Positions 1 to 64,000 are shown, counted from the stretch's first letter. The stretch is DNA of 64,000 nt from Candidatus Gastranaerophilales bacterium (GCA_944323985.1 CALUUP010000006.1:1-64000), one strand, 5' to 3'. Notes: generated by a model from the letters alone, not told the origin. Numbers and translations: made by a program.

Positions 1-81
1 ATACTTAACTATGTATTCTGCCAAAATGATGCAGCAAAAGATTCTCATAGAATCATGTTAGGTACGCAAATACTTATCTAG
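1..81 (+). CDS. Outer-membrane porin, C-terminal fragment (5' end outside window)
   Basis: The first 26 codons of the window are open in one frame and end at TAG 79-81. The translated tail (NYVFCQND, then DSHRIMLGTQ) matches the C-terminus of the complete porin-like protein at 19413-20570 almost residue for residue (NYVFCQND, DSHRLILGTQ). The fragment is therefore the last beta-strand region of a paralogous outer-membrane beta-barrel. The function of the barrel (substrate, specificity) cannot be judged from this piece. It is followed by an A/T-rich inverted repeat and then the promoter of the next gene. Confidence 0.85.
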   Translation: MLNYVFCQNDAAKDSHRIMLGTQILI

Positions 82-111
82 TTAATAGTGAATTGTAAGT
101 AGTGAATAGAA

Positions 112-131
112 TAGAATAAATTTTTATTCTA
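112..131. repeat. Perfect A/T-rich inverted repeat after porin fragment
   Basis: TAGAATAAA (112-120) and TTTATTCTA (123-131) are perfect reverse complements around a 2-nt loop. It sits 30 nt downstream of the porin stop and may act as a weak terminator or mRNA 3' stabiliser. There is no clear U-tract after it, so termination is uncertain. A short direct repeat of TAGTGAAT precedes it at 86-93 and 100-107. Confidence 0.4.
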
Positions 132-162
132 AACCTAATTTCGAAAAATCTCCTCTATTCAG

Positions 163-191
163 TTGATTACATCATAAAAAAAATGTATAAT
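163..191 (+). promoter_or_regulatory. Sigma-70-type promoter for the 226-576 gene
   Basis: TTGATT (163-168) and TATAAT (186-191) are separated by 17 nt, with TG immediately before the -10. The downstream leader carries AGGGGAG (208-214), a good Shine-Dalgarno 11 nt before ATG 226. This gene is therefore an RBS-led transcript. Confidence 0.7.
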
Positions 192-225
192 AATGATGTA
201 GAATAGTAGGGGAGATTAGGGTCTC

Positions 226-576
226 ATGTTCAATAATATTAATGACAACAACCAAAATTTATTGCTTAATTCACAAGTGGGAAATTCCAATAATGTGATA
301 AATTTGGCTGCGATTAGAGCTAATGCTCAAAAAAATGCATACGCTTCTAACCCCTATGTTGATAAAACTGAAATTTCTTCTAGTGCTATGGAATTATTCC
401 AAAGAGATTTGGATATAAATAAATTCAATAAAATAGCAACAAGTGATTTAGACGATACGTCACACCTTGAAAAAATGAATGAATTATTTTCTCAAGGAGT
501 AATTGATGCCTTTGAAGATGACGTATTATCAGAACTTGTTACAAATTCTAAATTATGGGATGATTTAGAACTATAA
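226..576 (+). CDS. Small acidic protein, FlgM-like linker motif (uncertain)
   Basis: A 116-aa, Asn-rich, acidic protein without signal peptide or membrane segment. I do not recognise the family. The middle (VDKTEISSSAMELFQ, about residues 45-60) faintly resembles the Ser-rich segment before the sigma-binding helices of FlgM anti-sigma factors, and the rest is predicted helical. No flagellar genes lie nearby, so this is only a hint. It has its own promoter and a strong RBS. The next gene starts 18 nt after its stop but appears to have a separate promoter. Confidence 0.6.
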   Translation: MFNNINDNNQNLLLNSQVGNSNNVINLAAIRANAQKNAYASNPYVDKTEISSSAMELFQRDLDINKFNKIATSDLDDTSHLEKMNELFSQGVIDAFEDDVLSELVTNSKLWDDLEL

Positions 577-579
577 ATA

Positions 580-588
580 TGTTAAAAT
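580..588 (+). promoter_or_regulatory. Extended -10 element placed for a leaderless mRNA
   Basis: TG-T-TAAAAT ends exactly six bases before ATG 595, so the expected start of transcription falls on the start codon. No Shine-Dalgarno is present. It overlaps the intergenic gap after the previous stop (574-576). Confidence 0.5.
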
Positions 589-594
589 TCGTAT

Positions 595-1788
595 ATGGTA
601 TCGTCAGATTATTATATAGCAGACAATTCAAATATTGAAGATCAAAAGCTGGAGGCTGCTAAAAATTTATTTTATAAAAAAGATTATCGTGGGGCATTAA
701 AGCTTTATCTTGATATGCTTAATTCAAGTTTATCTTACAAGCTCTATTATGAAATTGGTAGGTGCTATTACAAACTTGATGAAATGTTACCTGCTGAAGA
801 ATATTTTAAAAAATCTATTGGTCTGGAAAATTTTAAAAACCCTTCTTATCTTTATCTTGGAAATATCGTATTCAAACGTGAAGACATTAACAAAGCCATT
901 GAATATTGGATAAATTCATATGCTTATAAACCAGATGATAGTGTAGTTTGTCTTAACTTAGCAACTTCTTATTTTAAAAAAGGAATGAATTTTCAATCTA
1001 TATTTTTCTATGAAAAATGTATCAAGTATACAAAAGTCAAGGATGAATCATTCTATGCGATAAAATCAAGTGTTGAAAAATGCAGGGATATCAGTCAAGA
1101 ATATTTACAAAAAGCAAAACAAGCTATAAATAACAAAGAAAATAATATTGCTCTTGAATCATTAAACTATGCAATTAAAAATTACCCTATTGATTTTGAC
1201 ATCAATTTACTTCTTGGGAAACTCTATTTTGAAAAAAATAATTATGATTTAGCTATAAATTACTTAAAACAAGCTCTTTGTATCGATAATAAATCTTTAG
1301 ATGTTCTACAAATGTTATCTTCTGCTTTTATTAATATCGGAGATTTCACTTCTGCATATTGTTCAATGAGAAGACTTCTTCCTCTTGTTTTACATAATCA
1401 AGCTGAATATTTAAAAGTTCTTAAAATTATAAAAGAATTAAATTCTTCTTTTGACAATGAAAGTTACCAAATCCATGAAAATTTGGCCAATAAATATTAC
1501 AATGAAAATAATTACCATATGGCATTAATAGAATATGAAAATTGTATAATCTTAAAAGACACTCTATTAGGTGATGTTCAGGATAAAATTGATAAAATAA
1601 AACATTACCTTCATCCGGAAAAGAGAATTATTGAAACCTGTATGGATAAAGGAAGAGAATTTTATTCAAATAACGATTTTAAAACGGCTAATAAATATTT
1701 TTCTAAAGTAGTATTATTATCAAATGAAAATTCTTCGGAGTATAAATTTGCAAAATCAAAAATTAATGAAAATATGCAATTGGATTAA
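595..1788 (+). CDS. Cytoplasmic TPR-repeat protein
   Basis: A 397-aa protein made almost entirely of tetratricopeptide repeats. The pattern of small and aromatic residues (for example YYEIGRCYYKLDEMLPAEEYFKKS near residues 48-66 and INLLLGKLYFEKNNYDLAINYLKQAL near 200-225) recurs through the chain. There is no signal peptide, so it probably acts in the cytoplasm as a protein-interaction scaffold. ATG 595 is chosen because a TGnTAAAAT element lies six bases upstream; an ATG at 579 is out of frame. The gene for the cysteine-cluster protein starts inside its 3' end, which suggests translational coupling. Confidence 0.9.
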   Translation: MVSSDYYIADNSNIEDQKLEAAKNLFYKKDYRGALKLYLDMLNSSLSYKLYYEIGRCYYKLDEMLPAEEYFKKSIGLENFKNPSYLYLGNIVFKREDINKAIEYWINSYAYKPDDSVVCLNLATSYFKKGMNFQSIFFYEKCIKYTKVKDESFYAIKSSVEKCRDISQEYLQKAKQAINNKENNIALESLNYAIKNYPIDFDINLLLGKLYFEKNNYDLAINYLKQALCIDNKSLDVLQMLSSAFINIGDFTSAYCSMRRLLPLVLHNQAEYLKVLKIIKELNSSFDNESYQIHENLANKYYNENNYHMALIEYENCIILKDTLLGDVQDKIDKIKHYLHPEKRIIETCMDKGREFYSNNDFKTANKYFSKVVLLSNENSSEYKFAKSKINENMQLD

Positions 1789-2185
1789 AAAAAACTTTTA
1801 TCTTCACGTTTTAAAAAAGAAATATTATAGAGTAGGTTCTTGTAATGCCTGTGGAAGATGCTGTCAAAAGATTTATGTTAAACACAAAAATGTTATCCAA
1901 ACAGAAGAGGAATTTAAAAAATTACAAAAATTACATCCTTTTTATACTTACTTAAAGATAATTGATAAAGACGAAACCGGGTTAGTTTTTGAGTGTATGA
2001 ATCTGGATAAAGAAACAAAAAAATGTAAAATTCACAAAAAACGTCCAGGTATTTGCAGAAGATATCCTCAAGAAGAACTATTCTCAATGGGAGGAACACT
2101 TGCTGAAAACTGCGGTTACAAGCTTGAACCAATTGAAAGTTTTGAAGAAGTTTTCAATAAAATATCAAAAAAAATAAAATTATAA
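1766..2185 (+). CDS. YkgJ-type cysteine-cluster protein
   Basis: Contains CNACGRCC (about residue 23 from this start) followed by further cysteines (FECMNLDKETKKCKIHKKRPGIC, split over residues 70-95), the spacing typical of the CxxCxxCC zinc/iron-cluster (YkgJ, UPF0153) family. The family's biochemical role is unknown, but the cluster binds Zn or Fe-S. ATG 1766 gives an N-terminus of usual size; an in-frame ATG at 1724 would add 14 residues. It overlaps the TPR gene by 23 nt, so the two are probably co-translated. Convergent with the small gene at 2180-2404. Confidence 0.85.
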   Translation: MKICNWIKKNFYLHVLKKKYYRVGSCNACGRCCQKIYVKHKNVIQTEEEFKKLQKLHPFYTYLKIIDKDETGLVFECMNLDKETKKCKIHKKRPGICRRYPQEELFSMGGTLAENCGYKLEPIESFEEVFNKISKKIKL

Positions 2186-2404
2186 AGTTTTATTTTTTGA
2201 CCATTTTTTCTTATAATACTCAACTAAACCTATATGTAACATTGTTAAAAAAGCCGTTAAATAAGCGAAAGACTTATGAGTTTTTCTTAATGTTCTATTT
2301 TTAGTCACCCCAGTATATGTTGCTAAAACAAGACTTCCGGTTGCTGCATAGCCTGACGTTTTTACTGAAAATATTTTATTTCCATCTACTCCTAAAACTT
2401 TCAT
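2180..2404 (-). CDS. Small protein with one hydrophobic helix, unknown
   Basis: A 74-aa basic protein. Residues about 20-32 are Gly/Ala/Thr-rich and residues about 45-62 (FAYLTAFLTMLHIGLVEYY) form a likely membrane or amphipathic helix. No family recognised. It starts MKVLGVDGNKIFSV, loosely like the F-x-[KA] N-terminal tag of the 56-61 kb proteins. It overlaps the convergent YkgJ gene by 6 nt at the 3' end. Confidence 0.5.
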   Translation of the reverse strand: MKVLGVDGNKIFSVKTSGYAATGSLVLATYTGVTKNRTLRKTHKSFAYLTAFLTMLHIGLVEYYKKKWSKNKTL

Positions 2405-2427
2405 ATTTTATAAATATCATAATTTGA

Positions 2428-3885
2428 TTAAAACAACAACATTTTATACGAAGAAAGCTTTTTATTATTTTTTTGAGAAGGGTTATTTTTCAAATAGTTT
2501 TTTAAAATCTCACGTGCCGCTAAATAATTATGCTGCTTGACATAAATATTTGCTAAATTCACTACATAATCAATGTTATTAGGGGAAATTTTTAATAATT
2601 TATTATATTCTTGAACAGATTTTGATATATCACCCATTTTCAAATATACCTCTGCATAAAGATAATGCAACTCCTCAGCATCATTTATTTCTAATGCTTT
2701 ATTTAAATATGCCAATGACATTTCTGGATTATTTATATAAAAATACGAAACTGCTAAATCATAATATAAAATATATTTAACTTCACTTGAGCTTGCCAAA
2801 TTCAAAGCGCGCTCCAAAACTTTTATCGCACTAGAATAATGACCTTTTGCTACATAACTCTCTGCCAATGTAATATAACCACTTGGCAAATTCGGAGCAG
2901 AATTTATGTAATACTTTGCTTCTCTGGATTTTGAAACACTTATATCTTCAACTCCACCTATAACCAAATAAGAAACATACTCCGATTTTAAATCTCCAGT
3001 ATTAGTTATATCAGGCTTTATTTTGTATAAAAGTTGTAATGTTTCCTTATCTTTATCATTCAATTCTAAACGCAAATCTTTTACTAAAATTTCATTATTA
3101 TTAGCCAAATGCATTATTGTATTTTTATCAAAGCTATGTCCCATAAATCCTAATGCATGAAAAATCTCATGCAAAGCATTATTATATATCTGATTCTTAG
3201 TAAAATAATTCCCTTCAGGAGAATATAAATCAAAGGTTATATTCATTGCTTCCAAACGAGTTAAATTTATTTGAGGAATTGTATAAGCAACCACATACTT
3301 TTTCCCTCGCTCGATATCTTCCTGCTTATTATCTTCAAAATTTATATTTATGTCCGCTTTGCCTGTAACCCTTGTAAACAAAACTACTCCACATTTTTCC
3401 CACTCTCTGAAAGCATTTTCTATTTCTTCAATATATTCATCAGGAACATTCTTAACATTCAAAAAACTATATGTTATAGGCAACTTCGACCATCTTACAA
3501 TTTTTTGATTATAAGTAGCTTGACCTATATAATTATTAAAATATTTTTTAAAAATTTCTCGCCTTAATTCATATAAAAATTGTTCTGCTTTTAATTTAGC
3601 AGAATCATCAATATCACCTAATGCGATTTTAACTAATTTATTTTGAGAATCTATCGTTAAAGGAGAATTTATCAAAGAATTTACATAAATTTCACGCAAT
3701 TTTACATCATTATTACCCAATGCAAAAGATTTTTCATAATACTTTTGAGCTTTTGCAATCTGATTATTTCGATAATAAAAATCTCCTATTTTTGCATACA
3801 CAAAATCTGCATTTTTATTAAAATAAAATGCTAAAAATAAAATAATTAACAATACCAAATAAAAAAAGAGTTTACTCTTTTTCAT
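2428..3885 (-). CDS. Membrane-anchored metzincin metalloprotease fused to TPR repeats
   Basis: The N-terminus (about residues 1-22) is a hydrophobic anchor. It is followed by a short TPR-like unit, a protease domain and four to five C-terminal TPRs. The zinc-binding motif HEIFHALGFMGH fits HExxHxxGxxGH of metzincins (matrixin/astacin-like), and SFDKNTIMHL downstream fits the Met-turn. The protease is predicted to face the periplasm, with the TPR half as a substrate- or partner-binding platform. The start is the second of two ATGs (3885), which makes the anchor start with MKKSK; the first ATG is 3897. The gene overlaps the end of scpB. Confidence 0.85.
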   Translation of the reverse strand: MKKSKLFFYLVLLIILFLAFYFNKNADFVYAKIGDFYYRNNQIAKAQKYYEKSFALGNNDVKLREIYVNSLINSPLTIDSQNKLVKIALGDIDDSAKLKAEQFLYELRREIFKKYFNNYIGQATYNQKIVRWSKLPITYSFLNVKNVPDEYIEEIENAFREWEKCGVVLFTRVTGKADININFEDNKQEDIERGKKYVVAYTIPQINLTRLEAMNITFDLYSPEGNYFTKNQIYNNALHEIFHALGFMGHSFDKNTIMHLANNNEILVKDLRLELNDKDKETLQLLYKIKPDITNTGDLKSEYVSYLVIGGVEDISVSKSREAKYYINSAPNLPSGYITLAESYVAKGHYSSAIKVLERALNLASSSEVKYILYYDLAVSYFYINNPEMSLAYLNKALEINDAEELHYLYAEVYLKMGDISKSVQEYNKLLKISPNNIDYVVNLANIYVKQHNYLAAREILKNYLKNNPSQKNNKKLSSYKMLLF

Positions 3886-4504
3886 CGTCAGACCCATTTA
3901 CTCTCTCATTTACCCCTGGACCAGTTGAATTTATATCTTCCTTGTCATCACTTACCCTCTCATTTACCCCCGGACTAGCTGAATTTAAATCTTCTGGGTC
4001 ATCTTTTACCCCTTTGTCAATATTCAAAGTCTTAACTAAAGCTCTTATATCTCCTTTTAATTTAAAATATTCAGCAAATTTTGGAGTAGTTTTGATATTA
4101 AACGAACGTCCATTCTTATCTTTATGACGAGATATTAAACCTTTTTCGATAAGTTCTTGAACATGTTCATAAGCATTTGAACCACGCAAATCCTTTAACA
4201 AAGACTGCCTAATCGGTTCTTTTAATGCAATAACAGTAAGTGTTTTTAAAACAGGAGGTTTTAATTCAACAGGACAAAGTTTTTCAACAATATCAAGATG
4301 TTCTTGTTTTACCTGTAAAATATAACCATTTTCATCATCAATTTCTAAAGCACCGTCACGAGATGCGTAATCCATAATTAATTCCAGAAGAGCTTCTTCA
4401 ACCAAATCGGGTTCTTCTCCTAAAATTTCTGCGATATCTTTTATTTGTAAAACTTTTGCTGTTACGAATAAAACAGCTTCAATTCTAGACTTCAACTGTT
4501 CCAT
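3872..4504 (-). CDS. scpB: Segregation and condensation protein B
   Basis: A 210-aa winged-helix protein that forms the SMC-ScpA-ScpB condensin. ScpB dimers bind the central part of the ScpA kleisin and regulate Smc ATPase activity on the nucleoid. The N-terminus (MEQLKSRIEAVLFVTAKVLQIKDIAEIL) and the second winged helix (PVLKTLTVIALKEPIRQSLLKDLRG) are diagnostic. It lies 1 nt after scpA. The C-terminal tail is unusual: an 18-residue acidic unit (DDxEDxNSxxPGVNERVx) is repeated twice, encoded by a 54-bp tandem duplication. Confidence 0.95.
   Translation of the reverse strand: MEQLKSRIEAVLFVTAKVLQIKDIAEILGEEPDLVEEALLELIMDYASRDGALEIDDENGYILQVKQEHLDIVEKLCPVELKPPVLKTLTVIALKEPIRQSLLKDLRGSNAYEHVQELIEKGLISRHKDKNGRSFNIKTTPKFAEYFKLKGDIRALVKTLNIDKGVKDDPEDLNSASPGVNERVSDDKEDINSTGPGVNERVNGSDDEKE
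3898..4005. repeat. 54-bp in-frame tandem duplication in scpB tail
   Basis: Two 54-bp units (3898-3951 and 3952-4005) are diverged copies encoding 18 residues each near the ScpB C-terminus. Each contains CATTTACCCC, a decamer that also occurs at 22723 and 27239. Confidence 0.8.
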
Positions 4505-4505
4505 A

Positions 4506-5429
4506 CTAACTAGCTACCTCACTATTATTTTCTTCACTAATAACACTTTTAGCATTTTCAAAATTATTGTCAAATTCCTCTATCTCACTTTCATTATCTA
4601 AAACATCATTTTGAGTTTTAGGGCGTCTTACAACGTATAGATCTGAATAAAACTCATCTTGTTCTAAATCATAATCACTATCTACAGTTAAAAATAATAA
4701 AGAAACATAAGCACTTATTTTATCCATACCCAAAAGAGTCAATTCATTAAGTTCAATTCTATCTTGTCTGGAAAGAATTTCAGTCAAATTAGCTCTTAAT
4801 CTTTGTACACCTTGTTCAATATACTCATCGTGAGCTAAATTTATAATATCATCCGGAGATAATTTTGCATAATTTTGAACTCTTCTTTTAGCTCTTTCAT
4901 GTGCATTTTTAAGAGATTGCTTTTTATCAAGCATTTCATAAAATTCTAATTGACGAATCAAATCTCTCAATGTTACAACACGATTATGATTCAACCTAAC
5001 ACTTGTTCTTCTTTGTAAAACTTCATCAATAGAAATAACATTATTAGTCGGAATATAATCTTCTTCATAATCTAATGGCATTTCATCATCATAATTAAAT
5101 ACATCTTCTTGAGGAGGTTCAAAATCTAAAATATCCAAACCTTCCAAAACATTTGATTTCAATTTCAAAAGAATAGCTGCAAATAATAAAGTTCTACCTG
5201 TTAATCTCAAATTTTGAGCTTTAGATTGAAACAAATGCATTAAATACTTGTCAGTTACTTCAACAATATCAACATTCCAAGGATTTATTTTACCTTGTTT
5301 TGCAAGACTTACAAGAATTTCAATCCCATCAACTTCAGCTTCTTGAACAAACTTCTCTTCTTTTTCAGACAAAGAATTTGCTGAAGTGTTTAATGTATTA
5401 TTCAAACTATCTATATTATTTACTACCAT
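4506..5429 (-). CDS. scpA: Segregation and condensation protein A (kleisin)
   Basis: A 307-aa kleisin that bridges the Smc heads. The N-terminal domain (residues about 32-90: VDGIEILVSLAKQGKINPWNVDI, then LRLTGRTLLFAAILLKLKS) is the Smc-neck-binding part, and the C-terminal winged helix (LNELTLLGMDKISAYVSLLFL) binds the Smc head. The middle and the C-terminal tail are strongly acidic. Located between the ORF6N gene and scpB in the smc operon. The leader before its ATG contains a hairpin and G-rich stretches. Confidence 0.95.
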   Translation of the reverse strand: MVVNNIDSLNNTLNTSANSLSEKEEKFVQEAEVDGIEILVSLAKQGKINPWNVDIVEVTDKYLMHLFQSKAQNLRLTGRTLLFAAILLKLKSNVLEGLDILDFEPPQEDVFNYDDEMPLDYEEDYIPTNNVISIDEVLQRRTSVRLNHNRVVTLRDLIRQLEFYEMLDKKQSLKNAHERAKRRVQNYAKLSPDDIINLAHDEYIEQGVQRLRANLTEILSRQDRIELNELTLLGMDKISAYVSLLFLTVDSDYDLEQDEFYSDLYVVRRPKTQNDVLDNESEIEEFDNNFENAKSVISEENNSEVAS

Positions 5430-5443
5430 CTACCCTTTACTCC

Positions 5444-5463
5444 CCCTCTTTACAATCAGAGGG
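5444..5463 (-). promoter_or_regulatory. Hairpin overlapping the G-rich ribosome-binding region of scpA
   Basis: On the minus strand CCCTCT pairs with AGAGGG around an 8-nt loop, just upstream of GGAGTAAAGGG and the scpA ATG. The 3' arm uses the start of the purine-rich stretch, so the hairpin could tune scpA translation. Confidence 0.35.
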
Positions 5464-5504
5464 TTCACTTACCCTAATTTATATTAAATTATTAAATTTT
5501 TATT

Positions 5505-6020
5505 TTAATCCTCTATATTATTGAAACCAATTTTTGAAGGTCTAGTTCTTTCCATAAGCAAATCTATAGCTTTATAAATTTCTTTTATGTCATCTTTATT
5601 ATCATTACAATGTTCAAGAAAATACTCTTCCAAATCAGAAATTCTCTTTGCCAAATCTTTATGCTCAATAACCATTTGTCTCATTTTTACAAAAGCATCA
5701 ATTATTTGCATATTAATTTGAATTGCCTGTTTAGATTTTAAAACAGAAGATAGCATAGCAACACCTTGTTCCGTAAAAACATAAGGCAACTTTCTAAGTC
5801 CACCCCAACTTGAAATCACATTTTGTGATTTCAAGTTTTGAAATTCATCCTTTGTTATCTGAAACATATAATGTACAGGAAATCTCTCAATATTCCTCTT
5901 TACAGCTTGATTTAAAACCCTTGTTTCAACTCCATACAAATTTGCAAGATCACTATCAAGCATTACTTTATAACCACGGATTTCGTATATTAAATTTTTT
6001 ATTTCTACTAAATTTTTCAT
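5505..6020 (-). CDS. ORF6N-domain DNA-binding protein inside the smc operon
   Basis: A 171-aa protein with a typical ORF6N domain (residues about 10-100): IYEIRGYKVMLDSDLANLYGV, then VLNQAVKRNIERFP, and the closing SSWGGLRKLPYVFTEQGVAML. The C-terminal helix (residues 115-165) looks like a coiled coil. ORF6N proteins are best known from phages and mobile DNA as antirepressor-like DNA-binding factors. It begins 1 nt after the smc stop and is followed by scpA, so it must be co-transcribed with condensin genes, a position I would not expect. A perfect 14-bp inverted repeat lies inside it. Confidence 0.9.
   Translation of the reverse strand: MKNLVEIKNLIYEIRGYKVMLDSDLANLYGVETRVLNQAVKRNIERFPVHYMFQITKDEFQNLKSQNVISSWGGLRKLPYVFTEQGVAMLSSVLKSKQAIQINMQIIDAFVKMRQMVIEHKDLAKRISDLEEYFLEHCNDNKDDIKEIYKAIDLLMERTRPSKIGFNNIED
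5807..5837. repeat. Perfect 14-bp inverted repeat inside the ORF6N gene
   Basis: AACTTGAAATCACA (5807-5820) and TGTGATTTCAAGTT (5824-5837) are exact reverse complements around TTT. It lies in codons for NLKSQNVIS of the ORF6N domain. It could be an mRNA hairpin or a DNA site for the encoded protein. Confidence 0.7.
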
Positions 6021-6021
6021 A

Positions 6022-9000
6022 CTAATCTCTTAGCTTAACTCCGGTCACTTTTGAAATCCCTTTTTCTTTTTGAGTAACCCCAATTGTACGATTTGCAGAT
6101 TCAATCATAGGTTTTCTGTGACTTACTACAATAAACTGAGTAGTTTCGGCTTGTGATTGAACGATATGAGCCAACTTTTCAACATTTATACCATCTAAAC
6201 TTGCATCAACTTCATCAAACGCATAAAACGGTGCCGGCATATATTTTTGAATTGCAAATACAAATGAAAGAGCCGTCAAAGCTTTTTCGCCGCCTGACAT
6301 ACCTGCTAAACGTTGTTTTTTCTTATCTCTTGGTTGTGCCTCAATATCTAATCCGCCTTCAAATGGTTTTTCCTCGTTTTCTAAAATTAAAGTTCCTTCA
6401 CCATCTGATAATTTATGGAAAATATCTTTGAAATTTTCATTCAATACATTATACGTCTTCAAGAATGTTTCTTTTTTAAGATCTTCATAACCTTTCATTC
6501 TCTCTAAAATTTGTTCTCGTTCTTTTGATAAAGTATCAATTTGCCCTTGTAATTCTTGTTGACGAGCGAGAACTTTTTCATAATCCTCAAGTGCTTTCAT
6601 ATTAACAGCACCCAATTCATCCATTCTCTTTTGTAATCTCTGTATGCGAGAAGTTATCTCTTCTATTGACATCTCTACAGGAGTTAAATCATTAATATTA
6701 ACACCAGCCTCTGCTAAAATGTTTTTTGTTTCTTCAAGCTGTGGTTCTAACTCTCTTCTTCTTGCCTTAAAAGATTCAATCTGCTCTGCTATTTTTTCGA
6801 TATCACTCGCTTTAAGATTTCTTTGAGTTTCTATATCAACTAAATCTTTATTTATATCATCTCTTTGTTTTAAAAGTTCACCTAATTTTTCAGTAATTTC
6901 TTTTATTTGAACTTCTAAAACTTCTAATTGTTCATTCAAACCTTTAATTTCTTCATTAAATTTAGCTTTATCCAATTCTAAATCTTTATTAGTAGCCAAA
7001 GCTCTTTCTATTGTATCATTATGAGTTTTTATAGTAGTATTCATAAAATCAATTCTTTGATGCAAACCTTCAATCTCATTATTTGCATCCGCCATATTTT
7101 TCTCATAACGCTTAATTTCAGCTTCAACTCCTGCAGTTTTCTCTTTCAAATCTTTTAAATCAGCATCATTCATCAATTTTTCAACTTCTGAAATCGAAGT
7201 TTGAATATCTGTCATTTTTTCAGAGATACTAATATGTTCTTCTTCTAACTTATCTAAACCTTTTTCTATATTAGCAATTTCAGGTTCTGTTATTTTAATA
7301 AAATCTTGTTTTTCATCAATATTTTTCTGAGTACTTTCAAAACTCAACTCTAAATTAGTCAACTCCAATTTAGCTTTATTAAATTCAGTAGTAGAAGCAG
7401 AATACTTACTTCTAACATCCTCCATTTTTGCTTCCAAACTTGAACGTTTAGAAATCAAAGTTGCATATTTAGATTCCAAATCTTTTAATCTAGCCCTAAA
7501 AGTATCTAATTCACTATCAGAGTTTTGTGCAAATTTTAATCCTGTTTTTCTAACAGCACCACCCGTAATTGAACCTGATTTTTCAAATAAATCACCAGAT
7601 AGCGTAACCATTCTGTACTTACCGATTAATTTATTAGCAACAGAACGATCTTCAACAACTAAAGTATCACCTACTGCATAATAAAAAGCATTTAAATACT
7701 CATCATCAAAATCTATAAGATTAATCGCAAAATCAATTACACCTTTTTCTTTCGGAAGATTTAAACTCTTAGGACATTTAACAATTTTATTTAAAGGAAC
7801 AAATGTTGCACGACCTGCATTAGAAGATTTTAAAAGCTCAATACAAGTAGATGCAACATGCTCATCATCTACAACGATATGAGCCATTCTTCCGCCTACT
7901 GCGATTTCCATAGCTGTAGAATATTCTTCATCAACTTGTCCTAATTTCATTAATGGAGCGTGCACACCACGAATATTTGCATTTACAACTGTATCAACCG
8001 CACGTCCGAGGTTAGCTTCTTCGCTTGCTTGTTTAGATGCCTCAAGCATATACATTTTCTTGCGTGCTGCTTGAAGATCATAGTCCATATCTGTGATTTC
8101 ATTTTTAGTCTTATCCAAATCATGCAATGTATTTTTAAGGATAATTTTAAAATCGTCAAGTTCTTTTCCTAATTGTTCGATTAAAAGCTCCTTATTCGCC
8201 TTTGTTTCTGAAAAATTATTCTTGAAATTCTCTAATTCTTCAAGCTTAATTTTAGCTTCCTCAATAGCCTTTTTCTTTGAAGATAAATCAGCTTCCATTG
8301 GAGCTTGTTTTTGAATAAGCTTAGTTTCTTTATCTTGATATTCTTCTAATTCTTTTCTAAGAGCATTTCTTCTTTCGATATGTTTTTCTGCTGTTTCATT
8401 AAGCCCTGACATATCTTCTAAAATCTTATGTAAAATCTCTTTTTGCTCTTGAATATTTTTCTCAATTCCTTTAATCTCGTCTTGTTTTAAAGAAATTTTT
8501 AATTCGCTATCCTTAATTTTACCCTGTTGAGTTTCAATTCCATTTTTAGTATTTTCAATCGTCTTCAAATTCTCTTGTATTTGCTTATCTGCATAAACTA
8601 TTGACGAATTTTTTCTTGAAATTGCCCCCTTAATTTCTTCAGATTTCTGTTTTAATTCAATCTGATGAGCTTCACCTTTTTCTTTTATTGTAGAAGAAAT
8701 TTCTTCATATTTTTCCTTTATTAATTTTAATCTTTCTTCTAAATCCTTAGATTTTAATTCTTCTTCTTTTTTTCTTTTTGTAAATTCTAAAATATTTTCA
8801 TGAGCCTTTTCTAAATTCCTTCTTAAATCAAAGAATTTTACAGTATTAATTTGACTTTCAAGCCCTACTTTTTCATCTTTTAATTTTTGATATTTCATCG
8901 CAACTTCTTTTTCTTCTTTAAGTTGCTCCAATCTCACATTTACTTCATTTAAAATTAAAGTTGAATTAACAACCCTTTTTTCAACAGTATCTAATTCATT

Positions 9001-9516
9001 TGTAGCTTGATCTATACGCCTGTCAAAATCTGCAACTCCTGCAATTTCATCAATAATCTTACGACGTTCATTCGGAGTACAATTTGTAATACTCATAACA
9101 TCGCCTTGCATCATAACATTATAACTGTTAGGAGTTATATTAAATTTTTCTAACTTTGCGTGAATATCTGACAAAGTAACAATCTTATCATCTAAATAAT
9201 AAATACTATTAAACCCTTGCGAAGACTTACGAATTCTTCTTGCAACAGAAAATTCACCGTCATCGCCAGCTTCTGCAAAAGTTACTTTTACAAAAGCCTC
9301 ATTTCTTTTATTGTAAGTTGATATTAAATGAAATAATTTTTCAGCCCTTAAAGTTCTTGATGTAGAAAGCCCTAACGCAAATAAAATACTATCAATAATA
9401 TTACTTTTTCCGGAGCCATTCGGTCCTGAAATAGTAGTAAACCCCTTTAACATAGGTATTTCAACTTTATTCGCAAACGACTTAAAGTTATCAACTTCGA
9501 GCTGTTTAATGTACAT
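6022..9516 (-). CDS. smc: Chromosome partition protein Smc
   Basis: A 1164-aa SMC ATPase, full length for the family. The Walker A is GPNGSGKSN (about residue 32). Two long coiled coils flank a hinge (about residues 500-660, with VDTVVNANIRGVHAPLMKLG). The C-terminal signature LAGMSGGEKALTALSF and Walker B FYAFDEVDASLD complete the head. The start ATG 9516 (MYIKQLEVDNFKSF) has AGAAGGG just upstream; an in-frame ATG seven codons earlier is less likely. It heads the smc-ORF6N-scpA-scpB run. Confidence 0.98.
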   Translation of the reverse strand: MYIKQLEVDNFKSFANKVEIPMLKGFTTISGPNGSGKSNIIDSILFALGLSTSRTLRAEKLFHLISTYNKRNEAFVKVTFAEAGDDGEFSVARRIRKSSQGFNSIYYLDDKIVTLSDIHAKLEKFNITPNSYNVMMQGDVMSITNCTPNERRKIIDEIAGVADFDRRIDQATNELDTVEKRVVNSTLILNEVNVRLEQLKEEKEVAMKYQKLKDEKVGLESQINTVKFFDLRRNLEKAHENILEFTKRKKEEELKSKDLEERLKLIKEKYEEISSTIKEKGEAHQIELKQKSEEIKGAISRKNSSIVYADKQIQENLKTIENTKNGIETQQGKIKDSELKISLKQDEIKGIEKNIQEQKEILHKILEDMSGLNETAEKHIERRNALRKELEEYQDKETKLIQKQAPMEADLSSKKKAIEEAKIKLEELENFKNNFSETKANKELLIEQLGKELDDFKIILKNTLHDLDKTKNEITDMDYDLQAARKKMYMLEASKQASEEANLGRAVDTVVNANIRGVHAPLMKLGQVDEEYSTAMEIAVGGRMAHIVVDDEHVASTCIELLKSSNAGRATFVPLNKIVKCPKSLNLPKEKGVIDFAINLIDFDDEYLNAFYYAVGDTLVVEDRSVANKLIGKYRMVTLSGDLFEKSGSITGGAVRKTGLKFAQNSDSELDTFRARLKDLESKYATLISKRSSLEAKMEDVRSKYSASTTEFNKAKLELTNLELSFESTQKNIDEKQDFIKITEPEIANIEKGLDKLEEEHISISEKMTDIQTSISEVEKLMNDADLKDLKEKTAGVEAEIKRYEKNMADANNEIEGLHQRIDFMNTTIKTHNDTIERALATNKDLELDKAKFNEEIKGLNEQLEVLEVQIKEITEKLGELLKQRDDINKDLVDIETQRNLKASDIEKIAEQIESFKARRRELEPQLEETKNILAEAGVNINDLTPVEMSIEEITSRIQRLQKRMDELGAVNMKALEDYEKVLARQQELQGQIDTLSKEREQILERMKGYEDLKKETFLKTYNVLNENFKDIFHKLSDGEGTLILENEEKPFEGGLDIEAQPRDKKKQRLAGMSGGEKALTALSFVFAIQKYMPAPFYAFDEVDASLDGINVEKLAHIVQSQAETTQFIVVSHRKPMIESANRTIGVTQKEKGISKVTGVKLRD

Positions 9517-9591
9517 TAAATCCCTTCTCCCATACATTAATTAGACACTAAAAACCCCTGCATGTCAATCTGTAAATAATAATAAACTTAA

Positions 9592-10926
9592 CTATTTTCC
9601 TATACAAAAATTTGAAAAGATATTATCTAAAATATCATCCGTAATTAACTCTCCGGTAAGCTCATCTAATGCTAATATCGCAGATTTAACATCAATTGAA
9701 ATTAAATCTTGAAGTTCATTTAATTTTGCGGCTAGATACGCTTGCTCTAAAGATTCTTTGGCTTTAACTAAACAAACTTGTTGACGAGAATTAGTCACAA
9801 ATTCTAAAGTTTCAGGCTCAATATCACAAACTTTTTGTTTCAAAAGTTGTTTTAAATCATTAACCCCTTCTCCACTTAAAGCTGAAATGTTTAAAGCTTC
9901 AATGTTTTCTTCTTTTGCTAAATCTGATTTGTTGGCAATTAAGATATAATTTTTATCTTTAATTAAATTTAAAACCTCTTTATCATCATTATCCAATCCT
10001 TTAGATGCGTCATATACAAAAAGAATCAAATCAGCCTCATCTAAAGATTGTTTAGAATATTCAATACCTATTTTTTCAACTTTAGAAATTTCTTCATCCT
10101 CTCTTATACCTGCTGTATCAATAAGAGTAACCGGAATTCCTAAATCAAGAGTTTCTCTGATAATATCTCTTGTCGTTCCTGCTATATCTGTAACGATTGC
10201 TCTATCTAAGTTTAATAAAGCATTAAAAAGAGAAGATTTTCCAACATTTGGTTTTCCAATAATAGCTACCGAAGCTCCTTGTCTAAATATATTAGAAGTT
10301 TTTGCACCTGCAAGAACTTTGTTTATTTTTTCAATGATTTCTTGAAAACAATTTTCTAAATATTCATATTCAGGCTCTTTTACATCATCAGGAAAATCAA
10401 TACCGGCAGTTATTTTAGACAAAACTTCAAAAATATCGTTTCTAATTTCATTAATCTTTTCTTTTAAAACTCCTGATAAGTTTTTCATAGAAACGTTTGC
10501 AAAATCAGAAGTCTTAGAGTGAATTATATCTGCAACAGATTCTGCTTGAGAAAGATCCATTCTTTTATTAAGAAAAGCTCTTTTAGTAAACTCCCCTTTT
10601 TCCGCTAATCTTGCACCATTTTTAAGAACAAGCTCAAGAATATTTTTTACAACATTAATTCCGCCATGACACTGGATTTCAATAACATTTTCTCCGGTAT
10701 AACTATTTGGTGCAAAAAATGGAAGTACTATCACTTCATCAATTTTCACACCATTATCAATAATCCAACCGTGATTAAATTTTCTTGGCTCAAACTTTGG
10801 ATTTGAAAAAATTTTTTCAATGATTTGAAAAGCTTTTTCGCCTGAAATCCTTATAACACCAACTCCACCAACACCTAAAGGAGTAGAAATTGCTGTGATT
10901 GTATCAAATTCTTCTAAAATATTCAT
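9592..10926 (-). CDS. mnmE: tRNA modification GTPase MnmE
   Basis: With MnmG it makes the 5-carboxymethylaminomethyl group on wobble uridine 34 of tRNAs. The N-terminal THF-binding domain begins DTITAISTPLGVGGVGVIRISG. The G domain has GKPNVGKSS (G1), DIAGTTRD (G2), DTAGI (G3) and NKSD (G4), and the C-terminus ends in FCIGK with the functional cysteine. 444 aa from ATG 10926, the usual length. It diverges from murF across a 45-bp gap whose promoters overlap, and its -10 (TACAAT) lies six bases before the ATG. Confidence 0.97.
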   Translation of the reverse strand: MNILEEFDTITAISTPLGVGGVGVIRISGEKAFQIIEKIFSNPKFEPRKFNHGWIIDNGVKIDEVIVLPFFAPNSYTGENVIEIQCHGGINVVKNILELVLKNGARLAEKGEFTKRAFLNKRMDLSQAESVADIIHSKTSDFANVSMKNLSGVLKEKINEIRNDIFEVLSKITAGIDFPDDVKEPEYEYLENCFQEIIEKINKVLAGAKTSNIFRQGASVAIIGKPNVGKSSLFNALLNLDRAIVTDIAGTTRDIIRETLDLGIPVTLIDTAGIREDEEISKVEKIGIEYSKQSLDEADLILFVYDASKGLDNDDKEVLNLIKDKNYILIANKSDLAKEENIEALNISALSGEGVNDLKQLLKQKVCDIEPETLEFVTNSRQQVCLVKAKESLEQAYLAAKLNELQDLISIDVKSAILALDELTGELITDDILDNIFSNFCIGK

Positions 10927-10932
10927 GACTCT

Positions 10933-10938
10933 ATTGTA
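10933..10938 (-). promoter_or_regulatory. -10 element of mnmE, leaderless placement
   Basis: TACAAT on the minus strand ends six bases before ATG 10926. The same bases are the -35 of the murF promoter, so the two divergent promoters occlude each other. Confidence 0.45.
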
Positions 10939-10962
10939 GCTCAAAAAAATTCATCATATAAT
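10934..10962 (+). promoter_or_regulatory. murF promoter
   Basis: TTGTAG (10934-10939) and TATAAT (10957-10962) with a 17-nt spacer. The predicted transcription start (about 10969) leaves a leader of only a few bases before ATG 10972. Confidence 0.6.
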
Positions 10963-10971
10963 ATGTTTGTT

Positions 10972-12267
10972 ATGAAAATAAAAGATTTAATTCAAGCAAC
11001 AAATGCTAAAGTTTTAAAAAATATTGATGAAAATTTAGAAGTTAAAATTTCTACTGATACTAGGACTATTTCAAAAGGAGATTTTTATCTGCCTTTAAAA
11101 GGTGCTTCTTTTGATGGTGAAAAATTTATTTCTCAAGCTTTAGAAAAAGGAGCAATTGGAGCTTTTTCAACAACAGATGAAGGAACTTTAAAGGTAAATA
11201 ACACTTTAGAAGCTTATTTAAAACTAGCAAATTATCGAAGGAACAAGCTCAATTTCAAAGTTGTAGCAATTACAGGAAGCTCAGGCAAAACTACTACCAA
11301 AGAGCTTGTAGCATCAGCTCTTAGCGAAAAATTTAAAACATTCAAAACTCCGCTAAACCATAATAACGAGATCGGATTTTGTCAAACAATTTTTGAAGCC
11401 CCAGAAGATACAGAAGTCTTAGTACTTGAAATGGGAATGAGAGGACTGGGCGAGATTGAATTACTTTCAAAATATTCAGAACCGGATATTACGATTATTT
11501 CAAATGTTGGAACTGCTCATATCGGAAGATTAGGTTCAAGAGAAAATATTGCTAAAGCTAAGTGTGAAATTGTTAAATACCAAAGAGGAAATGTTTTTAT
11601 AGCACATGATGATGAGCTTATAAAAAAAACGGTTCAATTTGATGGTAAAAAAATCTTTTATTCAATAGGTGATGTAAAAATCATTGAAAAAACTGCAAAT
11701 TATTCTAAATTTGAATATGAAAATAATATCTATGAATTAAATGTAGGTGGAGATTATAACATTGAAAATGCTCTAAGTGCAATTAATGCAGGATTAGAGC
11801 TAGGGATGAATATTACTGAAATTCAAAAAGGTTTGAAAAAATATAAACCAATAGAAAAACGTTGGGAAGCGATAAATGCAGGTGGTTTTGAAATAATAAA
11901 TGACAGCTATAATGCAAATCCTGAATCAATGCGCGCTTTTATTGATACAATTTTTGAACACTATAAAGATTATGCAATAGTTCTTGGAGATATGGGAGAA
12001 TTAGGAAATGAAGAAATTACATATCACAGAGAATTAGGCAAATATATCAATTCTCATAAATTATTAAATAAGAATTGTAAAATTCTATCTGTTGGTGATT
12101 TATCAAAAAATATTACAGATGAAATTAACAATTGTTTTTCAAAACATTTTAATAGTATTGAAAAAGTTGTTTTATTTATCAAAAATAATCTTCAAAAATC
12201 AACAAAATTGTTTTTAAAAGCATCAAGAAGCATGAAATTCGAGAGAATAATTGAAGAATTAAAGTAA
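10972..12267 (+). CDS. murF: UDP-N-acetylmuramoyl-tripeptide--D-alanyl-D-alanine ligase
   Basis: Adds D-Ala-D-Ala to the UDP-MurNAc-tripeptide, the last cytoplasmic step of peptidoglycan precursor synthesis. The ATP-binding loop GSSGKTTTKE (about residue 105), PLNHNNEIGF, the Mur-ligase middle-domain segment SNVGTAHIGRLGS and NDSYNANPESM (a MurF signature) are all present. ATG 10972 is preferred to ATG 10963 because the latter directly abuts the -10. No Shine-Dalgarno is visible. Alone on this strand and followed by a 300-bp gene-free stretch. Confidence 0.95.
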   Translation: MKIKDLIQATNAKVLKNIDENLEVKISTDTRTISKGDFYLPLKGASFDGEKFISQALEKGAIGAFSTTDEGTLKVNNTLEAYLKLANYRRNKLNFKVVAITGSSGKTTTKELVASALSEKFKTFKTPLNHNNEIGFCQTIFEAPEDTEVLVLEMGMRGLGEIELLSKYSEPDITIISNVGTAHIGRLGSRENIAKAKCEIVKYQRGNVFIAHDDELIKKTVQFDGKKIFYSIGDVKIIEKTANYSKFEYENNIYELNVGGDYNIENALSAINAGLELGMNITEIQKGLKKYKPIEKRWEAINAGGFEIINDSYNANPESMRAFIDTIFEHYKDYAIVLGDMGELGNEEITYHRELGKYINSHKLLNKNCKILSVGDLSKNITDEINNCFSKHFNSIEKVVLFIKNNLQKSTKLFLKASRSMKFERIIEELK

Positions 12268-12468
12268 AAATTTAATACATGCCAACATCTTTACAAAACT
12301 TAATCCATAACCAAATACATGCAAACATGCTAGCCACATGGTTTTTCATGGTTAAATTCGCTAAAAGCATGTAGATTTAGGGTTATAACATGTATAAACA
12401 CCCAATCAACCAATATCATTAAACATTTCAGAGTTTTTAAGAAATCTTAACAAATAATATTTTTGGGG

Positions 12469-12496
12469 TTGTAAAAGGTTTCTTAATCAATATAAT
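12469..12496 (+). promoter_or_regulatory. Promoter of the Cys-rich 71-aa protein
   Basis: TTGTAA (12469-12474) and TATAAT (12491-12496), spacer 16 nt. The transcript would have a leader of about 65 nt. Confidence 0.6.
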
Positions 12497-12508
12497 AGAA
12501 ATATGGAT

Positions 12509-12526
12509 AGGATTTGGGGAAATCCT
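12509..12526 (+). promoter_or_regulatory. 5'-leader hairpin with GGGG loop
   Basis: AGGATTT (12509-12515) pairs perfectly with AAATCCT (12520-12526), exposing GGGG in the loop near the 5' end of the mRNA. A similar TTGGGGA loop occurs in the candidate RNA at 41.4 kb. Confidence 0.5.
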
Positions 12527-12567
12527 AAGGTTAAAAATCACAAATAAATATAATTTTGGAGGAATAA

Positions 12568-12783
12568 GTGTTTAAGAGTCGTGATATGGGGAGAGCGATT
12601 GCTGTTAAAAGATGGACACCAACAGCATTAGAATGTTATAAAAGAGGATGTGTATGTGAAGGATGTTTTTATAGTGACTTCTTTAGTGCAACAGCTCAAA
12701 AGTGCCAAATGAAAGCTGCAGTATTAGAATTAGTAAGAACAATTGGAACTCCTAATGTTGAGTTACCGCAGATTTTGGAATAA
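12568..12783 (+). CDS. Conserved-looking Cys-cluster small protein
   Basis: A 71-aa protein starting at GTG 12568, with GGAGG five bases upstream. The core CYKRGCVCEGCFYSDFF is followed by KCQMKAAVLELVRTIGTPN, giving five cysteines in a pattern (CxxxxCxCxxC plus one distant C) that suggests metal or Fe-S binding. I recall similar small proteins from Firmicutes and Melainabacteria, without a known function. No membrane or signal segment. Monocistronic, with its own promoter and a structured leader. Confidence 0.85.
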   Translation: MFKSRDMGRAIAVKRWTPTALECYKRGCVCEGCFYSDFFSATAQKCQMKAAVLELVRTIGTPNVELPQILE

Positions 12784-12803
12784 ATCTTTTGTAAAAAACC
12801 CTC

Positions 12804-12831
12804 TTTAAAAATACAAAAAATGTTGTATAAT
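12804..12831 (+). promoter_or_regulatory. Promoter of the hibernation factor gene
   Basis: TTTAAA (12804-12809) and TATAAT (12826-12831) with a 16-nt spacer, followed by AGGAGGTG just before ATG 12859, the strongest Shine-Dalgarno in the window. This suggests high expression. Confidence 0.6.
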
Positions 12832-12858
12832 AAAAGGGTAGTACATTAGGAGGTGTAA

Positions 12859-13221
12859 ATGCATATACACGTAAACGGTAAAAACATTGAGATTACAGAT
12901 GCTATCAAAGCTTATGTTAAAGAAAAAGTAGGAAAAGTAGCAAACCACTATGATCAAATCACAGGAATTGATGTGGTTTTATCTGTAATCAAAAACCCCG
13001 CAGCTACAGGAAAACACGTTGCAGAAGTTTCTTGCAAAATGAACACTGGAGTTGTACACTGTGAAGAGTCAGCTGAATCAATGTACGCAAGTATCGATTT
13101 ATTAGCTGATAAATTATCACGTCAAGTTAAAAAATTTAAAGACAAAGCATTAACTTCTGACAAAGCTACGATTCGTGGTATAGAAATGAAAGAGTCTGAT
13201 GCTGAGGCTGTAGAAAGTTAA
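12859..13221 (+). CDS. hpf: Ribosome hibernation promoting factor / RaiA family (short form)
   Basis: A 120-aa protein of the HPF/YfiA family, which binds the 30S decoding site in resting cells. The family fold is clear: MHIHVNGKNIEITDAIKAYVKEKVGK at the start, then KHVAEVSCKMNTGVVHC and SMYASIDLLADKLSRQVKKFKDK. It lacks the C-terminal dimerisation domain of long HPF. Strong promoter and RBS. The glycosyltransferase gene follows after 4 nt and may be co-transcribed. Confidence 0.95.
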   Translation: MHIHVNGKNIEITDAIKAYVKEKVGKVANHYDQITGIDVVLSVIKNPAATGKHVAEVSCKMNTGVVHCEESAESMYASIDLLADKLSRQVKKFKDKALTSDKATIRGIEMKESDAEAVES

Positions 13222-13225
13222 ATAA

Positions 13226-14020
13226 ATGATTAACAACAAAAAAGTTGTAATAATTATGCCTGCTTACAATGCAGAAAAAACTTTAGAGAAAACTTATAAT
13301 GAGATTTATCAAAATTTCGTCGACGAGATTATCCTTGTCGACGATTTCTCTTCTGATAATACGAAAGAAATTGCGAAAAAATTAAACATCACGACCATTT
13401 TACATGAAAAAAATAAAGGCTACGGCGCTAATCAAAAATCTTGTTATCGTGCAGCTTTGAATGCTAATGCGGATATTATTATAATGCTTCATCCTGATTA
13501 TCAATATACTCCAAAGCTTATTCCTGCAATAGCATCGATGATGGCTTTTGATGAATACGATGCCGTTATTGCGTCAAGAATGCTCGGAAATTCTGCGCTT
13601 AAAGGTGGTATGCCTCTGTATAAATTTATTGCTAACAGGTTTTTAACTGAGTTTCAGAACTTTTTTATCGGAGAAAAGTTATCAGAATATCATACAGGTT
13701 TTAGAGGTTTCACTCGAAAAATTCTTGAAACTTTACCTTTAGAAGATTGTAGTGATGATTTTATTTTTGATAATCAAATGCTGGCGTTGATTTTATTTAA
13801 TGGTTACAAAATAGGCGAAATATCTTGTCCTACAAAATATTTTAAAGAAGCTTCTTCTATTAATTTTATTCGCTCCTGTAAATACGGATTAGAAGTTCTT
13901 TTAGTAAGTTTAAAATATAGATTTGCAAAATTGGGAATAAAAATCAATTTATTTAATAACGGCGGTAGAATTTTAGATAGGGAAAAAGAATTAAATTATT
14001 ATAATAAAAGGGAATTATGA
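13226..14020 (+). CDS. Family 2 glycosyltransferase (dolichyl-phosphate-mannose-synthase-like)
   Basis: 264 aa. [18 protein letters not shown] and [14 protein letters not shown] form the nucleotide-sugar fold, and the acidic HPDYQYTP motif is in the metal-binding position. [12 protein letters not shown] is typical of DPM1/GtrB-like enzymes that transfer sugars to lipid phosphates at the membrane. No C-terminal membrane segments are obvious, so the product may act as a peripheral membrane enzyme. It lies 4 nt after hpf and overlaps rdgB by 4 nt. Confidence 0.9.
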
Positions 14021-14607
14021 AAATAGTTTTAGCTTCATCAAATGAACATAAAGTAAAAGAGATTAATGAAATTGTTAATAAATTAGGCTACGATATAGAA
14101 TTTATTTTACCTGAAGGGAAATTTGATCCTGTTGAAGATGGTAATACATTTGAAGCAAATTCTTTGATTAAAGCCAAAGCTGCTTGGGAGCTAACAAAGA
14201 CTTGGGCTTTAGCAGATGATTCAGGCCTTTGTATTGATTCTTTAGGCGGAAAACCCGGAATATATTCTGCAAGATATGAAACAACTCCTCAAAAGAGAAT
14301 AGAGAGAGTTTTAAATGAAATGAAAAATATTGAAAATAGAAAAGCCCATTTTACTTGCGCAATGACTTTAATTAATCCTAAAGGAGAAATTGAATATGCT
14401 TGTAATGGAATTTGCGAAGGAAGTATTGCTTATAAACCAAGTGGAAAAAACGGCTTTGGGTATGATCCGATTTTTCTTTTAAAAAATTCAGATAAAACTA
14501 TGGCAGAATTAAATGACGATGAGAAAAATGAAATTTCCCATCGTTCATTAGCTTTACAAAAAGTTTTAAATTATATTAGTGAAGCTCATTTGGTTGAAAA
14601 CGAGTAA
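14017..14607 (+). CDS. rdgB: Non-canonical purine NTP pyrophosphatase (RdgB/HAM1)
   Basis: Hydrolyses ITP, dITP and XTP to the monophosphate, keeping damaged purines out of nucleic acids. [13 protein letters not shown] at the start, [43 protein letters not shown] in the centre and [11 protein letters not shown] plus ISHRSLAL near the end are the family motifs. 196 aa, normal length. It starts within the ATGA overlap with the glycosyltransferase gene, and its 3' end overlaps a convergent gene by 32 nt. Confidence 0.97.
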
Positions 14608-15007
14608 AGTTGTTAAGATATCCTCCTATAGGAATCATTGTATCTGTTCTATCATACATTTCAGGAGGTCCCATTCTGGATTGTTCCTGAGCTTCTATTT
14701 TTGCGTTATATTCGCTATTTTCTTGATATTGTTTTACTTTTACTTGTTGATAACAACTGTATTTTGCATCATTTGTCTCCAAGTTTCTACAATCATTAAT
14801 AGCATTTTCAAAGTCAACTCGTCTTTTATACCAATATGCTGCAGTTTCATTAAGTTTTCCCAAACCCTTCGGTTCTTGGACATCAACATATGCAGATGGA
14901 ACAAAATCTTTCCAGTTAGGCTCTGCAACACCATCAAAAGTTACAATTTCTTCTGCTATTACTGCTAATGGTAAAAATAATGTTAATAACAAAATAATTT
15001 TTTTCAT
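14576..15007 (-). CDS. Secreted small protein, unknown
   Basis: 143 aa with a classical Sec signal peptide (MKKIILLLTLFLPLAVIA, likely cut after residue 18). The mature part is rich in Tyr, Gln and Asn and has two cysteines (NDCRNLET and YSCYQQV) that could form a disulphide. No family recognised. An extended -10 (TGATATAAT, minus strand) and AAAAAGGG precede the ATG, so this one is an RBS-led mRNA. Overlaps the rdgB 3' end. Confidence 0.75.
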   Translation of the reverse strand: MKKIILLLTLFLPLAVIAEEIVTFDGVAEPNWKDFVPSAYVDVQEPKGLGKLNETAAYWYKRRVDFENAINDCRNLETNDAKYSCYQQVKVKQYQENSEYNAKIEAQEQSRMGPPEMYDRTDTMIPIGGYLNNFTRFQPNELH

Positions 15008-15111
15008 ACTTTATAAACCCTTTTTCTTGATTATATCATTTGAAATAATATTTTATCAAATTTTCGTTACAATTAATTTAAATTATTTTAGTATTAAACT
15101 AATATAATATT

Positions 15112-15621
15112 ATGGATAAGAATAATTTACGAAAATATTTTAAAGATTTAAGAAAAGAGCTATCAACACAAAAGATATCTCAAAATTTAGTTAACAAATT
15201 AATTAATTTAAAAGAATATCAAACTTCAAAAAATATAATGTTATTTTATCCATTGGATAGTGAAATAAACTTGTTAGAAATATTATCAGATACGTCAAAA
15301 AATTTTTATTTGCCTCGAATTGAGGGTGATGAAATTGTTTGTTGTCCATATAAAATTGGTGATGAGCTTCAAAGTTCAAAATTTAAAACTAAGGAGCCAA
15401 TCACAAACCCTGTAGATAAAAATAGTCTTGATTTAGTTATTGTGCCGGCACTTTGTTGTGATAAAAATAATTACCGTCTTGGGTATGGCAAAGGCTATTA
15501 TGATAGATTTTTAAAGGATTTTAACGGTTATACAATAACTTGTTTACCTAAAGAATTTATTATAAATACAATAAACCCTGATCAATATGACATTCCTATA
15601 AAATTAATAATCACAGATTAA
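15112..15621 (+). CDS. ygfA: 5-formyltetrahydrofolate cyclo-ligase
   Basis: Converts 5-formyl-THF to 5,10-methenyl-THF with ATP in one-carbon metabolism. The hallmark RLGYGKGYYDRFL is at about residues 123-135, and the N-terminal helix begins NLRKYFKDLRKEL. 169 aa, slightly short but complete. A TATAAT (15103-15108) ends only three bases before the ATG and no Shine-Dalgarno is visible, so the mRNA may be leaderless with an unusual spacing. Confidence 0.92.
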   Translation: MDKNNLRKYFKDLRKELSTQKISQNLVNKLINLKEYQTSKNIMLFYPLDSEINLLEILSDTSKNFYLPRIEGDEIVCCPYKIGDELQSSKFKTKEPITNPVDKNSLDLVIVPALCCDKNNYRLGYGKGYYDRFLKDFNGYTITCLPKEFIINTINPDQYDIPIKLIITD

Positions 15622-15622
15622 A

Positions 15623-15955
15623 CTATTGGAAATTGTAGGTAAACGAACTTCTAATAGCTGCATCGACAGCACCTTGAGCAGATTGTAATTCTGCATCAAC
15701 CATTTTTAATCTATTTTGATATTCTTGCATTTGTAAATCCAATTTCTTTTCAAGAATAATAAGTTTATCTCTTCTTGCTTCTAATTGTTTAATTGCGGGA
15801 TTTTCTGGATCTAAGTCATTGCCTAAGGCCATAATTTCATCAGAAGAAGCAACCAATTCCATCTTAGCTGATGCAATCCACTGGATTTTAGTTTCCAGCG
15901 TTATCTTATAAGCTGTTAAATACATCATTCTGAAACTAGAGGCAATTAATCCCAT
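15623..15955 (-). CDS. Lineage-specific protein with MG-x-x-AS N-terminus (short)
   Basis: 110 aa, entirely helical in appearance. The start MGLIASSFRMMYLTAYK resembles the start of the 575-aa protein at 17487-19214 (MGMAASQARYLALVARK). The middle (AIKQLEARRDKLIILEKKLDLQMQEYQNRLK) is a strong coiled coil. No signal peptide. AAGGA lies upstream of the ATG. I do not recognise a named family; such N-termini resemble terminal helices of axial filament or hook proteins, which is only an analogy. Confidence 0.75.
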   Translation of the reverse strand: MGLIASSFRMMYLTAYKITLETKIQWIASAKMELVASSDEIMALGNDLDPENPAIKQLEARRDKLIILEKKLDLQMQEYQNRLKMVDAELQSAQGAVDAAIRSSFTYNFQ

Positions 15956-15969
15956 AATACACAGTCCTT

Positions 15970-16239
15970 TTATCTTGTTTCGTTTAAATTCTTACCTTTC
16001 AAGAATGTGTGTTCATTACTTTCTGCAATCAAACTTTCCATTTTATGTAATTGATGCTTGTGATAATTTACCCTATACTTAGCCATTTTCAACTTTTGTC
16101 TAATGGTAAGCATATCTTTTAGGCTTGAAATTAAACTTACAGCCAGTGCCTTAAACGGATTTTTCCTTACAAAAAACGATCGGGCAAAATTCATAAAATT
16201 CACTAACCGTTGAATACTTTGTTGTAGTTCTTCACGCAT
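15970..16239 (-). CDS. Small basic helical protein, unknown
   Basis: 89 aa, rich in Lys, Arg and His and probably helical throughout, with TIRQKLKMAKYRVNYHKHQLHKM in the centre. No signal or clear membrane segment. TAGGAG lies 9 nt before ATG 16239. It is followed after 14 nt by the 15623-15955 gene, so the two form an operon driven by the palindromic promoter at 16267-16290. Confidence 0.7.
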   Translation of the reverse strand: MREELQQSIQRLVNFMNFARSFFVRKNPFKALAVSLISSLKDMLTIRQKLKMAKYRVNYHKHQLHKMESLIAESNEHTFLKGKNLNETR

Positions 16240-16266
16240 AAGCCTTTACTCCTATACGTTCTAAGC

Positions 16267-16290
16267 CTACATGTATTATAAAACATGTAG
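16267..16290 (-). promoter_or_regulatory. Palindromic operator enclosing a -10 element
   Basis: CTACATGT (16267-16274) and ACATGTAG (16283-16290) are perfect inverted arms. The 8-nt centre holds TATAAT on the minus strand (16275-16280), correctly placed to transcribe the 16239 and 15955 genes. A repressor bound here would cover the -10 directly. Confidence 0.6.
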
Positions 16291-16338
16291 TTAAAAATAA
16301 TTGCGTACCATTATATATTTTTTTTACATTTGTTAACA

Positions 16339-16566
16339 TTACTTAGAACTAGTCCTCTTGTTGGTTATAGAATTAAACACAAAACGTTTCTTATAATATT
16401 CTTTTTCTACTAAACTAGTTAACGGCAATTTTTCAGAAAACTTTAATTCTTCTCTATTATAATAGCGCTGCTCTTTACAAAAAGTTACAATTGCTACTAT
16501 CGTTTTGATAATAGCATTATTTAGTATTAAATCTAACATTATTCTAAAAAACGTGCGTCCTTGCAT
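16339..16566 (-). CDS. Small hypothetical protein
   Basis: 75 aa with a hydrophobic segment at about residues 7-29 (FRIMLDLILNNAIIKTIVAIVTF) followed by a basic tail. Could be a single-pass membrane protein. No recognisable family and no clear RBS, so reality is moderately uncertain. It lies between the Gly-rich protein and the palindromic promoter in the same strand-run of lineage-specific genes. Confidence 0.5.
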   Translation of the reverse strand: MQGRTFFRIMLDLILNNAIIKTIVAIVTFCKEQRYYNREELKFSEKLPLTSLVEKEYYKKRFVFNSITNKRTSSK

Positions 16567-16605
16567 ATTATTAAATCTTTTTTATTAAATTAATAATCAA
16601 ATATA

Positions 16606-17463
16606 TTATAAATCTTGAATATCTTTACTAGCAGATTCAATATCATCTTTAAGCATTTTTCTAACAATATCACCTTGCGTATCAAGCATTTTACAAACAG
16701 TTTCAATATTAGCAACTTTTTGAGAAAGAATAGTATCAGCATTAGAAATAATATTACTAGAAACACTTTGATAAGCAGAAAGTGCAGCAGAAGTAGTACC
16801 TTGCATTAAATTCCCCATAACAACAGCAGGGAGACCGAATTCACCAAGATAAGGTGCAGCAGCAGTCATAATACCGCCCCACCCTGAAATTAATCCTGCA
16901 AGTGGCATTAAAATATTTGCAGCTCCTATACCATAACCATTTGCAGTACCTACGCCATAAGCAGCAGTACTTGCAATATCCGCAATACTTCCAATACCAG
17001 ATGCATAACCGGTCGTAGCACCGTCAGAAGAACCAAAACCAGATAATAAATCACCGATACCTGAAGCACCGCCTGTTGTATAACCACTTTGTCTATAACC
17101 GAAATTTGCAGCGTACCCGCTAGGGAATCCCGAATAATTTCCTAAACTATTAACTCCAAAAGAAGAATAAGTTCCTGTAGTTCCGCCTGTTCCACCTGTA
17201 TATTGAGTCCAATATGAAGTTCCAGGAATATTCATAGCGCTTGTACCACCAAGTGTTGTCATAAAAGCTGATGGTGCAAATAAGCTGGCAAGTTGATACA
17301 AAAATCCACCTGCTGCTTCGAAACCGGTTCCAGAGCCTGCTGAACCTGCTACTGTTAAATCTCTTAATCTGTCGTAGGTTTCGTAAAGCATAACTTTGGC
17401 ATCCGCTGATGCGGCTCCAAATCTGTTCGCCATTACTAAATATCCATCGTTTTTGTATGACAT
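16606..17463 (-). CDS. Gly/Ser/Tyr-rich protein, partner of the MG-x-x-AS protein
   Basis: 285 aa. Residues about 75-165 are low-complexity Gly, Ser, Thr and Tyr (TGGTGGTTGTYSSFG style), flanked by a helical N-terminus (DAKVMLYETYDRLRDLTVAG) and a helical C-terminus (SQKVANIETVCKMLDTQGDIVRKMLKDDIES). Two hydrophobic Gly/Ala stretches (about 175-215) might be membrane-active. No signal peptide and no known family. AGAGGT lies six bases before the ATG. It starts 23 nt after the 575-aa protein gene, so the two are an operon and may work together outside the cell. Confidence 0.75.
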   Translation of the reverse strand: MSYKNDGYLVMANRFGAASADAKVMLYETYDRLRDLTVAGSAGSGTGFEAAGGFLYQLASLFAPSAFMTTLGGTSAMNIPGTSYWTQYTGGTGGTTGTYSSFGVNSLGNYSGFPSGYAANFGYRQSGYTTGGASGIGDLLSGFGSSDGATTGYASGIGSIADIASTAAYGVGTANGYGIGAANILMPLAGLISGWGGIMTAAAPYLGEFGLPAVVMGNLMQGTTSAALSAYQSVSSNIISNADTILSQKVANIETVCKMLDTQGDIVRKMLKDDIESASKDIQDL

Positions 17464-17486
17464 AATTACCTCTTTTAATTAAAAGC

Positions 17487-19214
17487 TTAACCGCCAAATG
17501 TTTTAAATGATTTTTCGATATTATCTTTAACTACTTTTGATACTGCATCTATTTCTGTCGCAAGTGCATTTTGTTCTGTATCAAGCTGCTTCAATCTTAA
17601 TTCTAATTGTAAATCTTCCTGTTGAATTAATGATGTCTTAGCATTTATATCTTGAACCATCTTATCATATTGAGCACTTTCATAATAATACTGATTCATT
17701 GCATCCTGATAAGCATTATCATCTGTTACTGTTTCCATGTTCAAAGTATACTTAATCGAATCATCTTCAAATCTTACAGATGTAAATCGTCCATTTCCAT
17801 CTGTTTCCAATAACGCTTTTTTAGTTTCTTCCATTTTTGTTGAAACATATGTCGCATTATAATAAGCTAATTTATCTTGTCCATCAATATTATTAATTCC
17901 TGTACCACTCTGATATGATTTATTCAAATCAGCATAAGTTGTATAATATGTAACACCATTTAATTGAAAAGAATAAACTCCTCCTAAATAGTTTCCATCA
18001 TTATCGAAACAATCACTTATTGAAGCATTAATTCCTTGAGCCTTCATATCGGCTACAACTTGTCTTAATTCTGCTTTTTGGTCATCTGTTAAATCAACTA
18101 ACAAAGTTAATTCACTATTCCCAACATAAGTTGGTCTTTGTAAATTAGTATATGCTGTTTCTGCAGCTTCATAAGCTTGCATAGCCGCAAACTCTGCAGC
18201 TTGTGCTGCAGCTATCTCTGCGTCATATTTTGCTGATATATTTTCTATTGTTCCTTGTGTACCGGCATCTCCTGTATAATATACAGGTAAAATTGTCTTT
18301 GTTCCATTTACATTTCCACCATATAAACTTTTTAAATCAGACTTAAAAGCTATTGAGCCATCCGCCTCATTGTAATATATATCAGCATAATCAATTTCAG
18401 CATCCTCTCCAAAAACACCTTTTTCCGCCAATAAATCCAATGCATCAGAGATTTTCTGCTGCGTAACCTCATCATATTGAGAATATCCTTTATAAACAGC
18501 ATCAGGAGCACTTATCATTGATGCTAATAAAGTCTCTGAACCTGTATAAGGTGTACTTGTTCCATCAGTACTATAATATTTTTGATCCTCATCATTATAA
18601 TAATACTTATTACCTGCACTATCCTTATAAACTAAAGCATTACCATATTTTTCCTGTTCGGATCTGGAAATCGTATAACTATTAGTACTTACATCATAAT
18701 TACAAGCTGAAATGTGTTGATAATTATCAACATTAACATAATTACTCAATGTAGCAGCTTCTGCCTGTTTAGCTTTTAAAGCAGCTTTTGCAGCTTCATA
18801 ATCTGCTTTAGTTTGTGTAACAAGCCTTTGAGCCATCTCTATTTGATCTGCAGTAGCGGCTGTACCTGATGAAAATTGGACTTGTGGGTCCTGTTTATGT
18901 TTTTGAGAACCTGTATATACATCAGCGTAATAATGATGTGTGACAACATAGTTATAATCTGGATCATTAGCTAACTGTTGCCAACTATCTATTGTATATT
19001 CATTTGCTCCGTCTGAAAATGAATATTGTTGTTTTGTATAATCTTGTGTACTTGGAGGAACAGGAACATTTAAGCCAAGCATTTGATTAAATAAATTAGC
19101 ACTTTGGTTTGATAAAACTGTACGTGCTTGATTTATCTGTTGACCTTCATATTCACAATTTGATTTTCGTGCAACTAATGCTAAATATCTGGCCTGTGAT
19201 GCTGCCATTCCCAT
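17487..19214 (-). CDS. Large helical protein with MG-x-x-AS N-terminus
   Basis: 575 aa. The N-terminal about 50 residues (MGMAASQARYLALVARK, then INQARTVLSNQSANLFNQML) and the C-terminal about 70 residues (LIQQEDLQLELRLKQLDTEQNALATEIDAVSKVV) are long amphipathic helices that could pack together. The middle has Tyr/Asp-rich beta-like segments and two Ala/Glu coiled coils. No signal peptide, no known enzyme motif. AGGAGAG precedes ATG 19214. This is the layout of axial proteins (D0-type terminal helices around variable domains), so a secreted filament or hook-like role is possible but unproven. Confidence 0.8.
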   Translation of the reverse strand: MGMAASQARYLALVARKSNCEYEGQQINQARTVLSNQSANLFNQMLGLNVPVPPSTQDYTKQQYSFSDGANEYTIDSWQQLANDPDYNYVVTHHYYADVYTGSQKHKQDPQVQFSSGTAATADQIEMAQRLVTQTKADYEAAKAALKAKQAEAATLSNYVNVDNYQHISACNYDVSTNSYTISRSEQEKYGNALVYKDSAGNKYYYNDEDQKYYSTDGTSTPYTGSETLLASMISAPDAVYKGYSQYDEVTQQKISDALDLLAEKGVFGEDAEIDYADIYYNEADGSIAFKSDLKSLYGGNVNGTKTILPVYYTGDAGTQGTIENISAKYDAEIAAAQAAEFAAMQAYEAAETAYTNLQRPTYVGNSELTLLVDLTDDQKAELRQVVADMKAQGINASISDCFDNDGNYLGGVYSFQLNGVTYYTTYADLNKSYQSGTGINNIDGQDKLAYYNATYVSTKMEETKKALLETDGNGRFTSVRFEDDSIKYTLNMETVTDDNAYQDAMNQYYYESAQYDKMVQDINAKTSLIQQEDLQLELRLKQLDTEQNALATEIDAVSKVVKDNIEKSFKTFGG

Positions 19215-19397
19215 AAGATTACTCTCCTATATTACGCTTTTTTTGTATTATTGTTTTAATGAAAAGTTGCTATAAGTCAATCTTCTCAATAGTATTATAT
19301 ATTATTTTTACATTTTTTAATATTTATATACTAACAATTTCATTTATATAAATGAACTCTTTTTTAAATATCATTTATGTAGTGTAGTCAATTATTA

Positions 19398-19406
19398 TGA
19401 TATAAT
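19398..19406 (+). promoter_or_regulatory. Extended -10 for leaderless porin mRNA
   Basis: TG-A-TATAAT ends exactly six bases before ATG 19413, with no Shine-Dalgarno in between. Transcription is predicted to start on the A of the ATG. Confidence 0.6.
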
Positions 19407-19412
19407 TTATAA

Positions 19413-20570
19413 ATGAAAAAAATATTTATCCTTCTGGCGTCTTTTTTTATATTTATAAACTCTTCTTCGGCAATAGAAGAAGTTTTATTAGATGTTGACG
19501 ATAACAACATTCCACAAAAAGGTGCTAATAAAGTTTTTGAAGAAGATGATGAATATACTCTCTGGGAAAAAATTCAAGATATAAAGTCAAAAGAAGTTAA
19601 AGATACAAATAGTTCTTCCTATTTATTAGATGGGATTTTAACCAAACATTTTGAATCAGGTCCAATAGAAACTATGCATTTTTTTGGATACTATAGAGCA
19701 GCTGCGGATATGAATTTATCAGAAAATGGGGATACTATTTACGATTTCAATGCGATACAAGCAGGGATAAATGGTAAATTTAGAGGCGGAAATAATTTTT
19801 ACGAAGCTCGATTTAGATTTGATCCTGTTGATGGATATAAATTTTTGCAAACTTTACCAATAAATATTTATGTAGCAAACGCATCTATTCCTCATCATAC
19901 AATAATTATCGGTAACACAAGAACTCCAACCGGATACGAAGGTGGACGTTCAGATTCAATTATACCTTTTGTTGCAAGAGCTCAAATTGCGAGAAACTTC
20001 GGAAATACAAGAAAAGTCGGAGTAAGAGTCAAAGGAAATTATGATTTAATAGAATATGATTTAGGCGGATACAGTTCTGATACTTATTTTAGGAGCTTTT
20101 TCCCTGGAGCTGAATTTGCAGGATGGGTGAATTTCAAACCTCTTGGAAAAACAAAAGGAAAGTATGGAAATTTAAGTTTAGGAGGCGGAATTACTGCCGG
20201 AAATAATAATACAGACTATTTTGTATCAGGTTTGTATGCAGGATATGAGTATAAAAATTTTATGGCAAATTTTGAATACGCTTCTGCCGACGGATATAAC
20301 GGAGCTTATACTATTTCTACAAACAAAGCAGAAGGTTTTTATTCAACTATTGGATATAAAATAACCCCTAAATTACAAATTTTAGGACGTTATGACCATT
20401 TTATTCCTAATAAAAATTTTGCTGATGATATAAGAAGAGAATATTCTGTTGGCCTAAATTATTTCCTAAAAGGACAAGCTATGAAAATTATGCTTAATTA
20501 TGTCTTTTGCCAAAACGATATTCTAGAAGATTCTCACAGATTAATTTTAGGAACTCAATTAATGCTCTAA
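19413..20570 (+). CDS. Outer-membrane porin-like beta-barrel protein
   Basis: 385 aa. Residues 1-20 are a Sec signal peptide (MKKIFILLASFFIFINSSSA). After an acidic linker, residues about 85-385 show alternating polar/apolar strands rich in Tyr, Gly and Asn, ending in a C-terminal hydrophobic strand (HRLILGTQLML), as in outer-membrane barrels of the phosphate-selective or carbohydrate porin type. Specificity is not readable. A paralogue's tail is present at 1-81. Convergent with the CHAP gene, with a 4-nt overlap. Confidence 0.85.
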   Translation: MKKIFILLASFFIFINSSSAIEEVLLDVDDNNIPQKGANKVFEEDDEYTLWEKIQDIKSKEVKDTNSSSYLLDGILTKHFESGPIETMHFFGYYRAAADMNLSENGDTIYDFNAIQAGINGKFRGGNNFYEARFRFDPVDGYKFLQTLPINIYVANASIPHHTIIIGNTRTPTGYEGGRSDSIIPFVARAQIARNFGNTRKVGVRVKGNYDLIEYDLGGYSSDTYFRSFFPGAEFAGWVNFKPLGKTKGKYGNLSLGGGITAGNNNTDYFVSGLYAGYEYKNFMANFEYASADGYNGAYTISTNKAEGFYSTIGYKITPKLQILGRYDHFIPNKNFADDIRREYSVGLNYFLKGQAMKIMLNYVFCQNDILEDSHRLILGTQLML

Positions 20571-21379
20571 ACACTGTATCTGTCCAATGATACAAAACCA
20601 CTTAATGTTGAACTATTTGCCTGATATTTTTGTGTTGCGACTTTATTACCGGAATTTCCTTCCACAACTTCAAATGAACCATCTGAATTAACTTTTGTTA
20701 CAATACCTGTATGAGATTTTCCACCTCTTTTTTCAATCATTATGTCACCAACTTTTACTTTTTTAGCGATAAATTCTGCTTTATTTACTGATGGAACTGA
20801 TAAATAACAGTTATTATTTTCTCCCCAATTTCTAATTTCATCAACAGCAGAAAAATGTTGAAAACTTGACGGCAACTTACTTCCGTATGTTTCTTTTGTA
20901 ATTGTAGAAACAAAATCTGCACACCAAGCTTGTTTTCTTCCATTAGAAAATAACCTGTTACCTTCTTCATCAGAGTTTACTTTTCCTACATAACTCTTAG
21001 CTTTGTCTGCTAATGCTAATTGTAAGTTTGAACTTGTTGTATTTCGTTTTATTTCTGGATTAGTTCTTGTGAATGTATCTCCCCAATTTGTTGGCCATGT
21101 GTTATTCCAAGAAGCATTTAAATTAAAATTAGCTTGATTATTATCCCAAATATTCGTCGGAAAAATCTTCTTTAAATCAAACGAAAAATTAAAATTATTT
21201 GTTGAAAATCCACTATTATCAAATGGCATAAAATTGAATGCATTTATATTAAAAAAATTGAAATTAAACGTAGGCATCCAACTATTAAAAGGCAAAAAAC
21301 TATTACAATTAAATATAGGAGGGGTTCCCATATTAATATAAGGTGTATGAATATTTATTGTTCGATTAAAAATAGTCAT
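20567..21379 (-). CDS. CHAP-domain peptidoglycan amidase with Asn/Phe-rich N-terminus
   Basis: 270 aa. Residues about 120-268 are a CHAP domain: the catalytic cysteine in QAWCADFVSTI, histidine in KSHTGIVTKV and the supporting VEGNSGN. CHAP enzymes cleave peptide bonds in peptidoglycan. The first about 115 residues are low-complexity Asn, Phe and Trp (NFNFFNINAFNFMPF) without a Sec signal, which is unusual for a wall hydrolase. Export must use another route, or the protein acts on lysis. AAGGAAC lies before ATG 21379. Confidence 0.9.
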   Translation of the reverse strand: MTIFNRTINIHTPYINMGTPPIFNCNSFLPFNSWMPTFNFNFFNINAFNFMPFDNSGFSTNNFNFSFDLKKIFPTNIWDNNQANFNLNASWNNTWPTNWGDTFTRTNPEIKRNTTSSNLQLALADKAKSYVGKVNSDEEGNRLFSNGRKQAWCADFVSTITKETYGSKLPSSFQHFSAVDEIRNWGENNNCYLSVPSVNKAEFIAKKVKVGDIMIEKRGGKSHTGIVTKVNSDGSFEVVEGNSGNKVATQKYQANSSTLSGFVSLDRYSV

Positions 21380-21479
21380 AATTATAGTTCCTTATATGTA
21401 TAAAGTATATATTTATTAAATAATTGCTTTTTTGTTACAAATTTTAATACTTAAACATAATATAAGGAATCTAAAAAAA

Positions 21480-21695
21480 TCATTCAACTTCTAAAAAACG
21501 ATGATATTTCAAAACAATATTTTGAGCTTTATTTATCACAGAATCCATAGAATAAAGCATGGCATTTAATTCTTTTTTAGCCTCAGAATTATTAATCTCC
21601 CATTCTTCATTAAGCTTATTTCCGGCAGTAGAAACGAGGACTTCCAATGTTTCTAAAGCTTCTCTCAACTCAACCGGTAAGTCTGCCAATTCCAT
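21480..21695 (-). CDS. Small acidic helical protein divergent from AbrB-like gene
   Basis: 71 aa, acidic and helical (VELREALETLEVLVSTAGNKLNEEWEI). AAGGAGG lies five bases before ATG 21695, so the gene is convincing. No known family and not an obvious toxin (no PemK/MazF or PIN motifs). It shares the operator region with the AbrB-like gene and is therefore probably regulated by it. Confidence 0.75.
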   Translation of the reverse strand: MELADLPVELREALETLEVLVSTAGNKLNEEWEINNSEAKKELNAMLYSMDSVINKAQNIVLKYHRFLEVE

Positions 21696-21718
21696 AAAGC
21701 CTCCTTATGTTTTAACAT

Positions 21719-21776
21719 TGTTATAACATGGTAATAACTCGTCGTCAAGCGCAATTGTTATAATGTTGTTATAACA
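21719..21776. promoter_or_regulatory. Twin palindromic operators in divergent promoter region
   Basis: TGTTATAACA occurs twice as a perfect palindrome (21719-21728 and 21767-21776), 48 bp apart, with a partial third copy (TTGTTATAAT) at 21755. The TATAAT at 21759-21764 is the likely -10 for the AbrB-like gene, so the second site covers its transcription start. This arrangement fits autoregulation by the encoded protein. Confidence 0.7.
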
Positions 21777-21792
21777 TTAAGAGGAATTTGAC

Positions 21793-21945
21793 TTGAAAAA
21801 ACTCACGCAAATTGGAAATAGTTTTGGTCTTATTATCCCTAAACCTTTTTTAGAAGCTATGGGAATTAACCCAGTGCTAGATAAAATTGAAGTCGAGTTA
21901 GAAAATAAAGTCTTGAAGATTAAAAAAGCTAACAAAGAGGACTAA
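21793..21945 (+). CDS. AbrB/MazE-type swapped-hairpin DNA-binding protein (antitoxin-like)
   Basis: A 50-aa frame starting at TTG 21793, seven bases after AAGAGGAA. KKLTQIGNSFGLIIPKPFLEAMGI is the typical N-terminal beta-hairpin of SpoVT/AbrB or MazE domains, followed by KIEVELENKVLKIKKA. Such proteins are toxin-binding repressors or small transcription factors acting as dimers. No recognisable toxin gene follows on this strand; the next gene (a glycosyltransferase) is convergent, with stops 2 nt apart. Orphan or novel partner status is discussed in the findings. Confidence 0.85.
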   Translation: MKKLTQIGNSFGLIIPKPFLEAMGINPVLDKIEVELENKVLKIKKANKED

Positions 21946-21947
21946 TA

Positions 21948-22991
21948 TTAACTAAGTGATTTTTCAAGATAATTAGCACAAGCTTTTTGTTGTGTGTAAT
22001 TTTGTATTGTTTTATAAGAGTTTTCTAAAATTAAATTCTGATTATCAGAAGCTAAAATTTGTTCAATGATATTATCTTTCCAAAAATATCCGTTTTGCCC
22101 GTCTTTTATAATCCCAGCAACCCCTTCATTTTCAGAACAAATAGTAATACATCCTGATGCCATTGCCTCTAAATAAACCATGCCAAAAGTTTCATTAACG
22201 CTTGGAAGTGCAAAAATATCAGACTTTCGCATCTCTTCTAAAACTTTTTCATTTGATAAATGCCCCAAAAATTTTGGTTTAGAAGAAAGCTTCTTCAAGT
22301 TCTCAAATTCAACACCATCTCCAACAATAACCAACTCTACTGATAAATTTTCGCAAGCTCTTATAACTTTATCTACGTTTTTGCGTTTAATCAAATTAGC
22401 ACAAACTATTACCCTCGGAGTTTCTTTAGGCTGCCACGCTCTTTTTATAATTTCACAATCAATTCCTGAATAGCAAACGAAAGTCTTATTTTCAAATTCA
22501 GGATATAAATCTAAAAATTTATGCTTAATAACTTCAGAACGACAAGCAATCTTTTTTGCGTTTTTATAAGCTTTCTCTAACTCTGTTTTAAAATATATTG
22601 AATAAAGAGGTTTAGTTAAAACTTCCAAATCAGAAACATGCACTGCCGCAATAAAATCATACCCTAATTTATTTGCAAAAATAATTCCGCTTGGCATATG
22701 GGCAATAACTAAATCAGGATTACATTTACCCCCATTATATTTACCCCTGATTTTATTTTTTATATTTCCTAAAAAAGGAAGAAAATAATTTATATTCTCA
22801 ACTCCATCATAAATTCCACTCTTATAAAAAGTTTTTTTCCGTATAAAAGAATTAAACAAAAAATTCGGTTTTATAACAGAAACCCTATGACCTAAACATT
22901 CCCACCCCTGAACAAAATTCTTTATAGTTTTTGGAGTGAATTTCTCATCATCTTTTATCGGATATAAATCAGTTATTACAAGAATATTCAT
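21948..22991 (-). CDS. Family 4 glycosyltransferase
   Basis: 347 aa, GT-B fold. RVIVCANLIKRKNVDKVIRA (donor-domain start) and the E-x7-E region NETFGMVYLEAMASG are characteristic of GT4 enzymes that use nucleotide-sugars for polysaccharide or glycolipid synthesis. The N-terminal acceptor domain begins MNILVITDLYPIKDDEKFTPKTI. Its ATG overlaps the stop of the upstream permease gene, so the two are co-translated. Coupling of a sugar permease with a glycosyltransferase suggests import and use of glycans, but this is inferred only from position. Confidence 0.92.
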   Translation of the reverse strand: MNILVITDLYPIKDDEKFTPKTIKNFVQGWECLGHRVSVIKPNFLFNSFIRKKTFYKSGIYDGVENINYFLPFLGNIKNKIRGKYNGGKCNPDLVIAHMPSGIIFANKLGYDFIAAVHVSDLEVLTKPLYSIYFKTELEKAYKNAKKIACRSEVIKHKFLDLYPEFENKTFVCYSGIDCEIIKRAWQPKETPRVIVCANLIKRKNVDKVIRACENLSVELVIVGDGVEFENLKKLSSKPKFLGHLSNEKVLEEMRKSDIFALPSVNETFGMVYLEAMASGCITICSENEGVAGIIKDGQNGYFWKDNIIEQILASDNQNLILENSYKTIQNYTQQKACANYLEKSLS

Positions 22992-23863
22992 TAAATATCA
23001 GTATATTTATTCCTTTCAAAACAAAAAATGTTAATCAATGAAAACAGCATTACCACAACCAATAAAACAACCGCAAGAGCAGAAGCATAACCTAAATCTA
23101 AATTCTCAAAAGCTCTTTCATAAATATAATAAACAATCGTTTTTGTAGAATTCAAAGGCCCGCCTTTTGTCATAACATAAATTTCAGCAAAAACCTTCAT
23201 TGCAGAAATTGTACTTATTGTAGACACTAAAGCAATTGTAGGCATAATATGAGGAATTGTTACCGTAAAATGTTTTTGCAAAAAACTTGCCCCATCAATA
23301 TCACAAGCTTCGTATAAATCTTGAGGAACACTCATTAAAGATGCCAGATAAATCATCATATAATACCCGACGCCTTTCCAAATTGTAACCACAGCAACAG
23401 AAAACAAAGCCCATTTTGTATCAACAAGCCAACCTATAGAATCAAAATTAAAAATTGATAAAATATAGTTCAAAATTCCTTGAGTAGCATAAAGCCATTT
23501 AAAAGCAATTGCCGCAACAACAATCGATACTATTACAGGTAAATATAAAAGAATCTTATACATAGTAATTCCTCGAATTTTTTGATTAATTAAAATCGCC
23601 AAAAACAAAGGAAAAGTTACCAAAAATGGTACTGCTATTATAAGATACATAAAAGTATTAAACATAACCTTATAAAAAATAGGTTCTTTAAATAATTTAA
23701 TATAGTTATCAACCCCATTAAAAGAAGGATGATAGATACTTGAAGAATAATCAAAAAAACTTAAACCAAATGTTTGAAAAAAAGGAATAAAAAAGAAAAC
23801 AATTAAAACTGCAGCCGCAGGTAATATAAACAAATATGGCGTATATTTCTTATAATAATTCAT
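22991..23863 (-). CDS. ABC sugar transporter permease, MalF/UgpA type
   Basis: 290 aa with six predicted membrane helices. The EAA loop (YEACDIDGASFLQKHFTVTIPHIMP) that docks to the ATPase is present at about residues 190-215. The family is one of two permeases of CUT1-type importers for oligosaccharides or glycerol-3-phosphate. No binding protein, ATPase or second permease lies beside it; the matching MalG-type permease is at 59619-60422. GATAAT with TG upstream lies six bases before the ATG, so a leaderless mRNA is predicted. Confidence 0.92.
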   Translation of the reverse strand: MNYYKKYTPYLFILPAAAVLIVFFFIPFFQTFGLSFFDYSSSIYHPSFNGVDNYIKLFKEPIFYKVMFNTFMYLIIAVPFLVTFPLFLAILINQKIRGITMYKILLYLPVIVSIVVAAIAFKWLYATQGILNYILSIFNFDSIGWLVDTKWALFSVAVVTIWKGVGYYMMIYLASLMSVPQDLYEACDIDGASFLQKHFTVTIPHIMPTIALVSTISTISAMKVFAEIYVMTKGGPLNSTKTIVYYIYERAFENLDLGYASALAVVLLVVVMLFSLINIFCFERNKYTDI

Positions 23864-23869
23864 AAATCA

Positions 23870-23878
23870 ATTATCACA
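23870..23878 (-). promoter_or_regulatory. Extended -10 for leaderless permease mRNA
   Basis: Minus strand TG-T-GATAAT ends six bases before ATG 23863. No Shine-Dalgarno is present. Confidence 0.5.
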
Positions 23879-23933
23879 TTCTATCGAACTCTGGTCAATA
23901 GCTAATAATAAAAACAAAATTTTTAAAACCATC

Positions 23934-23963
23934 AAAAAAAGTCGGATTTAAAGTCCGACTTTC
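23934..23963 (-). terminator. Rho-independent terminator
   Basis: AAGTCGGA and TCCGACTT pair around a 7-nt loop, followed on the minus strand by a T7 tract (23934-23940). It ends the transcript of the 23987-24343 gene. Confidence 0.9.
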
Positions 23964-23986
23964 ATATATACTGAATATAAGATAAA

Positions 23987-24343
23987 TTAAGCATAGTTAG
24001 TTATTTGAGTTGTTGGATAATCAATTTTTGTATTTGCATAAGAATTAATTGCCTTACCAAAATTCATAATCCTTACAGTATCACAACCTTGAGCTTTTTC
24101 TACTACAGCTTTTGATGTCTCAGGATTATTAGAAACTGCATGAGCCTTGCAATAATCAAAATATTCTTCATAATCAATTTTTCCTGAATCATTTAATTCA
24201 GCCTGTTTTGCTTGAGAAACTTGCTCTTCTGCTTCTTTTTCTCTATTATTTGGAACCATTCTTGTAGAAAATTCAAAACCTGTATCTTTTGAATAAAAAT
24301 TAGATCTTATTTGTGATTGATTAATATTTACGCCATTTGTCAT
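23987..24343 (-). CDS. Small protein with EF-hand-like loop, unknown
   Basis: 118 aa, no signal peptide. ELNDSGKIDYEE at about residue 50 matches the 12-residue EF-hand calcium loop in spacing (G6, I8, D9, E12) but has Glu instead of Asp at position 1. The rest is Asn/Glu/Lys-rich with no recognised family. It has its own promoter (24379-24406), a GAGGTG Shine-Dalgarno and a strong terminator, so it is a genuine monocistronic gene. Confidence 0.75.
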   Translation of the reverse strand: MTNGVNINQSQIRSNFYSKDTGFEFSTRMVPNNREKEAEEQVSQAKQAELNDSGKIDYEEYFDYCKAHAVSNNPETSKAVVEKAQGCDTVRIMNFGKAINSYANTKIDYPTTQITNYA

Positions 24344-24378
24344 AATAACACCTCACAACTGTAGCAGAGTACATGATA

Positions 24379-24406
24379 ATTATAAACCATTTTCAATCAC
24401 TCGCAA
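24379..24406 (-). promoter_or_regulatory. Promoter of the EF-hand-like small protein
   Basis: Minus strand TTGCGA (24406-24401) and TATAAT (24384-24379), spacer 16 nt, 35 nt upstream of ATG 24343. Confidence 0.6.
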
Positions 24407-24457
24407 TGGTTCCTAATATCTATTTTTTATATACGAAAGTAATACTATTTAACTAGA

Positions 24458-25471
24458 TTATTCCAACACTGATTTTATAATGATATCAGGTCCTACCATA
24501 TCAAAATCATAAATTCTTAAATTTTTAGCTTCAGAAATTGTTGTAATACAATCCCCATCAAAACAACTTTTTCCTGAATTATCATTTAATATTTTAGGAG
24601 CAATAAATTGATAAATTTCATCAACAAGTCCTTCTTTAAGAAAAGCTCCGGCAAGAGTCCCGCCACACTCAACAAAAACATTACAAATACCTTTTTTATA
24701 TAATTGCTCCAAAACAAAGCTTAAATCCAATTGTCCATTTTTTAATGGAGTATTTTCTCTTGTCGCAATATAAATTTCGCCACTTTTTAAAATATTAGAA
24801 TTTTTATCAATTCTTGAATTTTTATCTAAAATACATTTAAACTTATGTTCCATATTAGGATTATCAGCAATTACCGTATTTGAAGAAGTTAGAATACAAT
24901 CAAAATCTTTTCTCATCTTATAAACCAAATCTCTTGATTTACTTGAAGTTATCCACTTAGAAGAGCCCGTTTTAGTAGCAATCTTACCATCCATTGTAGT
25001 TGCAGTCTTTAATACAACATATGGAAGATGTTTTGTCTGATTTTTAATAAATACACGATTTAAAAATCTTGCTTCATCTTCCAAAACCCCAAGCTTAACT
25101 TCAATCCCAGCATCTTTAAGTTTCTTTATACCATTTCCGCTAACAATAGGATTAACATCTTGCATCGCTATTACAACTTTTTTTAATTTTCTTTCAATAA
25201 TTAAGTCAACACAAGGCGGAGTTTTACCAAAATGAGAGCAAGGCTCCAAGTTTACGTATAAAATTCCACCATCTGCCTCATTATTTTTTAATTTTAGCAA
25301 AGCATCACGTTCTGCGTGATTTTTACCGTACTTTTCATGGTAACCTTTTGATACTATATTCCCATGACCGTCTAAAACAACGCAACCAACCAAAGGATTA
25401 GGTCTTGTCGCATTTTTACCCTTTTTAGCAAGGGTAAAACACATTTTCATATATTTTTCGTCTAAATCCAT
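24458..25471 (-). CDS. ribD: Bifunctional riboflavin deaminase/reductase RibD
   Basis: 337 aa. The N-terminal deaminase has the zinc ligands HAERDALL and EPCSHFGKTPPC; the C-terminal reductase has TTMDGKIATKTGSSKWITS and VECGGTLAGAFL. Together they perform the second and third steps of riboflavin synthesis from GTP. ATG 25471 (MDLDEKYMKMCF) is chosen over an upstream in-frame start because TATAAT lies six bases before it. No other rib genes or FMN riboswitch are nearby. Confidence 0.96.
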   Translation of the reverse strand: MDLDEKYMKMCFTLAKKGKNATRPNPLVGCVVLDGHGNIVSKGYHEKYGKNHAERDALLKLKNNEADGGILYVNLEPCSHFGKTPPCVDLIIERKLKKVVIAMQDVNPIVSGNGIKKLKDAGIEVKLGVLEDEARFLNRVFIKNQTKHLPYVVLKTATTMDGKIATKTGSSKWITSSKSRDLVYKMRKDFDCILTSSNTVIADNPNMEHKFKCILDKNSRIDKNSNILKSGEIYIATRENTPLKNGQLDLSFVLEQLYKKGICNVFVECGGTLAGAFLKEGLVDEIYQFIAPKILNDNSGKSCFDGDCITTISEAKNLRIYDFDMVGPDIIIKSVLE

Positions 25472-25477
25472 ACTTAC

Positions 25478-25483
25478 ATTATA
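25478..25483 (-). promoter_or_regulatory. -10 for leaderless ribD mRNA
   Basis: Minus strand TATAAT ends six bases before ATG 25471. There is no Shine-Dalgarno and no FMN element upstream. Confidence 0.5.
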
Positions 25484-25527
25484 TAGTAAGGAAAACAAAT
25501 AGTGACTATAAATTATTTAATTTTACA

Positions 25528-26115
25528 TCAATATATAATTGGATCAAAATAACCTTTTATACATTCATTTGATCTAACGCAAATTTGTATATGATTTTTC
25601 GACTTAAAACCTGCATTTGGATATAAAGGTTCACCTTCTAAAAAAGGAGCTCTGACGGTATCAAAAGGAGGCTCTTTAAATTGTTTTCTTAAATCATGAA
25701 GCAAATTTATAACTGCACAATCTAAGTCTCTTAATAATAACTCCTTACCACCTTTATTAACAGGCATCGGCCAACCAAGTTTTTCAAAAGCTTTTAAAAA
25801 TGTATAACTTTCTTTAACAAGTTTTAAGTTTTCCTCTTCGAATAAATTAAGACAATAACCAAGATCAATTATTGCACCAACAACTGCAGGTGTCTCTATT
25901 GTTTGTTTACAACGTTCTGGGTGTTTTTTTATTTGTTTTGCATAGCTTAATGCTCTATTAGGGTCATTTTCCCAAAAATAAATACCTGAACCTAGCCAAT
26001 CATAACAATTGTTAGAATGAGCTAATCTTTTCTTTCCATTTATTAAATCTAATTTTAATTTTTCATCACATCCATGAAATCCAAGTACAAAAGAAGGTAA
26101 TCTATTATATCCCAT
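25528..26115 (-). CDS. Putative ADP-ribosyltransferase-like toxin
   Basis: 195 aa. The N-terminal block (LGFHGCDEKLKLDL, then YDWLGSGIYFWENDPNRALSYA) resembles the PARP/ADP-ribosyltransferase fold, with His in FHG and Tyr in GIYF at the NAD-binding positions. The C-terminal block PPFDTVRAPFLEGEPLY and NHIQICVRSNECIKGYF is, to my memory, shared by a widespread uncharacterised family that travels with a small upstream ORF. That ORF is present here (26115-26270), overlapping by one base. A toxin-antitoxin or defence cassette is the best guess; activity is not shown by sequence alone. Confidence 0.7.
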   Translation of the reverse strand: MGYNRLPSFVLGFHGCDEKLKLDLINGKKRLAHSNNCYDWLGSGIYFWENDPNRALSYAKQIKKHPERCKQTIETPAVVGAIIDLGYCLNLFEEENLKLVKESYTFLKAFEKLGWPMPVNKGGKELLLRDLDCAVINLLHDLRKQFKEPPFDTVRAPFLEGEPLYPNAGFKSKNHIQICVRSNECIKGYFDPIIY

Positions 26116-26270
26116 TATTTATACCATTTTGTTAAACGTCCTGTTTGTGTATATATTCCAGTTTTGTGCAAAAACTCCAAAGCCTCATCTTTGTTATTGT
26201 ATAATTTCACTGAAAAGGCACGAATCTGTTTAATTTCTTCTTCTATGTTCTTTTTGACTTTAGCGTTCAT
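26115..26270 (-). CDS. Small antitoxin-like partner of the ART-like gene
   Basis: 51 aa from ATG 26270, eight bases after TAGGAG. The sequence has a basic helical N-terminus and a C-terminal segment DEALEFLHKTGIYTQTGRLTKWYK-type motif (FLxKxGIxTxxGxLxxxY). An upstream in-frame start would add residues, but the RBS decides for 26270. The stop overlaps the next ATG by one base (TAATG). Probable role: antitoxin or regulator of the downstream protein. Confidence 0.75.
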   Translation of the reverse strand: MNAKVKKNIEEEIKQIRAFSVKLYNNKDEALEFLHKTGIYTQTGRLTKWYK

Positions 26271-26292
26271 GGGTAGACTCCTATCCATGAAT

Positions 26293-26321
26293 ATTATAAC
26301 ATGTTTTTTTATATATTGCAA
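26293..26321 (-). promoter_or_regulatory. Promoter of the ART-like cassette
   Basis: Minus strand TTGCAA (26321-26316) and TATAAT (26298-26293) with a 17-nt spacer and TG two bases upstream of the -10. The transcript is RBS-led. Confidence 0.7.
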
Positions 26322-26352
26322 TTTTGTAACATATGTTTACTATTATATATGT

Positions 26353-27171
26353 CTATAAACTTAAATAATAATCCTTCAGAAGCTTCGCATCATCTTCTAT
26401 ATTAGGACTTTCACAAACAACAGCACCCTTAACATTAAAAGTTTTGAAAGCTTTCAATAAATCTTTATAATTAAAATCAGACTCTTCAAGATTTAAGTGT
26501 TTTTTCTCACCCTTATCTCCATATTCAATACCTGCAACGTGAGCGTGAAAATTATCCAAAGCATTTTGCCCTAATTCATTTCCGATTTTTTCAAATATCT
26601 GACAGAATTCATCATAAGTATTAGAAATCCCATTATAACGAGCGTGAAGATGCGAAAAATCAACACAAGGTAAAACCGTTTCAAACTCTTTTGACAAATT
26701 AATAATTTCCTCTAAATCACCCCATTGAGTACCTTTGCCTGTAGTTTCAGGTCTTACCCAAATTTTATTTTCAACTTTAGAAAGAGCGTCAGTTATAATC
26801 TTCATTTGAGATTTCACCTGATTATAAACCAAGTCTTTACTCATCCCCATATAATATGCAGCATGAAAAGTTATACTATATCCTCCAAGCTCATTTGCGA
26901 CTTGTGCCGTTTCAATAATTCTCTGAACACTTGCATCTATTTTATCTTCTTCTTTGGAATTTAAATTCACATAAAAAGGAGCATGAGCAGTAATCACCTT
27001 TTTAGAATTACTAACTGCATTACGACTTTTATCGCTAATCCTAACTCCTCGAACAAACTCTAATTCCAATCCATCTAAGCCCATTTCATTAAGAATTTGA
27101 AACCCGAGTTCATAACCTTTATTTCCGGCTTTTAAAGGAACTCCCGCTGTTAAAAAATTTAATTTATCCAT
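26353..27171 (-). CDS. nfo: Endonuclease IV-type AP endonuclease (TIM barrel)
   Basis: 272 aa. The metal-binding pattern of endonuclease IV is visible: TAHAPFYVNL, TFHAAYYMG, RPETTGKGTQWGDLEEI, CVDFSHLHAR, HAHVAGIEYGDKGEKKH and CESPNIEDDA. It cuts DNA 5' to abasic sites in base-excision repair. This is the short form seen in archaea and some bacteria. GAAGGG precedes ATG 27171. It is a single gene between the toxin cassette and the formyltransferase. Confidence 0.9.
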   Translation of the reverse strand: MDKLNFLTAGVPLKAGNKGYELGFQILNEMGLDGLELEFVRGVRISDKSRNAVSNSKKVITAHAPFYVNLNSKEEDKIDASVQRIIETAQVANELGGYSITFHAAYYMGMSKDLVYNQVKSQMKIITDALSKVENKIWVRPETTGKGTQWGDLEEIINLSKEFETVLPCVDFSHLHARYNGISNTYDEFCQIFEKIGNELGQNALDNFHAHVAGIEYGDKGEKKHLNLEESDFNYKDLLKAFKTFNVKGAVVCESPNIEDDAKLLKDYYLSL

Positions 27172-27265
27172 AATACCCTTCTAACCTTATAATATTTTTA
27201 CAAAGAAAATCTTACAATTAAGGATTTTCCTCTATATTCATTTACCCCTTTGCCCCTTTACCTAT

Positions 27266-28210
27266 TTAGCTCTTAAATTCTTCGCCAATTTTAGGATTAA
27301 CAATTCTGATAAAATCTTTACTATCACCCATAAAGAAACTTCCAAACTGCATAACAGTAGGGACAACAAGACCTTTTGCAGTAGCTATAAAAAATTTATC
27401 ATCCTCAATTTTAGCAACAGTACCAGCAGGATGTGGGACACAAAAAGCATCAGATGCTACTTCGACCTTCATAATTTTCATCATATTCCCACGAAAAGTC
27501 GTACTTGCCAATATAAATGGATTTAAAGCTCTTACAAAACGTTCAATCTCTTCTGCTGTTTTATTATAATTAATAAACAATTCTCTCTCATCCAAACCTC
27601 TACCTGAGATAAAATCCCCAACAGGCTGCTTAATTCTTGGAAGCGGTTGATTTTCATACGCTTGTAATACCTGTAAAAGCAACTCAATACCTAAAACGTT
27701 AAGTTCATTAAAAAGAGTCCCCATAGTTGCTTTAGAATGAATATGATAAGCCTTTTGAGCAATAATATCACCTGTATCAAAACTTTCATCCATAAAATGA
27801 ATAGTAACACCCGTTTCAGTTTCACCATTCATAATAACTCGTGAATAAGGATTTCCACCTCTATATTTAGGAAGCATTGACGGATGAACATTAATAAAAC
27901 CGTCTTTTGTAGACTCTAATAAAATCTTAGGAATTTTATAATTGAAAGAACATACCACAGCCACATCAATATCAAGATTTCTAATTTTTTCAATTAATTG
28001 AGGTTCATCTAATTCGTCATAATCTATATAATTTAACCTTCTTGATAAAACAAAATTTTTAAAATCATAATACATGGCATGATCTTTTTTCGGTCCAAGA
28101 ACACCTACAATATTCACTCCAGCCATCAAAAGACCATCTAACCCGATATAAGCCATATCAGGAATTCCCACAAAGAGTATTCGTTTTTTAAAGAAAGTTC
28201 TGTTAAACAT
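27266..28210 (-). CDS. fmt: Formyltransferase of the Fmt type
   Basis: 314 aa. N-terminal formyl-THF-binding domain with NVHPSMLPKYRGGNP (His and Asn of the catalytic triad) and ESFDTGDIIAQ (the Asp), and a C-terminal OB-like domain (RALNPF, then IMKVEVAS). Fmt formylates initiator Met-tRNA. The motif reads PKYRGGNP instead of the usual PRxRGAAP, so a different formyl acceptor cannot be excluded. It overlaps crcB by 8 nt in a three-gene operon. Confidence 0.75.
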   Translation of the reverse strand: MFNRTFFKKRILFVGIPDMAYIGLDGLLMAGVNIVGVLGPKKDHAMYYDFKNFVLSRRLNYIDYDELDEPQLIEKIRNLDIDVAVVCSFNYKIPKILLESTKDGFINVHPSMLPKYRGGNPYSRVIMNGETETGVTIHFMDESFDTGDIIAQKAYHIHSKATMGTLFNELNVLGIELLLQVLQAYENQPLPRIKQPVGDFISGRGLDERELFINYNKTAEEIERFVRALNPFILASTTFRGNMMKIMKVEVASDAFCVPHPAGTVAKIEDDKFFIATAKGLVVPTVMQFGSFFMGDSKDFIRIVNPKIGEEFKS

Positions 28211-28577
28211 ATTTTTTTACCAGCAATACTCCAAGTATAACGGAAATTAAGCAAATTGACAAACTTATTAAAATATAAACAACCGCTTTTGTAAAATCGC
28301 CCTGCTGTAAAAATTCAACAACCTCAAGGGAAAAAGTACTAAATGTAGTTAAACCACCACAAAAACCGGTAATTATTAAAGACTTATACACAGGATTAAT
28401 GTCACTTTTTAAAACAAAATAAGTAACGACAACACCTGCTATAAAACAACCTAAAAAATTAACCGCTAATGTATGATATGGAATATAAGCATTATCTTTT
28501 GGTATCAAGATAGAAAACAAATATCTAAGCATTGCACCAAAACCGCCGCCCAAAAATACTACAAGAAAATTTGTCAT
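28203..28577 (-). CDS. crcB: Fluoride channel CrcB/FluC
   Basis: 124 aa, four membrane helices. GGGFGAMLRYLFS, VNFLGCFIAG and GFCGGLTTFSTFSLE are the invariant Fluc motifs, including the Phe/Asn/Thr-lined pore residues. It exports fluoride as a dual-topology dimer. No fluoride riboswitch is seen upstream; it is embedded between the redox protein and the formyltransferase with 4- and 8-nt overlaps. Confidence 0.96.
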   Translation of the reverse strand: MTNFLVVFLGGGFGAMLRYLFSILIPKDNAYIPYHTLAVNFLGCFIAGVVVTYFVLKSDINPVYKSLIITGFCGGLTTFSTFSLEVVEFLQQGDFTKAVVYILISLSICLISVILGVLLVKKYV

Positions 28578-28969
28578 ACTTTCACCTTAACCAATTCTTC
28601 CAAAATTCTTGAACAATCTTCTACCATATTAGCACAATGAGCTTTTCTTTCAGAAGAACCCATTTCCATGCCTGAAGTTAAGACTCTACAACAAGTTGCC
28701 TTATGATTCTTTTTAAATTCTTCCATAAATTGCTTTGCCTTCGCTCTTGCAATTTCTTCATTACCGTTTTTATTTCCTCTACCATACAAGTAGCCTAAAA
28801 CCATTTGCGAACCTGATATTGCACCGCATAAACAACCACTGCCTAAACCTGCGCAAAAAGGAGTTGCCACAGGCAATAATTCTTCTGGAACAAGACCTGA
28901 GTCAATTGCTCCCTTTATAATACTTTCAGAACAAGAATAACCATTTAAAAAATACTCTGATGCTTTCAT
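28574..28969 (-). CDS. C_GCAxxG_C_C family redox protein
   Basis: 131 aa. The family name is spelled by its cysteines: NGYSCSESI, FCAGLGSGCLCGAISG and CCRVL, with one further Cys in AHCAN. Members are probable redox-active or metal-binding proteins often near oxidoreductases. AGAGGT precedes ATG 28969, which starts the operon with crcB and the formyltransferase. Confidence 0.88.
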   Translation of the reverse strand: MKASEYFLNGYSCSESIIKGAIDSGLVPEELLPVATPFCAGLGSGCLCGAISGSQMVLGYLYGRGNKNGNEEIARAKAKQFMEEFKKNHKATCCRVLTSGMEMGSSERKAHCANMVEDCSRILEELVKVKV

Positions 28970-29039
28970 AATTCTTACCTCTTTCGTAATTATTATATTA
29001 TCATCAAAGTATTTTTTTAACTAGAAATTTTATCTTTAA

Positions 29040-31010
29040 TTATTTTGTTTTAGAAGCTCTATTTCTCGTAACTTTTCCATATTGCTGAATTTTCGCTTCT
29101 AAAAGATGATTATAATATTTTCTTACATCTTTTGCACGATATTCAGAATTATTTTGCTTTTGTTTCTGAATTTGTTTTTCTGCATTCTCTAAAGTCGTAA
29201 TAATTTCTTTTACTTCAAACATCCTGCTTCCATCTACATTACGTTTTTTAAGTAAATAATTTACAAATTTCTTATTATTGCCATTTACCATTGTATATAA
29301 TCTCAACGCATCTTTATTGGAAGAATTAATTCTATATTTCCCAACAGCTCTATCAGCTTTTCTTGTATCCATAATAGATGCAAAAATCTCAGGTAACATT
29401 TCATATCGCATTTTTGTCGCATTCTCTATAAATGCCTCTCTTTGATTTTCAAAAGTTTTTACACCCAATTTTTGTTTTGCAAAACCCAAAATATCATTTG
29501 CAAGCATTTCTTTTTTTAATTTTCTATCAATAATTCTAGAAAACTGCGCAAGTTTAGAATCTTGTTTTTCTATAATTTCTGACTGTTTATTAATATCTTC
29601 TATTTCGTTAACAACATTTTTATCCTCAAACTTGATACCTTCAACTTCTTTTATTTTTTCATTATTAACTAATTCATTTTCTAAAACATTAATTTTAGAC
29701 TCTTTAAAATCTTTTAAATTTTGTCCTTTTAAAAGATTTTCTTTATCAGAAACTAAGTTAAATCTTAAAATATTAAACATATTCTCAAAATTTGCATACA
29801 TTATTTTCAAAGCACTTGGAGTTTTTACAAACTTATACTTTATGGCATCCTCATTATTTTTCTTAAAACGATTTAAACCAATATAAGGTTTTTCTATACC
29901 CTTTGTAATTGCTACCATTCTACTATTTTTCGGAACATAATACATTATTTTTTCAAAATTCTTATAAAATATATCTAGTTTTTTTGAAGAAACTTTTGAT
30001 AATAAATCATTTATTTCTTTTGGATTTTCAAAATATTGATTATCTTTCTTTGTTAATTTATAAATAAAACTTTTTAGATATTTTTTATCACTATCTAAAG
30101 TCTTAAATAAAATATTTAATTCATTAAAAAATTTCACATCCTGATTAAATTTTTTATAACTGGTATACGGACTATAAAAATACTCCATAATTTTTGTTCG
30201 AACTTTAACATTCTTTTTATTCGTTGAATCATACATATTTTTTATTTCATCACCAACTTGAGATGATAATTCAGTTGGGGATTGATAAAAACTCCTTTGC
30301 AAGGATTCTAAAAATTTTTTACGAGGTTCTGAATAATTATTAAGCAAATTTTTAACACTAAAATTACCAACTTCTTTAGTACTTATATTGTCTACTATAT
30401 TACTTATTGCCAATTTCTTATCAAAAAAATCTGAATTAAATTTACCTTCATTAATTAAACTATCTAATTCTTTTACCAAGTCCGGATTTTTTAAATTTAA
30501 ATTTATATAAGATTTAATTTTACTAAAATTACTTATATAAAAATCCTTATTATTAGAATTTAATAAGTTTAAAACTAAATCAGTATCAGCAGGTTGCTTA
30601 TTATTCTCTAAAAACAAGCTTATTGCCTTTACAAATTTTAAAGAATCTTTATCATTACCAGTTTTATTAAAAATTTGTTCCAAATTTTGAAAAGAAGTCT
30701 TTAAATGCCTAACGATTTCCATATGAAAATTAGTAGGTGATTTTATACAATTATATAACTTATCAACCCAATCAGCGTCACCATTATCAAAAATATTTCT
30801 GGCAGAATATTTATTTACCAATTCATTAAAAAAATTAATACGCTTTTCATTAGCCCCACGAGTTAAACTTTGCACATCAGCAAGATGGCGATTCAAAACT
30901 AAAGAAGCGTCTTCTCTTATTAAATCAAGCTTATGAGCAAACTTACGAGTTTTAAAATTTCCTATACGACCATTAAAATTTATTGACGATTGCTGATTTA
31001 TTTTCATCAT
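29040..31010 (-). CDS. Large Lys/Asn-rich protein with INFNG N-terminal tag, unknown
   Basis: 656 aa, strongly basic and helical, no signal peptide. The N-terminus (MMKINQQSSINFNGRIGNF) carries the short I-x-F-N-G tag shared with several proteins at 56-61 kb. The body consists of long charged helices (DKYLKSFIYKLTKKDN, LKIMYANFENMFNILRF) and no enzyme motif that I can see. AAGGAG lies six bases before the ATG. It sits directly downstream of nuoN but has its own RBS and likely its own expression. Function unknown. Confidence 0.75.
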   Translation of the reverse strand: MMKINQQSSINFNGRIGNFKTRKFAHKLDLIREDASLVLNRHLADVQSLTRGANEKRINFFNELVNKYSARNIFDNGDADWVDKLYNCIKSPTNFHMEIVRHLKTSFQNLEQIFNKTGNDKDSLKFVKAISLFLENNKQPADTDLVLNLLNSNNKDFYISNFSKIKSYINLNLKNPDLVKELDSLINEGKFNSDFFDKKLAISNIVDNISTKEVGNFSVKNLLNNYSEPRKKFLESLQRSFYQSPTELSSQVGDEIKNMYDSTNKKNVKVRTKIMEYFYSPYTSYKKFNQDVKFFNELNILFKTLDSDKKYLKSFIYKLTKKDNQYFENPKEINDLLSKVSSKKLDIFYKNFEKIMYYVPKNSRMVAITKGIEKPYIGLNRFKKNNEDAIKYKFVKTPSALKIMYANFENMFNILRFNLVSDKENLLKGQNLKDFKESKINVLENELVNNEKIKEVEGIKFEDKNVVNEIEDINKQSEIIEKQDSKLAQFSRIIDRKLKKEMLANDILGFAKQKLGVKTFENQREAFIENATKMRYEMLPEIFASIMDTRKADRAVGKYRINSSNKDALRLYTMVNGNNKKFVNYLLKKRNVDGSRMFEVKEIITTLENAEKQIQKQKQNNSEYRAKDVRKYYNHLLEAKIQQYGKVTRNRASKTK

Positions 31011-31078
31011 AAAATTCTCCTTTTACACTCATGAAAACTTCTAATAATATTTTTTGCTAGTGTAAAAAGATTCTATAA

Positions 31079-32512
31079 TCAAATATTATAAGCAATAAGT
31101 CTGCATAACTCGATAAATTTTTCAGGATATATTCCTATAACAATTGTAATTATAGTAGTAACAAAAAGAACAAATTTTTGAGAAAACACGTATTTTATAT
31201 TTATTACGTTATCATTTTTACTAAATTTTGAGAACAAAGGAAGTAAAATCTTTAAATAATAAAATAAAGCATACACCGTTAATAGAAGCAATATTAATAA
31301 AAACGGCACAAAAATTAAACCCGAATTTGCAATAGCCGTAAAAAGATAAATTTTAGAAATAAAACCAGAAGTAATAGGAAAACCTGCTAAAGCCAAAATT
31401 GAAATAGCATAAGCCCCTACAACCCCGTGATTTTTATGAAACAGCCCCTTAAAACTATTTACATCTTGAGAATTTTTATCCCCATATATATTTAAAAAGG
31501 CAAAAACCGATAAATTCATAAACACATAACATATTAAATAAAAAATAACAGTAGAAAGATTATAAACAGACACAAGAGAAGCTGCTAACAAAGCATAAGA
31601 ACAATTTGCGGCCGTAGAGCAAGCTAAAATAACTTTAACATTATTTTCTCTAATAGCATAAGTATTAGCCCAAAAAGCAGTAAGAAGAGTTAAAATTGCC
31701 AGAACAAAAGTAAGTTCAAAACTATTGCTTAACGGAAAGACTAAAAGTCTACAAATTATCCCAAACAATGCTAATTTAGGAATAGTAGACAAAAACGCCA
31801 AAATTGATGATTCAGAACCTTTATAAACATCTATTACCCAATTAGCAAAAGGAAAAACTGCAAGTTTTGAAATTAATCCTAAAACAATCATAATCCCAGA
31901 TATAGAATATAAAATAGAGCTTTCTTGATTCACAACATATTCATAAATTTTTGAAAAATTTATAGATCCTGTTATTCCATACAAATAAGAAACCCCAAAC
32001 AAAAATACTCCTGAAGAAATCGCCGAAGTTATCAAATATTTAAAGCTTGCTTCTTTTGAATAATAACCTTTCGATGAAGCTATTAAAAAATAAGTAGAAA
32101 AACTTAATAACTCAATTGAAATAAATAAAGTTAAAAAATCATTAGCCGAAACAATATTCATCGCAGCAAAAATTGCACTCAATAATATTGCATGAAAAGT
32201 ATAAGCATTTCTTTTGATTACTTTAACAAGATTTCTGGTTAATAAAGCAACAAAAAAACCACACACAAGAATTACAAAATGAAAAAGCAATGTATAACTA
32301 TCTGACATTATAGAATTATGGAAACCAAAATATTGAGGTTCAACTTGCACTGTAGTTAAAAGAAAAATACTCAAAAATATAGCAATAACCGAAACTAACC
32401 TAGCATACCTAAAATATCTTGGTGATAAAATCATAGAAAGAATTAATTGTAAAACAATAAAAAAACCTAAAAACATTTGTGGTAATAAAATATTAAAAAT
32501 ATCGTTAATCAT
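31079..32512 (-). CDS. nuoN: NADH-quinone oxidoreductase subunit N
   Basis: 477 aa, about 14 membrane helices, antiporter-like proton-pumping subunit. GLISKLAVFPFANWVIDVYKGS around residue 220 carries the key Lys of the proton channel. Last gene of the complex I operon; its ATG follows the nuoM stop directly. Confidence 0.95.
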   Translation of the reverse strand: MINDIFNILLPQMFLGFFIVLQLILSMILSPRYFRYARLVSVIAIFLSIFLLTTVQVEPQYFGFHNSIMSDSYTLLFHFVILVCGFFVALLTRNLVKVIKRNAYTFHAILLSAIFAAMNIVSANDFLTLFISIELLSFSTYFLIASSKGYYSKEASFKYLITSAISSGVFLFGVSYLYGITGSINFSKIYEYVVNQESSILYSISGIMIVLGLISKLAVFPFANWVIDVYKGSESSILAFLSTIPKLALFGIICRLLVFPLSNSFELTFVLAILTLLTAFWANTYAIRENNVKVILACSTAANCSYALLAASLVSVYNLSTVIFYLICYVFMNLSVFAFLNIYGDKNSQDVNSFKGLFHKNHGVVGAYAISILALAGFPITSGFISKIYLFTAIANSGLIFVPFLLILLLLTVYALFYYLKILLPLFSKFSKNDNVINIKYVFSQKFVLFVTTIITIVIGIYPEKFIELCRLIAYNI

Positions 32513-33988
32513 TTATCCTCCAACAATCATATTTAATAAAGCATTCGGATATAAACCCAAAATGATTAAACCTAATAAAACAGCAGCTAATATTACAAAT
32601 TCATGAATAGAAATATCATTAATTTTTTCAAAACCACAAGATAAATTTCCCATAAAACTATTATGTAAAAACTTAAACATATAACAAGAACTCAAAATTA
32701 AAAGCGGCAAAGAAAATATACCAATATACTTAATAACATCAGATAAATCAGAATTCAAAGCCCCAAGCATAGTAAGAATTTCACTTACAAAAGGCGCAAA
32801 TAACGGAACCCCAACCGAAGCTAAAACAATTAAAGTTGCAAAACCAAACAGTCTTGGCATATTAGAAGCAATACCGTTAATTTCATCAATATTTCTTGTT
32901 TTACATCTTAAAAAGACAATCCCTGCAACCATAAACAAACCACAAGTTACCAACGCATGTGCAACCATGTGAAACACAGAAGCTGAAAGTCCTAAAGAAT
33001 TATAAGCACAAAGTCCTAAAAGGATTAACCCCATATTAGAAATACTTGAATATGCAACAATCCTTTTTATATCCTTTTGAGCATAAGCGACAAAAGCTGT
33101 ATAAATTATATTCAAAATAGCAAAAACTGCTAAAATAGGAGCAATAACCTTAAAAGAATCTTCTAAAGTCAAATAATTAAATCTATAAATCCCATAAGCC
33201 CCTGTTTTTAATAAAATTCCCGCAAGAATCATACTCACCGGAGTTGCAGCACTGGTATGAGCATCCGGTAACCAAGTATGAAGAGGAATAATAGGAAGCT
33301 TAACTCCAAAACCTATCAAAATACAAATTGCAATAATATTTTGGATATAACCGGGCAAAGATGAAACCATAATATCAGAAAAACTTGCTGATAAGACTCC
33401 ATTTGAAACAAAATTATAATAATGTAATAATAAAATTCCCAAAAGCATAATCATGCTTCCAAAGAAAGTAAATAACACAAATTTTATACCGGCCTTTTTA
33501 GCACCATCTTCTCCCCAATTTGAAATAAGAAAGTATGCCGGAATTAATTCTAACTCCCAGAATAAAAAGAATAAAAACATATCTGCAGAAGTAAAAATTC
33601 CCAAAATTGCAGACATTAACAAAAACAACATTGCATAATAAAATTTGTGATTTTTTCTTATATTATACTTACTTGCAATTGAAGAAAGTAAAAATACAAA
33701 AGAAGTTAATACTGATAAAATCATTGAAACAGAATCAATCTTAAAAACAAATTTAATTCCTAAAGACTGAACCCAATCCATTCCGAAAAAATGTATTTCA
33801 CTAACGTAAGGATTAGCTTGATTAAAACAAGCTAACATCAATATTGAATACAAAAAATGAAAAGTAAAAACCCCTTTAGAAAAACGCCTTACTACAATTT
33901 CATTATTAGTAAACAATGGTGAAAGTAATAAAATCGAAATTACTAAAGGCATAAATATTAAAAACGGTATTGATAATAATATTTCCAT
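32513..33988 (-). CDS. nuoM: NADH-quinone oxidoreductase subunit M
   Basis: 491 aa, about 14 helices, antiporter-like subunit. FFLFWELELIPAYFLIS carries the conserved TM5 Glu, and FGVKLPIIPLHTWLPDAHTSAATPVSMILAGILLKTGAYG is the hallmark of M-type subunits (Lys, Pro and His positions intact). Ten bases after nuoL. Confidence 0.97.
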   Translation of the reverse strand: MEILLSIPFLIFMPLVISILLLSPLFTNNEIVVRRFSKGVFTFHFLYSILMLACFNQANPYVSEIHFFGMDWVQSLGIKFVFKIDSVSMILSVLTSFVFLLSSIASKYNIRKNHKFYYAMLFLLMSAILGIFTSADMFLFFLFWELELIPAYFLISNWGEDGAKKAGIKFVLFTFFGSMIMLLGILLLHYYNFVSNGVLSASFSDIMVSSLPGYIQNIIAICILIGFGVKLPIIPLHTWLPDAHTSAATPVSMILAGILLKTGAYGIYRFNYLTLEDSFKVIAPILAVFAILNIIYTAFVAYAQKDIKRIVAYSSISNMGLILLGLCAYNSLGLSASVFHMVAHALVTCGLFMVAGIVFLRCKTRNIDEINGIASNMPRLFGFATLIVLASVGVPLFAPFVSEILTMLGALNSDLSDVIKYIGIFSLPLLILSSCYMFKFLHNSFMGNLSCGFEKINDISIHEFVILAAVLLGLIILGLYPNALLNMIVGG

Positions 33989-33998
33989 ATCTCTCCTC

Positions 33999-35822
33999 TT
34001 AATTAAATTGACTTAACATAATTGTATATGCAATTATCACACAACTTATTATAACTGTTGTTATTATAAAAGCATACGAATTATAAACTTGTACATTTCC
34101 GGTTTGACTTTTCTTATCAAATTCTGAAATAAATTTTGAAGTATTTGTAATCAAATTAACAGACCCATCCATTAAATTTTTCTCTACCCAATTAATACAA
34201 TTAACTTTCATTTTTGCACACCAAACTACCGGTTTATAATTACTAAAAACATTAATATCTATATAATTCATCCAATTTGTAAGATAATCATAAACCTTCG
34301 GTAAAAATCTATTATAAAAATATTCCAACAATTTTGGAGTATTTTGAAATTTCAAAAGTAAATCTTTTTGATAAAGAAAATATACCAAAACCCAACCTAC
34401 TACAGCAATATAAAAAGGTTCTGCGATTTGATATTCGATTTTTGTTCTTATATAAAAATAAAATACAATATTTAAAACTAATAAAAATAATATCGGTAGA
34501 ATTTGAGCATAATTAATTCTCTTAAATAATTTCTCATCTTTCATCATAATTAACGAAAGTCTAATAATATAAAAAGCTGTCAAAAATGAAATTAATCCGA
34601 AGAAAACCTTTAAAGTTAGACAATTCAAAGCTGCATAAATAAATTCCTTAGCAACAAATCCTGAAAAAAGAATTCCTGCAAGACTTAAAGCACCAATTAA
34701 AAAACTAATATATCCAACATAAGTATTCTTTTCATCAAGAGATAAAAACAACATTGATTTAATAAAAGCATGTGCAATTAATAATATTAGAGCAGCTTTC
34801 ACATTTAAAATACCGACAGTCAAAAACATCAATCCTAAATTAGCAGATGTTGAATAAGCTAGAACCTTTTTAGGATGAGTTTCAACAGAAGCTAAAATAG
34901 AACAAATTAAAGCCGTAATCGCACCTAGAATTAATATAATTTTTAAGATATTAACTTCTAAAGTAAAAAATGGCAATAATCTAATAAGTAGAAATACTCC
35001 TAAAATAACTAATGTAGCAGAATGAAGTAATGCACTTACAGGGAGTTTAGCTTCCATAGCATCTTGAAGCCAGTTATAAAATGGGAATTGAGCAGATTTT
35101 ACAGCCGCAGCAATTATAAATAAAATACAAATTAAATAATATTGCCAAGTTGAAGTATAAGCATACAAAAGCGTAGAAATACCATTCATATCTTCAAAAA
35201 ACAACGTTGTGAAAGATAAGTTCCCTGCATAACTATACATAAAATACGAGGTTAAAATTATCCCCCCAAGTAAAGCAGTATCACCTACTCTATTTATTAA
35301 AAATACTCTTTTAGACGCATCTGATTTTACAATATTTTTATACTCGAAACCTATTAACAAATAAGAAATAACACCTACAAGTTCCCAAAAAATATACAAT
35401 TGAATCAAATTGGGACTAAATAAGAGAGATGCCATTGCGAAATTAAATATATTTAATAACGCAAAAAATCTATAATTTTTGGATTCATTCTTCATAAACG
35501 ATATCGAAAAAATTTGAACAAAAAAACTTACCAAAAATAAAGTTAAAGCAATTATCAAAGATAATTTATCAATATGTAATCCAACAGATATAGAAAAGTC
35601 GTTAATTTTAAGAAACGAAAAACTTTGTTCAATCGGAGTCTTCAAATTTAATAAAGAAAATCCACAAAAGAAACAACCTAAAAAAGAAGAAAAAACTGTT
35701 AAAAAATAAATCAAAAATTTATTAACATAAACAGAAAAAAATCTTCCCCCGATTATAATTAAACAAATCCAAAACGGTAATAAAATTACTAAATATGCAT
35801 TATCAATTATTAAATTTTCCAT
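33999..35822 (-). CDS. nuoL: NADH-quinone oxidoreductase subunit L
   Basis: 607 aa: antiporter core plus the C-terminal lateral helix that spans the membrane arm. FWELVGVISYLLIGFEY (TM5 Glu), KSAQFPFYNWLQDAMEAKLPVSALLHSATLVILG (key Lys and His motif) are intact. Follows nuoK after an 18-nt gap with AAGGAT as the RBS. Confidence 0.96.
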   Translation of the reverse strand: MENLIIDNAYLVILLPFWICLIIIGGRFFSVYVNKFLIYFLTVFSSFLGCFFCGFSLLNLKTPIEQSFSFLKINDFSISVGLHIDKLSLIIALTLFLVSFFVQIFSISFMKNESKNYRFFALLNIFNFAMASLLFSPNLIQLYIFWELVGVISYLLIGFEYKNIVKSDASKRVFLINRVGDTALLGGIILTSYFMYSYAGNLSFTTLFFEDMNGISTLLYAYTSTWQYYLICILFIIAAAVKSAQFPFYNWLQDAMEAKLPVSALLHSATLVILGVFLLIRLLPFFTLEVNILKIILILGAITALICSILASVETHPKKVLAYSTSANLGLMFLTVGILNVKAALILLIAHAFIKSMLFLSLDEKNTYVGYISFLIGALSLAGILFSGFVAKEFIYAALNCLTLKVFFGLISFLTAFYIIRLSLIMMKDEKLFKRINYAQILPILFLLVLNIVFYFYIRTKIEYQIAEPFYIAVVGWVLVYFLYQKDLLLKFQNTPKLLEYFYNRFLPKVYDYLTNWMNYIDINVFSNYKPVVWCAKMKVNCINWVEKNLMDGSVNLITNTSKFISEFDKKSQTGNVQVYNSYAFIITTVIISCVIIAYTIMLSQFN

Positions 35823-35840
35823 TTTTATCCTTTAAATCAC

Positions 35841-36134
35841 TTATAAATCAGTATATTTTTCAATATTATCACTCTGTTTTTTAGTATACATAAGATAAAA
35901 TAAATACAATGCTACAGCGATTTCCACCGCCCCAATTGCAATATAAAAAAGAGCAACAACATACCCGTCAAAATTAATATTATCGCAATACGTTGCAAAA
36001 GTTACAAAATTAATATTAATTCCAAGTAACATAAATTCTATAGAAATTAAAATTTTAATCACATTTTTAACAAAAACAGAACCTAAAAAGCCAATAATAA
36101 AAAGTAAAAGCCCCACCAATAAATATTGATACAT
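35841..36134 (-). CDS. nuoK: NADH-quinone oxidoreductase subunit K
   Basis: 97 aa, three helices. The essential Glu residues are present in SIEFMLLGININFV and in the third helix (GAVEIAVALYLFYL). Starts at TAATG with the nuoJ stop. Confidence 0.95.
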   Translation of the reverse strand: MYQYLLVGLLLFIIGFLGSVFVKNVIKILISIEFMLLGININFVTFATYCDNINFDGYVVALFYIAIGAVEIAVALYLFYLMYTKKQSDNIEKYTDL

Positions 36135-36658
36135 TAGATATCCCTCCTTTTAAGCATTGAAAATCCTGCAATAACAATTAACAAAAGAAGAGAAAGTAAT
36201 TCAAATGCCCAAACATAATTAACAAAAATACCTTTAGCAAATGCCCAAATTGTATCAAAAGAATTAACCTGCAAATTCCCCAAATAATGGAAAGTATCAG
36301 GTGACATCACTAATGACATTAAAACCAAATAAACAAATGCTAATAAAAAAATTCCACCACATAAAAATGTTATATAAGGAGTTAAAATTTTATATTTCTT
36401 AACTTCAGGATTTTTATAATAAGGAGAGCAAAACATTATTGAAATTCCAACAATAATCGGAACCGCTAAACCATATATTGCAGCCTGTATAATTGCATTA
36501 TATTCTGAACCTAATACATAAAAAAACAAAGCTCCAAAGAAAAATACAACTATTGCTGACAAAAGTGAATAAACAATATTTCTTGCAAACAAAGTAATAA
36601 TTGCAAATAAAATTATTAATACAAAAGACGGATAAAAAATAATCGGATTATCAATCAT
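36134..36658 (-). CDS. nuoJ: NADH-quinone oxidoreductase subunit J
   Basis: 174 aa, five helices, with the TM3 pi-bulge region IIQAAIYGLAVPIIVGISI. Start ATG 36658 chosen because GGGGGAG lies seven bases upstream; this overlaps nuoI by 8 nt. An in-frame start 6 codons earlier is possible. Confidence 0.93.
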   Translation of the reverse strand: MIDNPIIFYPSFVLIILFAIITLFARNIVYSLLSAIVVFFFGALFFYVLGSEYNAIIQAAIYGLAVPIIVGISIMFCSPYYKNPEVKKYKILTPYITFLCGGIFLLAFVYLVLMSLVMSPDTFHYLGNLQVNSFDTIWAFAKGIFVNYVWAFELLSLLLLIVIAGFSMLKRRDI

Positions 36659-37028
36659 TACGACACTCCCCCTCATATTTAAGTATCAAATCTTCTTTAT
36701 TTTCAGAAGCTAATTCATAATCTTTAGTCATTTTAATGGCTCCTGTTGGACAATAATAATAACAATTCCCACAAAAAATACATTTTTTTAAATCTATTTT
36801 ATAATTGCAAACTTTCGCATTCCCATCTTTTTGATAAGAAATAGCTCCTGTTGGACAAACTTTTAAACAAACTCCGCATCCAACACAACCGTTTACTTCT
36901 AATTTTCCTCTAAACGAATCATTTAAAACTTTCTTCTTTTCAGGATATTCTAAAGTAACCGCTCTTTTAAATAAATGTTTGAAGACCGTCATCAAACCCT
37001 CAAAAGTTGATTTAATTCCTACGAACAT
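36651..37028 (-). CDS. nuoI: NADH-quinone oxidoreductase subunit I (2x[4Fe-4S])
   Basis: 125 aa. Two ferredoxin motifs, CVGCGVCLKVCPTGAI and CIFCGNCYYYCPTGAI, bind clusters N6a and N6b, which pass electrons to N2 in NuoB. Shorter than many NuoI, but both motifs are intact. Overlaps nuoH by 10 nt. Confidence 0.96.
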   Translation of the reverse strand: MFVGIKSTFEGLMTVFKHLFKRAVTLEYPEKKKVLNDSFRGKLEVNGCVGCGVCLKVCPTGAISYQKDGNAKVCNYKIDLKKCIFCGNCYYYCPTGAIKMTKDYELASENKEDLILKYEGECRND

Positions 37029-38092
37029 AAAAAGCCTCCAAACTTAATTATAACCATAATAAAAAGATTAAGGATAGAAAGCGGAAGCAAAATTACCCAC
37101 GAAAATTTTAACAAATCAAAAGATGCTAATCTCGGTAAAGTTGCACGAATCCAAATCATTATAAAAATTAAAACACTCGCCTTTAAAAACAGCCAAAAAG
37201 CTTGTTCAAAATACAAAAGAAACGAATTACTCATAAAATATTTTCCAAAAGGAGAAAGATAACCTCCGAAAAATAATATCGTAATAAATATAGAATTTGC
37301 AAACATCATCGCATATTCACTTAAATAAAAAATGGCAAATCTCATGCCGGAGTATTCTGTATTATATCCGCAAATAAGTTCACTTTCCGCTTCAGGTAAA
37401 TCAAAAGGACAGCGATTTAATTCAGCCAAAATACTAATAAACATAATTACAAAGCCTAAAAAACAAGGAATAAAAAACCAACTAAATAATCCCCATCCGG
37501 AAAATTGAGCTAATGTTATTCCTGTTAAATTCATAGAAGAAGCTAAAACAACTACTGATAAAATAACAAAAGTGATAGGTAATTCATAGCTTAAAAGTTG
37601 AGCAATACTTCTCATAGCTCCAAATAAAGAATATTTATTATTACTAGCCCATCCCGCAAGAAAAATACTTAAAATTGGAAAAGCTGCCATAATAAGATAT
37701 AAAATAACATTAGTTTGAGTATTGATAAAAGTAAATTCTGCACTGTAAGGAAGAACACCAAAAGCAACAAACATAGGAACGAACGCCAAAATTGGTGCTA
37801 AATTAAACAAAAATCTGTCAGCTTTAGTAGGTGTAATATTTTCTTTACATAAAAGCTTAAAGGCATCAGCTAAAGTTTGCAAAATCCCCCAAAATCCAAC
37901 ACGATTAGGTCCTTTTCTCTGCGTAAAAAATCCCAAAAGTTTTCTTTCAACAAGTACCAATATCAAAACTACAACTAAAAGAGCAGCCGCAATTATACAA
38001 AACGGTATAAAATAAAACGTAATATCTCCAAATAATTTTGGAATATTGTATTTAGCAAGAAATTCAATATATAAAAAATAAAGATAATTCAT
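37019..38092 (-). CDS. nuoH: NADH-quinone oxidoreductase subunit H
   Basis: 357 aa, eight helices, forms the quinone entry channel. VERKLLGFFTQRKGPNRVGFWGILQTLADAFKLL and the acidic loop ELNRCPFDLPEAESELICGYNTEYSGMRF are the strongest family signatures. Starts at TAATG with the nuoD stop. Confidence 0.97.
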   Translation of the reverse strand: MNYLYFLYIEFLAKYNIPKLFGDITFYFIPFCIIAAALLVVVLILVLVERKLLGFFTQRKGPNRVGFWGILQTLADAFKLLCKENITPTKADRFLFNLAPILAFVPMFVAFGVLPYSAEFTFINTQTNVILYLIMAAFPILSIFLAGWASNNKYSLFGAMRSIAQLLSYELPITFVILSVVVLASSMNLTGITLAQFSGWGLFSWFFIPCFLGFVIMFISILAELNRCPFDLPEAESELICGYNTEYSGMRFAIFYLSEYAMMFANSIFITILFFGGYLSPFGKYFMSNSFLLYFEQAFWLFLKASVLIFIMIWIRATLPRLASFDLLKFSWVILLPLSILNLFIMVIIKFGGFLCS

Positions 38093-39183
38093 TACTTATC
38101 AACCTCCGGAAGAATAATATCCAAAGATCCTGCAATCGCAATTGCATCATTTAAATATTCACCCACCAATAATTTTCTCAAAAGATTAACAGAATAATAA
38201 GATCCTGTTCGCCATTTTAACCGATAAGGTTTATCTTCTCCTACTGATTTTACATAACACGAAGCAATACCTCGAGGAGCTTCTATCTCTTGATAATATT
38301 CTCCATTATCTAATTTCAAATTAATAGGATTGATAAGTTTTTGTTCTAATTTCTCATTTTTACTCAAATAATCTAAAGCCTGAAAAATAATTTTAATACT
38401 CTCTTTAATCTCTAAAATTCTAGCTTTATATCTACTCCAAGCATCTTTTCCTTCTAAAACAACCGAAGCAAAATCAAACCCTTTATAAAGATAATCATTT
38501 TTTCTTAAATCAAAATCAACACCACTTGATCTTAAATTTACTCCTGTAATAGAATAATCTAAAGCAACATCTTTTTCTAAAACACCCTTATTAACGCATC
38601 TTCTTTTAAAAATAGGATTTTCAGTAATAATTTTTTCATAATCATTAAGTTTTTGAGGCAAAATAGAAATAATCTTTTCAATATCCTCAAGAAATTCAAT
38701 ATCTTTTCTCACTCCTCCAAAAACAAAATAATTATACATCATTCTTTGCCCAGTAAGTTTTTCAAAATAATTTAAAATCATCTCTCTTTCTCTAAACGCA
38801 TAGAAAAAAGGAGAAGTAGCACCTAAATCCATTAAAAACGCACCAATCCAAAGCAAATGAGATGCAATTCTATTTAATTCCAATAAAGTAACTCTAATCA
38901 CTCTAACTTTATCAGAAAGTTCAACCTTCAAAGCTTTTTCAACAACACGACACAATAATTCTGAATAAAAAAACCCCGCAAGATAATCAATCCTGTCAAC
39001 AAGAGGAAGATATTGGATATACGAAAGTCTTTCCGCCATTTTTTCCATCCCGCGATGAAGATACCCAACATCCGGTTCACAAGATAAAATCTTCTCCCCG
39101 TCTAATTCGAGTAAAAGCCTTAAAACACCATGTGTAGAAGGATGTTGAGGTCCTAAATTTAATTTAAACGTTGTCAGAGTCAT
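38092..39183 (-). CDS. nuoD: NADH-quinone oxidoreductase subunit D (49-kDa)
   Basis: 363 aa, [NiFe]-hydrogenase-related quinone-site subunit. NLGPQHPSTHGVLRLLLELDGE with the quinone-binding His, and DVGYLHRGMEKMAE, then DRIDYLAGF, are intact. The hydrogenase-type cysteines are absent, as expected for complex I. Overlaps nuoC by 20 nt. Confidence 0.97.
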   Translation of the reverse strand: MTLTTFKLNLGPQHPSTHGVLRLLLELDGEKILSCEPDVGYLHRGMEKMAERLSYIQYLPLVDRIDYLAGFFYSELLCRVVEKALKVELSDKVRVIRVTLLELNRIASHLLWIGAFLMDLGATSPFFYAFREREMILNYFEKLTGQRMMYNYFVFGGVRKDIEFLEDIEKIISILPQKLNDYEKIITENPIFKRRCVNKGVLEKDVALDYSITGVNLRSSGVDFDLRKNDYLYKGFDFASVVLEGKDAWSRYKARILEIKESIKIIFQALDYLSKNEKLEQKLINPINLKLDNGEYYQEIEAPRGIASCYVKSVGEDKPYRLKWRTGSYYSVNLLRKLLVGEYLNDAIAIAGSLDIILPEVDK

Positions 39184-39598
39184 TCCAAGCTAACCTCATC
39201 TCATCTTGTACATAATCTTTTCTAAGTGGAAACCCTTCCCAATCTTCTGGCATATATAAACGTTTTAAATTTTTATTACCAATAAAATTTATACCAAATA
39301 AATCATAAATTTCATTTTCATCAGCCTGAGCGGATGGGAATAAATCAACAATTGAAACAATTTCATTTTTAACAGTAATGGATAAAAACAAATCCTCTTC
39401 ATCAACTGTCGTATAAAGATGATAAATAAGTTCTATCCCGAAATCTTTATTATCGATTGCAATAATTTCTTTTAAAATATCATATGAATAGTTATTTTTT
39501 ACAAACTCAACCGCTTCATATAATTTAGACTTTATAACAATCTTATTATCAACAAGTTCAGAATCATTAAATATATTTATAAATTCATTAATATTCAT
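39164..39598 (-). CDS. nuoC: NADH-quinone oxidoreductase subunit C (30-kDa)
   Basis: 144 aa, compact NuoC. The C-terminal signature [20 protein letters not shown], then [14 protein letters not shown], is clear, while the N-terminus is short and divergent. Overlaps both neighbours. Confidence 0.95.
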
Positions 39599-40121
39599 TT
39601 ATCACCTCTTTATTTGAATTTGTATCAAATAATTTCGTTTTATGTTTTTCTAAAAATTTTTTTCTATCAATGATGGATTCTTTTTTAATTTTATCTTGTA
39701 ATTTTCTAATCGCATCTAAAAGAGCTTCCGGTCGAGGAGGACACATAGGCAGATAAATATCTACAGGAATAATTTTATCAATTCCATTAATAACAGAATA
39801 AGAAGTATCGGCAAACATTCCCCCGCCACAAGTACAAGCACCCATCGCAATAACGTATTTAGGTTCAGCCATTTGTTCATAAAGCCTAACAAGAACAGGG
39901 GCCATTTTATAAGTTATGGTGCCTGCACAAATTAATAAATCAGCTTGTCTTGGAGAACCTCTAAATACTTCTGAACCAAATCTTGCAATATCGTTATCTG
40001 AAGCCACCGTTTGCATCATTTCAATTCCACAACAAGAAGTTGCAAAAGTAAGCGGCCATAAAGAATTTGCTCTACTCCAATTTAAAATATAATCAATTGA
40101 TGTAACTATAATATTATTCAT
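39588..40121 (-). CDS. nuoB: NADH-quinone oxidoreductase subunit B
   Basis: 177 aa, carries cluster N2, the last Fe-S centre before quinone. [19 protein letters not shown] and [12 protein letters not shown] supply the four cysteines (the tandem CC is typical). ATG 40121 sits in a TAATG junction with the nuoA stop, and AAGGTGG is just upstream. Confidence 0.97.
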
Positions 40122-40474
40122 TATAACCACCTTAACATTTTTTTATTTATTGCAAAGATTAAACCAAATAGAAGTATTAGAACAAATACAAAAGCTTCGA
40201 CAATCGCAAACCAACCTAAAGTATTTGTAAAAATCGCAAACGGATATAAAAAAATCGTTTCAATATCAAAAATTAAGAATAAAATAGCATAATTAAAATA
40301 TCTAATATCAAAATTAATCCTTGCATCAGAAATCGGATTTATTCCACATTCATAAGTAGAATTTTTTAAAGAAGAACTTTTTTTATACTGACAAATAAAC
40401 CCTGCAACAATCATCGCAATAGCAAAAAGCGTTGATAAAATTATAAATAAAGCTAAACAAACAAGTTCTTTCAA
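40121..40474 (-). CDS. nuoA: NADH-quinone oxidoreductase subunit A
   Basis: 117 aa, three helices. [40 protein letters not shown] is the diagnostic loop and second helix. The start is TTG 40474, with GAGAGG a few bases upstream. First gene of the 11-gene run A-B-C-D-H-I-J-K-L-M-N. No E, F or G (NADH-oxidising module) is present in the operon or elsewhere in the window, so the electron donor may be ferredoxin or another carrier, as in cyanobacterial NDH-1. Confidence 0.95.
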
Positions 40475-40598
40475 ATTTATCCTCTCTACTTTTTAGGGAC
40501 TTTATGTAATTTTATACATTAACCCCTTACCCTTTAATTTATTTTACCAAAAATTTCTTGATATAATAGATATTATTATGGAATATTAAGATAAATAT

Positions 40599-41249
40599 AT
40601 GCGACACTTGATTAGGATATTTTTATTAACTTTATTAATATTAACAATGTACCAACCTTGTATGGCAATTATACAAGGAGGAATTGATTACAAAATTCCA
40701 ATAGACTATTCAAAATTAGATGAAAAAGAATTACAACAAAAAGCGGATTTTTATTATTCATACGCAATAAAATCAGGAAAATTAGACGAGAACATGACAA
40801 GTGCTTTAACTTTATATCATATTCTTGCTCACAAAAATCCTTCAAACATATACAACCTAACCAAATTAGGAACACTGTACGATTTAATAGGACAAGATAG
40901 AACCGCAAAACTAGCTTTTTATGATGCAATCGGAATAAATTCTCAGAAAGGCGAACCTTATTTTAGATTAGGAAATTTTTATTATAAACGAGAACTTTAT
41001 AAAAAAGCATTAAAAATGTACAAAGAAGCGTACAAAAAAGAATACTCAAATCATTATGCAACTTTGTACCAAATAGGCAATATTTATGAAAAATTTGGTG
41101 ATACAGAGGCAGCGTTAAAATATTTAAATTTAGCAAAAAAAATAAATCCTAATACAGAATTAGATAATAAAATAATAAGAGTAGAAAATACACACAAAAT
41201 TAATAACGAATATTATTCAAACACAAGAATAAGAATACTTGAACGATAA
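40599..41249 (+). CDS. Exported TPR protein
   Basis: 216 aa. Residues 1-23 are a signal peptide (MRHLIRIFLLTLLILTMYQPCMA); a Cys at about 21 could be a lipid site but is not in a strong lipobox. Three to four TPR units follow (EPYFRLGNFYYKRELYKKALKMYKEA, then ATLYQIGNIYEKFGDTEAALKYLNLA). Probably a periplasmic scaffold. A TGATATAAT element at 40559-40567 may be its promoter. Divergent from nuoA. Confidence 0.85.
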   Translation: MRHLIRIFLLTLLILTMYQPCMAIIQGGIDYKIPIDYSKLDEKELQQKADFYYSYAIKSGKLDENMTSALTLYHILAHKNPSNIYNLTKLGTLYDLIGQDRTAKLAFYDAIGINSQKGEPYFRLGNFYYKRELYKKALKMYKEAYKKEYSNHYATLYQIGNIYEKFGDTEAALKYLNLAKKINPNTELDNKIIRVENTHKINNEYYSNTRIRILER

Positions 41250-41339
41250 AAAAAGAAAGTCAATACGATTTTAGTTAAATAAAACGTAAATTTTTGTTAA
41301 TTTGGATTTTTAATAATAATTATGGGGAGCATGGTCGAT

Positions 41340-41355
41340 TGTAAAAATTTTTACA
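41340..41355. repeat. 16-bp perfect palindrome upstream of the candidate RNA promoter
   Basis: TGTAAAAATTTTTACA is self-complementary over all 16 bases. It lies 12 bp before the possible -35 (TTGATA, 41367-41372), the usual place for an operator. Confidence 0.6.
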
Positions 41356-41366
41356 TATTTCTTTAC

Positions 41367-41638
41367 TTGATAAAAAGATAAAAAAATTATACTATATACA
41401 CATACCTGAAAGGAGTGATGGCTACGAGACTTGGGGAGAGTCAAAGATAAGAAAAAGATTTAAAAATTTAACAAAAATTTTGGGAGAAATTAAAAAAATC
41501 ACAAATCAATTTAAAATTACAAATCAAACATTTACCCATAAAAAATATTTTAATTATTAAGAGAGATTTAAAATTTTGGGGTAGGAGATTATTGGGTTAA
41601 AATTGGCTTTCTGTATTAATAGAGAGCCTATTTTTATT
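41367..41638 (+). ncRNA. Candidate independent small-RNA unit with GGA-loop motifs
   Basis: Bases 41250-41715 contain no supported protein gene. Within them, TTGATA (41367) and TATACT (41388-41393) could start an RNA near 41400 that ends at the terminator 41605-41638. The predicted RNA of about 240 nt is very AU-rich except for repeated GGA-type patches (near 41412, 41433, 41482 and 41577-41586). One patch is the loop of a hairpin (GACT, loop with GGGGA, AGTC at about 41427-41441). A 10-codon frame starting ATG 41418 with AGGAG upstream is also possible. The 15-nt promoter spacer is short, so confidence is low. Confidence 0.35.
41605..41638 (+). terminator. Rho-independent terminator upstream of the 41716 gene
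   Basis: GGCTTTCT (41605-41612) pairs with AGAGAGCC (41621-41628) with one G-U pair, followed by TATTTTTATTT. It would end a transcript coming from the left before the gene at 41716 begins. Confidence 0.75.
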
Positions 41639-41664
41639 TAAAACAAAAAATACAACCTACTTAT

Positions 41665-41693
41665 TTGACAGCAAAATTCTTTATTTTTATAAT
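41665..41693 (+). promoter_or_regulatory. Perfect consensus promoter TTGACA-N17-TATAAT
   Basis: TTGACA (41665-41670) and TATAAT (41688-41693) with 17 nt between, followed by AAGGAG (41702-41707) and ATG 41716. It lies downstream of the terminator, so this gene is transcribed separately from the unit on its left. Confidence 0.85.
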
Positions 41694-41715
41694 TACCGTA
41701 TTAAGGAGTTCAAAC

Positions 41716-42939
41716 ATGGAATACGATATAAAACAAGCTGAAAAAGTTTTAACTGAAATTTTTGAAGAAGTAAATGACATAAGAGATTTTAACCAAAAAA
41801 AAGTACTAAAAGCTTTCATAAAAAATAGAGTAGCCCCTGAACATTTTTATACCGTATCCGGATATGGTCATGATGACTTAGGTAGAGAAACTTTAGATAA
41901 TGTTTTTGCAGATGTATTTAAAGCAGAAAAAGCACTTGTAAGAATCCATTTTGCCTCAGGCACACACACTCTTGCTTGTGCATTATTTGGAAATTTAAAA
42001 CACGGCGACAAACTAATTTCAGCAGTTGGAACTCCTTATGACACTATGCTTGAAGTTATTGGGACACAAGGAGATGAAGAGACTAAAAGATCTTCTTTAA
42101 TTGGTAATGGCGTTTTATATGAAGAAGTTCCATTAATAAACGAAACAGATGTTGACTTTAATAAATTAAAAGAAATGGTTGATGAAAAAACTACAATGGT
42201 TTTAATTCAACGCTCAAAAGGATACTCTACAAGAAAATCTTTATCAATAGAAACAATTGAACAAATTTGTACAATCGTAAAATCAAAAAATCCAAATTGT
42301 ATATGTTTTGTTGATAATTGTTATGGAGAATTTGTTGACAAAAAAGAACCACTTGAAGTAGGTGCAGACTTAATAGCCGGATCATTAATCAAAAATGCCG
42401 GAGGTGGAATAGTAGAAGCTGGAGGCTACATTGCAGGAAAAAAACTTTATGTAGAACGTTCAGCGAACAGATTAACAGCACCCGGCATCGGCTCTGAAGG
42501 AGGCGCTATGTTTAATCAACACAGATTAATATTTCAAGGTCTGTTTATGGCACCATCAATTGTATCAGAAGCTGTAAAAGGAGCAATCTTAGCAGCTAAA
42601 ATATTTGAAGATATAGGTTTTAATTCCTCCCCAAGATACAATGAAAAACGAACAGATATCATTCAAAACATAATTTTTGGATCTCCAAAGCCTTTAGAAG
42701 AATTCTGTCGTACTATCCAATCCTTATCACCTGTAAATGGTTATGTAACCCCAATCCCTGAACATATCCCCGGTTATGAAGATGAGGTAATAATGGCTGG
42801 CGGAACATTTATTGAAGGCTCTACTATAGAACTTTCTGCCGATGGACCTATGCGAGAACCTTATGTAGCTTATATGCAAGGGGGGCTAAATTATGCTCAC
42901 ATTAAAATTTGTTTAGAAGAAATTCTAAAAAAATTATAA
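41716..42939 (+). CDS. PLP-dependent enzyme, methionine gamma-lyase family (aluminium-resistance-like)
   Basis: 407 aa from ATG 41716, nine bases after AAGGAG. The pattern HFYTVSGYGHDDLGRETLDNVFADVFKAEKALVRIHFASGTH and the PLP-Lys region DLIAGSLIKNAGGGI match the Met_gamma_lyase (YnbB-type) family. The true substrate of most members is unknown; cysteine or methionine C-S lyase activity is the usual annotation. It has the strongest promoter in the window and is convergent with lysR. Confidence 0.92.
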   Translation: MEYDIKQAEKVLTEIFEEVNDIRDFNQKKVLKAFIKNRVAPEHFYTVSGYGHDDLGRETLDNVFADVFKAEKALVRIHFASGTHTLACALFGNLKHGDKLISAVGTPYDTMLEVIGTQGDEETKRSSLIGNGVLYEEVPLINETDVDFNKLKEMVDEKTTMVLIQRSKGYSTRKSLSIETIEQICTIVKSKNPNCICFVDNCYGEFVDKKEPLEVGADLIAGSLIKNAGGGIVEAGGYIAGKKLYVERSANRLTAPGIGSEGGAMFNQHRLIFQGLFMAPSIVSEAVKGAILAAKIFEDIGFNSSPRYNEKRTDIIQNIIFGSPKPLEEFCRTIQSLSPVNGYVTPIPEHIPGYEDEVIMAGGTFIEGSTIELSADGPMREPYVAYMQGGLNYAHIKICLEEILKKL

Positions 42940-42979
42940 TATTTTTAAAATAATTTATTTCATAATTTTTTAAATCAAT

Positions 42980-43858
42980 CTAAAAAATATTCTTAAATAA
43001 TTCCAAAAACTTAATTGCAGGTTTGATTAAATATTTATCTTTTTTATAAAAAATTGAGAACGCCCTTTTATATTCATAATTTTTCACTTGTTTACAACAG
43101 ACATTATCTTTTTTAGGGAAAAATTTCAAAAATAATTCAGGCAAAAATGATGCTCCTAAACCCTCATTTACCATTGAATATATTGTCTCAGCATTATGAC
43201 ATTCAATAATTGCCCTTGGGCTAAATCCGTTTTCTTCACACAAATTTTTAATATATCTACTTAAAGCAAGCTGCTCCGGAAAAATTACAAAATTCTTATC
43301 TTTAAACTCCCTAATATCTATTTCATCTAAATTACATTCTATATTCCAACTATTTGGATATACAATAAAAATTTTTTCATTACAAATATGTTCTTCTTTA
43401 TAAATACTATTATCAGGGTTTTCTGTTCCTAAATAAAAATCAATTTTATCTTCATCTAGCATTTGTTTTAAAATAAAAGTCGGATACTCTTCTATTTTTA
43501 CATAGCAATTCGGAAATTCTTTATGTAAATCGCTCAATATTTTAGGAATAAAACAATAGCACCGGTGAGATGGTATTCCTATTACCAAATTAGATTTATT
43601 TTCTGATGAAATATCTGAAATTTCTATTTCTAAATCATTTAATTCTGCTAGAATTTTTTTTGCTTTTTTAACAAAAACTTCTCCCGCATAAGTAAGTTCA
43701 ATTGGATTTCGTTCAAAAATTATTACTCCTAGCTCTTCTTCCAAAAGCCTTATACTTTTACTTAATGAAGGTTGAGAAATATATAATTTATTCGCTGCTT
43801 GGGTGAAATTTTTTTCTTCAGCAACAGTTAAGACATATTTTATTTGATTTAAATTCAT
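42980..43858 (-). CDS. LysR-family transcriptional regulator
   Basis: 292 aa. Winged helix at residues 1-60 (MNLNQIKYVLTVAEEKNFTQAANKLYISQPSLSKSIRLLEEELGVIIFER) and a periplasmic-binding-like effector domain after it. It diverges from the efflux genes, with a LysR-type T-N11-A palindrome in the 130-bp gap, so it probably controls that operon and itself. TATAAT lies six bases before its ATG, predicting a leaderless mRNA. Confidence 0.95.
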   Translation of the reverse strand: MNLNQIKYVLTVAEEKNFTQAANKLYISQPSLSKSIRLLEEELGVIIFERNPIELTYAGEVFVKKAKKILAELNDLEIEISDISSENKSNLVIGIPSHRCYCFIPKILSDLHKEFPNCYVKIEEYPTFILKQMLDEDKIDFYLGTENPDNSIYKEEHICNEKIFIVYPNSWNIECNLDEIDIREFKDKNFVIFPEQLALSRYIKNLCEENGFSPRAIIECHNAETIYSMVNEGLGASFLPELFLKFFPKKDNVCCKQVKNYEYKRAFSIFYKKDKYLIKPAIKFLELFKNIF

Positions 43859-43864
43859 AAAATC

Positions 43865-43870
43865 ATTATA
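43865..43870 (-). promoter_or_regulatory. -10 for leaderless lysR mRNA
   Basis: Minus strand TATAAT ends six bases before ATG 43858. Confidence 0.5.
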
Positions 43871-43896
43871 TCTAAAAAATATGATTTTTGTTATTA

Positions 43897-43917
43897 ACTA
43901 TAGCTAAAAACTATAGT
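43897..43917. promoter_or_regulatory. LysR-type operator
   Basis: ACTATAG (43897-43903) and CTATAGT (43911-43917) are perfect inverted arms around 7 bases, and contain T-N11-A (TAGCTAAAAACTA). It lies between lysR and the efflux operon, about 45 bp upstream of a possible -10 (TATACT, 43960-43965) for the latter. Confidence 0.65.
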
Positions 43918-43990
43918 AATTATAAATTATTGATATTATACATAATTCTTTTTGCAAGGTATACTCAATATTAAAAATAGGGATTATTTT

Positions 43991-45373
43991 GTGAAAAAGA
44001 TTTTAATACCTTTAATAATACTAGCGACATTTACGATTCAAATTCCCTCTATAGCGAAAGAATCAACTACTACGCCCTGGGAAGTTAAAATAAATAAAAA
44101 TAAAAAAGAACAAGAAAAAACTTTTATACTTAATCCTTTTTGGGAAGAATATAATGATGAATTATTAAATGGTTATATACAAGAAGCTTTGGAAAACAAT
44201 TTTGATATAAAAATAGCCAAATCACGAGTAAAACAATCTGAAGCAATATTAGGAACAGTAAACGCCCAAAGACTTCCACAATTGAGTGTTAATCCAAGTA
44301 TTTATCCTTTTAAGACAATTTCAAGATGGACTGGGAAATACGGAAGTGGAAACCACTTATATTTTCCTTTATTGCTTAATTGGGAATTAGATATTTTTGG
44401 AAAACTATCTGATAAAGTAAAATCTTCTAAATATTCTACAAAAATTAGCAATGAAGATTTAAATATAGTAAAATTATCAGTTGCATCAGAAATTACGGCA
44501 TCTTATTTTAATATAATTTTAACAGATGCTTTAATAAAGAATTATAGTGAGCTGGTACAAAATGCAGATGAGACTATAAAATTAAAACGCCAATTATATG
44601 ATGGCGGAATTATTTCTTATGATAGTTTATATACAGTCGAATATGAAAAAGTAACTTATCAAAAAGAATTAAATAGTTTATTAAAACAAAAAGAAGTCCT
44701 ATTGCATCAATTTGCTATCCTTAGAGGAATTTCACCGCAAGGTAATAAAGAAATTGAAAGGGTGCAAGCAGAATCTCTTAATTTTCCATTTAGTGTAGAT
44801 GAAAATATTTCTTCTGATTTAATCTTCCAAAGACCTGATGTCTTGCAAGCTGAGCTTGGTATAAAAAAAGCCGCATTAGATGTTAGAGTCGCTAAAAAGA
44901 TGTTTTTACCAACCATTAATTTGAATGAAATGGTTGGGTTTGAAAGTATCGAGGCAAGTCGAATTTTTAATTGGGAAAGTACTGTCTATCAACTTGGAGC
45001 AGGGCTTTTACTAGACCTCTACACTGGCGGATATAAAATATCTTATCTTAAATACAACAAAGAAGTCGCAATAGAAAAACTACATCAATATAATAATGTG
45101 CTTTTAAATGCGTTTTGTGAAGCTGAGAATGCTTTATCCAGCTTAAGAGCAGATTATAATTCATATACTGATTTTAAAGATACATTAGATAAATCAGAAC
45201 ATTTTCATAGAGTAACAAATATCAGATATACACACGGTACCGGAAATAAAATTGATGAATTAGATGCTAGAAGAAAAGTTTTAATAAATGAGAATGCTAT
45301 GTACAGTGCAAAAATAAGTGCTTTATGTGATACGGTAGATATTTATAAATCATTAGGGAGTTCTATAAAATGA
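43991..45373 (+). CDS. Outer-membrane efflux factor (TolC/OprM family)
   Basis: 460 aa from GTG 43991, about eight bases after AATAGGG. The signal peptide is KKILIPLIILATFTIQIPSIA. The two tandem TolC-type halves show helical stretches (EALENNFDIKIAKSRVKQSEAILGTVNAQRLPQL) and the NWELDIFGKL strand motif. It forms the outer-membrane tunnel for the pump encoded next. An upstream in-frame ATG at 43952 would spoil the signal peptide. Overlaps the RND gene by 4 nt (ATGA). Confidence 0.92.
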   Translation: MKKILIPLIILATFTIQIPSIAKESTTTPWEVKINKNKKEQEKTFILNPFWEEYNDELLNGYIQEALENNFDIKIAKSRVKQSEAILGTVNAQRLPQLSVNPSIYPFKTISRWTGKYGSGNHLYFPLLLNWELDIFGKLSDKVKSSKYSTKISNEDLNIVKLSVASEITASYFNIILTDALIKNYSELVQNADETIKLKRQLYDGGIISYDSLYTVEYEKVTYQKELNSLLKQKEVLLHQFAILRGISPQGNKEIERVQAESLNFPFSVDENISSDLIFQRPDVLQAELGIKKAALDVRVAKKMFLPTINLNEMVGFESIEASRIFNWESTVYQLGAGLLLDLYTGGYKISYLKYNKEVAIEKLHQYNNVLLNAFCEAENALSSLRADYNSYTDFKDTLDKSEHFHRVTNIRYTHGTGNKIDELDARRKVLINENAMYSAKISALCDTVDIYKSLGSSIK

Positions 45374-48300
45374 AGAATTTTATAAAAATGGTATTAAAAT
45401 ATTACTACACCGTAATTGTAATGGCATTATTCATTTTGATTATGGGGCTTGTAACTATTGCAAAGACTCCTATTGATATTTTCCCGGAAATTAACACCCC
45501 TGTAGTTACAGCTGTATGGACTTATACAGGCATGCCGGCTAAAGACATTGAAAGAAGAATTGTAACTATCGCAGAAAGAGCATACGCATCAAGTGTTAAT
45601 GATATTGAACATATTGAATCACAATCACTTTTAGGTGTTGGCGTAATAAGAGTTTTCTTACACCCTGGAGCTGATATTAATACCGGTATTACTCAGGTAA
45701 GTGCAACTTCAAATGTTTGTATGAAAACTATGCCTAGTGGTATTATGCCTCCAAATATTTTGAAATATACGCCGACAACGATTCCTGTATTACAAGTTGT
45801 TGTATCATCTTTAAAATTACCACTGCAAAAAGTTACAGATATTGCTCAAAATAATATCAAAATTCAATTAACAAAAGTAGAAGGTGCTCAAGTACCGCTT
45901 CCAATGGGTGGAAAAGTAAGACAAATTATTACAGATCTTGATATGCAAAAAATGGAAGCAAGGGGACTTACTCCTGCAGATGTTACAAAAGCTGTAGCCG
46001 GTCAAAATGTTATTATTCCTTCTGGAAATACAAAAATTGGTGATAAAGATTATTTAATTTCATTAAATAATGCTTCGAAAACAATTGATGAAATGAATAA
46101 TTTTCCGATTTTTTCACCAAAGAGCAATCAGGTAGTTTATTTATCAGATATCGGACATATACATGATGGTAATTCAATCCAGACAAATATTGTAAGAGAA
46201 AATGGAACTCCTGGCTCTTTAATGACAGTATATAAATCGGGTAGCGTATCTTCTTTAAAAGTAGTTGATGGAACAAAAAAATTATTACCAATAATTTCAA
46301 AAATCATCCCTGAAGGTGTTAATATGCAAATATTATTTGACCAATCAATATTTGTTAAAGCAGCTATTCGAGATGTAATTTTTTCAGGAACACTTGCTGC
46401 AATTTTAACAGCTTTAATGGTTCTAATATTCTTAGGCAGTATAAGATCGACTTTTATAATTGCAATTTCTATTCCTTTATCAGTTTTATTTGCAGTAATT
46501 TTTTCATCATTATCCGGTCAGACAATTAATATGATGTCATTAAGTGGTCTTGGGCTTGCAATTGGGATGTTAGTTGATAATGCAACTGTTGTAATTGAAA
46601 ACGTTTTAAGAAATAAACAAGTAATGAAATTTGCATCAATAAAAGATGTAATTTATAAATCAACAGCCGAAGTAGCAGTTCCGACACTTGTTTCAACGTT
46701 ATCAATTTGTATGGTATTTGCACCGATATTCTTAATGGAAGGCTCTACTAAGTATCTGTTTATACCACTTGCGATGTCTGTTATTTTTTCTATGTTAGGT
46801 TCATATCTTTTATCAAACACGCTTGTTCCTGTGCTTGTAGATAAATTACTAAAAAAAGAAGAGATATTAGATACAAATTCTTTATTATACAAAATTAATC
46901 ATTTTGTGAACGAGAATTTCGAAAAATTTAGAAAAAAATATAGAAAATACTTAGTAAGAAATATACTTGAAAAACCTAAAAAAGTTGCAATAACATATGG
47001 CCTTGTTATTTTATCTGCAATAATACTTGTTCCTTTTATCGGACAAAATTTCTTTCCGGAAGTTGATGCAGGTCAAATAAGACTTCACGTCTATGCACCT
47101 CCTGGAACTAGAATTGAAGAAACTGCAAGAGAATTTTCCAGAATAGAAAAAACAATCAGAACAGTTATTCCAACAAAAGAATTAGATACAATTTTGGATA
47201 ATATTGGACTTCCTGCAAGTTCTCTTAACTTAGCATTTATGGATAGTTCTCAAATTGGTGTAGGTGATGGAGAAATTCTAATTGCACTAAAAGAAAATCA
47301 TAAACCTACGAAAGAATATGTAAAGAAATTGAGAAAAGCTTTGAACGAAGAATTTCCTGACAGTACATTTTTCTTCCAAAATGCAGATATGGTAGGTAAA
47401 ATTCTTAACTTTGGGCTTGCTTCTCCTGTAGATATCCAAATTCAAGGTAAAAATATAAAAGAAAATTACAAACTTGCAAGAAAAATGCTTGAAGATGTTA
47501 AACGAGTAAGAGGAGTTGCTGACGCTCATATCCACCAAATAACAAATGCTCCTGAAATTAAAATTGATGTCGATAAGAGTCGTGCTAGTATGATGAATTT
47601 AACTCAAGAAACAATTTCAAGAAATGTACTTACAGCTCTTACATCAAGCGGACAGGTTGCTCCTAATTATTGGGTAGATCCTGAAAATGGTGTTAATTAC
47701 ACTCTAGCACTTCAAGTACCGCAATATCGTGTAGATACTGTTAAAAACGTAACCGATATTCCGGTTTCCTTCAAAAATAATAGTCCTGTAAGGCTTTCCA
47801 ACGTTGCTACAGTAAGTTCAGGAGTAACATCAAATGTAGTCAACCACTACGATATTCTACCGGTATATGATATTCTTTTAAACATTCAAGATAGGGACTT
47901 AGCAGGTGTTGCTAATGATATCAATAAAATAGTTAAAAAATATGAAAAACAAGCTCCAAGAGGTACATTTATCAACATTCACGGGCAAGCAAAATCAATG
48001 AATTATGTATTTACATCCCTGCTTTCAGGCCTAATGTTAGCATTAATTCTTGTATACTTACTAATTGTAGTTAATTTCCAATCTTGGAGAAATCCTTTTA
48101 TCATAATTACTCCTGTACCTCTGGCACTTTCAGGAATTATATGGATGTTGTTTATATCTGATACAACATTTAGCGTACAAGCTTTGATGGGTTCAATTAT
48201 GGCAGTTGGAGTATCTTGTGCTAACTCTATTTTGGTTGTATCTTTTGCGACTGATAAAATGAGAGCAGGCTATACTTCTGTTCAAGCTGCAATACAAGCA

Positions 48301-48528
48301 GGGTATACGAGAATTCGACCTGTAATTATGACAGCTTCAGCAATGATTTTAGGAATGCTTCCAATGGCACTTGGAATTGGTGAAGGAGGAGAACAAAACG
48401 CTCCTATAGGTAGAACTGTAATAGGAGGACTTTTATTTGCTACTTATGCAACTTTGGTTATTGTTCCTCTATTATTTGCAATTTTGAATAAAAATAAAAC
48501 TTTTGAAAGGATGGATGATGAAAATTAA
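45370..48528 (+). CDS. RND efflux transporter inner-membrane subunit (AcrB/MexB-like)
   Basis: 1052 aa, 12 membrane helices with two large periplasmic loops. N-terminal TM1 (YYYTVIVMALFILIMGLVTIAKTPIDIFPEI) and the TM4 proton-relay region GLGLAIGMLVDNATVVIENV are clear. The relay shows one Asp followed by Asn where AcrB has Asp-Asp, as seen in some branches of the family. Pumps drugs or metabolites using the proton gradient. Middle gene of the operon. Confidence 0.95.
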   Translation: MKNFIKMVLKYYYTVIVMALFILIMGLVTIAKTPIDIFPEINTPVVTAVWTYTGMPAKDIERRIVTIAERAYASSVNDIEHIESQSLLGVGVIRVFLHPGADINTGITQVSATSNVCMKTMPSGIMPPNILKYTPTTIPVLQVVVSSLKLPLQKVTDIAQNNIKIQLTKVEGAQVPLPMGGKVRQIITDLDMQKMEARGLTPADVTKAVAGQNVIIPSGNTKIGDKDYLISLNNASKTIDEMNNFPIFSPKSNQVVYLSDIGHIHDGNSIQTNIVRENGTPGSLMTVYKSGSVSSLKVVDGTKKLLPIISKIIPEGVNMQILFDQSIFVKAAIRDVIFSGTLAAILTALMVLIFLGSIRSTFIIAISIPLSVLFAVIFSSLSGQTINMMSLSGLGLAIGMLVDNATVVIENVLRNKQVMKFASIKDVIYKSTAEVAVPTLVSTLSICMVFAPIFLMEGSTKYLFIPLAMSVIFSMLGSYLLSNTLVPVLVDKLLKKEEILDTNSLLYKINHFVNENFEKFRKKYRKYLVRNILEKPKKVAITYGLVILSAIILVPFIGQNFFPEVDAGQIRLHVYAPPGTRIEETAREFSRIEKTIRTVIPTKELDTILDNIGLPASSLNLAFMDSSQIGVGDGEILIALKENHKPTKEYVKKLRKALNEEFPDSTFFFQNADMVGKILNFGLASPVDIQIQGKNIKENYKLARKMLEDVKRVRGVADAHIHQITNAPEIKIDVDKSRASMMNLTQETISRNVLTALTSSGQVAPNYWVDPENGVNYTLALQVPQYRVDTVKNVTDIPVSFKNNSPVRLSNVATVSSGVTSNVVNHYDILPVYDILLNIQDRDLAGVANDINKIVKKYEKQAPRGTFINIHGQAKSMNYVFTSLLSGLMLALILVYLLIVVNFQSWRNPFIIITPVPLALSGIIWMLFISDTTFSVQALMGSIMAVGVSCANSILVVSFATDKMRAGYTSVQAAIQAGYTRIRPVIMTASAMILGMLPMALGIGEGGEQNAPIGRTVIGGLLFATYATLVIVPLLFAILNKNKTFERMDDEN

Positions 48529-49696
48529 TAATATATCTAATAAACATTTGGTTATTGGAATAATTGTAGGAATTTTATTTCTTATAGGCCTTGTGCCTAA
48601 AATTGTAAGATTCGTAACAACATCAATTCGAGCAAAAGAAGTGGAATATATTGCTTTAATAGAATCTCCTAAAATCATAGAAAATGAAAATAATCTTGAA
48701 CTTTCAGGGGAGTTGAAACCATTTTTGCATACGGAAATTTTTTCAAGGATTAATGGGCTTGTAAATCAAAGATGTGTACAATTAGGAGAACATGTAAAAA
48801 AGGGACAACTTTTAGCAAAAATTGATACGCCTGATTTGGATGCAGAAGCAGCTAGTGCAAAATCAGCACTTATTTCTGCAGAAAAACATTTGATGGAAAC
48901 TAAGTATCAATATGATTTTGCAAAACAAACTTATGAAAGATATCAGAAATCGTCAGTAGATGGTGCTATTTCAAGACAAGAATTAGAATCAAAATTAAAT
49001 AGTTATAAAACATCTGAAATGAATTATTTAGGTGCAAAAGCTGATGTTGCCAAATCAAAAGAAGATTTGAACAGACTACTTGCTTTACAAAGTTATAAGA
49101 ATGTTGTAGCTCCGTTTGATGGAGTAATTAGTAAATACAACATTGATGCAGGAGCAAATGTAGTATCAGGAGGTAGCAGTACAAGTACAAGTCTATTTGA
49201 AATCCAACAAATTGACAAATTCCGCGCTACGATGTTTGTTCCTCAAAATTATGTTAGATATATTTATGATGGTCAAAAAGTAGATGTTTATACTCCAGAA
49301 AATCCTCAGCAAAAATTTAAGGGATATATTTCTCAAATTTCAGGAAAATTAGATAATGTTTCACGTTCAATGGAAGTAGCTCTTATCATTCCAAATGATG
49401 GTAAATCAGGATTATATAGCGGACTTTATGTTAAAACTAATATTGATATCAAAGGTAAAGAAAAGATTTTAACAATCAATCCTTCTTGTTTAACCACTTT
49501 AAATTCTCCGGATCAATATGTATTACAAGTCAAAGACGATTCTACAATACATTTCATCAAAGTAAAACAAGGGCGAGATTTAGGAGATAAAATTGAAATT
49601 TTAGAAGGACTACAGGGAAATGAAAAACTCATTACAAATATAAAGGATGATTTAAAAGAAGGACAAAAAGTTAAAACTGCAAATTCTCAAAATTAG
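48518..49696 (+). CDS. Periplasmic adaptor (membrane fusion protein) of the RND pump
   Basis: 392 aa. Residues 12-28 are an N-terminal membrane anchor. The lipoyl halves (ELKPFLHTEIFSRINGLVNQRCVQLGEHVKKGQLLAKID and VVAPFDGVISKYNIDAGANV) flank an alpha-hairpin (AEAASAKSALISAEKHLMETKYQYDFAKQTYERYQ). Connects the RND subunit with the outer-membrane factor. ATG 48518, six bases after AAAGGA, overlaps the RND gene by 11 nt. The order OMF-RND-MFP is less common than MFP-RND-OMF. Confidence 0.94.
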   Translation: MKINNISNKHLVIGIIVGILFLIGLVPKIVRFVTTSIRAKEVEYIALIESPKIIENENNLELSGELKPFLHTEIFSRINGLVNQRCVQLGEHVKKGQLLAKIDTPDLDAEAASAKSALISAEKHLMETKYQYDFAKQTYERYQKSSVDGAISRQELESKLNSYKTSEMNYLGAKADVAKSKEDLNRLLALQSYKNVVAPFDGVISKYNIDAGANVVSGGSSTSTSLFEIQQIDKFRATMFVPQNYVRYIYDGQKVDVYTPENPQQKFKGYISQISGKLDNVSRSMEVALIIPNDGKSGLYSGLYVKTNIDIKGKEKILTINPSCLTTLNSPDQYVLQVKDDSTIHFIKVKQGRDLGDKIEILEGLQGNEKLITNIKDDLKEGQKVKTANSQN

Positions 49697-49731
49697 AAAT
49701 TCAACCAATTTATATTTTTAATTAATCAAAC

Positions 49732-49737
49732 TAAAAT
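49732..49737 (+). promoter_or_regulatory. -10 for leaderless photolyase mRNA
   Basis: TAAAAT ends six bases before ATG 49744. TTTATA 17 nt upstream (49709-49714) is a possible -35. Confidence 0.5.
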
Positions 49738-49743
49738 CTAAAA

Positions 49744-51018
49744 ATGTTTGATTATAAAAAAAATACTCTTCTAAAATATATACCCTCAGAACCCAAAACC
49801 GAGTACAAAATAAACCCAGAACGTATTTTTATTTTAAATAACTCTAAAATAAAAAACAATGGCAGAATAACATATATTTGTGAAAGAGAATTAAGAATAA
49901 AAGATAATTTTGCCCTGCAATTTGCACTGGAAAAATCTAAAGAATATAATTTACCACTACAAATTATTCATCCTAAAATATTATATGAATATTTACCCAA
50001 ACAAAAATTTATCGAAACTCAACTTGAAAATACAAAAAAAGACTTTATTAACAATAATTTAGATTTTAAAATTTTAACTGATAACGAAAATCTATCAGAT
50101 TACTTAAAAAAACTAAATACAACAATCTTAATTCTTGATTTTAACCCAATATTAAACAGAAATTGGCTTAAAAAAACAGAATTCAAAATTTACGAAATTG
50201 ATGGACACAATATTATTCCTGCAAGATTTATTTCAAATAAACAAGAATATGGAGCAGTAACTCTAAGAAGAAAAATTTATAATAATATATATTCTTTTTT
50301 TACAGAATACCCCAAAACTTTTTCTACAAATACAGAAGCTGAAAGCGTCTTACAAGATTTTATAAAAAATAAGTTTCCATATTATTCTGAATTAAAAAAT
50401 AATCCCACAAAAAATGTTTTATCTAATTTATCAAAATATTCAAATTTAGGATTTATTTCCTCGCAAAGAGTTGCTTTAGAAGTTATAAAATCAAATGTAA
50501 GTGATGAAAACAAAGAAGCGTTTTTAGAAGAATTAATAATTAGAAAAGAACTAGCTGATAATTTTTGTCTATATTGCAAAGATTTTAAAACACTAAAATG
50601 TATTCCTAATTGGGCTCAAATTTCTCTAGAAACTCACCGAAATGATTTAAGAAATTATATTTATTCAAAAAAAGAACTGGAAAATTCTCAAACTTACGAT
50701 AAATTATGGAATGCTACACAAATACAATTAAAAACAGAAGGAACAATACATGGATATTTAAGAATGTATTGGGCAAAAAAAATTTTAGAATGGTCACCAA
50801 CTCCTCAAGAAGCTTTAAACATAGCAATTTACTTAAATGATAAATACGCATATGATTCACCATCTGCAAACGGTTATGTCGGAATTCTTTGGGCAATAGG
50901 AGCACTGCACGACAGAGCATTTAAAGACTTCTTTATTACCGGGAAAATAAGAAGAATGACTTTTAACTCATTAAATAAAAAATTTGAACTAATTAAATAT
51001 ATTAATAAATATGTTTGA
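49744..51018 (+). CDS. phr: Class II CPD photolyase
   Basis: 424 aa. The C-terminal FAD domain has the class II signature: HGYLRMYWAKKILEWSPTPQEAL, LNDKYAYDSPSANGYVGILWAIGALHDRAF and GKIRRM. It repairs UV-induced cyclobutane pyrimidine dimers using light. The N-terminal antenna-type domain is shortened and starts inside MFDYKKN. Presence of a light-dependent repair enzyme suggests the organism meets light, or kept the gene from ancestors that did. Leaderless promoter. Confidence 0.92.
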   Translation: MFDYKKNTLLKYIPSEPKTEYKINPERIFILNNSKIKNNGRITYICERELRIKDNFALQFALEKSKEYNLPLQIIHPKILYEYLPKQKFIETQLENTKKDFINNNLDFKILTDNENLSDYLKKLNTTILILDFNPILNRNWLKKTEFKIYEIDGHNIIPARFISNKQEYGAVTLRRKIYNNIYSFFTEYPKTFSTNTEAESVLQDFIKNKFPYYSELKNNPTKNVLSNLSKYSNLGFISSQRVALEVIKSNVSDENKEAFLEELIIRKELADNFCLYCKDFKTLKCIPNWAQISLETHRNDLRNYIYSKKELENSQTYDKLWNATQIQLKTEGTIHGYLRMYWAKKILEWSPTPQEALNIAIYLNDKYAYDSPSANGYVGILWAIGALHDRAFKDFFITGKIRRMTFNSLNKKFELIKYINKYV

Positions 51019-51060
51019 TTTTCTAATACTATGCTAAAATAGGACAAGGAATTAAGAAAA

Positions 51061-51969
51061 ATGAAAAAAATTACAGTTTTGGCAATTGCTTATCAAGCAG
51101 AAAAATTTGTGCAAAGATATTTAGATAATGTCTTAAATTATGATTATAAAAATCTAGAATTAATCATTGTAAATGACGGTTCTTCTGACAAAACAGAAGA
51201 AATCATATTACAAAACCGTCAAAAATTTATAGATAGAAATATTACATTTAAATATTTAAAAATGCCACAAAATAAAGGAGCTGCAGCAGCAATAAATGTT
51301 GGTCTTCAAGAAGTCACTGGAGATTATCTATCTTGGCAAGACGTTGATGACATTTTTTATCCTAATTGCCTTAGTGAATGCCTAAATTATTTATTAGAAA
51401 ATCCGGAATGTAAAATAGTTTTCAGTAAAGCTGGGGTTATTGAAGATGATAATATAGATAATATTATTAAATACATACCCCCAAATGAATATAAACACGA
51501 AGACTTATTCCTAGACTACATTTTGGAAAAAAATGTTATCTTTGCACCTATGCGTTTTGTAGAAACAAAAGCTCTCTTTGATGTATTACAAAATAAATCA
51601 ATCTACGAATCACAAGGAGGACAAAATTGGCAACTTTTATTACCAATGACATATTTTTACAAATGGGGCTACATTGATAAAATATTATCTCTATATGTAA
51701 TTCATAAAAATTCTCATTCTCATTCCAGAAAATATAGAAGTCTTATGAAGCACCACGAAAATATTCTACTAAATACAATCAATAGAATGCCAATTTCAAA
51801 ACAAGAAAAAATAAAATACAAGAAAATCATTAGACTTAAATATCTCAAGAAAAAAGTTAATGACCTACTTAGAATAGATATTGCAATAAAGAAAAAACGA
51901 TATATCATTTCATCTTGTGGGCACGGAATAGGATATATTAACAATAAATGGAGCTTTATAAATGAATAA
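51061..51969 (+). CDS. Family 2 glycosyltransferase
   Basis: 302 aa. KKITVLAIAYQAEKFVQRYLDNVLNYDYKNLELIIVNDGSSDKTEE is the nucleotide-sugar fold, and LSWQDVDDIFYPNCL gives the acidic DxD-like site. Transfers a sugar to a growing glycan. TG-C-TAAAAT (51032-51040) plus AAGGAA (51046-51051) show this is an RBS-led mRNA with the same -10 type as the leaderless genes. The next gene starts 8 nt before its end. Confidence 0.92.
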   Translation: MKKITVLAIAYQAEKFVQRYLDNVLNYDYKNLELIIVNDGSSDKTEEIILQNRQKFIDRNITFKYLKMPQNKGAAAAINVGLQEVTGDYLSWQDVDDIFYPNCLSECLNYLLENPECKIVFSKAGVIEDDNIDNIIKYIPPNEYKHEDLFLDYILEKNVIFAPMRFVETKALFDVLQNKSIYESQGGQNWQLLLPMTYFYKWGYIDKILSLYVIHKNSHSHSRKYRSLMKHHENILLNTINRMPISKQEKIKYKKIIRLKYLKKKVNDLLRIDIAIKKKRYIISSCGHGIGYINNKWSFINE

Positions 51970-54208
51970 AAACCTGGAACAATGCACCGGATGTGCCTCT
52001 TGTTATAATAAATGTCCTGTAAATGCTATTACAATGGAAGAAAACAAAGAAGGTTTCTTATATCCTATTATTGATGAGAAAAAATGCATCAATTGCGGAC
52101 TTTGTACCCAAGTATGTCCTATAAAAAATGTTAATTTCAAAAACAAAAAACAAAAATACGTATATGCAATTGCTGCATCAGACGAAATAAGAAAGAACAG
52201 CTCTTCTGGAGGGATTTTTAGTATTATTGCCAATAATATTTTAGAAAATAACGGATATGTCTGTGGTGCAGCTTTTTCAGAAGATTTTACAAAAGTTCAA
52301 CATATAATAATCGACAAAAAAGAAGACTTATATAAATTACAAACTTCAAAATATTTACAAAGTGAAATTAATGAATGTTATAAAAAAATTGAAAAATTAT
52401 TAAAAGAAAATCACTTAGTATTATTTTCCGGAACTCCCTGCCAAGTAGAAGGACTAAATAAATATCTAAATAAAGAATATTCAAACTTACTAACAATTGA
52501 TATTCTTTGTCATGGTGTTCCGTCCCCCAAAATTTGGCAAGAATACCTAAAACACAATTTTGAAAATAAAAAAATTCAATATGTTAATTTTAGATGCAAG
52601 GATAATGGCTGGGCTTTATCTTCAAATCTCAAAATAGAATTTTCTAATAATACAATATTCAAAGAACATTCTGATATAAATAAATATTATAGAGCATTTC
52701 TTTCTAATTTAATTTTAAGAAAAAGTTGTTATAAATGCGAATATACAACAACACAAAGAGTTAGCGATATAACATTAGGAGATTTCTGGGGCATCAATAA
52801 ATTTGATAAAAAAATTAATGATAACAAAGGACTCTCTATTTGTTTATTGAATACACATAAAGCAAATATAATTTTTCAAAAAATAAAATCAGAATTTAAA
52901 ATCTATAAAAAATTTCCAATAAAATGTGCGAAAAAGGGAAATCCAATACTAAAGCAAGCTTCTAAAAAACATATTAACAGGGATACTTTTATGAATAAAA
53001 TGGATATAAAACTAATGGATAAATACCTTGATAAAACACCAAAATATGACGGAATTATTACTAATTTTTGGTTTACAAACAATTATGGAGCGGCTCTAAC
53101 AGCATATGCCCTACAACAATTATTCAAAGATAAAGGTTTTGATTATAAAATCCTAAATTATAATCCAAATAAAGAAAAAGAAGAATACAAAAACTGTATA
53201 ATAACTAAATTTGTTGATAAATACTTATCAAAAACCCACAAAATTAAAACTAAACACGAATTAGAAGAACTTAATAAATACACTGACAATTTTGTTGTAG
53301 GCTCAGATCAAGTCTTTAGATACAAATATACTAAAAATTCTTTAGAAACTTATTTTTATACATATACAGACTTTTCTAAACGCAGAGTCGCATTTTCTGC
53401 AAGTTTTGGAACAAATAAATTTGAAGCAGATATAGAAAACACCTACAAAATTGAAAAATTTTTGAAACGATTCCATTCAATTACAACAAGAGAATTAGAC
53501 GGAATTAATTTATGTAAAAACACTTTTAATATTAATAATGTTACACAACTTTTAGATCCTGTATTCTTAACAGATAAAAAACATTTCTTAGAATTAATTA
53601 ATTCTCAAAAAGAAAATTTCTACAAGAATAAAATTGCCTGTTATATCTTAGATCAATCTGAAGAAATCAACGCAATATTAAATAAAATATCAAAAGAAAC
53701 AGGGCTTGAAATCTTCAATATAAATAAAGAAAATGTTAGTGTTGAAGAATTTTTAACAGCAATAAAACATTCTAAATTCTTAATAACAGATTCTTTCCAT
53801 GGTACCTGTTTTGCTATTTTATTCCATACCCCATTTAAATGTTATAGAAATCTAAATAGAGGAAACAGTCGATTCCAAACTTTAATTGATATTTTTAATA
53901 TTAAAGAATTTTTTACTGATAATTATTCAAAAATAAATATTCAAATAAATAATAAAATCAATTGGGAAATTTTCGATAATATTATTAAAAATGAAAAAAA
54001 TAAAATGGATATATGGTTTAATAAAACTTTTTTAGAACCAATCAAATTTTCTAATGAACAATTTTCAAACGAATTTGATTTTATAAAAATAATAAACAAA
54101 AAAGAAAAATTTAAATTAAAAGACTTTATTTTTAATAAAATAAAAACTGAAACACACAGAGAAATAACAATTTTAGGAATAAAATTAAATTTTAGACGTA
54201 AACACTAA
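51962..54208 (+). CDS. Fusion: two-[4Fe-4S] FrhB/FdhB-like oxidoreductase plus polysaccharide pyruvyl transferase
   Basis: 748 aa. Residues 1-55 are a bacterial ferredoxin domain (CTGCASCYNKCPVNAI, then CINCGLCTQVCPIKNV). About 65-345 is a coenzyme-F420-hydrogenase beta-subunit-like domain (FSGTPCQVEGLN, DILCHGVPSPKIW, DITLGDFWGI). About 365-700 is a polysaccharide pyruvyl transferase domain (NFWFTNNYGAALTAYALQQLF, NFVVGSDQVFRY, LITDSFHGTCFAILF). Such enzymes add pyruvate ketals to surface glycans; the redox part is commonly encoded next to it. The tail EITILGIKLNFRRKH resembles tails of surface-glycan proteins. Translationally coupled to the GT2. Confidence 0.9.
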   Translation: MNKNLEQCTGCASCYNKCPVNAITMEENKEGFLYPIIDEKKCINCGLCTQVCPIKNVNFKNKKQKYVYAIAASDEIRKNSSSGGIFSIIANNILENNGYVCGAAFSEDFTKVQHIIIDKKEDLYKLQTSKYLQSEINECYKKIEKLLKENHLVLFSGTPCQVEGLNKYLNKEYSNLLTIDILCHGVPSPKIWQEYLKHNFENKKIQYVNFRCKDNGWALSSNLKIEFSNNTIFKEHSDINKYYRAFLSNLILRKSCYKCEYTTTQRVSDITLGDFWGINKFDKKINDNKGLSICLLNTHKANIIFQKIKSEFKIYKKFPIKCAKKGNPILKQASKKHINRDTFMNKMDIKLMDKYLDKTPKYDGIITNFWFTNNYGAALTAYALQQLFKDKGFDYKILNYNPNKEKEEYKNCIITKFVDKYLSKTHKIKTKHELEELNKYTDNFVVGSDQVFRYKYTKNSLETYFYTYTDFSKRRVAFSASFGTNKFEADIENTYKIEKFLKRFHSITTRELDGINLCKNTFNINNVTQLLDPVFLTDKKHFLELINSQKENFYKNKIACYILDQSEEINAILNKISKETGLEIFNINKENVSVEEFLTAIKHSKFLITDSFHGTCFAILFHTPFKCYRNLNRGNSRFQTLIDIFNIKEFFTDNYSKINIQINNKINWEIFDNIIKNEKNKMDIWFNKTFLEPIKFSNEQFSNEFDFIKIINKKEKFKLKDFIFNKIKTETHREITILGIKLNFRRKH

Positions 54209-54217
54209 AAATTTTTA

Positions 54218-54226
54218 TGCTAAAAT
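54218..54226 (+). promoter_or_regulatory. Extended -10 for a leaderless mRNA
   Basis: TG-C-TAAAAT ends six bases before ATG 54233. No Shine-Dalgarno. Confidence 0.5.
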
Positions 54227-54232
54227 CTTTGT

Positions 54233-54565
54233 ATGAAAATTTTAATAAAAATATTTTTTATTATTATATTCTCAATAATTTCATTAACTAATACAGTTAA
54301 TGCTACCGAATTATATTCAATAAATTCAATAACAAATATTAAAGATGAACTTCATTGTGATATTGTTTCAACCGTAGATACCAAAAATTTTTTTGTAATC
54401 TCAAATACAAATAACGACAACAATGGAACCTTTGGTAATCTTGGAATAAAAACATTTAACTTCTTCAACTTAAATAATAAATTTACTGAAAAAAAATACA
54501 TAGATAATAATATAAATATGCTTACCTTTCTGTTTAAAACGGAAATATATCCAAATGCACCATAA
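54233..54565 (+). CDS. Exported small protein, unknown
   Basis: 110 aa. Signal peptide at residues 1-24 (MKILIKIFFIIIFSIISLTNTVNA, cut before TELYS). The mature protein is Asn/Thr/Ile-rich with a single Cys and no recognised family. Placement between a glycan-modifying enzyme and an ion permease tells nothing firm. Confidence 0.7.
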   Translation: MKILIKIFFIIIFSIISLTNTVNATELYSINSITNIKDELHCDIVSTVDTKNFFVISNTNNDNNGTFGNLGIKTFNFFNLNNKFTEKKYIDNNINMLTFLFKTEIYPNAP

Positions 54566-54616
54566 TAATTAAATATTAAAAAATTTAAACATTATTAAAA
54601 AAAGAAAGGAAAGATT

Positions 54617-55939
54617 ATGGAATTAATTCACAGTTTTGTGTCAGCACATAATGTGTTGATTTCTGCAGGAATTCTAATTCTCGCTTATATCTTCATAGCG
54701 ACAGAAAAAATTCCTAAAGTTACAATTGCTCTATTAGGAGCAGGTATAACAATTTTATTAGGTTTAGTAAGCCAAGCAAAAAGTATTGACGGAGTCTTAA
54801 ACCCTCATTATTTTATCAACTTTGTTGATTTCAACGTAATTTTCTTATTAGTATCAATGATGATTATCGTTAGTATTTCAACAAGAAGCGGTGTATTCAA
54901 CTACATTGCGAATGAATTATTAAAAATGACAAAAGGCCATCCTATCGCAATTTTAGTTGCTCTAGGTCTTTTTACAGCAGTAACAAGTGCATTTTTAGAT
55001 AATGTTACTACAGTAATCCTAATTATGCCTGTTACATTCTTTATTGCAAGACAATTAGAAATCGATCCGATTCCTTATTTACTAACTGAAGTATTTGCAT
55101 CAAATATCGGTGGTACCGCAACATTAATTGGCGATCCTCCTAATATCATTATCGGAAGTGCTGCAGGATTTTCTTTCATGGATTTTATTAATAACTTAAC
55201 TCCTGTAATTGCAATCATTATATTAGTAACACTTGCATTACTTGCATTAGTATTCAAAAAGAAATTACACGCAACTGCTGAAAAAATGCAAGAAGTTGCA
55301 AATATTGATAACTCAAAAACAATCACTGATAAAAATTTAATGATAAGATCAATGATTGTATTAGCATTAGTAATCTTAGGCTTTGTAACACACGATATTA
55401 CTCACATAGAAACTTGTGTAGCAGCAATGCTAGGTGCAAGTTTCTTGCTATTATTTGAAAAACCAACAGATATTTTAAGAGATGTAGAATGGAATACAAT
55501 CTTCTTCTTTATCGGATTATTCATTATAATCGGCGGAGTAGAAGCATCTGGCGGTATCAAACTAATGGCGGAATGGATTTTAAAAGTAACACAAGGTTCT
55601 CAAGAAGCAGCATCTATGCTTATTCTTTGGGCATCAGGTGTAATTTCAGGTATTATTGACAATATTCCATATACAGCAACAATGTCACCAATGCTCGTAG
55701 AAATTCAAAAAACTATGGGAGCTGAATATACAACTCCTCTATGGTGGTGCTTATCTTTAGGAGCTTGTCTTGGAGGAAATATGACTATGATTGGTGCTGC
55801 CGCAAACGTTATTGTTTCTGAAAATGCTGCAAAAGAAGGACATCCTATGTTTTTCATGAGATTCATGAAATATGGCGTTGCTGTTGTTTTCGTATCACTT
55901 TTAATTAGTTCTATATACATAAATATTAAATTTATGTAA
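54617..55939 (+). CDS. ArsB/NhaD-family permease (ion transporter superfamily)
   Basis: 440 aa, about 11-12 helices in two repeats. SAFLDNVTTVILIMPVTFF, SNIGGTATLIGDPPNIIIG and SGIIDNIPYTATMSPML match the re-entrant substrate motifs of ArsB/NhaD/SLC13-like permeases. Likely exports Na+, arsenite or takes an organic anion; which one cannot be told. AAAGGAAAG precedes the ATG and a strong terminator follows, so it is a single-gene unit. Confidence 0.92.
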   Translation: MELIHSFVSAHNVLISAGILILAYIFIATEKIPKVTIALLGAGITILLGLVSQAKSIDGVLNPHYFINFVDFNVIFLLVSMMIIVSISTRSGVFNYIANELLKMTKGHPIAILVALGLFTAVTSAFLDNVTTVILIMPVTFFIARQLEIDPIPYLLTEVFASNIGGTATLIGDPPNIIIGSAAGFSFMDFINNLTPVIAIIILVTLALLALVFKKKLHATAEKMQEVANIDNSKTITDKNLMIRSMIVLALVILGFVTHDITHIETCVAAMLGASFLLLFEKPTDILRDVEWNTIFFFIGLFIIIGGVEASGGIKLMAEWILKVTQGSQEAASMLILWASGVISGIIDNIPYTATMSPMLVEIQKTMGAEYTTPLWWCLSLGACLGGNMTMIGAAANVIVSENAAKEGHPMFFMRFMKYGVAVVFVSLLISSIYINIKFM

Positions 55940-55961
55940 TTTTATAATTAATTATTAAAAG

Positions 55962-56010
55962 AAGAGAATAATTTTTGCTAATAAAAATTATTCTCTTTTT
56001 ATTTTTTCTT
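55962..56010 (+). terminator. Rho-independent terminator of the permease gene
   Basis: A perfect 15-bp stem (55962-55976 with 55983-55997) with a 6-nt loop GCTAAT, followed by a T-rich tract (55996-56010). The arm is mostly A/T, so it may act on both strands. Confidence 0.9.
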
Positions 56011-56052
56011 AATAACAAAGCAAATATTATTTTGTTTAGGTTTTAAAATTGT

Positions 56053-56694
56053 ATGGAAAATTCTAACATATCTTTCAAATCAAATATCCGCTTTGTCGAT
56101 AGAAACACATATAATAAACTAAAAAAAGTTAATTATATCAATTTTTGGTACGACAAAGCACACATATTAAAAGCTAAAGAATTTTATTCAGAAGGAATAA
56201 AAACCTGTACCGGTGGAGGAATAATAAACTCTCAAAAAGAAGCAGCAGGATTTCATATATGGGATAATAAAACAAATAAAAAAAATTTTAATACAATAAT
56301 TGCATCATTATTTAGATATATAAAAAATCCCGAACGAGCATTACTTATCGGAAGCAAAGAATTAAAAGATGATAAATATTCAATAGAACAATTTAAAAAT
56401 TTTAAACAGGTTTTCCAAAAAAGAATAAAAAATGTAAGTCTTTTTGAACAACATAGGTTTGAAAGTTCTCAAACTCACTATCATTACGACTCAAATACAG
56501 ATACTTGGACTTTATTTTCTGAATATAGAAAAAATCCTAATGGAATTTATTTACAGATAAAAAATTTAAAAAGACTAAAAGAATGTTTCAAAAATATATC
56601 AATTGCAGAAGGAGATAAACTTTTTATCGGTAATAAAGAAATCACTCCAAAAGAAGCTCCGGAGCTATTTAACATTCAGACTAAACATCTTTAA
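56053..56694 (+). CDS. Tagged lineage-specific protein, unknown
   Basis: 213 aa, basic, no signal peptide. The N-terminus MENSNISFKSNIRFVD contains the S-F-K-S tag shared with proteins at 58.5 and 60.4 kb. The middle (TCTGGGIINSQKEAAGFHIWDNK) has a Gly-rich turn and histidines but no known motif. TAAAAT lies three bases before ATG 56053 (close spacing), with no RBS. Convergent with the HExxH gene, 14-nt overlap. Confidence 0.7.
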   Translation: MENSNISFKSNIRFVDRNTYNKLKKVNYINFWYDKAHILKAKEFYSEGIKTCTGGGIINSQKEAAGFHIWDNKTNKKNFNTIIASLFRYIKNPERALLIGSKELKDDKYSIEQFKNFKQVFQKRIKNVSLFEQHRFESSQTHYHYDSNTDTWTLFSEYRKNPNGIYLQIKNLKRLKECFKNISIAEGDKLFIGNKEITPKEAPELFNIQTKHL

Positions 56695-57196
56695 CTTTCG
56701 GACCATTTAATTTGTTATACAAATCCATGATATATTTATCAAATTTCTTTCCTTTTATTAAAAACTTAAAAACTTCAGGAACAAATTCTAAACCTTCATT
56801 TCTTTTTACAGCATATTCAGAAACATCATTTTTAATTTTCTCCAAATCTGCATTTTTCCAAATATTTTGTCTTTCTTCTTTTGGTGGTAAATTTTGAAAA
56901 TGAAGCCAATGACCTATTTCGTGAAAAAGAGCATCAAATTTATTTTCTTTAGGTTTGTCCAAATTAACTTTAGAGATATAAAGATAAATCTTATCTAAAA
57001 TTTTTACACAACTTGATTGATGTATAAATTTTGGTCTAAAAGCAACTTTATCAGGTAAATTATCAACTTTTTTAGAAAGTATAGAAAAACCTTCTTCAAT
57101 ATACTGTTTTGTTTTTTTATTATTTTTATTCAAATATATTAAAGAATTATACAAAATATTATTCTTAGTTTTTGCTAAAAACAACCTAACCTTCAT
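56681..57196 (-). CDS. Small zincin metalloprotease-like protein
   Basis: 171 aa. FDALFHEIGHWLHFQNLPP supplies HExxH. SEYAVKRNEGLEFVPEVFKF, 40 residues on, resembles the third-ligand Glu helix of gluzincins. Short, without signal peptide, so if active it works in the cytoplasm or is exported by a non-Sec route. Its ATG overlaps the acyltransferase stop (ATGA), so the two are co-translated. Confidence 0.75.
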   Translation of the reverse strand: MKVRLFLAKTKNNILYNSLIYLNKNNKKTKQYIEEGFSILSKKVDNLPDKVAFRPKFIHQSSCVKILDKIYLYISKVNLDKPKENKFDALFHEIGHWLHFQNLPPKEERQNIWKNADLEKIKNDVSEYAVKRNEGLEFVPEVFKFLIKGKKFDKYIMDLYNKLNGPKVKDV

Positions 57197-58140
57197 AGCT
57201 GAAACACTTTCCCAGAAGACATCTTTAAATCATCTTTTGCCTCTTTTATAACACATTCAAGATTTCTAACGAGAATACCTGAAATATATGGAACAATATT
57301 ATCAATACTAACAGGAATTCCGTTTTCTGTAAGAATTAATTCATCATTTTTATATAACTTTGCTAAATTTTTATCAAAATACTTTGAATTTAAATTTCCC
57401 TGATTAACTAAATAAGAATTATCTTGCTTAGAAAAACAAACAGTTTCTCCAATATGAATAGCAGAATTTCCGTTTTTATGAGCAAACCCTATAGGAATAA
57501 CTTTAACATTCTCTTTCTTTTCAAGAGAATGTTTTATAATCGAAGATACACCAGGTTGAAATTTATACTTCAAAGGTAAAAAAACTAAAGAAGCCAACGA
57601 ACCTTCCGGAAACATAAACAAATTTATATCATTATTAATAAATTCATTAGTCAAATTTCTCAAAACCAAAGAATTAGCCTGCTTATTTTTATCTCCAAAC
57701 CCAACATTAACAGGAGTTACTCCAAGCCACCTATATAATTCACCATGATCTTTTTGTTTATTTAAAATATTAGAATTAGCAAGAATTTTACTTCTCGGAC
57801 AAGTCTTTGCAAGACCATTATAAAGATATTCTCTATACAAAAGAGTATTAAAAAATTTAGCACAATTTAAATCTTTAAACTGATTAAATGTATGATTCAA
57901 AATAAAAATATAAGAATCCGAATCATTAATAATATTCTGAATTTTTCCGGATTCAATATTTATTTCAACAGGTTGCTTACACATTTTTTTTACATATTTA
58001 TAAATATATTCAATATATTCTGGCGAATTTTTATTAATTTTATAATAAGCAGCGGCATTAAAAGAAGGAGCAGAACTCTTCAAGCTCTGCTCTCTTCTAT
58101 AAGAATACACACCATTAATATTATTTAGCGGTAATATCAT
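57193..58140 (-). CDS. PlsC-like acyltransferase with N-terminal tag
   Basis: 315 aa from ATG 58140, six bases after AGGAG. SYIFILNHTFNQFKDLN is a candidate catalytic H-x-D region, but the spacing (HX6D) is wider than the HX4D of PlsC. NLFMFPEGSLAS is the FPEG substrate motif, and VKVIPIGFAH follows. The N-terminus includes SSAPSFNAAAYYKI, fitting the F-N-A tag of neighbouring proteins. Probably transfers acyl groups to a lysophospholipid or similar. Its neighbour is a zincin. Confidence 0.65.
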   Translation of the reverse strand: MILPLNNINGVYSYRREQSLKSSAPSFNAAAYYKINKNSPEYIEYIYKYVKKMCKQPVEINIESGKIQNIINDSDSYIFILNHTFNQFKDLNCAKFFNTLLYREYLYNGLAKTCPRSKILANSNILNKQKDHGELYRWLGVTPVNVGFGDKNKQANSLVLRNLTNEFINNDINLFMFPEGSLASLVFLPLKYKFQPGVSSIIKHSLEKKENVKVIPIGFAHKNGNSAIHIGETVCFSKQDNSYLVNQGNLNSKYFDKNLAKLYKNDELILTENGIPVSIDNIVPYISGILVRNLECVIKEAKDDLKMSSGKVFQL

Positions 58141-58148
58141 TAAAACTC

Positions 58149-58427
58149 CTAACAATCACAATCACAATTGTCATCTTCTCTTTGAGATTTTGGAGTTCCA
58201 CATAAATCATCACAGAAAGAATCGCAAGGATTCCAGCCTTCATCATTAGCTCTTAAAATATCATCAGTAGATTTTTCTTCAATAGCCTTATTAGGTTTAG
58301 AAATTCCTTTAACAAAAGTATCTGCAGCTAACATAGAACCTGTTGCAGCCATAAAACCAGTCGCTGCTTTTTTTACGATTTGTTGATTTTTGCCGAATGT
58401 TGTAGCACTAATAGCATTAATTTTCAT
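58149..58427 (-). CDS. Cys-rich small protein with N-terminal tag (RiPP-precursor-like)
   Basis: 92 aa. N-terminus MKINAISATTFGKNQQIVKK carries the T-F-G-K tag. A Gly/Ala/Met helix (GFMAATGSMLAADTF) follows, and the C-terminus is acidic and Cys-rich (NPCDSFCDDLCGTPKS, ending DDNCDCDC), six cysteines in the last 27 residues. AAAGGAAG precedes the ATG. The shape (leader plus Cys-rich tail) resembles a peptide precursor or metal-binding tail; no modification enzyme is identified beside it. Confidence 0.7.
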   Translation of the reverse strand: MKINAISATTFGKNQQIVKKAATGFMAATGSMLAADTFVKGISKPNKAIEEKSTDDILRANDEGWNPCDSFCDDLCGTPKSQREDDNCDCDC

Positions 58428-58454
58428 AATCTTCCTTTCTTTTCTTCTTCCATT

Positions 58455-58682
58455 TTAGGATGGTATTTTCACACTATTTTTAATTTTTAAAACCTTTGAA
58501 ATAATTGGACCCAAAAACATTGTTAACAGACATATCTTTTTAAAACACACCGCTGATGTGCGAGATATTTGTCTTATATAATTTATTTTAGATGGGACCT
58601 GTGGTTGATTTGTTGCCGAATTCAAATCAACAAATTGGAGTCTTGCTTTGAAAACAGTATTATTTATACTCTGTACTTTCAT
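58455..58682 (-). CDS. Tagged small protein, unknown
   Basis: 75 aa starting MKVQSINNTVFKARLQFVD, with the V-F-K-A tag. A hydrophobic helix (VCFKKICLLTMFLGPIISKVL) at about residues 45-65 may insert in the membrane. No family recognised. TGATACAAT lies 12 bases before the ATG, leaving a leader of about six bases. Adjacent to the Cys-rich gene on the same strand. Confidence 0.6.
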   Translation of the reverse strand: MKVQSINNTVFKARLQFVDLNSATNQPQVPSKINYIRQISRTSAVCFKKICLLTMFLGPIISKVLKIKNSVKIPS

Positions 58683-58759
58683 AATCTAAGCATGATTGTA
58701 TCATATGTTTGATTTTACAAAATAAAAGTATATACTATTTTCATAAAAATTTACAAAAA

Positions 58760-59554
58760 TTAATCACGGGATTCAGATTTAATCATTTTTAAATCTGCAA
58801 TTTTATTAATTGCTAAAGTTCCTCCAATTAAAGAAGCAAAAATTACAGGAATTCTAAATAATGGTTTCATTTTTTTAGTTAAAGCACTAGAGATCGAAAG
58901 AAATAAAAGAGGGAATAAAGTATCATTAACAAGATACTTAGTTGTATGCTCAAGTCTTTTATCAAATTCTAAATCTTTAGCTATATCAATGGCATCCGCA
59001 CCGAGCATCGCAGAAGTTAAAAATTTCATTTGAGGCATTTCTGTCATACTTGTATAAAAAACATTAACCGTATCATTATCAGCATATTTATGCATATTAT
59101 TTTCAAAATATTTTTCTAACTTATCTTTTTTAGGATTCAATTTGCTTTTTTCCGGTTGTTTAAATTTTGTTTGAGAAAGTAAAAAATCTGCCCCCAAAGC
59201 TCCAAGAATTCCAAATGCTGTAGCTGAAACCCCCGCCAAAAGTTCTCCTATAATTGAAGATGTATATTTAATAGGAGCTTCGACTCTTGTTTTTGTTATT
59301 TTTTTAGAAATATCATCTATAGTTTTTCTATAAAAACTATTTTTAACAATTTTTTTGCCAATAGCTCTATTCACTAACATCCCAGCTGCCGCTCCGGATA
59401 AAACTACGCAATCTTTAATCAAAAATTTTTTCTTATATTTCAAATTTGCAGCTCTATAATCTTTATAAGTTTTATATCCGCCACTTACCAAAAAAATACT
59501 TGCCGTTAAAGAAGTTGAATTTAAAAATTTATCTAAGTTTTTCAGATTTATCAT
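58760..59554 (-). CDS. Membrane protein, unknown
   Basis: 264 aa from ATG 59554, with five to six hydrophobic segments (STSLTASIFLVSGGY, LSGAAAGMLVNRAIG, LLAGVSATAFGILGALGADFLL, LFPLLFLSISSAL, IPVIFASLIGGTLAI) separated by basic loops. No family recognised. TATAAT lies 12 bases upstream, leaving almost no leader. Divergent from the MalG-type permease gene. Confidence 0.7.
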   Translation of the reverse strand: MINLKNLDKFLNSTSLTASIFLVSGGYKTYKDYRAANLKYKKKFLIKDCVVLSGAAAGMLVNRAIGKKIVKNSFYRKTIDDISKKITKTRVEAPIKYTSSIIGELLAGVSATAFGILGALGADFLLSQTKFKQPEKSKLNPKKDKLEKYFENNMHKYADNDTVNVFYTSMTEMPQMKFLTSAMLGADAIDIAKDLEFDKRLEHTTKYLVNDTLFPLLFLSISSALTKKMKPLFRIPVIFASLIGGTLAINKIADLKMIKSESRD

Positions 59555-59606
59555 TATGATACACAATTATAAAAATCTTTTACTATCATAAAACTTTTAA
59601 ATATAT

Positions 59607-59612
59607 TAAAAT
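59607..59612 (+). promoter_or_regulatory. -10 for leaderless permease mRNA
   Basis: TAAAAT ends six bases before ATG 59619. No Shine-Dalgarno. Confidence 0.45.
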
Positions 59613-59618
59613 AATCTT

Positions 59619-60422
59619 ATGAAAAGATTTATTATTTATTTTATACTTACTATATTGGGTCTTAGCATGTTGTTACCATATCTTATAATGTTCTTCATAT
59701 CACTAAGTGGAGATAACAACATCTTCAATAATTCTAACATAAACCTATCATTTTGTACTTACAAAAATGTTTTTAAATCAATTCCAATAATTCAATACTT
59801 CATCAATAGTCTTATTGTTGCATTTTTTACAACAATAGGCCAAGTTATAATTTCAGCTTTAGCAGGCTACGGCTTTGCCAGAATGCAATTTAAAGGTCGT
59901 AATTTATTATTCTTTATAATAATTTTAACGATGATGATTCCTCCTCAAGTAAATATAGTACCTTTATTTTATCTAATGAGTAAATTAGGCTGGATAAATT
60001 CATACCAAGCATTAATAATACCCGGAATATTCGGCGGTTTTGGAGTTTATATGCTAAGACAATATTTTTTAAATTTTTCAAAAGAACTCGAAGATGCTTC
60101 AAAACTTGATGGATGCAATGCCTTTCAAACATTTTACAAAATTGCATTACCAACAGCATTACCTGCAGTAGCGACATTAAGTATTTTTACATTTGTAACT
60201 ACATGGAACAGTTTTATGTGGCCATTAATAGTTACAAATTCTGATAACATGAGAACATTAACAGTAGGACTTACTATTTTTAAAAGTTCATTTCGAGAAA
60301 TAACAATGTGGGGAGAATTAATGGCAGCATCTTTTATATGCACAATTCCAATCATTATAATTTTTTGTATTGGTAAAAAATACTTAATAAATAACCCTAT
60401 GAATGGAGCATTAAAAGAATAA
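59619..60422 (+). CDS. ABC sugar transporter permease, MalG/UgpE type
   Basis: 267 aa, six membrane helices. The EAA loop (LEDASKLDGCNAFQTFYKIALPTALP) is at about residues 150-175, and GYGFARMQFKGRNLLF precedes the loop-forming TM3 region. Partner-type of the MalF-like permease at 22991-23863; both lack adjacent binding-protein and ATPase genes. Divergent from the membrane protein at 58760. Confidence 0.92.
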   Translation: MKRFIIYFILTILGLSMLLPYLIMFFISLSGDNNIFNNSNINLSFCTYKNVFKSIPIIQYFINSLIVAFFTTIGQVIISALAGYGFARMQFKGRNLLFFIIILTMMIPPQVNIVPLFYLMSKLGWINSYQALIIPGIFGGFGVYMLRQYFLNFSKELEDASKLDGCNAFQTFYKIALPTALPAVATLSIFTFVTTWNSFMWPLIVTNSDNMRTLTVGLTIFKSSFREITMWGELMAASFICTIPIIIIFCIGKKYLINNPMNGALKE

Positions 60423-60425
60423 TTA

Positions 60426-60434
60426 TGTTATAAA
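60426..60434 (+). promoter_or_regulatory. Extended -10 for leaderless GNAT mRNA
   Basis: TG-T-TATAAA ends six bases before ATG 60441. No Shine-Dalgarno. Confidence 0.45.
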
Positions 60435-60440
60435 AGATAT

Positions 60441-61010
60441 ATGATTAATTTTAGAGCTAACTACATTGGAAACACCCCAATTAAACAGTTATACAACAAT
60501 AAATACGTAGATACAAAAGCTAACCTAATAGAGCTTAATCCGAACAATAACTCTGATTTAATGGCATTAAAAGAAATTGGAAATAGTTGGTACTGTGGCT
60601 CGTCCCTTGCTGCGGAAATATATTTAGATGCGAAAGAAAATTACCTATATTCAACAAAAAATAAACAAAAATTCTATGCATTAACTTCTCAAAAAGACAC
60701 TTTTGAAAAATTAAATTCAGAAAAAATATTAGCAGTAATAGAGGCAGAAGAATACAATAAAAATATTTTAGAAATAATTTTCTTACAAGTTCATCCTTAT
60801 TATAATTACTATTCCTACGATAGAGAATATAAAAAAATAGGTTCCGGACTTTTAGATATAATCAAAAAAATATATTCAGACAAAATAATAATACTAAAAC
60901 CTGTATTTGAAGCTATAAATTTCTACTTAAAAAATGGATTTAAAGAACTAAGCAAGCATTCACTTTACATGTATTATAAATCTAATAAAAATCTTACCAA
61001 AAAGCCTTAG
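60441..61010 (+). CDS. GNAT-family acetyltransferase with N-terminal tag
   Basis: 189 aa. The acetyl-CoA-binding part is recognisable at about 125-175: YKKIGSGLLDIIKKIY and FEAINFYLKNGFKEL, the usual motif A and C-terminal helix/strand of GNAT enzymes. The start MINFRANYIGNTP carries the N-F-R-A tag placed before the fold. Substrate unknown. Convergent with the P-loop gene, 17-nt overlap. Confidence 0.75.
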   Translation: MINFRANYIGNTPIKQLYNNKYVDTKANLIELNPNNNSDLMALKEIGNSWYCGSSLAAEIYLDAKENYLYSTKNKQKFYALTSQKDTFEKLNSEKILAVIEAEEYNKNILEIIFLQVHPYYNYYSYDREYKKIGSGLLDIIKKIYSDKIIILKPVFEAINFYLKNGFKELSKHSLYMYYKSNKNLTKKP

Positions 61011-61668
61011 GCATCATTCTTTTATAGGTCCAAACCTCAGTATTATCAAAAGTTAAATCAAAATTTGAAGCTAATTTTTCATCAACGCCTATAGCACGTA
61101 TGGGAATATTAACAATTTCACTAGCTTTTTTTAATTTTTGATAACCATTAACGATATCATCGACTTGAGTATCATCTCCAAAATGAGTATTAGAAATAAA
61201 TCCGGAAAACTTTTTCCAATCACGTTTTTCAATACCTTCAGAAAAAGTAACATATTCAACAATATTATCAACCGTAGAAGTTTCAAACTTTGCAGTATTA
61301 ACAACAAGATAAATTTGTAAATTTACTTCTTTATCAATACCATTTAAGATATCCAAAATATCTAACCCCCCAGCCCCATAACCAACATCAATAATAATAT
61401 CACCAGTATTTGCAAGACAATTAGTTTGAGCAGAAGTAACATAACTCGCAGCTTCACCTAACCCAAAATTATCAGGCTGAGTAATTACATTTATTCCCAT
61501 ATTCTCTAAATCTTTAATAATAGGTCTTAAAGTATAAGCCGGTTCAACCGTGTCTAAATCAACTAATGTAATATTTTTTTTCATCGCCGCATACTGTCTG
61601 GCACGATTAATTGATGTTTCTGATTTTCCACTAGCGTAAGCACCTGCATAAACTTCTACAACTCTCAA
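60994..61668 (-). CDS. P-loop NTPase co-transcribed with aro genes
   Basis: 224 aa from TTG 61668, seven bases after GAGGAG. Walker A AGAYASGKSE at residue 8 and a SIMIBI-like series (NITLVDLDTVEPAY, IIIDVGYGAGG, VVNTAKFETS). Reminiscent of MinD/CobQ-type nucleotide-binding proteins; precise role unknown. It follows the aroB stop directly and is expected to be part of the aroC-aroK-aroB transcription unit, perhaps by accident of operon growth. Confidence 0.8.
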   Translation of the reverse strand: MRVVEVYAGAYASGKSETSINRARQYAAMKKNITLVDLDTVEPAYTLRPIIKDLENMGINVITQPDNFGLGEAASYVTSAQTNCLANTGDIIIDVGYGAGGLDILDILNGIDKEVNLQIYLVVNTAKFETSTVDNIVEYVTFSEGIEKRDWKKFSGFISNTHFGDDTQVDDIVNGYQKLKKASEIVNIPIRAIGVDEKLASNFDLTFDNTEVWTYKRMMPKAFW

Positions 61669-61672
61669 AATT

Positions 61673-62755
61673 TTACTCCTCAAACATATATTCTACTTCT
61701 ATAGGACTTAGCTTTATTTCCTTAACCGTTTTTTTATCATTAGGAACAATAAAAGAAATTTTACCCAAAGAAGCTTTTTTATCTTTTTTCATTATTTCAA
61801 TAATTTTTTCTAACGGGTATTTTCTATTTAAACGTCTAAACCCATATTTTTCAAGTAGCTCAACAGATAATCTATAATAAGAATAACTAATATACTCTTT
61901 TCTATAAGCCCAATCAATTATAAAAAACATACCATAAACTACAGCTTCACCATGTGTGTATTTTTTATACTTTGTAAGAGTTTCCAAAGCATGAGCAAAA
62001 GTATGTCCAAAATTCAATATTTTTCTTAAATTACCTTCTTTTTCATCTTGATTAACAACAGCAATTTTTAAATTTAAACAATACTCAATCATTCTAATAA
62101 GGGTAATAGACTCTCTTTGAAATATTTTTTCACAACTCAAAGTTAAAAATTCAAATAAATAAAGCGGAATTTTATACCCACAACTATTTTCAATAAAAGC
62201 ATACTTTAAAATTTCACCTAAGCCAGATTTAAATTGTCTATTATCAAGAGTATTCAAAAAATTAATATTAATAAACACAGCTCTAGGTTGATAAAAAGTT
62301 CCAATAATATTTTTAGCCTCATCTAAATCAATAGCCGTTTTGCCTCCCACTGAAGAATCAACCATAGAAAGAAGAGTTGTTGGAATTTGAATAAAATCAA
62401 TCCCTCTCATATAAGTAGACACAACAAACCCTGTTAAATCACCAACAACGCCTCCGCCTATCGCAATCAAAATATCTTTTCTTGTAAGCCCAAGTTGAAT
62501 AGCTTTTTGAATTATCTTTAAATAATTTTTAATATTCTTTTCTTTTTCACCATCTTTAAGAATAAAAATTTCGTTTTCATCAAAACAAAAATCATTTTGA
62601 TACAACTCATAAACCTTTTTAGAAATTACAATTAATTTCTTTTTATTAACAGTATAAGATGCAATATCCTGCTTAAGTTTATCAAAAGAAGAATCCGAAA
62701 TTTCTATTGAATAATCTTTTCCATCAGCTATCTGAACTTTAAGAGTTTGTCGCAT
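61673..62755 (-). CDS. aroB: 3-dehydroquinate synthase
   Basis: 360 aa. Second step of the shikimate pathway: DAHP to 3-dehydroquinate, NAD+ and metal dependent. ILIAIGGGVVGDLTGFVVSTYMRGIDFIQIPTTLLSMVDSSVGGKTAID is the nucleotide and substrate core, and the zinc ligands fall in GLGEILKYAF and ILNFGHTFAHALE, then YTHGEAVVYGM. It overlaps aroK by 17 nt. Confidence 0.97.
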   Translation of the reverse strand: MRQTLKVQIADGKDYSIEISDSSFDKLKQDIASYTVNKKKLIVISKKVYELYQNDFCFDENEIFILKDGEKEKNIKNYLKIIQKAIQLGLTRKDILIAIGGGVVGDLTGFVVSTYMRGIDFIQIPTTLLSMVDSSVGGKTAIDLDEAKNIIGTFYQPRAVFININFLNTLDNRQFKSGLGEILKYAFIENSCGYKIPLYLFEFLTLSCEKIFQRESITLIRMIEYCLNLKIAVVNQDEKEGNLRKILNFGHTFAHALETLTKYKKYTHGEAVVYGMFFIIDWAYRKEYISYSYYRLSVELLEKYGFRRLNRKYPLEKIIEIMKKDKKASLGKISFIVPNDKKTVKEIKLSPIEVEYMFEE

Positions 62756-63254
62756 TTACAATCATCCTTATAATTTCATCTTCATTATATTTAGTCGTAT
62801 CAATTGTATAATGAGCTTTTTTATAATTATTTTCTCTCTTAATTAAAAGATTCTTTAAAACATCTTTTGGATTTTCATTTTGCAATAGCGGTCTAGTAGA
62901 ATCTTTTGATATTCTATAATATAGTACATCAAGGTCAGATTTCAAATAAAAAACTTTCCCAAAATTTAATAAAGTCGCTCTATTATCAGGGTTTTCGAAA
63001 GCACCACCGCCAACAGAAATAATTTTACCGACACCTGCACAAACCATTTTAATCGTATCATGCTCCAGTTTTCTAAAATAATCTTCAGAAAATTTTTCAA
63101 AAATTTTACTAATAGTCATTCCCTGAGTTTTTTCAATAACACAATCAGTATCAATTAAAATGTAATCATTTAATTTCTCAGCAAGCAAAGCCCCGATAGT
63201 AGATTTACCACTAGCAGGCATGCCCACAAGAATAATATTACAAAGATGCCTCAT
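62739..63254 (-). CDS. aroK: Shikimate kinase
   Basis: 171 aa, P-loop kinase phosphorylating shikimate at O3. NIILVGMPASGKSTIGALLA (Walker A), DTDCVIEK, DYFRKLEHD and ISVGGGAF are the substrate and nucleotide motifs. Overlaps aroC by 17 nt and aroB by 17 nt, a tightly coupled aro operon. Confidence 0.96.
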   Translation of the reverse strand: MRHLCNIILVGMPASGKSTIGALLAEKLNDYILIDTDCVIEKTQGMTISKIFEKFSEDYFRKLEHDTIKMVCAGVGKIISVGGGAFENPDNRATLLNFGKVFYLKSDLDVLYYRISKDSTRPLLQNENPKDVLKNLLIKRENNYKKAHYTIDTTKYNEDEIIRMIVNATNS

Positions 63255-64000
63255 AATGAGCCTTCATTTCTACAAAATTATCCCCGCCGAGTTTAGAAAG
63301 AAGTTCATCGGCTAAAACAATAGCAACTCTAGCTTCCGCCACGACCGCACAAGCAGGCACAGCACAAGTATCTGATCTTTCAAAATGAGCAGACGCCGGT
63401 TGCATATCTTTAACATCAACAGTAGCCAAAGATTTTCGCATCGTAGGAATAGCCTTCATCGTACCTTTAATAACCAAAGCTTCGCCATTAGTCATACCAC
63501 CTTCCAGACCACCGGCATTATTTGTTTGTCTATAAATAGTTTTATTTTTAACAAAAACCTCATCATGCATTTGTGAACCTTTTAGAGACGCCGCATCGAC
63601 TCCTGCCCCAATTTCAACAGCTTTAACAGCAGGAATACTCATAACAGCTTGAGCTAACCTCCCATCAAGAGCCCTATCCCAATGAACATAAGAACCTAAT
63701 CCAACAGGAAGATTACCGAATATTACCTCAAATTTTCCACCTAATGTATCACCGGCTTGAGAAGCTTCATCAATAGCATTTCTCATTCTATCAGCAGTCA
63801 AATCATCAGCACATCTTACATCTGATTTTTCAGCCTTTTCCTTAATAAGTGTATAAGTTTTGGGATAAAAATCCAATTTCACATTCCCAATTTGAATCAC
63901 ATGAGAAAACCCCATTATCCCAAATTCCTTCAAGATCTGTTTCGCAATTGAACCGACCGCAACTTCTATCGCTGTTTTTCTGGCACTTGAACGCTCTAAA
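63238..64000 (-). CDS. aroC: Chorismate synthase (5' end outside window)
   Basis: The open frame continues to the window edge; 254 codons of the C-terminal part are visible. ERSSARKTAIEVAVGSIAKQILKEFG, then FGNLPVGLGSYVHWDRALDGRLAQAVMSIPAVKAVEIG, and GGLEGGMTNGEALVIKG are diagnostic. It converts EPSP to chorismate with reduced FMN. The first roughly 110 residues, including the conserved N-terminal histidine region, are missing here because of the window end. Confidence 0.96.
   Translation of the reverse strand, partial: LERSSARKTAIEVAVGSIAKQILKEFGIMGFSHVIQIGNVKLDFYPKTYTLIKEKAEKSDVRCADDLTADRMRNAIDEASQAGDTLGGKFEVIFGNLPVGLGSYVHWDRALDGRLAQAVMSIPAVKAVEIGAGVDAASLKGSQMHDEVFVKNKTIYRQTNNAGGLEGGMTNGEALVIKGTMKAIPTMRKSLATVDVKDMQPASAHFERSDTCAVPACAVVAEARVAIVLADELLSKLGGDNFVEMKAHYEASL

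What the first reader, a model, noticed from the sequence alone, without database searches (positions are those of the whole stretch)
56053..61010. Shared short N-terminal tag on unrelated cytoplasmic-looking proteins
Six proteins with no Sec signal and no relation to one another begin with the same kind of segment: I/V...[S/T/I/V]-x-F-[K/R/N/G]-[A/S/G]-x-[hydrophobic]. They are a 656-aa helical protein at 29040 (INFNGRIG), a 213-aa protein at 56053 (ISFKSNIRFVD), the PlsC-like acyltransferase at 57193 (PSFNAAAYYKI), the Cys-rich 92-aa protein at 58149 (TTFGKNQQIV), the 75-aa protein at 58455 (TVFKARLQFVD) and the GNAT at 60441 (INFRANYIG). It precedes the enzyme domain in the GNAT and acyltransferase. 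Five of six lie within 5 kb. It could be a sorting, secretion or processing signal peculiar to this lineage, comparable in logic to a signal peptide but without a hydrophobic core.
Basis: partly seen in the sequence, partly recalled or inferred. Interest (0 to 1): 0.8.

Follow-up and report, generated by a model that had tools for sequence, protein, structure and literature searches.

The report
Shared N-terminal tag across unrelated proteins
In this uncultured gut relative of cyanobacteria, several percent of the proteins, with unrelated functions, start with the same short floppy tag, which evolution has kept across many genera; it is most likely an address or export label, though the machine that reads it has not been shown.

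Summary
The six window segments exist. A refined motif, [IVTPL]-[NST]-F-[KRNG]-[AGS] in the first 60 residues, occurs 34 times against 5.5-5.9 expected in two thirds of the genome (p=1.6e-11), not at C-termini, and often after a start of the form M-K-I-x-x-I. Codon variety shows selection on protein. Orthologues keep it in otherwise drifting leaders; its F is invariant in the 656-aa family. Two AlphaFold models put it in disordered residues 1-28 and 1-18, outside the fold. It spans the order (apparently Gastranaerophilales), and tag-like starts occur in Vampirovibrio. Carriers include AAA/FtsH-like, GH13-like, HNH, GNAT-like, PlsC-like and HExxH proteins. There is no Sec core; VirB4 is absent from the order genomes sampled and the contractile sheath from this genome. 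Every order genome sampled encodes flagellar-type type III export-gate genes, including those without the canonical FlhA. I favour a leader read by that exporter (about 0.4) over an internal docking tag (about 0.3). The linkage is inferred; no export was shown.

The parts
56068..56082 (+). Tag ISFKS (residues 6-10) of the 213-aa protein 56053-56694
   Evidence: conserved in L221 (MENSNISFKSNIRFVD)
58054..58068 (-). Tag PSFNA (residues 25-29) of the PlsC/GPAT-like protein 57193-58140
   Evidence: leader residues 1-28 pLDDT<50; fold matches GPATs
58075..58089 (-). QSLKS (residues 18-22): likely decayed ancestral tag; 11 of 13 aligned orthologues read (Q/N/G/P/L)(S/N/G)(F/Y)(K/R/G)(A/G/S) here, 10 with F and 1 with Y
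   Evidence: alignment A1
58389..58403 (-). Tag TTFGK (residues 9-13) of the Cys-rich 92-aa protein 58149-58427 (MKINAISATTFGKNQ)
   Evidence: orthologues MKINAIGVTTFGSKQQ, MKINPINITTFSSKQ, MKIGAISVTNFGSK
58644..58658 (-). Tag TVFKA (residues 9-13) of the 75-aa protein 58455-58682 (MKVQSINNTVFKARLQF)
   Evidence: orthologues VNTVNFGARLQF, VNKMSFEARIQF, VNDISFNARLRF, VNPNSFKAKIQF
60444..60458 (+). Tag INFRA (residues 2-6) of the GNAT-like protein 60441-61010
   Evidence: paralogue C5:59205 MNINFKAKF; homologues in 48 of 58 genus genomes, many alignments starting at residue 1-3, N-termini not read
30969..30983 (-). Tag INFNG (residues 10-14) of the 656-aa helical protein 29040-31010
   Evidence: F invariant, upstream I 90%, following G 70% in 10 homologues at 25-37% identity; residues 1-18 disordered
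57193..58140 (-). PlsC/GPAT-like acyltransferase carrying the tag
   Evidence: Pfam PF01553 E=0.002, below cut-off; Foldseek best hits GPAT/PatA, E 4e-3 to 3e-2
60441..61010 (+). GNAT-like protein carrying the tag
   Evidence: Pfam PF13508 E=0.007, below cut-off
58149..58427 (-). Cys-rich 92-aa tagged protein, no known family
58455..58682 (-). 75-aa tagged protein, no known family
29040..31010 (-). 656-aa all-helical tagged protein, no known family
56053..56694 (+). 213-aa tagged protein, no known family

Best explanation
A real, selected, bipartite N-terminal leader: a start of the form M-K-[IV]-x-x-[I], a disordered N/S/Q/P-rich, acid- and Leu-poor linker of 0 to about 50 residues, then a short motif phi-[NST]-F-x-[GAS], followed directly by the mature domain. 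Shown: existence, N-terminal restriction, protein-level conservation, spread over unrelated families and over the order, disorder in two models. Inferred: it works as an uncleaved address label recognised by a common receptor. The most likely reader is the order-wide type III (flagellar-type) export apparatus, so the tagged proteins would be its substrates, delivered out of the cell or into another cell. Separate confidence: real targeting-type tag about 0.9; type III exporter as reader about 0.4.
For: Enrichment 34 vs 5.5-5.9, p=1.6e-11, repeated with the fixed pattern in other genomes; none of it at C-termini. Tag co-occurs with M-[KNQR]-[IV] starts, odds ratio 6, p=1e-6. Synonymous codons vary at tag positions. 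Orthologues keep it: 656-aa family, GH13-like in 106 of 117 order genomes, with the tag readable in 29 of 30 N-termini inspected, FtsH-like, PlsC-like and two small proteins. Disordered in models. Leader composition N, S, Q, P up and E, D, L down versus untagged N-termini, which from general knowledge resembles type III secretion signals. Exporter present: FHIPEP in 40/40 and FliP in 40/40 genomes of the order, including the 17 other family-f1 genomes sampled, which lack the canonical FlhA copy; gene sets in own genome and G040. VirB4 0/40; contractile sheath absent in own genome. Substrates with two separated N-terminal export signals are known for flagellar type III export (PMC8983047).
Against: No physical or genetic link between tag and exporter: in the own genome tagged genes are not enriched near exporter genes. 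The G040 hint (6 of 74 vs 1 of 123, p=0.012) includes clear false positives such as a ClpB-like start. Type III signals usually lack a consensus motif. The flagellar gate-recognition motif needs a hydrophobic at F+4 and at least 26 residues spacing; neither is seen. Several carriers (AAA ATPases, an FtsH-like protease, an HD-GYP-like protein) normally work in the cytoplasm. Some tagged proteins carry extra internal copies (6 vs 1.7 expected, p=0.01, on a hand-picked set), which fits docking better. The exporter-lacking families f8 and f13 of the class could not be tested for the tag.
Confidence: 0.4

Rival explanations
1. Internal docking tag: a short linear motif on a disordered N-terminal tail that binds a cytoplasmic scaffold, membrane platform or compartment, in the manner of encapsulation peptides.
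For: Carriers include ATP-, acetyl-CoA- and acyl-CoA-type enzymes that act in the cytoplasm; the FtsH-like carrier has a tag where canonical FtsH has a membrane anchor; motif turnover within one leader and extra internal copies are typical of docking motifs; triple copy in C2:48805.
Against: Not found at C-termini (1 vs 3.9), whereas docking motifs are often free to sit at either end; no candidate scaffold was identified; microcompartment and encapsulin genes were not searched.
Confidence: 0.3
2. Processing or modification site: the tag is recognised by a lineage-specific protease or modifying enzyme.
For: Short fixed core at variable distance from the start, next to the folded domain.
Against: In the GH13-like family the tag runs straight into the conserved domain, leaving little room for a processed linker; no dedicated enzyme identified.
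Confidence: 0.1
3. No common function: A/T-rich, weakly structured gene starts favour MKI and N-rich N-termini, and the F motif is coincidence or inherited from one duplicated 5' end.
For: K, I and N are common in this roughly 29% GC genome; M-K starts are common in untagged genes too.
Against: Within-segment shuffles that keep composition reach 14 at most against 34 observed; invariant F in orthologues at 25-37% identity; codon variety; Y, L and acidic control motifs not enriched.
Confidence: 0.07
4. The motif is the first strand or cap of each mature fold.
For: VRFSGY also starts the distant Vampirovibrio GH13-like protein.
Against: Disordered in the PlsC-like and 656-aa models; carriers have different folds; canonical FtsH lacks it.
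Confidence: 0.05

Closest known systems
Early flagellar type III export substrates (N-terminal hydrophobic signal plus gate-recognition motif; PMC8983047)
   Same: Two separated elements at the N-terminus, first a few small hydrophobics near residues 2-5, then an F-centred motif; no Sec signal; flagellar-type exporter present.
   Different: Motif here is phi-[NST]-F-x-[GAS], not F-x-x-x-hydrophobic; spacing 0-50 instead of at least 26 residues; carriers are enzymes, not rod/hook subunits.
Injectisome type III secretion signals (general knowledge)
   Same: Disordered N-terminal leader rich in polar residues, poor in acidic residues and Leu, no hydrophobic core.
   Different: Those signals share no consensus motif; here a conserved core exists. 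No translocon or needle genes were identified.
Encapsulation/targeting peptides of bacterial compartments (general knowledge)
   Same: Short conserved peptide on disordered tail of unrelated enzymes.
   Different: Different sequence; shell genes not searched; those peptides also occur at C-termini.

Membership tests
Sec/Tat signal peptide | Hydrophobic core after a positive N-region | tested here: not met
   Tagged leaders are N/S/Q-rich; nearly all fall below the 1.8 hydropathy limit used
Type III secretion signal | N-terminal, disordered, no hydrophobic core, polar and acid-poor | tested here: met
Type III secretion signal | Type III export apparatus encoded in the carrier genomes | tested here: met
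   FHIPEP 40/40, FliP 40/40
Type III secretion signal | Export depends on the leader and the exporter | not testable with these tools
   needs experiment
Type III secretion signal | Absent where the exporter is absent | not tested
   families f8 and f13 lack FlhA hits, but their proteins could not be sampled
Flagellar gate-recognition motif | F-x-x-x-hydrophobic | tested here: not met
   F+4 hydrophobic 0.39 vs 0.35 background
Flagellar gate-recognition motif | At least 26 residues after the N-terminal signal | tested here: not met
   INFRA starts at residue 2; spacing 0-50
Encapsulation peptide / compartment targeting | Shell or encapsulin genes in the genome | not tested
   no search made
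Type IV secretion / contractile injection substrates | VirB4 ATPase or contractile sheath present | tested here: not met
   VirB4 0/40; sheath 7/40 and absent from own genome

The most novel reading that the evidence does not exclude
The class Vampirovibrionia uses a readable, motif-bearing N-terminal label to send several percent of its proteome, including whole ATP-dependent proteases and a 1,600-residue GH13-like protein, through a non-flagellar use of a type III exporter that non-motile gut members have kept.
Probability: 0.25. Interest if true: 0.9.

Novelty: new variant of a known kind. Interest (0 to 1): 0.68.

Why it matters
If the tag is an address label, it gives a sequence-based list of the proteins that a common, hardly cultured gut lineage sorts or exports, which otherwise look like unconnected hypothetical proteins. 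It would also give a use to the incomplete flagellar gene sets reported in non-motile Gastranaerophilales (PMC4040986), and would be a rare type III-like signal with a recognisable motif. Even as an internal docking tag it would point to an undescribed scaffold or compartment.

Tried and rejected
Unsupervised EM motif search converged on generic helix patterns and did not find the tag. Stand-alone FlhA C-domain protein as tag receptor: it is found in the order members sampled and not in sister families, but tag-like starts occur in Vampirovibrio, which lacks it, so it is not required. Proximity of tagged genes to exporter genes: none in own genome. F+4 hydrophobic: not supported. Viral contigs: no relative of the 656-aa protein. 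Foldseek of the 656-aa model: nothing significant. NCBIfam and Pfam: no family for most carriers. Literature: no paper on such a tag in the open library; subscription journals not searched. One search then said that loci could not be cut out, for the same reason. I did not use further searches to harvest DNA from exporter-lacking genomes.

Full report
What was checked. The window is the first 64 kb of a 67.5-kb contig of a 1.86-Mb genome. I fetched 1.23 Mb of the genome, called 1237 genes with a simple coding-bias caller and looked at N-termini genome-wide. About fifty proteins picked by eye carry the segment; an automatic pattern gives 34 with about 5.5 expected by chance, so roughly 2-4% of genes.

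Chance. In residues 1-60 of 880 proteins without a strongly hydrophobic start, [IVTPL][NST]F[KRNG][AGS] occurs 34 times; within-segment shuffles give 5.9+-2.5 with a maximum of 14 in 200; interiors predict 5.5 (Fisher p=1.6e-11). The refined pattern was chosen on these data, so I tested it unchanged on 818 proteins from other genomes of the order: 10 in residues 1-30 against 1.9 expected (p=1.5e-4), but in residues 1-60 the shuffles reached a maximum of 15 against 14 observed, so that replication rests mainly on the first 30 residues. Controls with Y, L or acidic residues show no N-terminal excess. C-termini show none.

Form. Residue 3 is I or V in 30 of 51 hand-picked carriers and residue 6 is I in 19; the linker is rich in N, S, Q and P and poor in E, D and L compared with untagged N-termini; F-1 is mostly N, S or T, F+1 mostly K, F+2 mostly G, A or S; F+4 is not hydrophobic beyond background. 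These counts come from a hand-picked set defined partly by the F motif, so the F-adjacent columns are partly circular; the linker and residues 3 and 6 are less so. Codons at the tag positions vary synonymously.

Conservation. In the 656-aa family, ten homologues at 25-37% identity keep M1, I3 (90%), F11 (100%) and G13 (70%) in a leader with many gaps (numbered from the second Met); more distant paralogues lack it. A GH13-like protein (1613 aa, maltodextrin-glucosidase/amylase similarity) occurs in 106 of 117 order genomes, and of 30 N-termini read, 29 show F-x-[GS] after a short leader (the exception begins downstream of the motif with the start chosen). An FtsH-like M41 protein has a variable linker of roughly 40 residues ending in forms such as VSFGA, LSFKG or PFTGK in most of 30 orthologues. 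PlsC-like orthologues keep (Q/N/G/P/L)(S/N/G)(F/Y)(K/R/G)(A/G/S) in 11 of 13 aligned sequences, ten with F and one with Y; the window protein has L there (QSLKS) and a new PSFNA a few residues on, which the nearest relative in the alignment, L222, shares. This looks like motif turnover, though it depends on the alignment. Orthologues of the 75-aa and 92-aa proteins keep it too.

Outside the fold. AlphaFold models of the PlsC-like protein (13 sequences) and the 656-aa protein (10 sequences) have pLDDT below 50 for residues 1-28 and 1-18; the domains follow at once. The PlsC-like model resembles glycerol-3-phosphate acyltransferases and PatA, at modest E-values; the 656-aa model matches nothing.

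Carriers. Pfam or sequence reading gives AAA ATPases, an FtsH-like AAA/M41 protease, HNH proteins, two GNAT-like proteins (below cut-off), the PlsC-like protein (below cut-off by Pfam), an HD-GYP-like protein and an HExxH protein, plus many of unknown family, several with hydrophobic segments. HD-GYP and HExxH are my reading of the sequences, not Pfam results.

Lineage. One sister genome is Vampirovibrio chlorellavorus (L218, LAPX01000008.1). The window's order is therefore another order of the same class; low GC, 1.5-2.8 Mb genomes and many genera point to Gastranaerophilales, an inference from general knowledge. Two V. chlorellavorus genes have tag-like starts: MTSVKPPTVRFSGYR and MSYTIQNRPNLYPDPRRQVRFGAASVP...KIRFGSASIP. 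Two genes are not statistics, but they suggest the tag predates the order.

Which machine. Sec is not met. VirB4 is absent from 40 order genomes and the contractile sheath from this one. FHIPEP export-gate proteins are in 40 of 40 order genomes and FliP in 40 of 40. This genome has two sets of FliP, FliQ, FliR, FlhB and FlhA plus a separate FlhA C-domain protein (some FliQ and FliR assignments are from sequence and gene order). The 17 family-f1 genomes sampled besides the own one lack the canonical FlhA copy and have one FliP, but keep the other FlhA and the C-domain protein. In G032 this second set sits among flgB, flgC, flgD and flgE-like genes, so it may be the flagellar set, and the canonical set the other one; I cannot say which drives a flagellum here. 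Soo et al. 2014 report that most of their Gastranaerophilales genomes keep only a subset of flagellar genes (PMC4040986). [quoted passage not shown]

Judgement. That the tag is real and selected is well supported. That it is a targeting-type label is the natural reading. That the type III exporter reads it is an inference from leader composition, N-terminal restriction and exporter presence; tagged genes are not near exporter genes in this genome, and the exporter-lacking families of the class could not be sampled. A docking tag for an internal scaffold is nearly as likely.

The PlsC-like, 75-aa and 92-aa orthologue evidence, the model from alignment A1 and the Vampirovibrio lead come from those; the core statistics and the 656-aa, GH13-like and FtsH-like evidence do not. 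Gene starts are from a simple caller, about one third of the genome was not read, and the tagged list was chosen by eye.

Noticed in passing
own genome C10:5964-12189, C7:39581-44056, C4:14866-15927, C11:7535-13614, C20:13001-14347 (L042, L038, L012, L044, L057): Two sets of type III export-gate genes (FliP, FliQ, FliR, FlhB, FlhA) in one small genome; one FlhA copy and a FliP are in all 40 order genomes sampled, also in those without the canonical FlhA.
   Followed up: partly
own genome C4:36856-38325 (L013:16856-18325:-): A stand-alone FlhA C-terminal domain protein (489 aa) found in all order genomes sampled but not in sister families of the class.
   Followed up: partly
L048:12849-15812:+: FtsH-like AAA/M41 protease whose N-terminus is the tag and a variable linker where canonical FtsH has its membrane anchor.
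   Followed up: partly
window 56681-57196 (-): 171-aa protein with an HEIGH zinc-protease motif, overlapping the end of the PlsC-like gene; conserved next to it in L222; not tagged, no Pfam family.
   Followed up: no
window 56681-59566 (-): Conserved gene order: ~265-aa membrane-like protein, 75-aa and 92-aa tagged proteins, PlsC-like protein, with a GNAT-like gene about 3 kb away in several relatives.
   Followed up: partly
window 15623-19214 (-): Operon-like group including a protein starting MGMAASQARYLALVAR; a second such protein lies at C1:79492. No family found; could be surface or exported structural proteins.
   Followed up: no
L009:3311-6065:+: Cluster of four tagged small genes, three of them paralogues (MKIDNDYKQRELNFGK...).
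   Followed up: no
L016:16048-16353:- and L053:16527-16850:-: Small tagged proteins followed by a glycine-rich hydrophobic hairpin.
   Followed up: no
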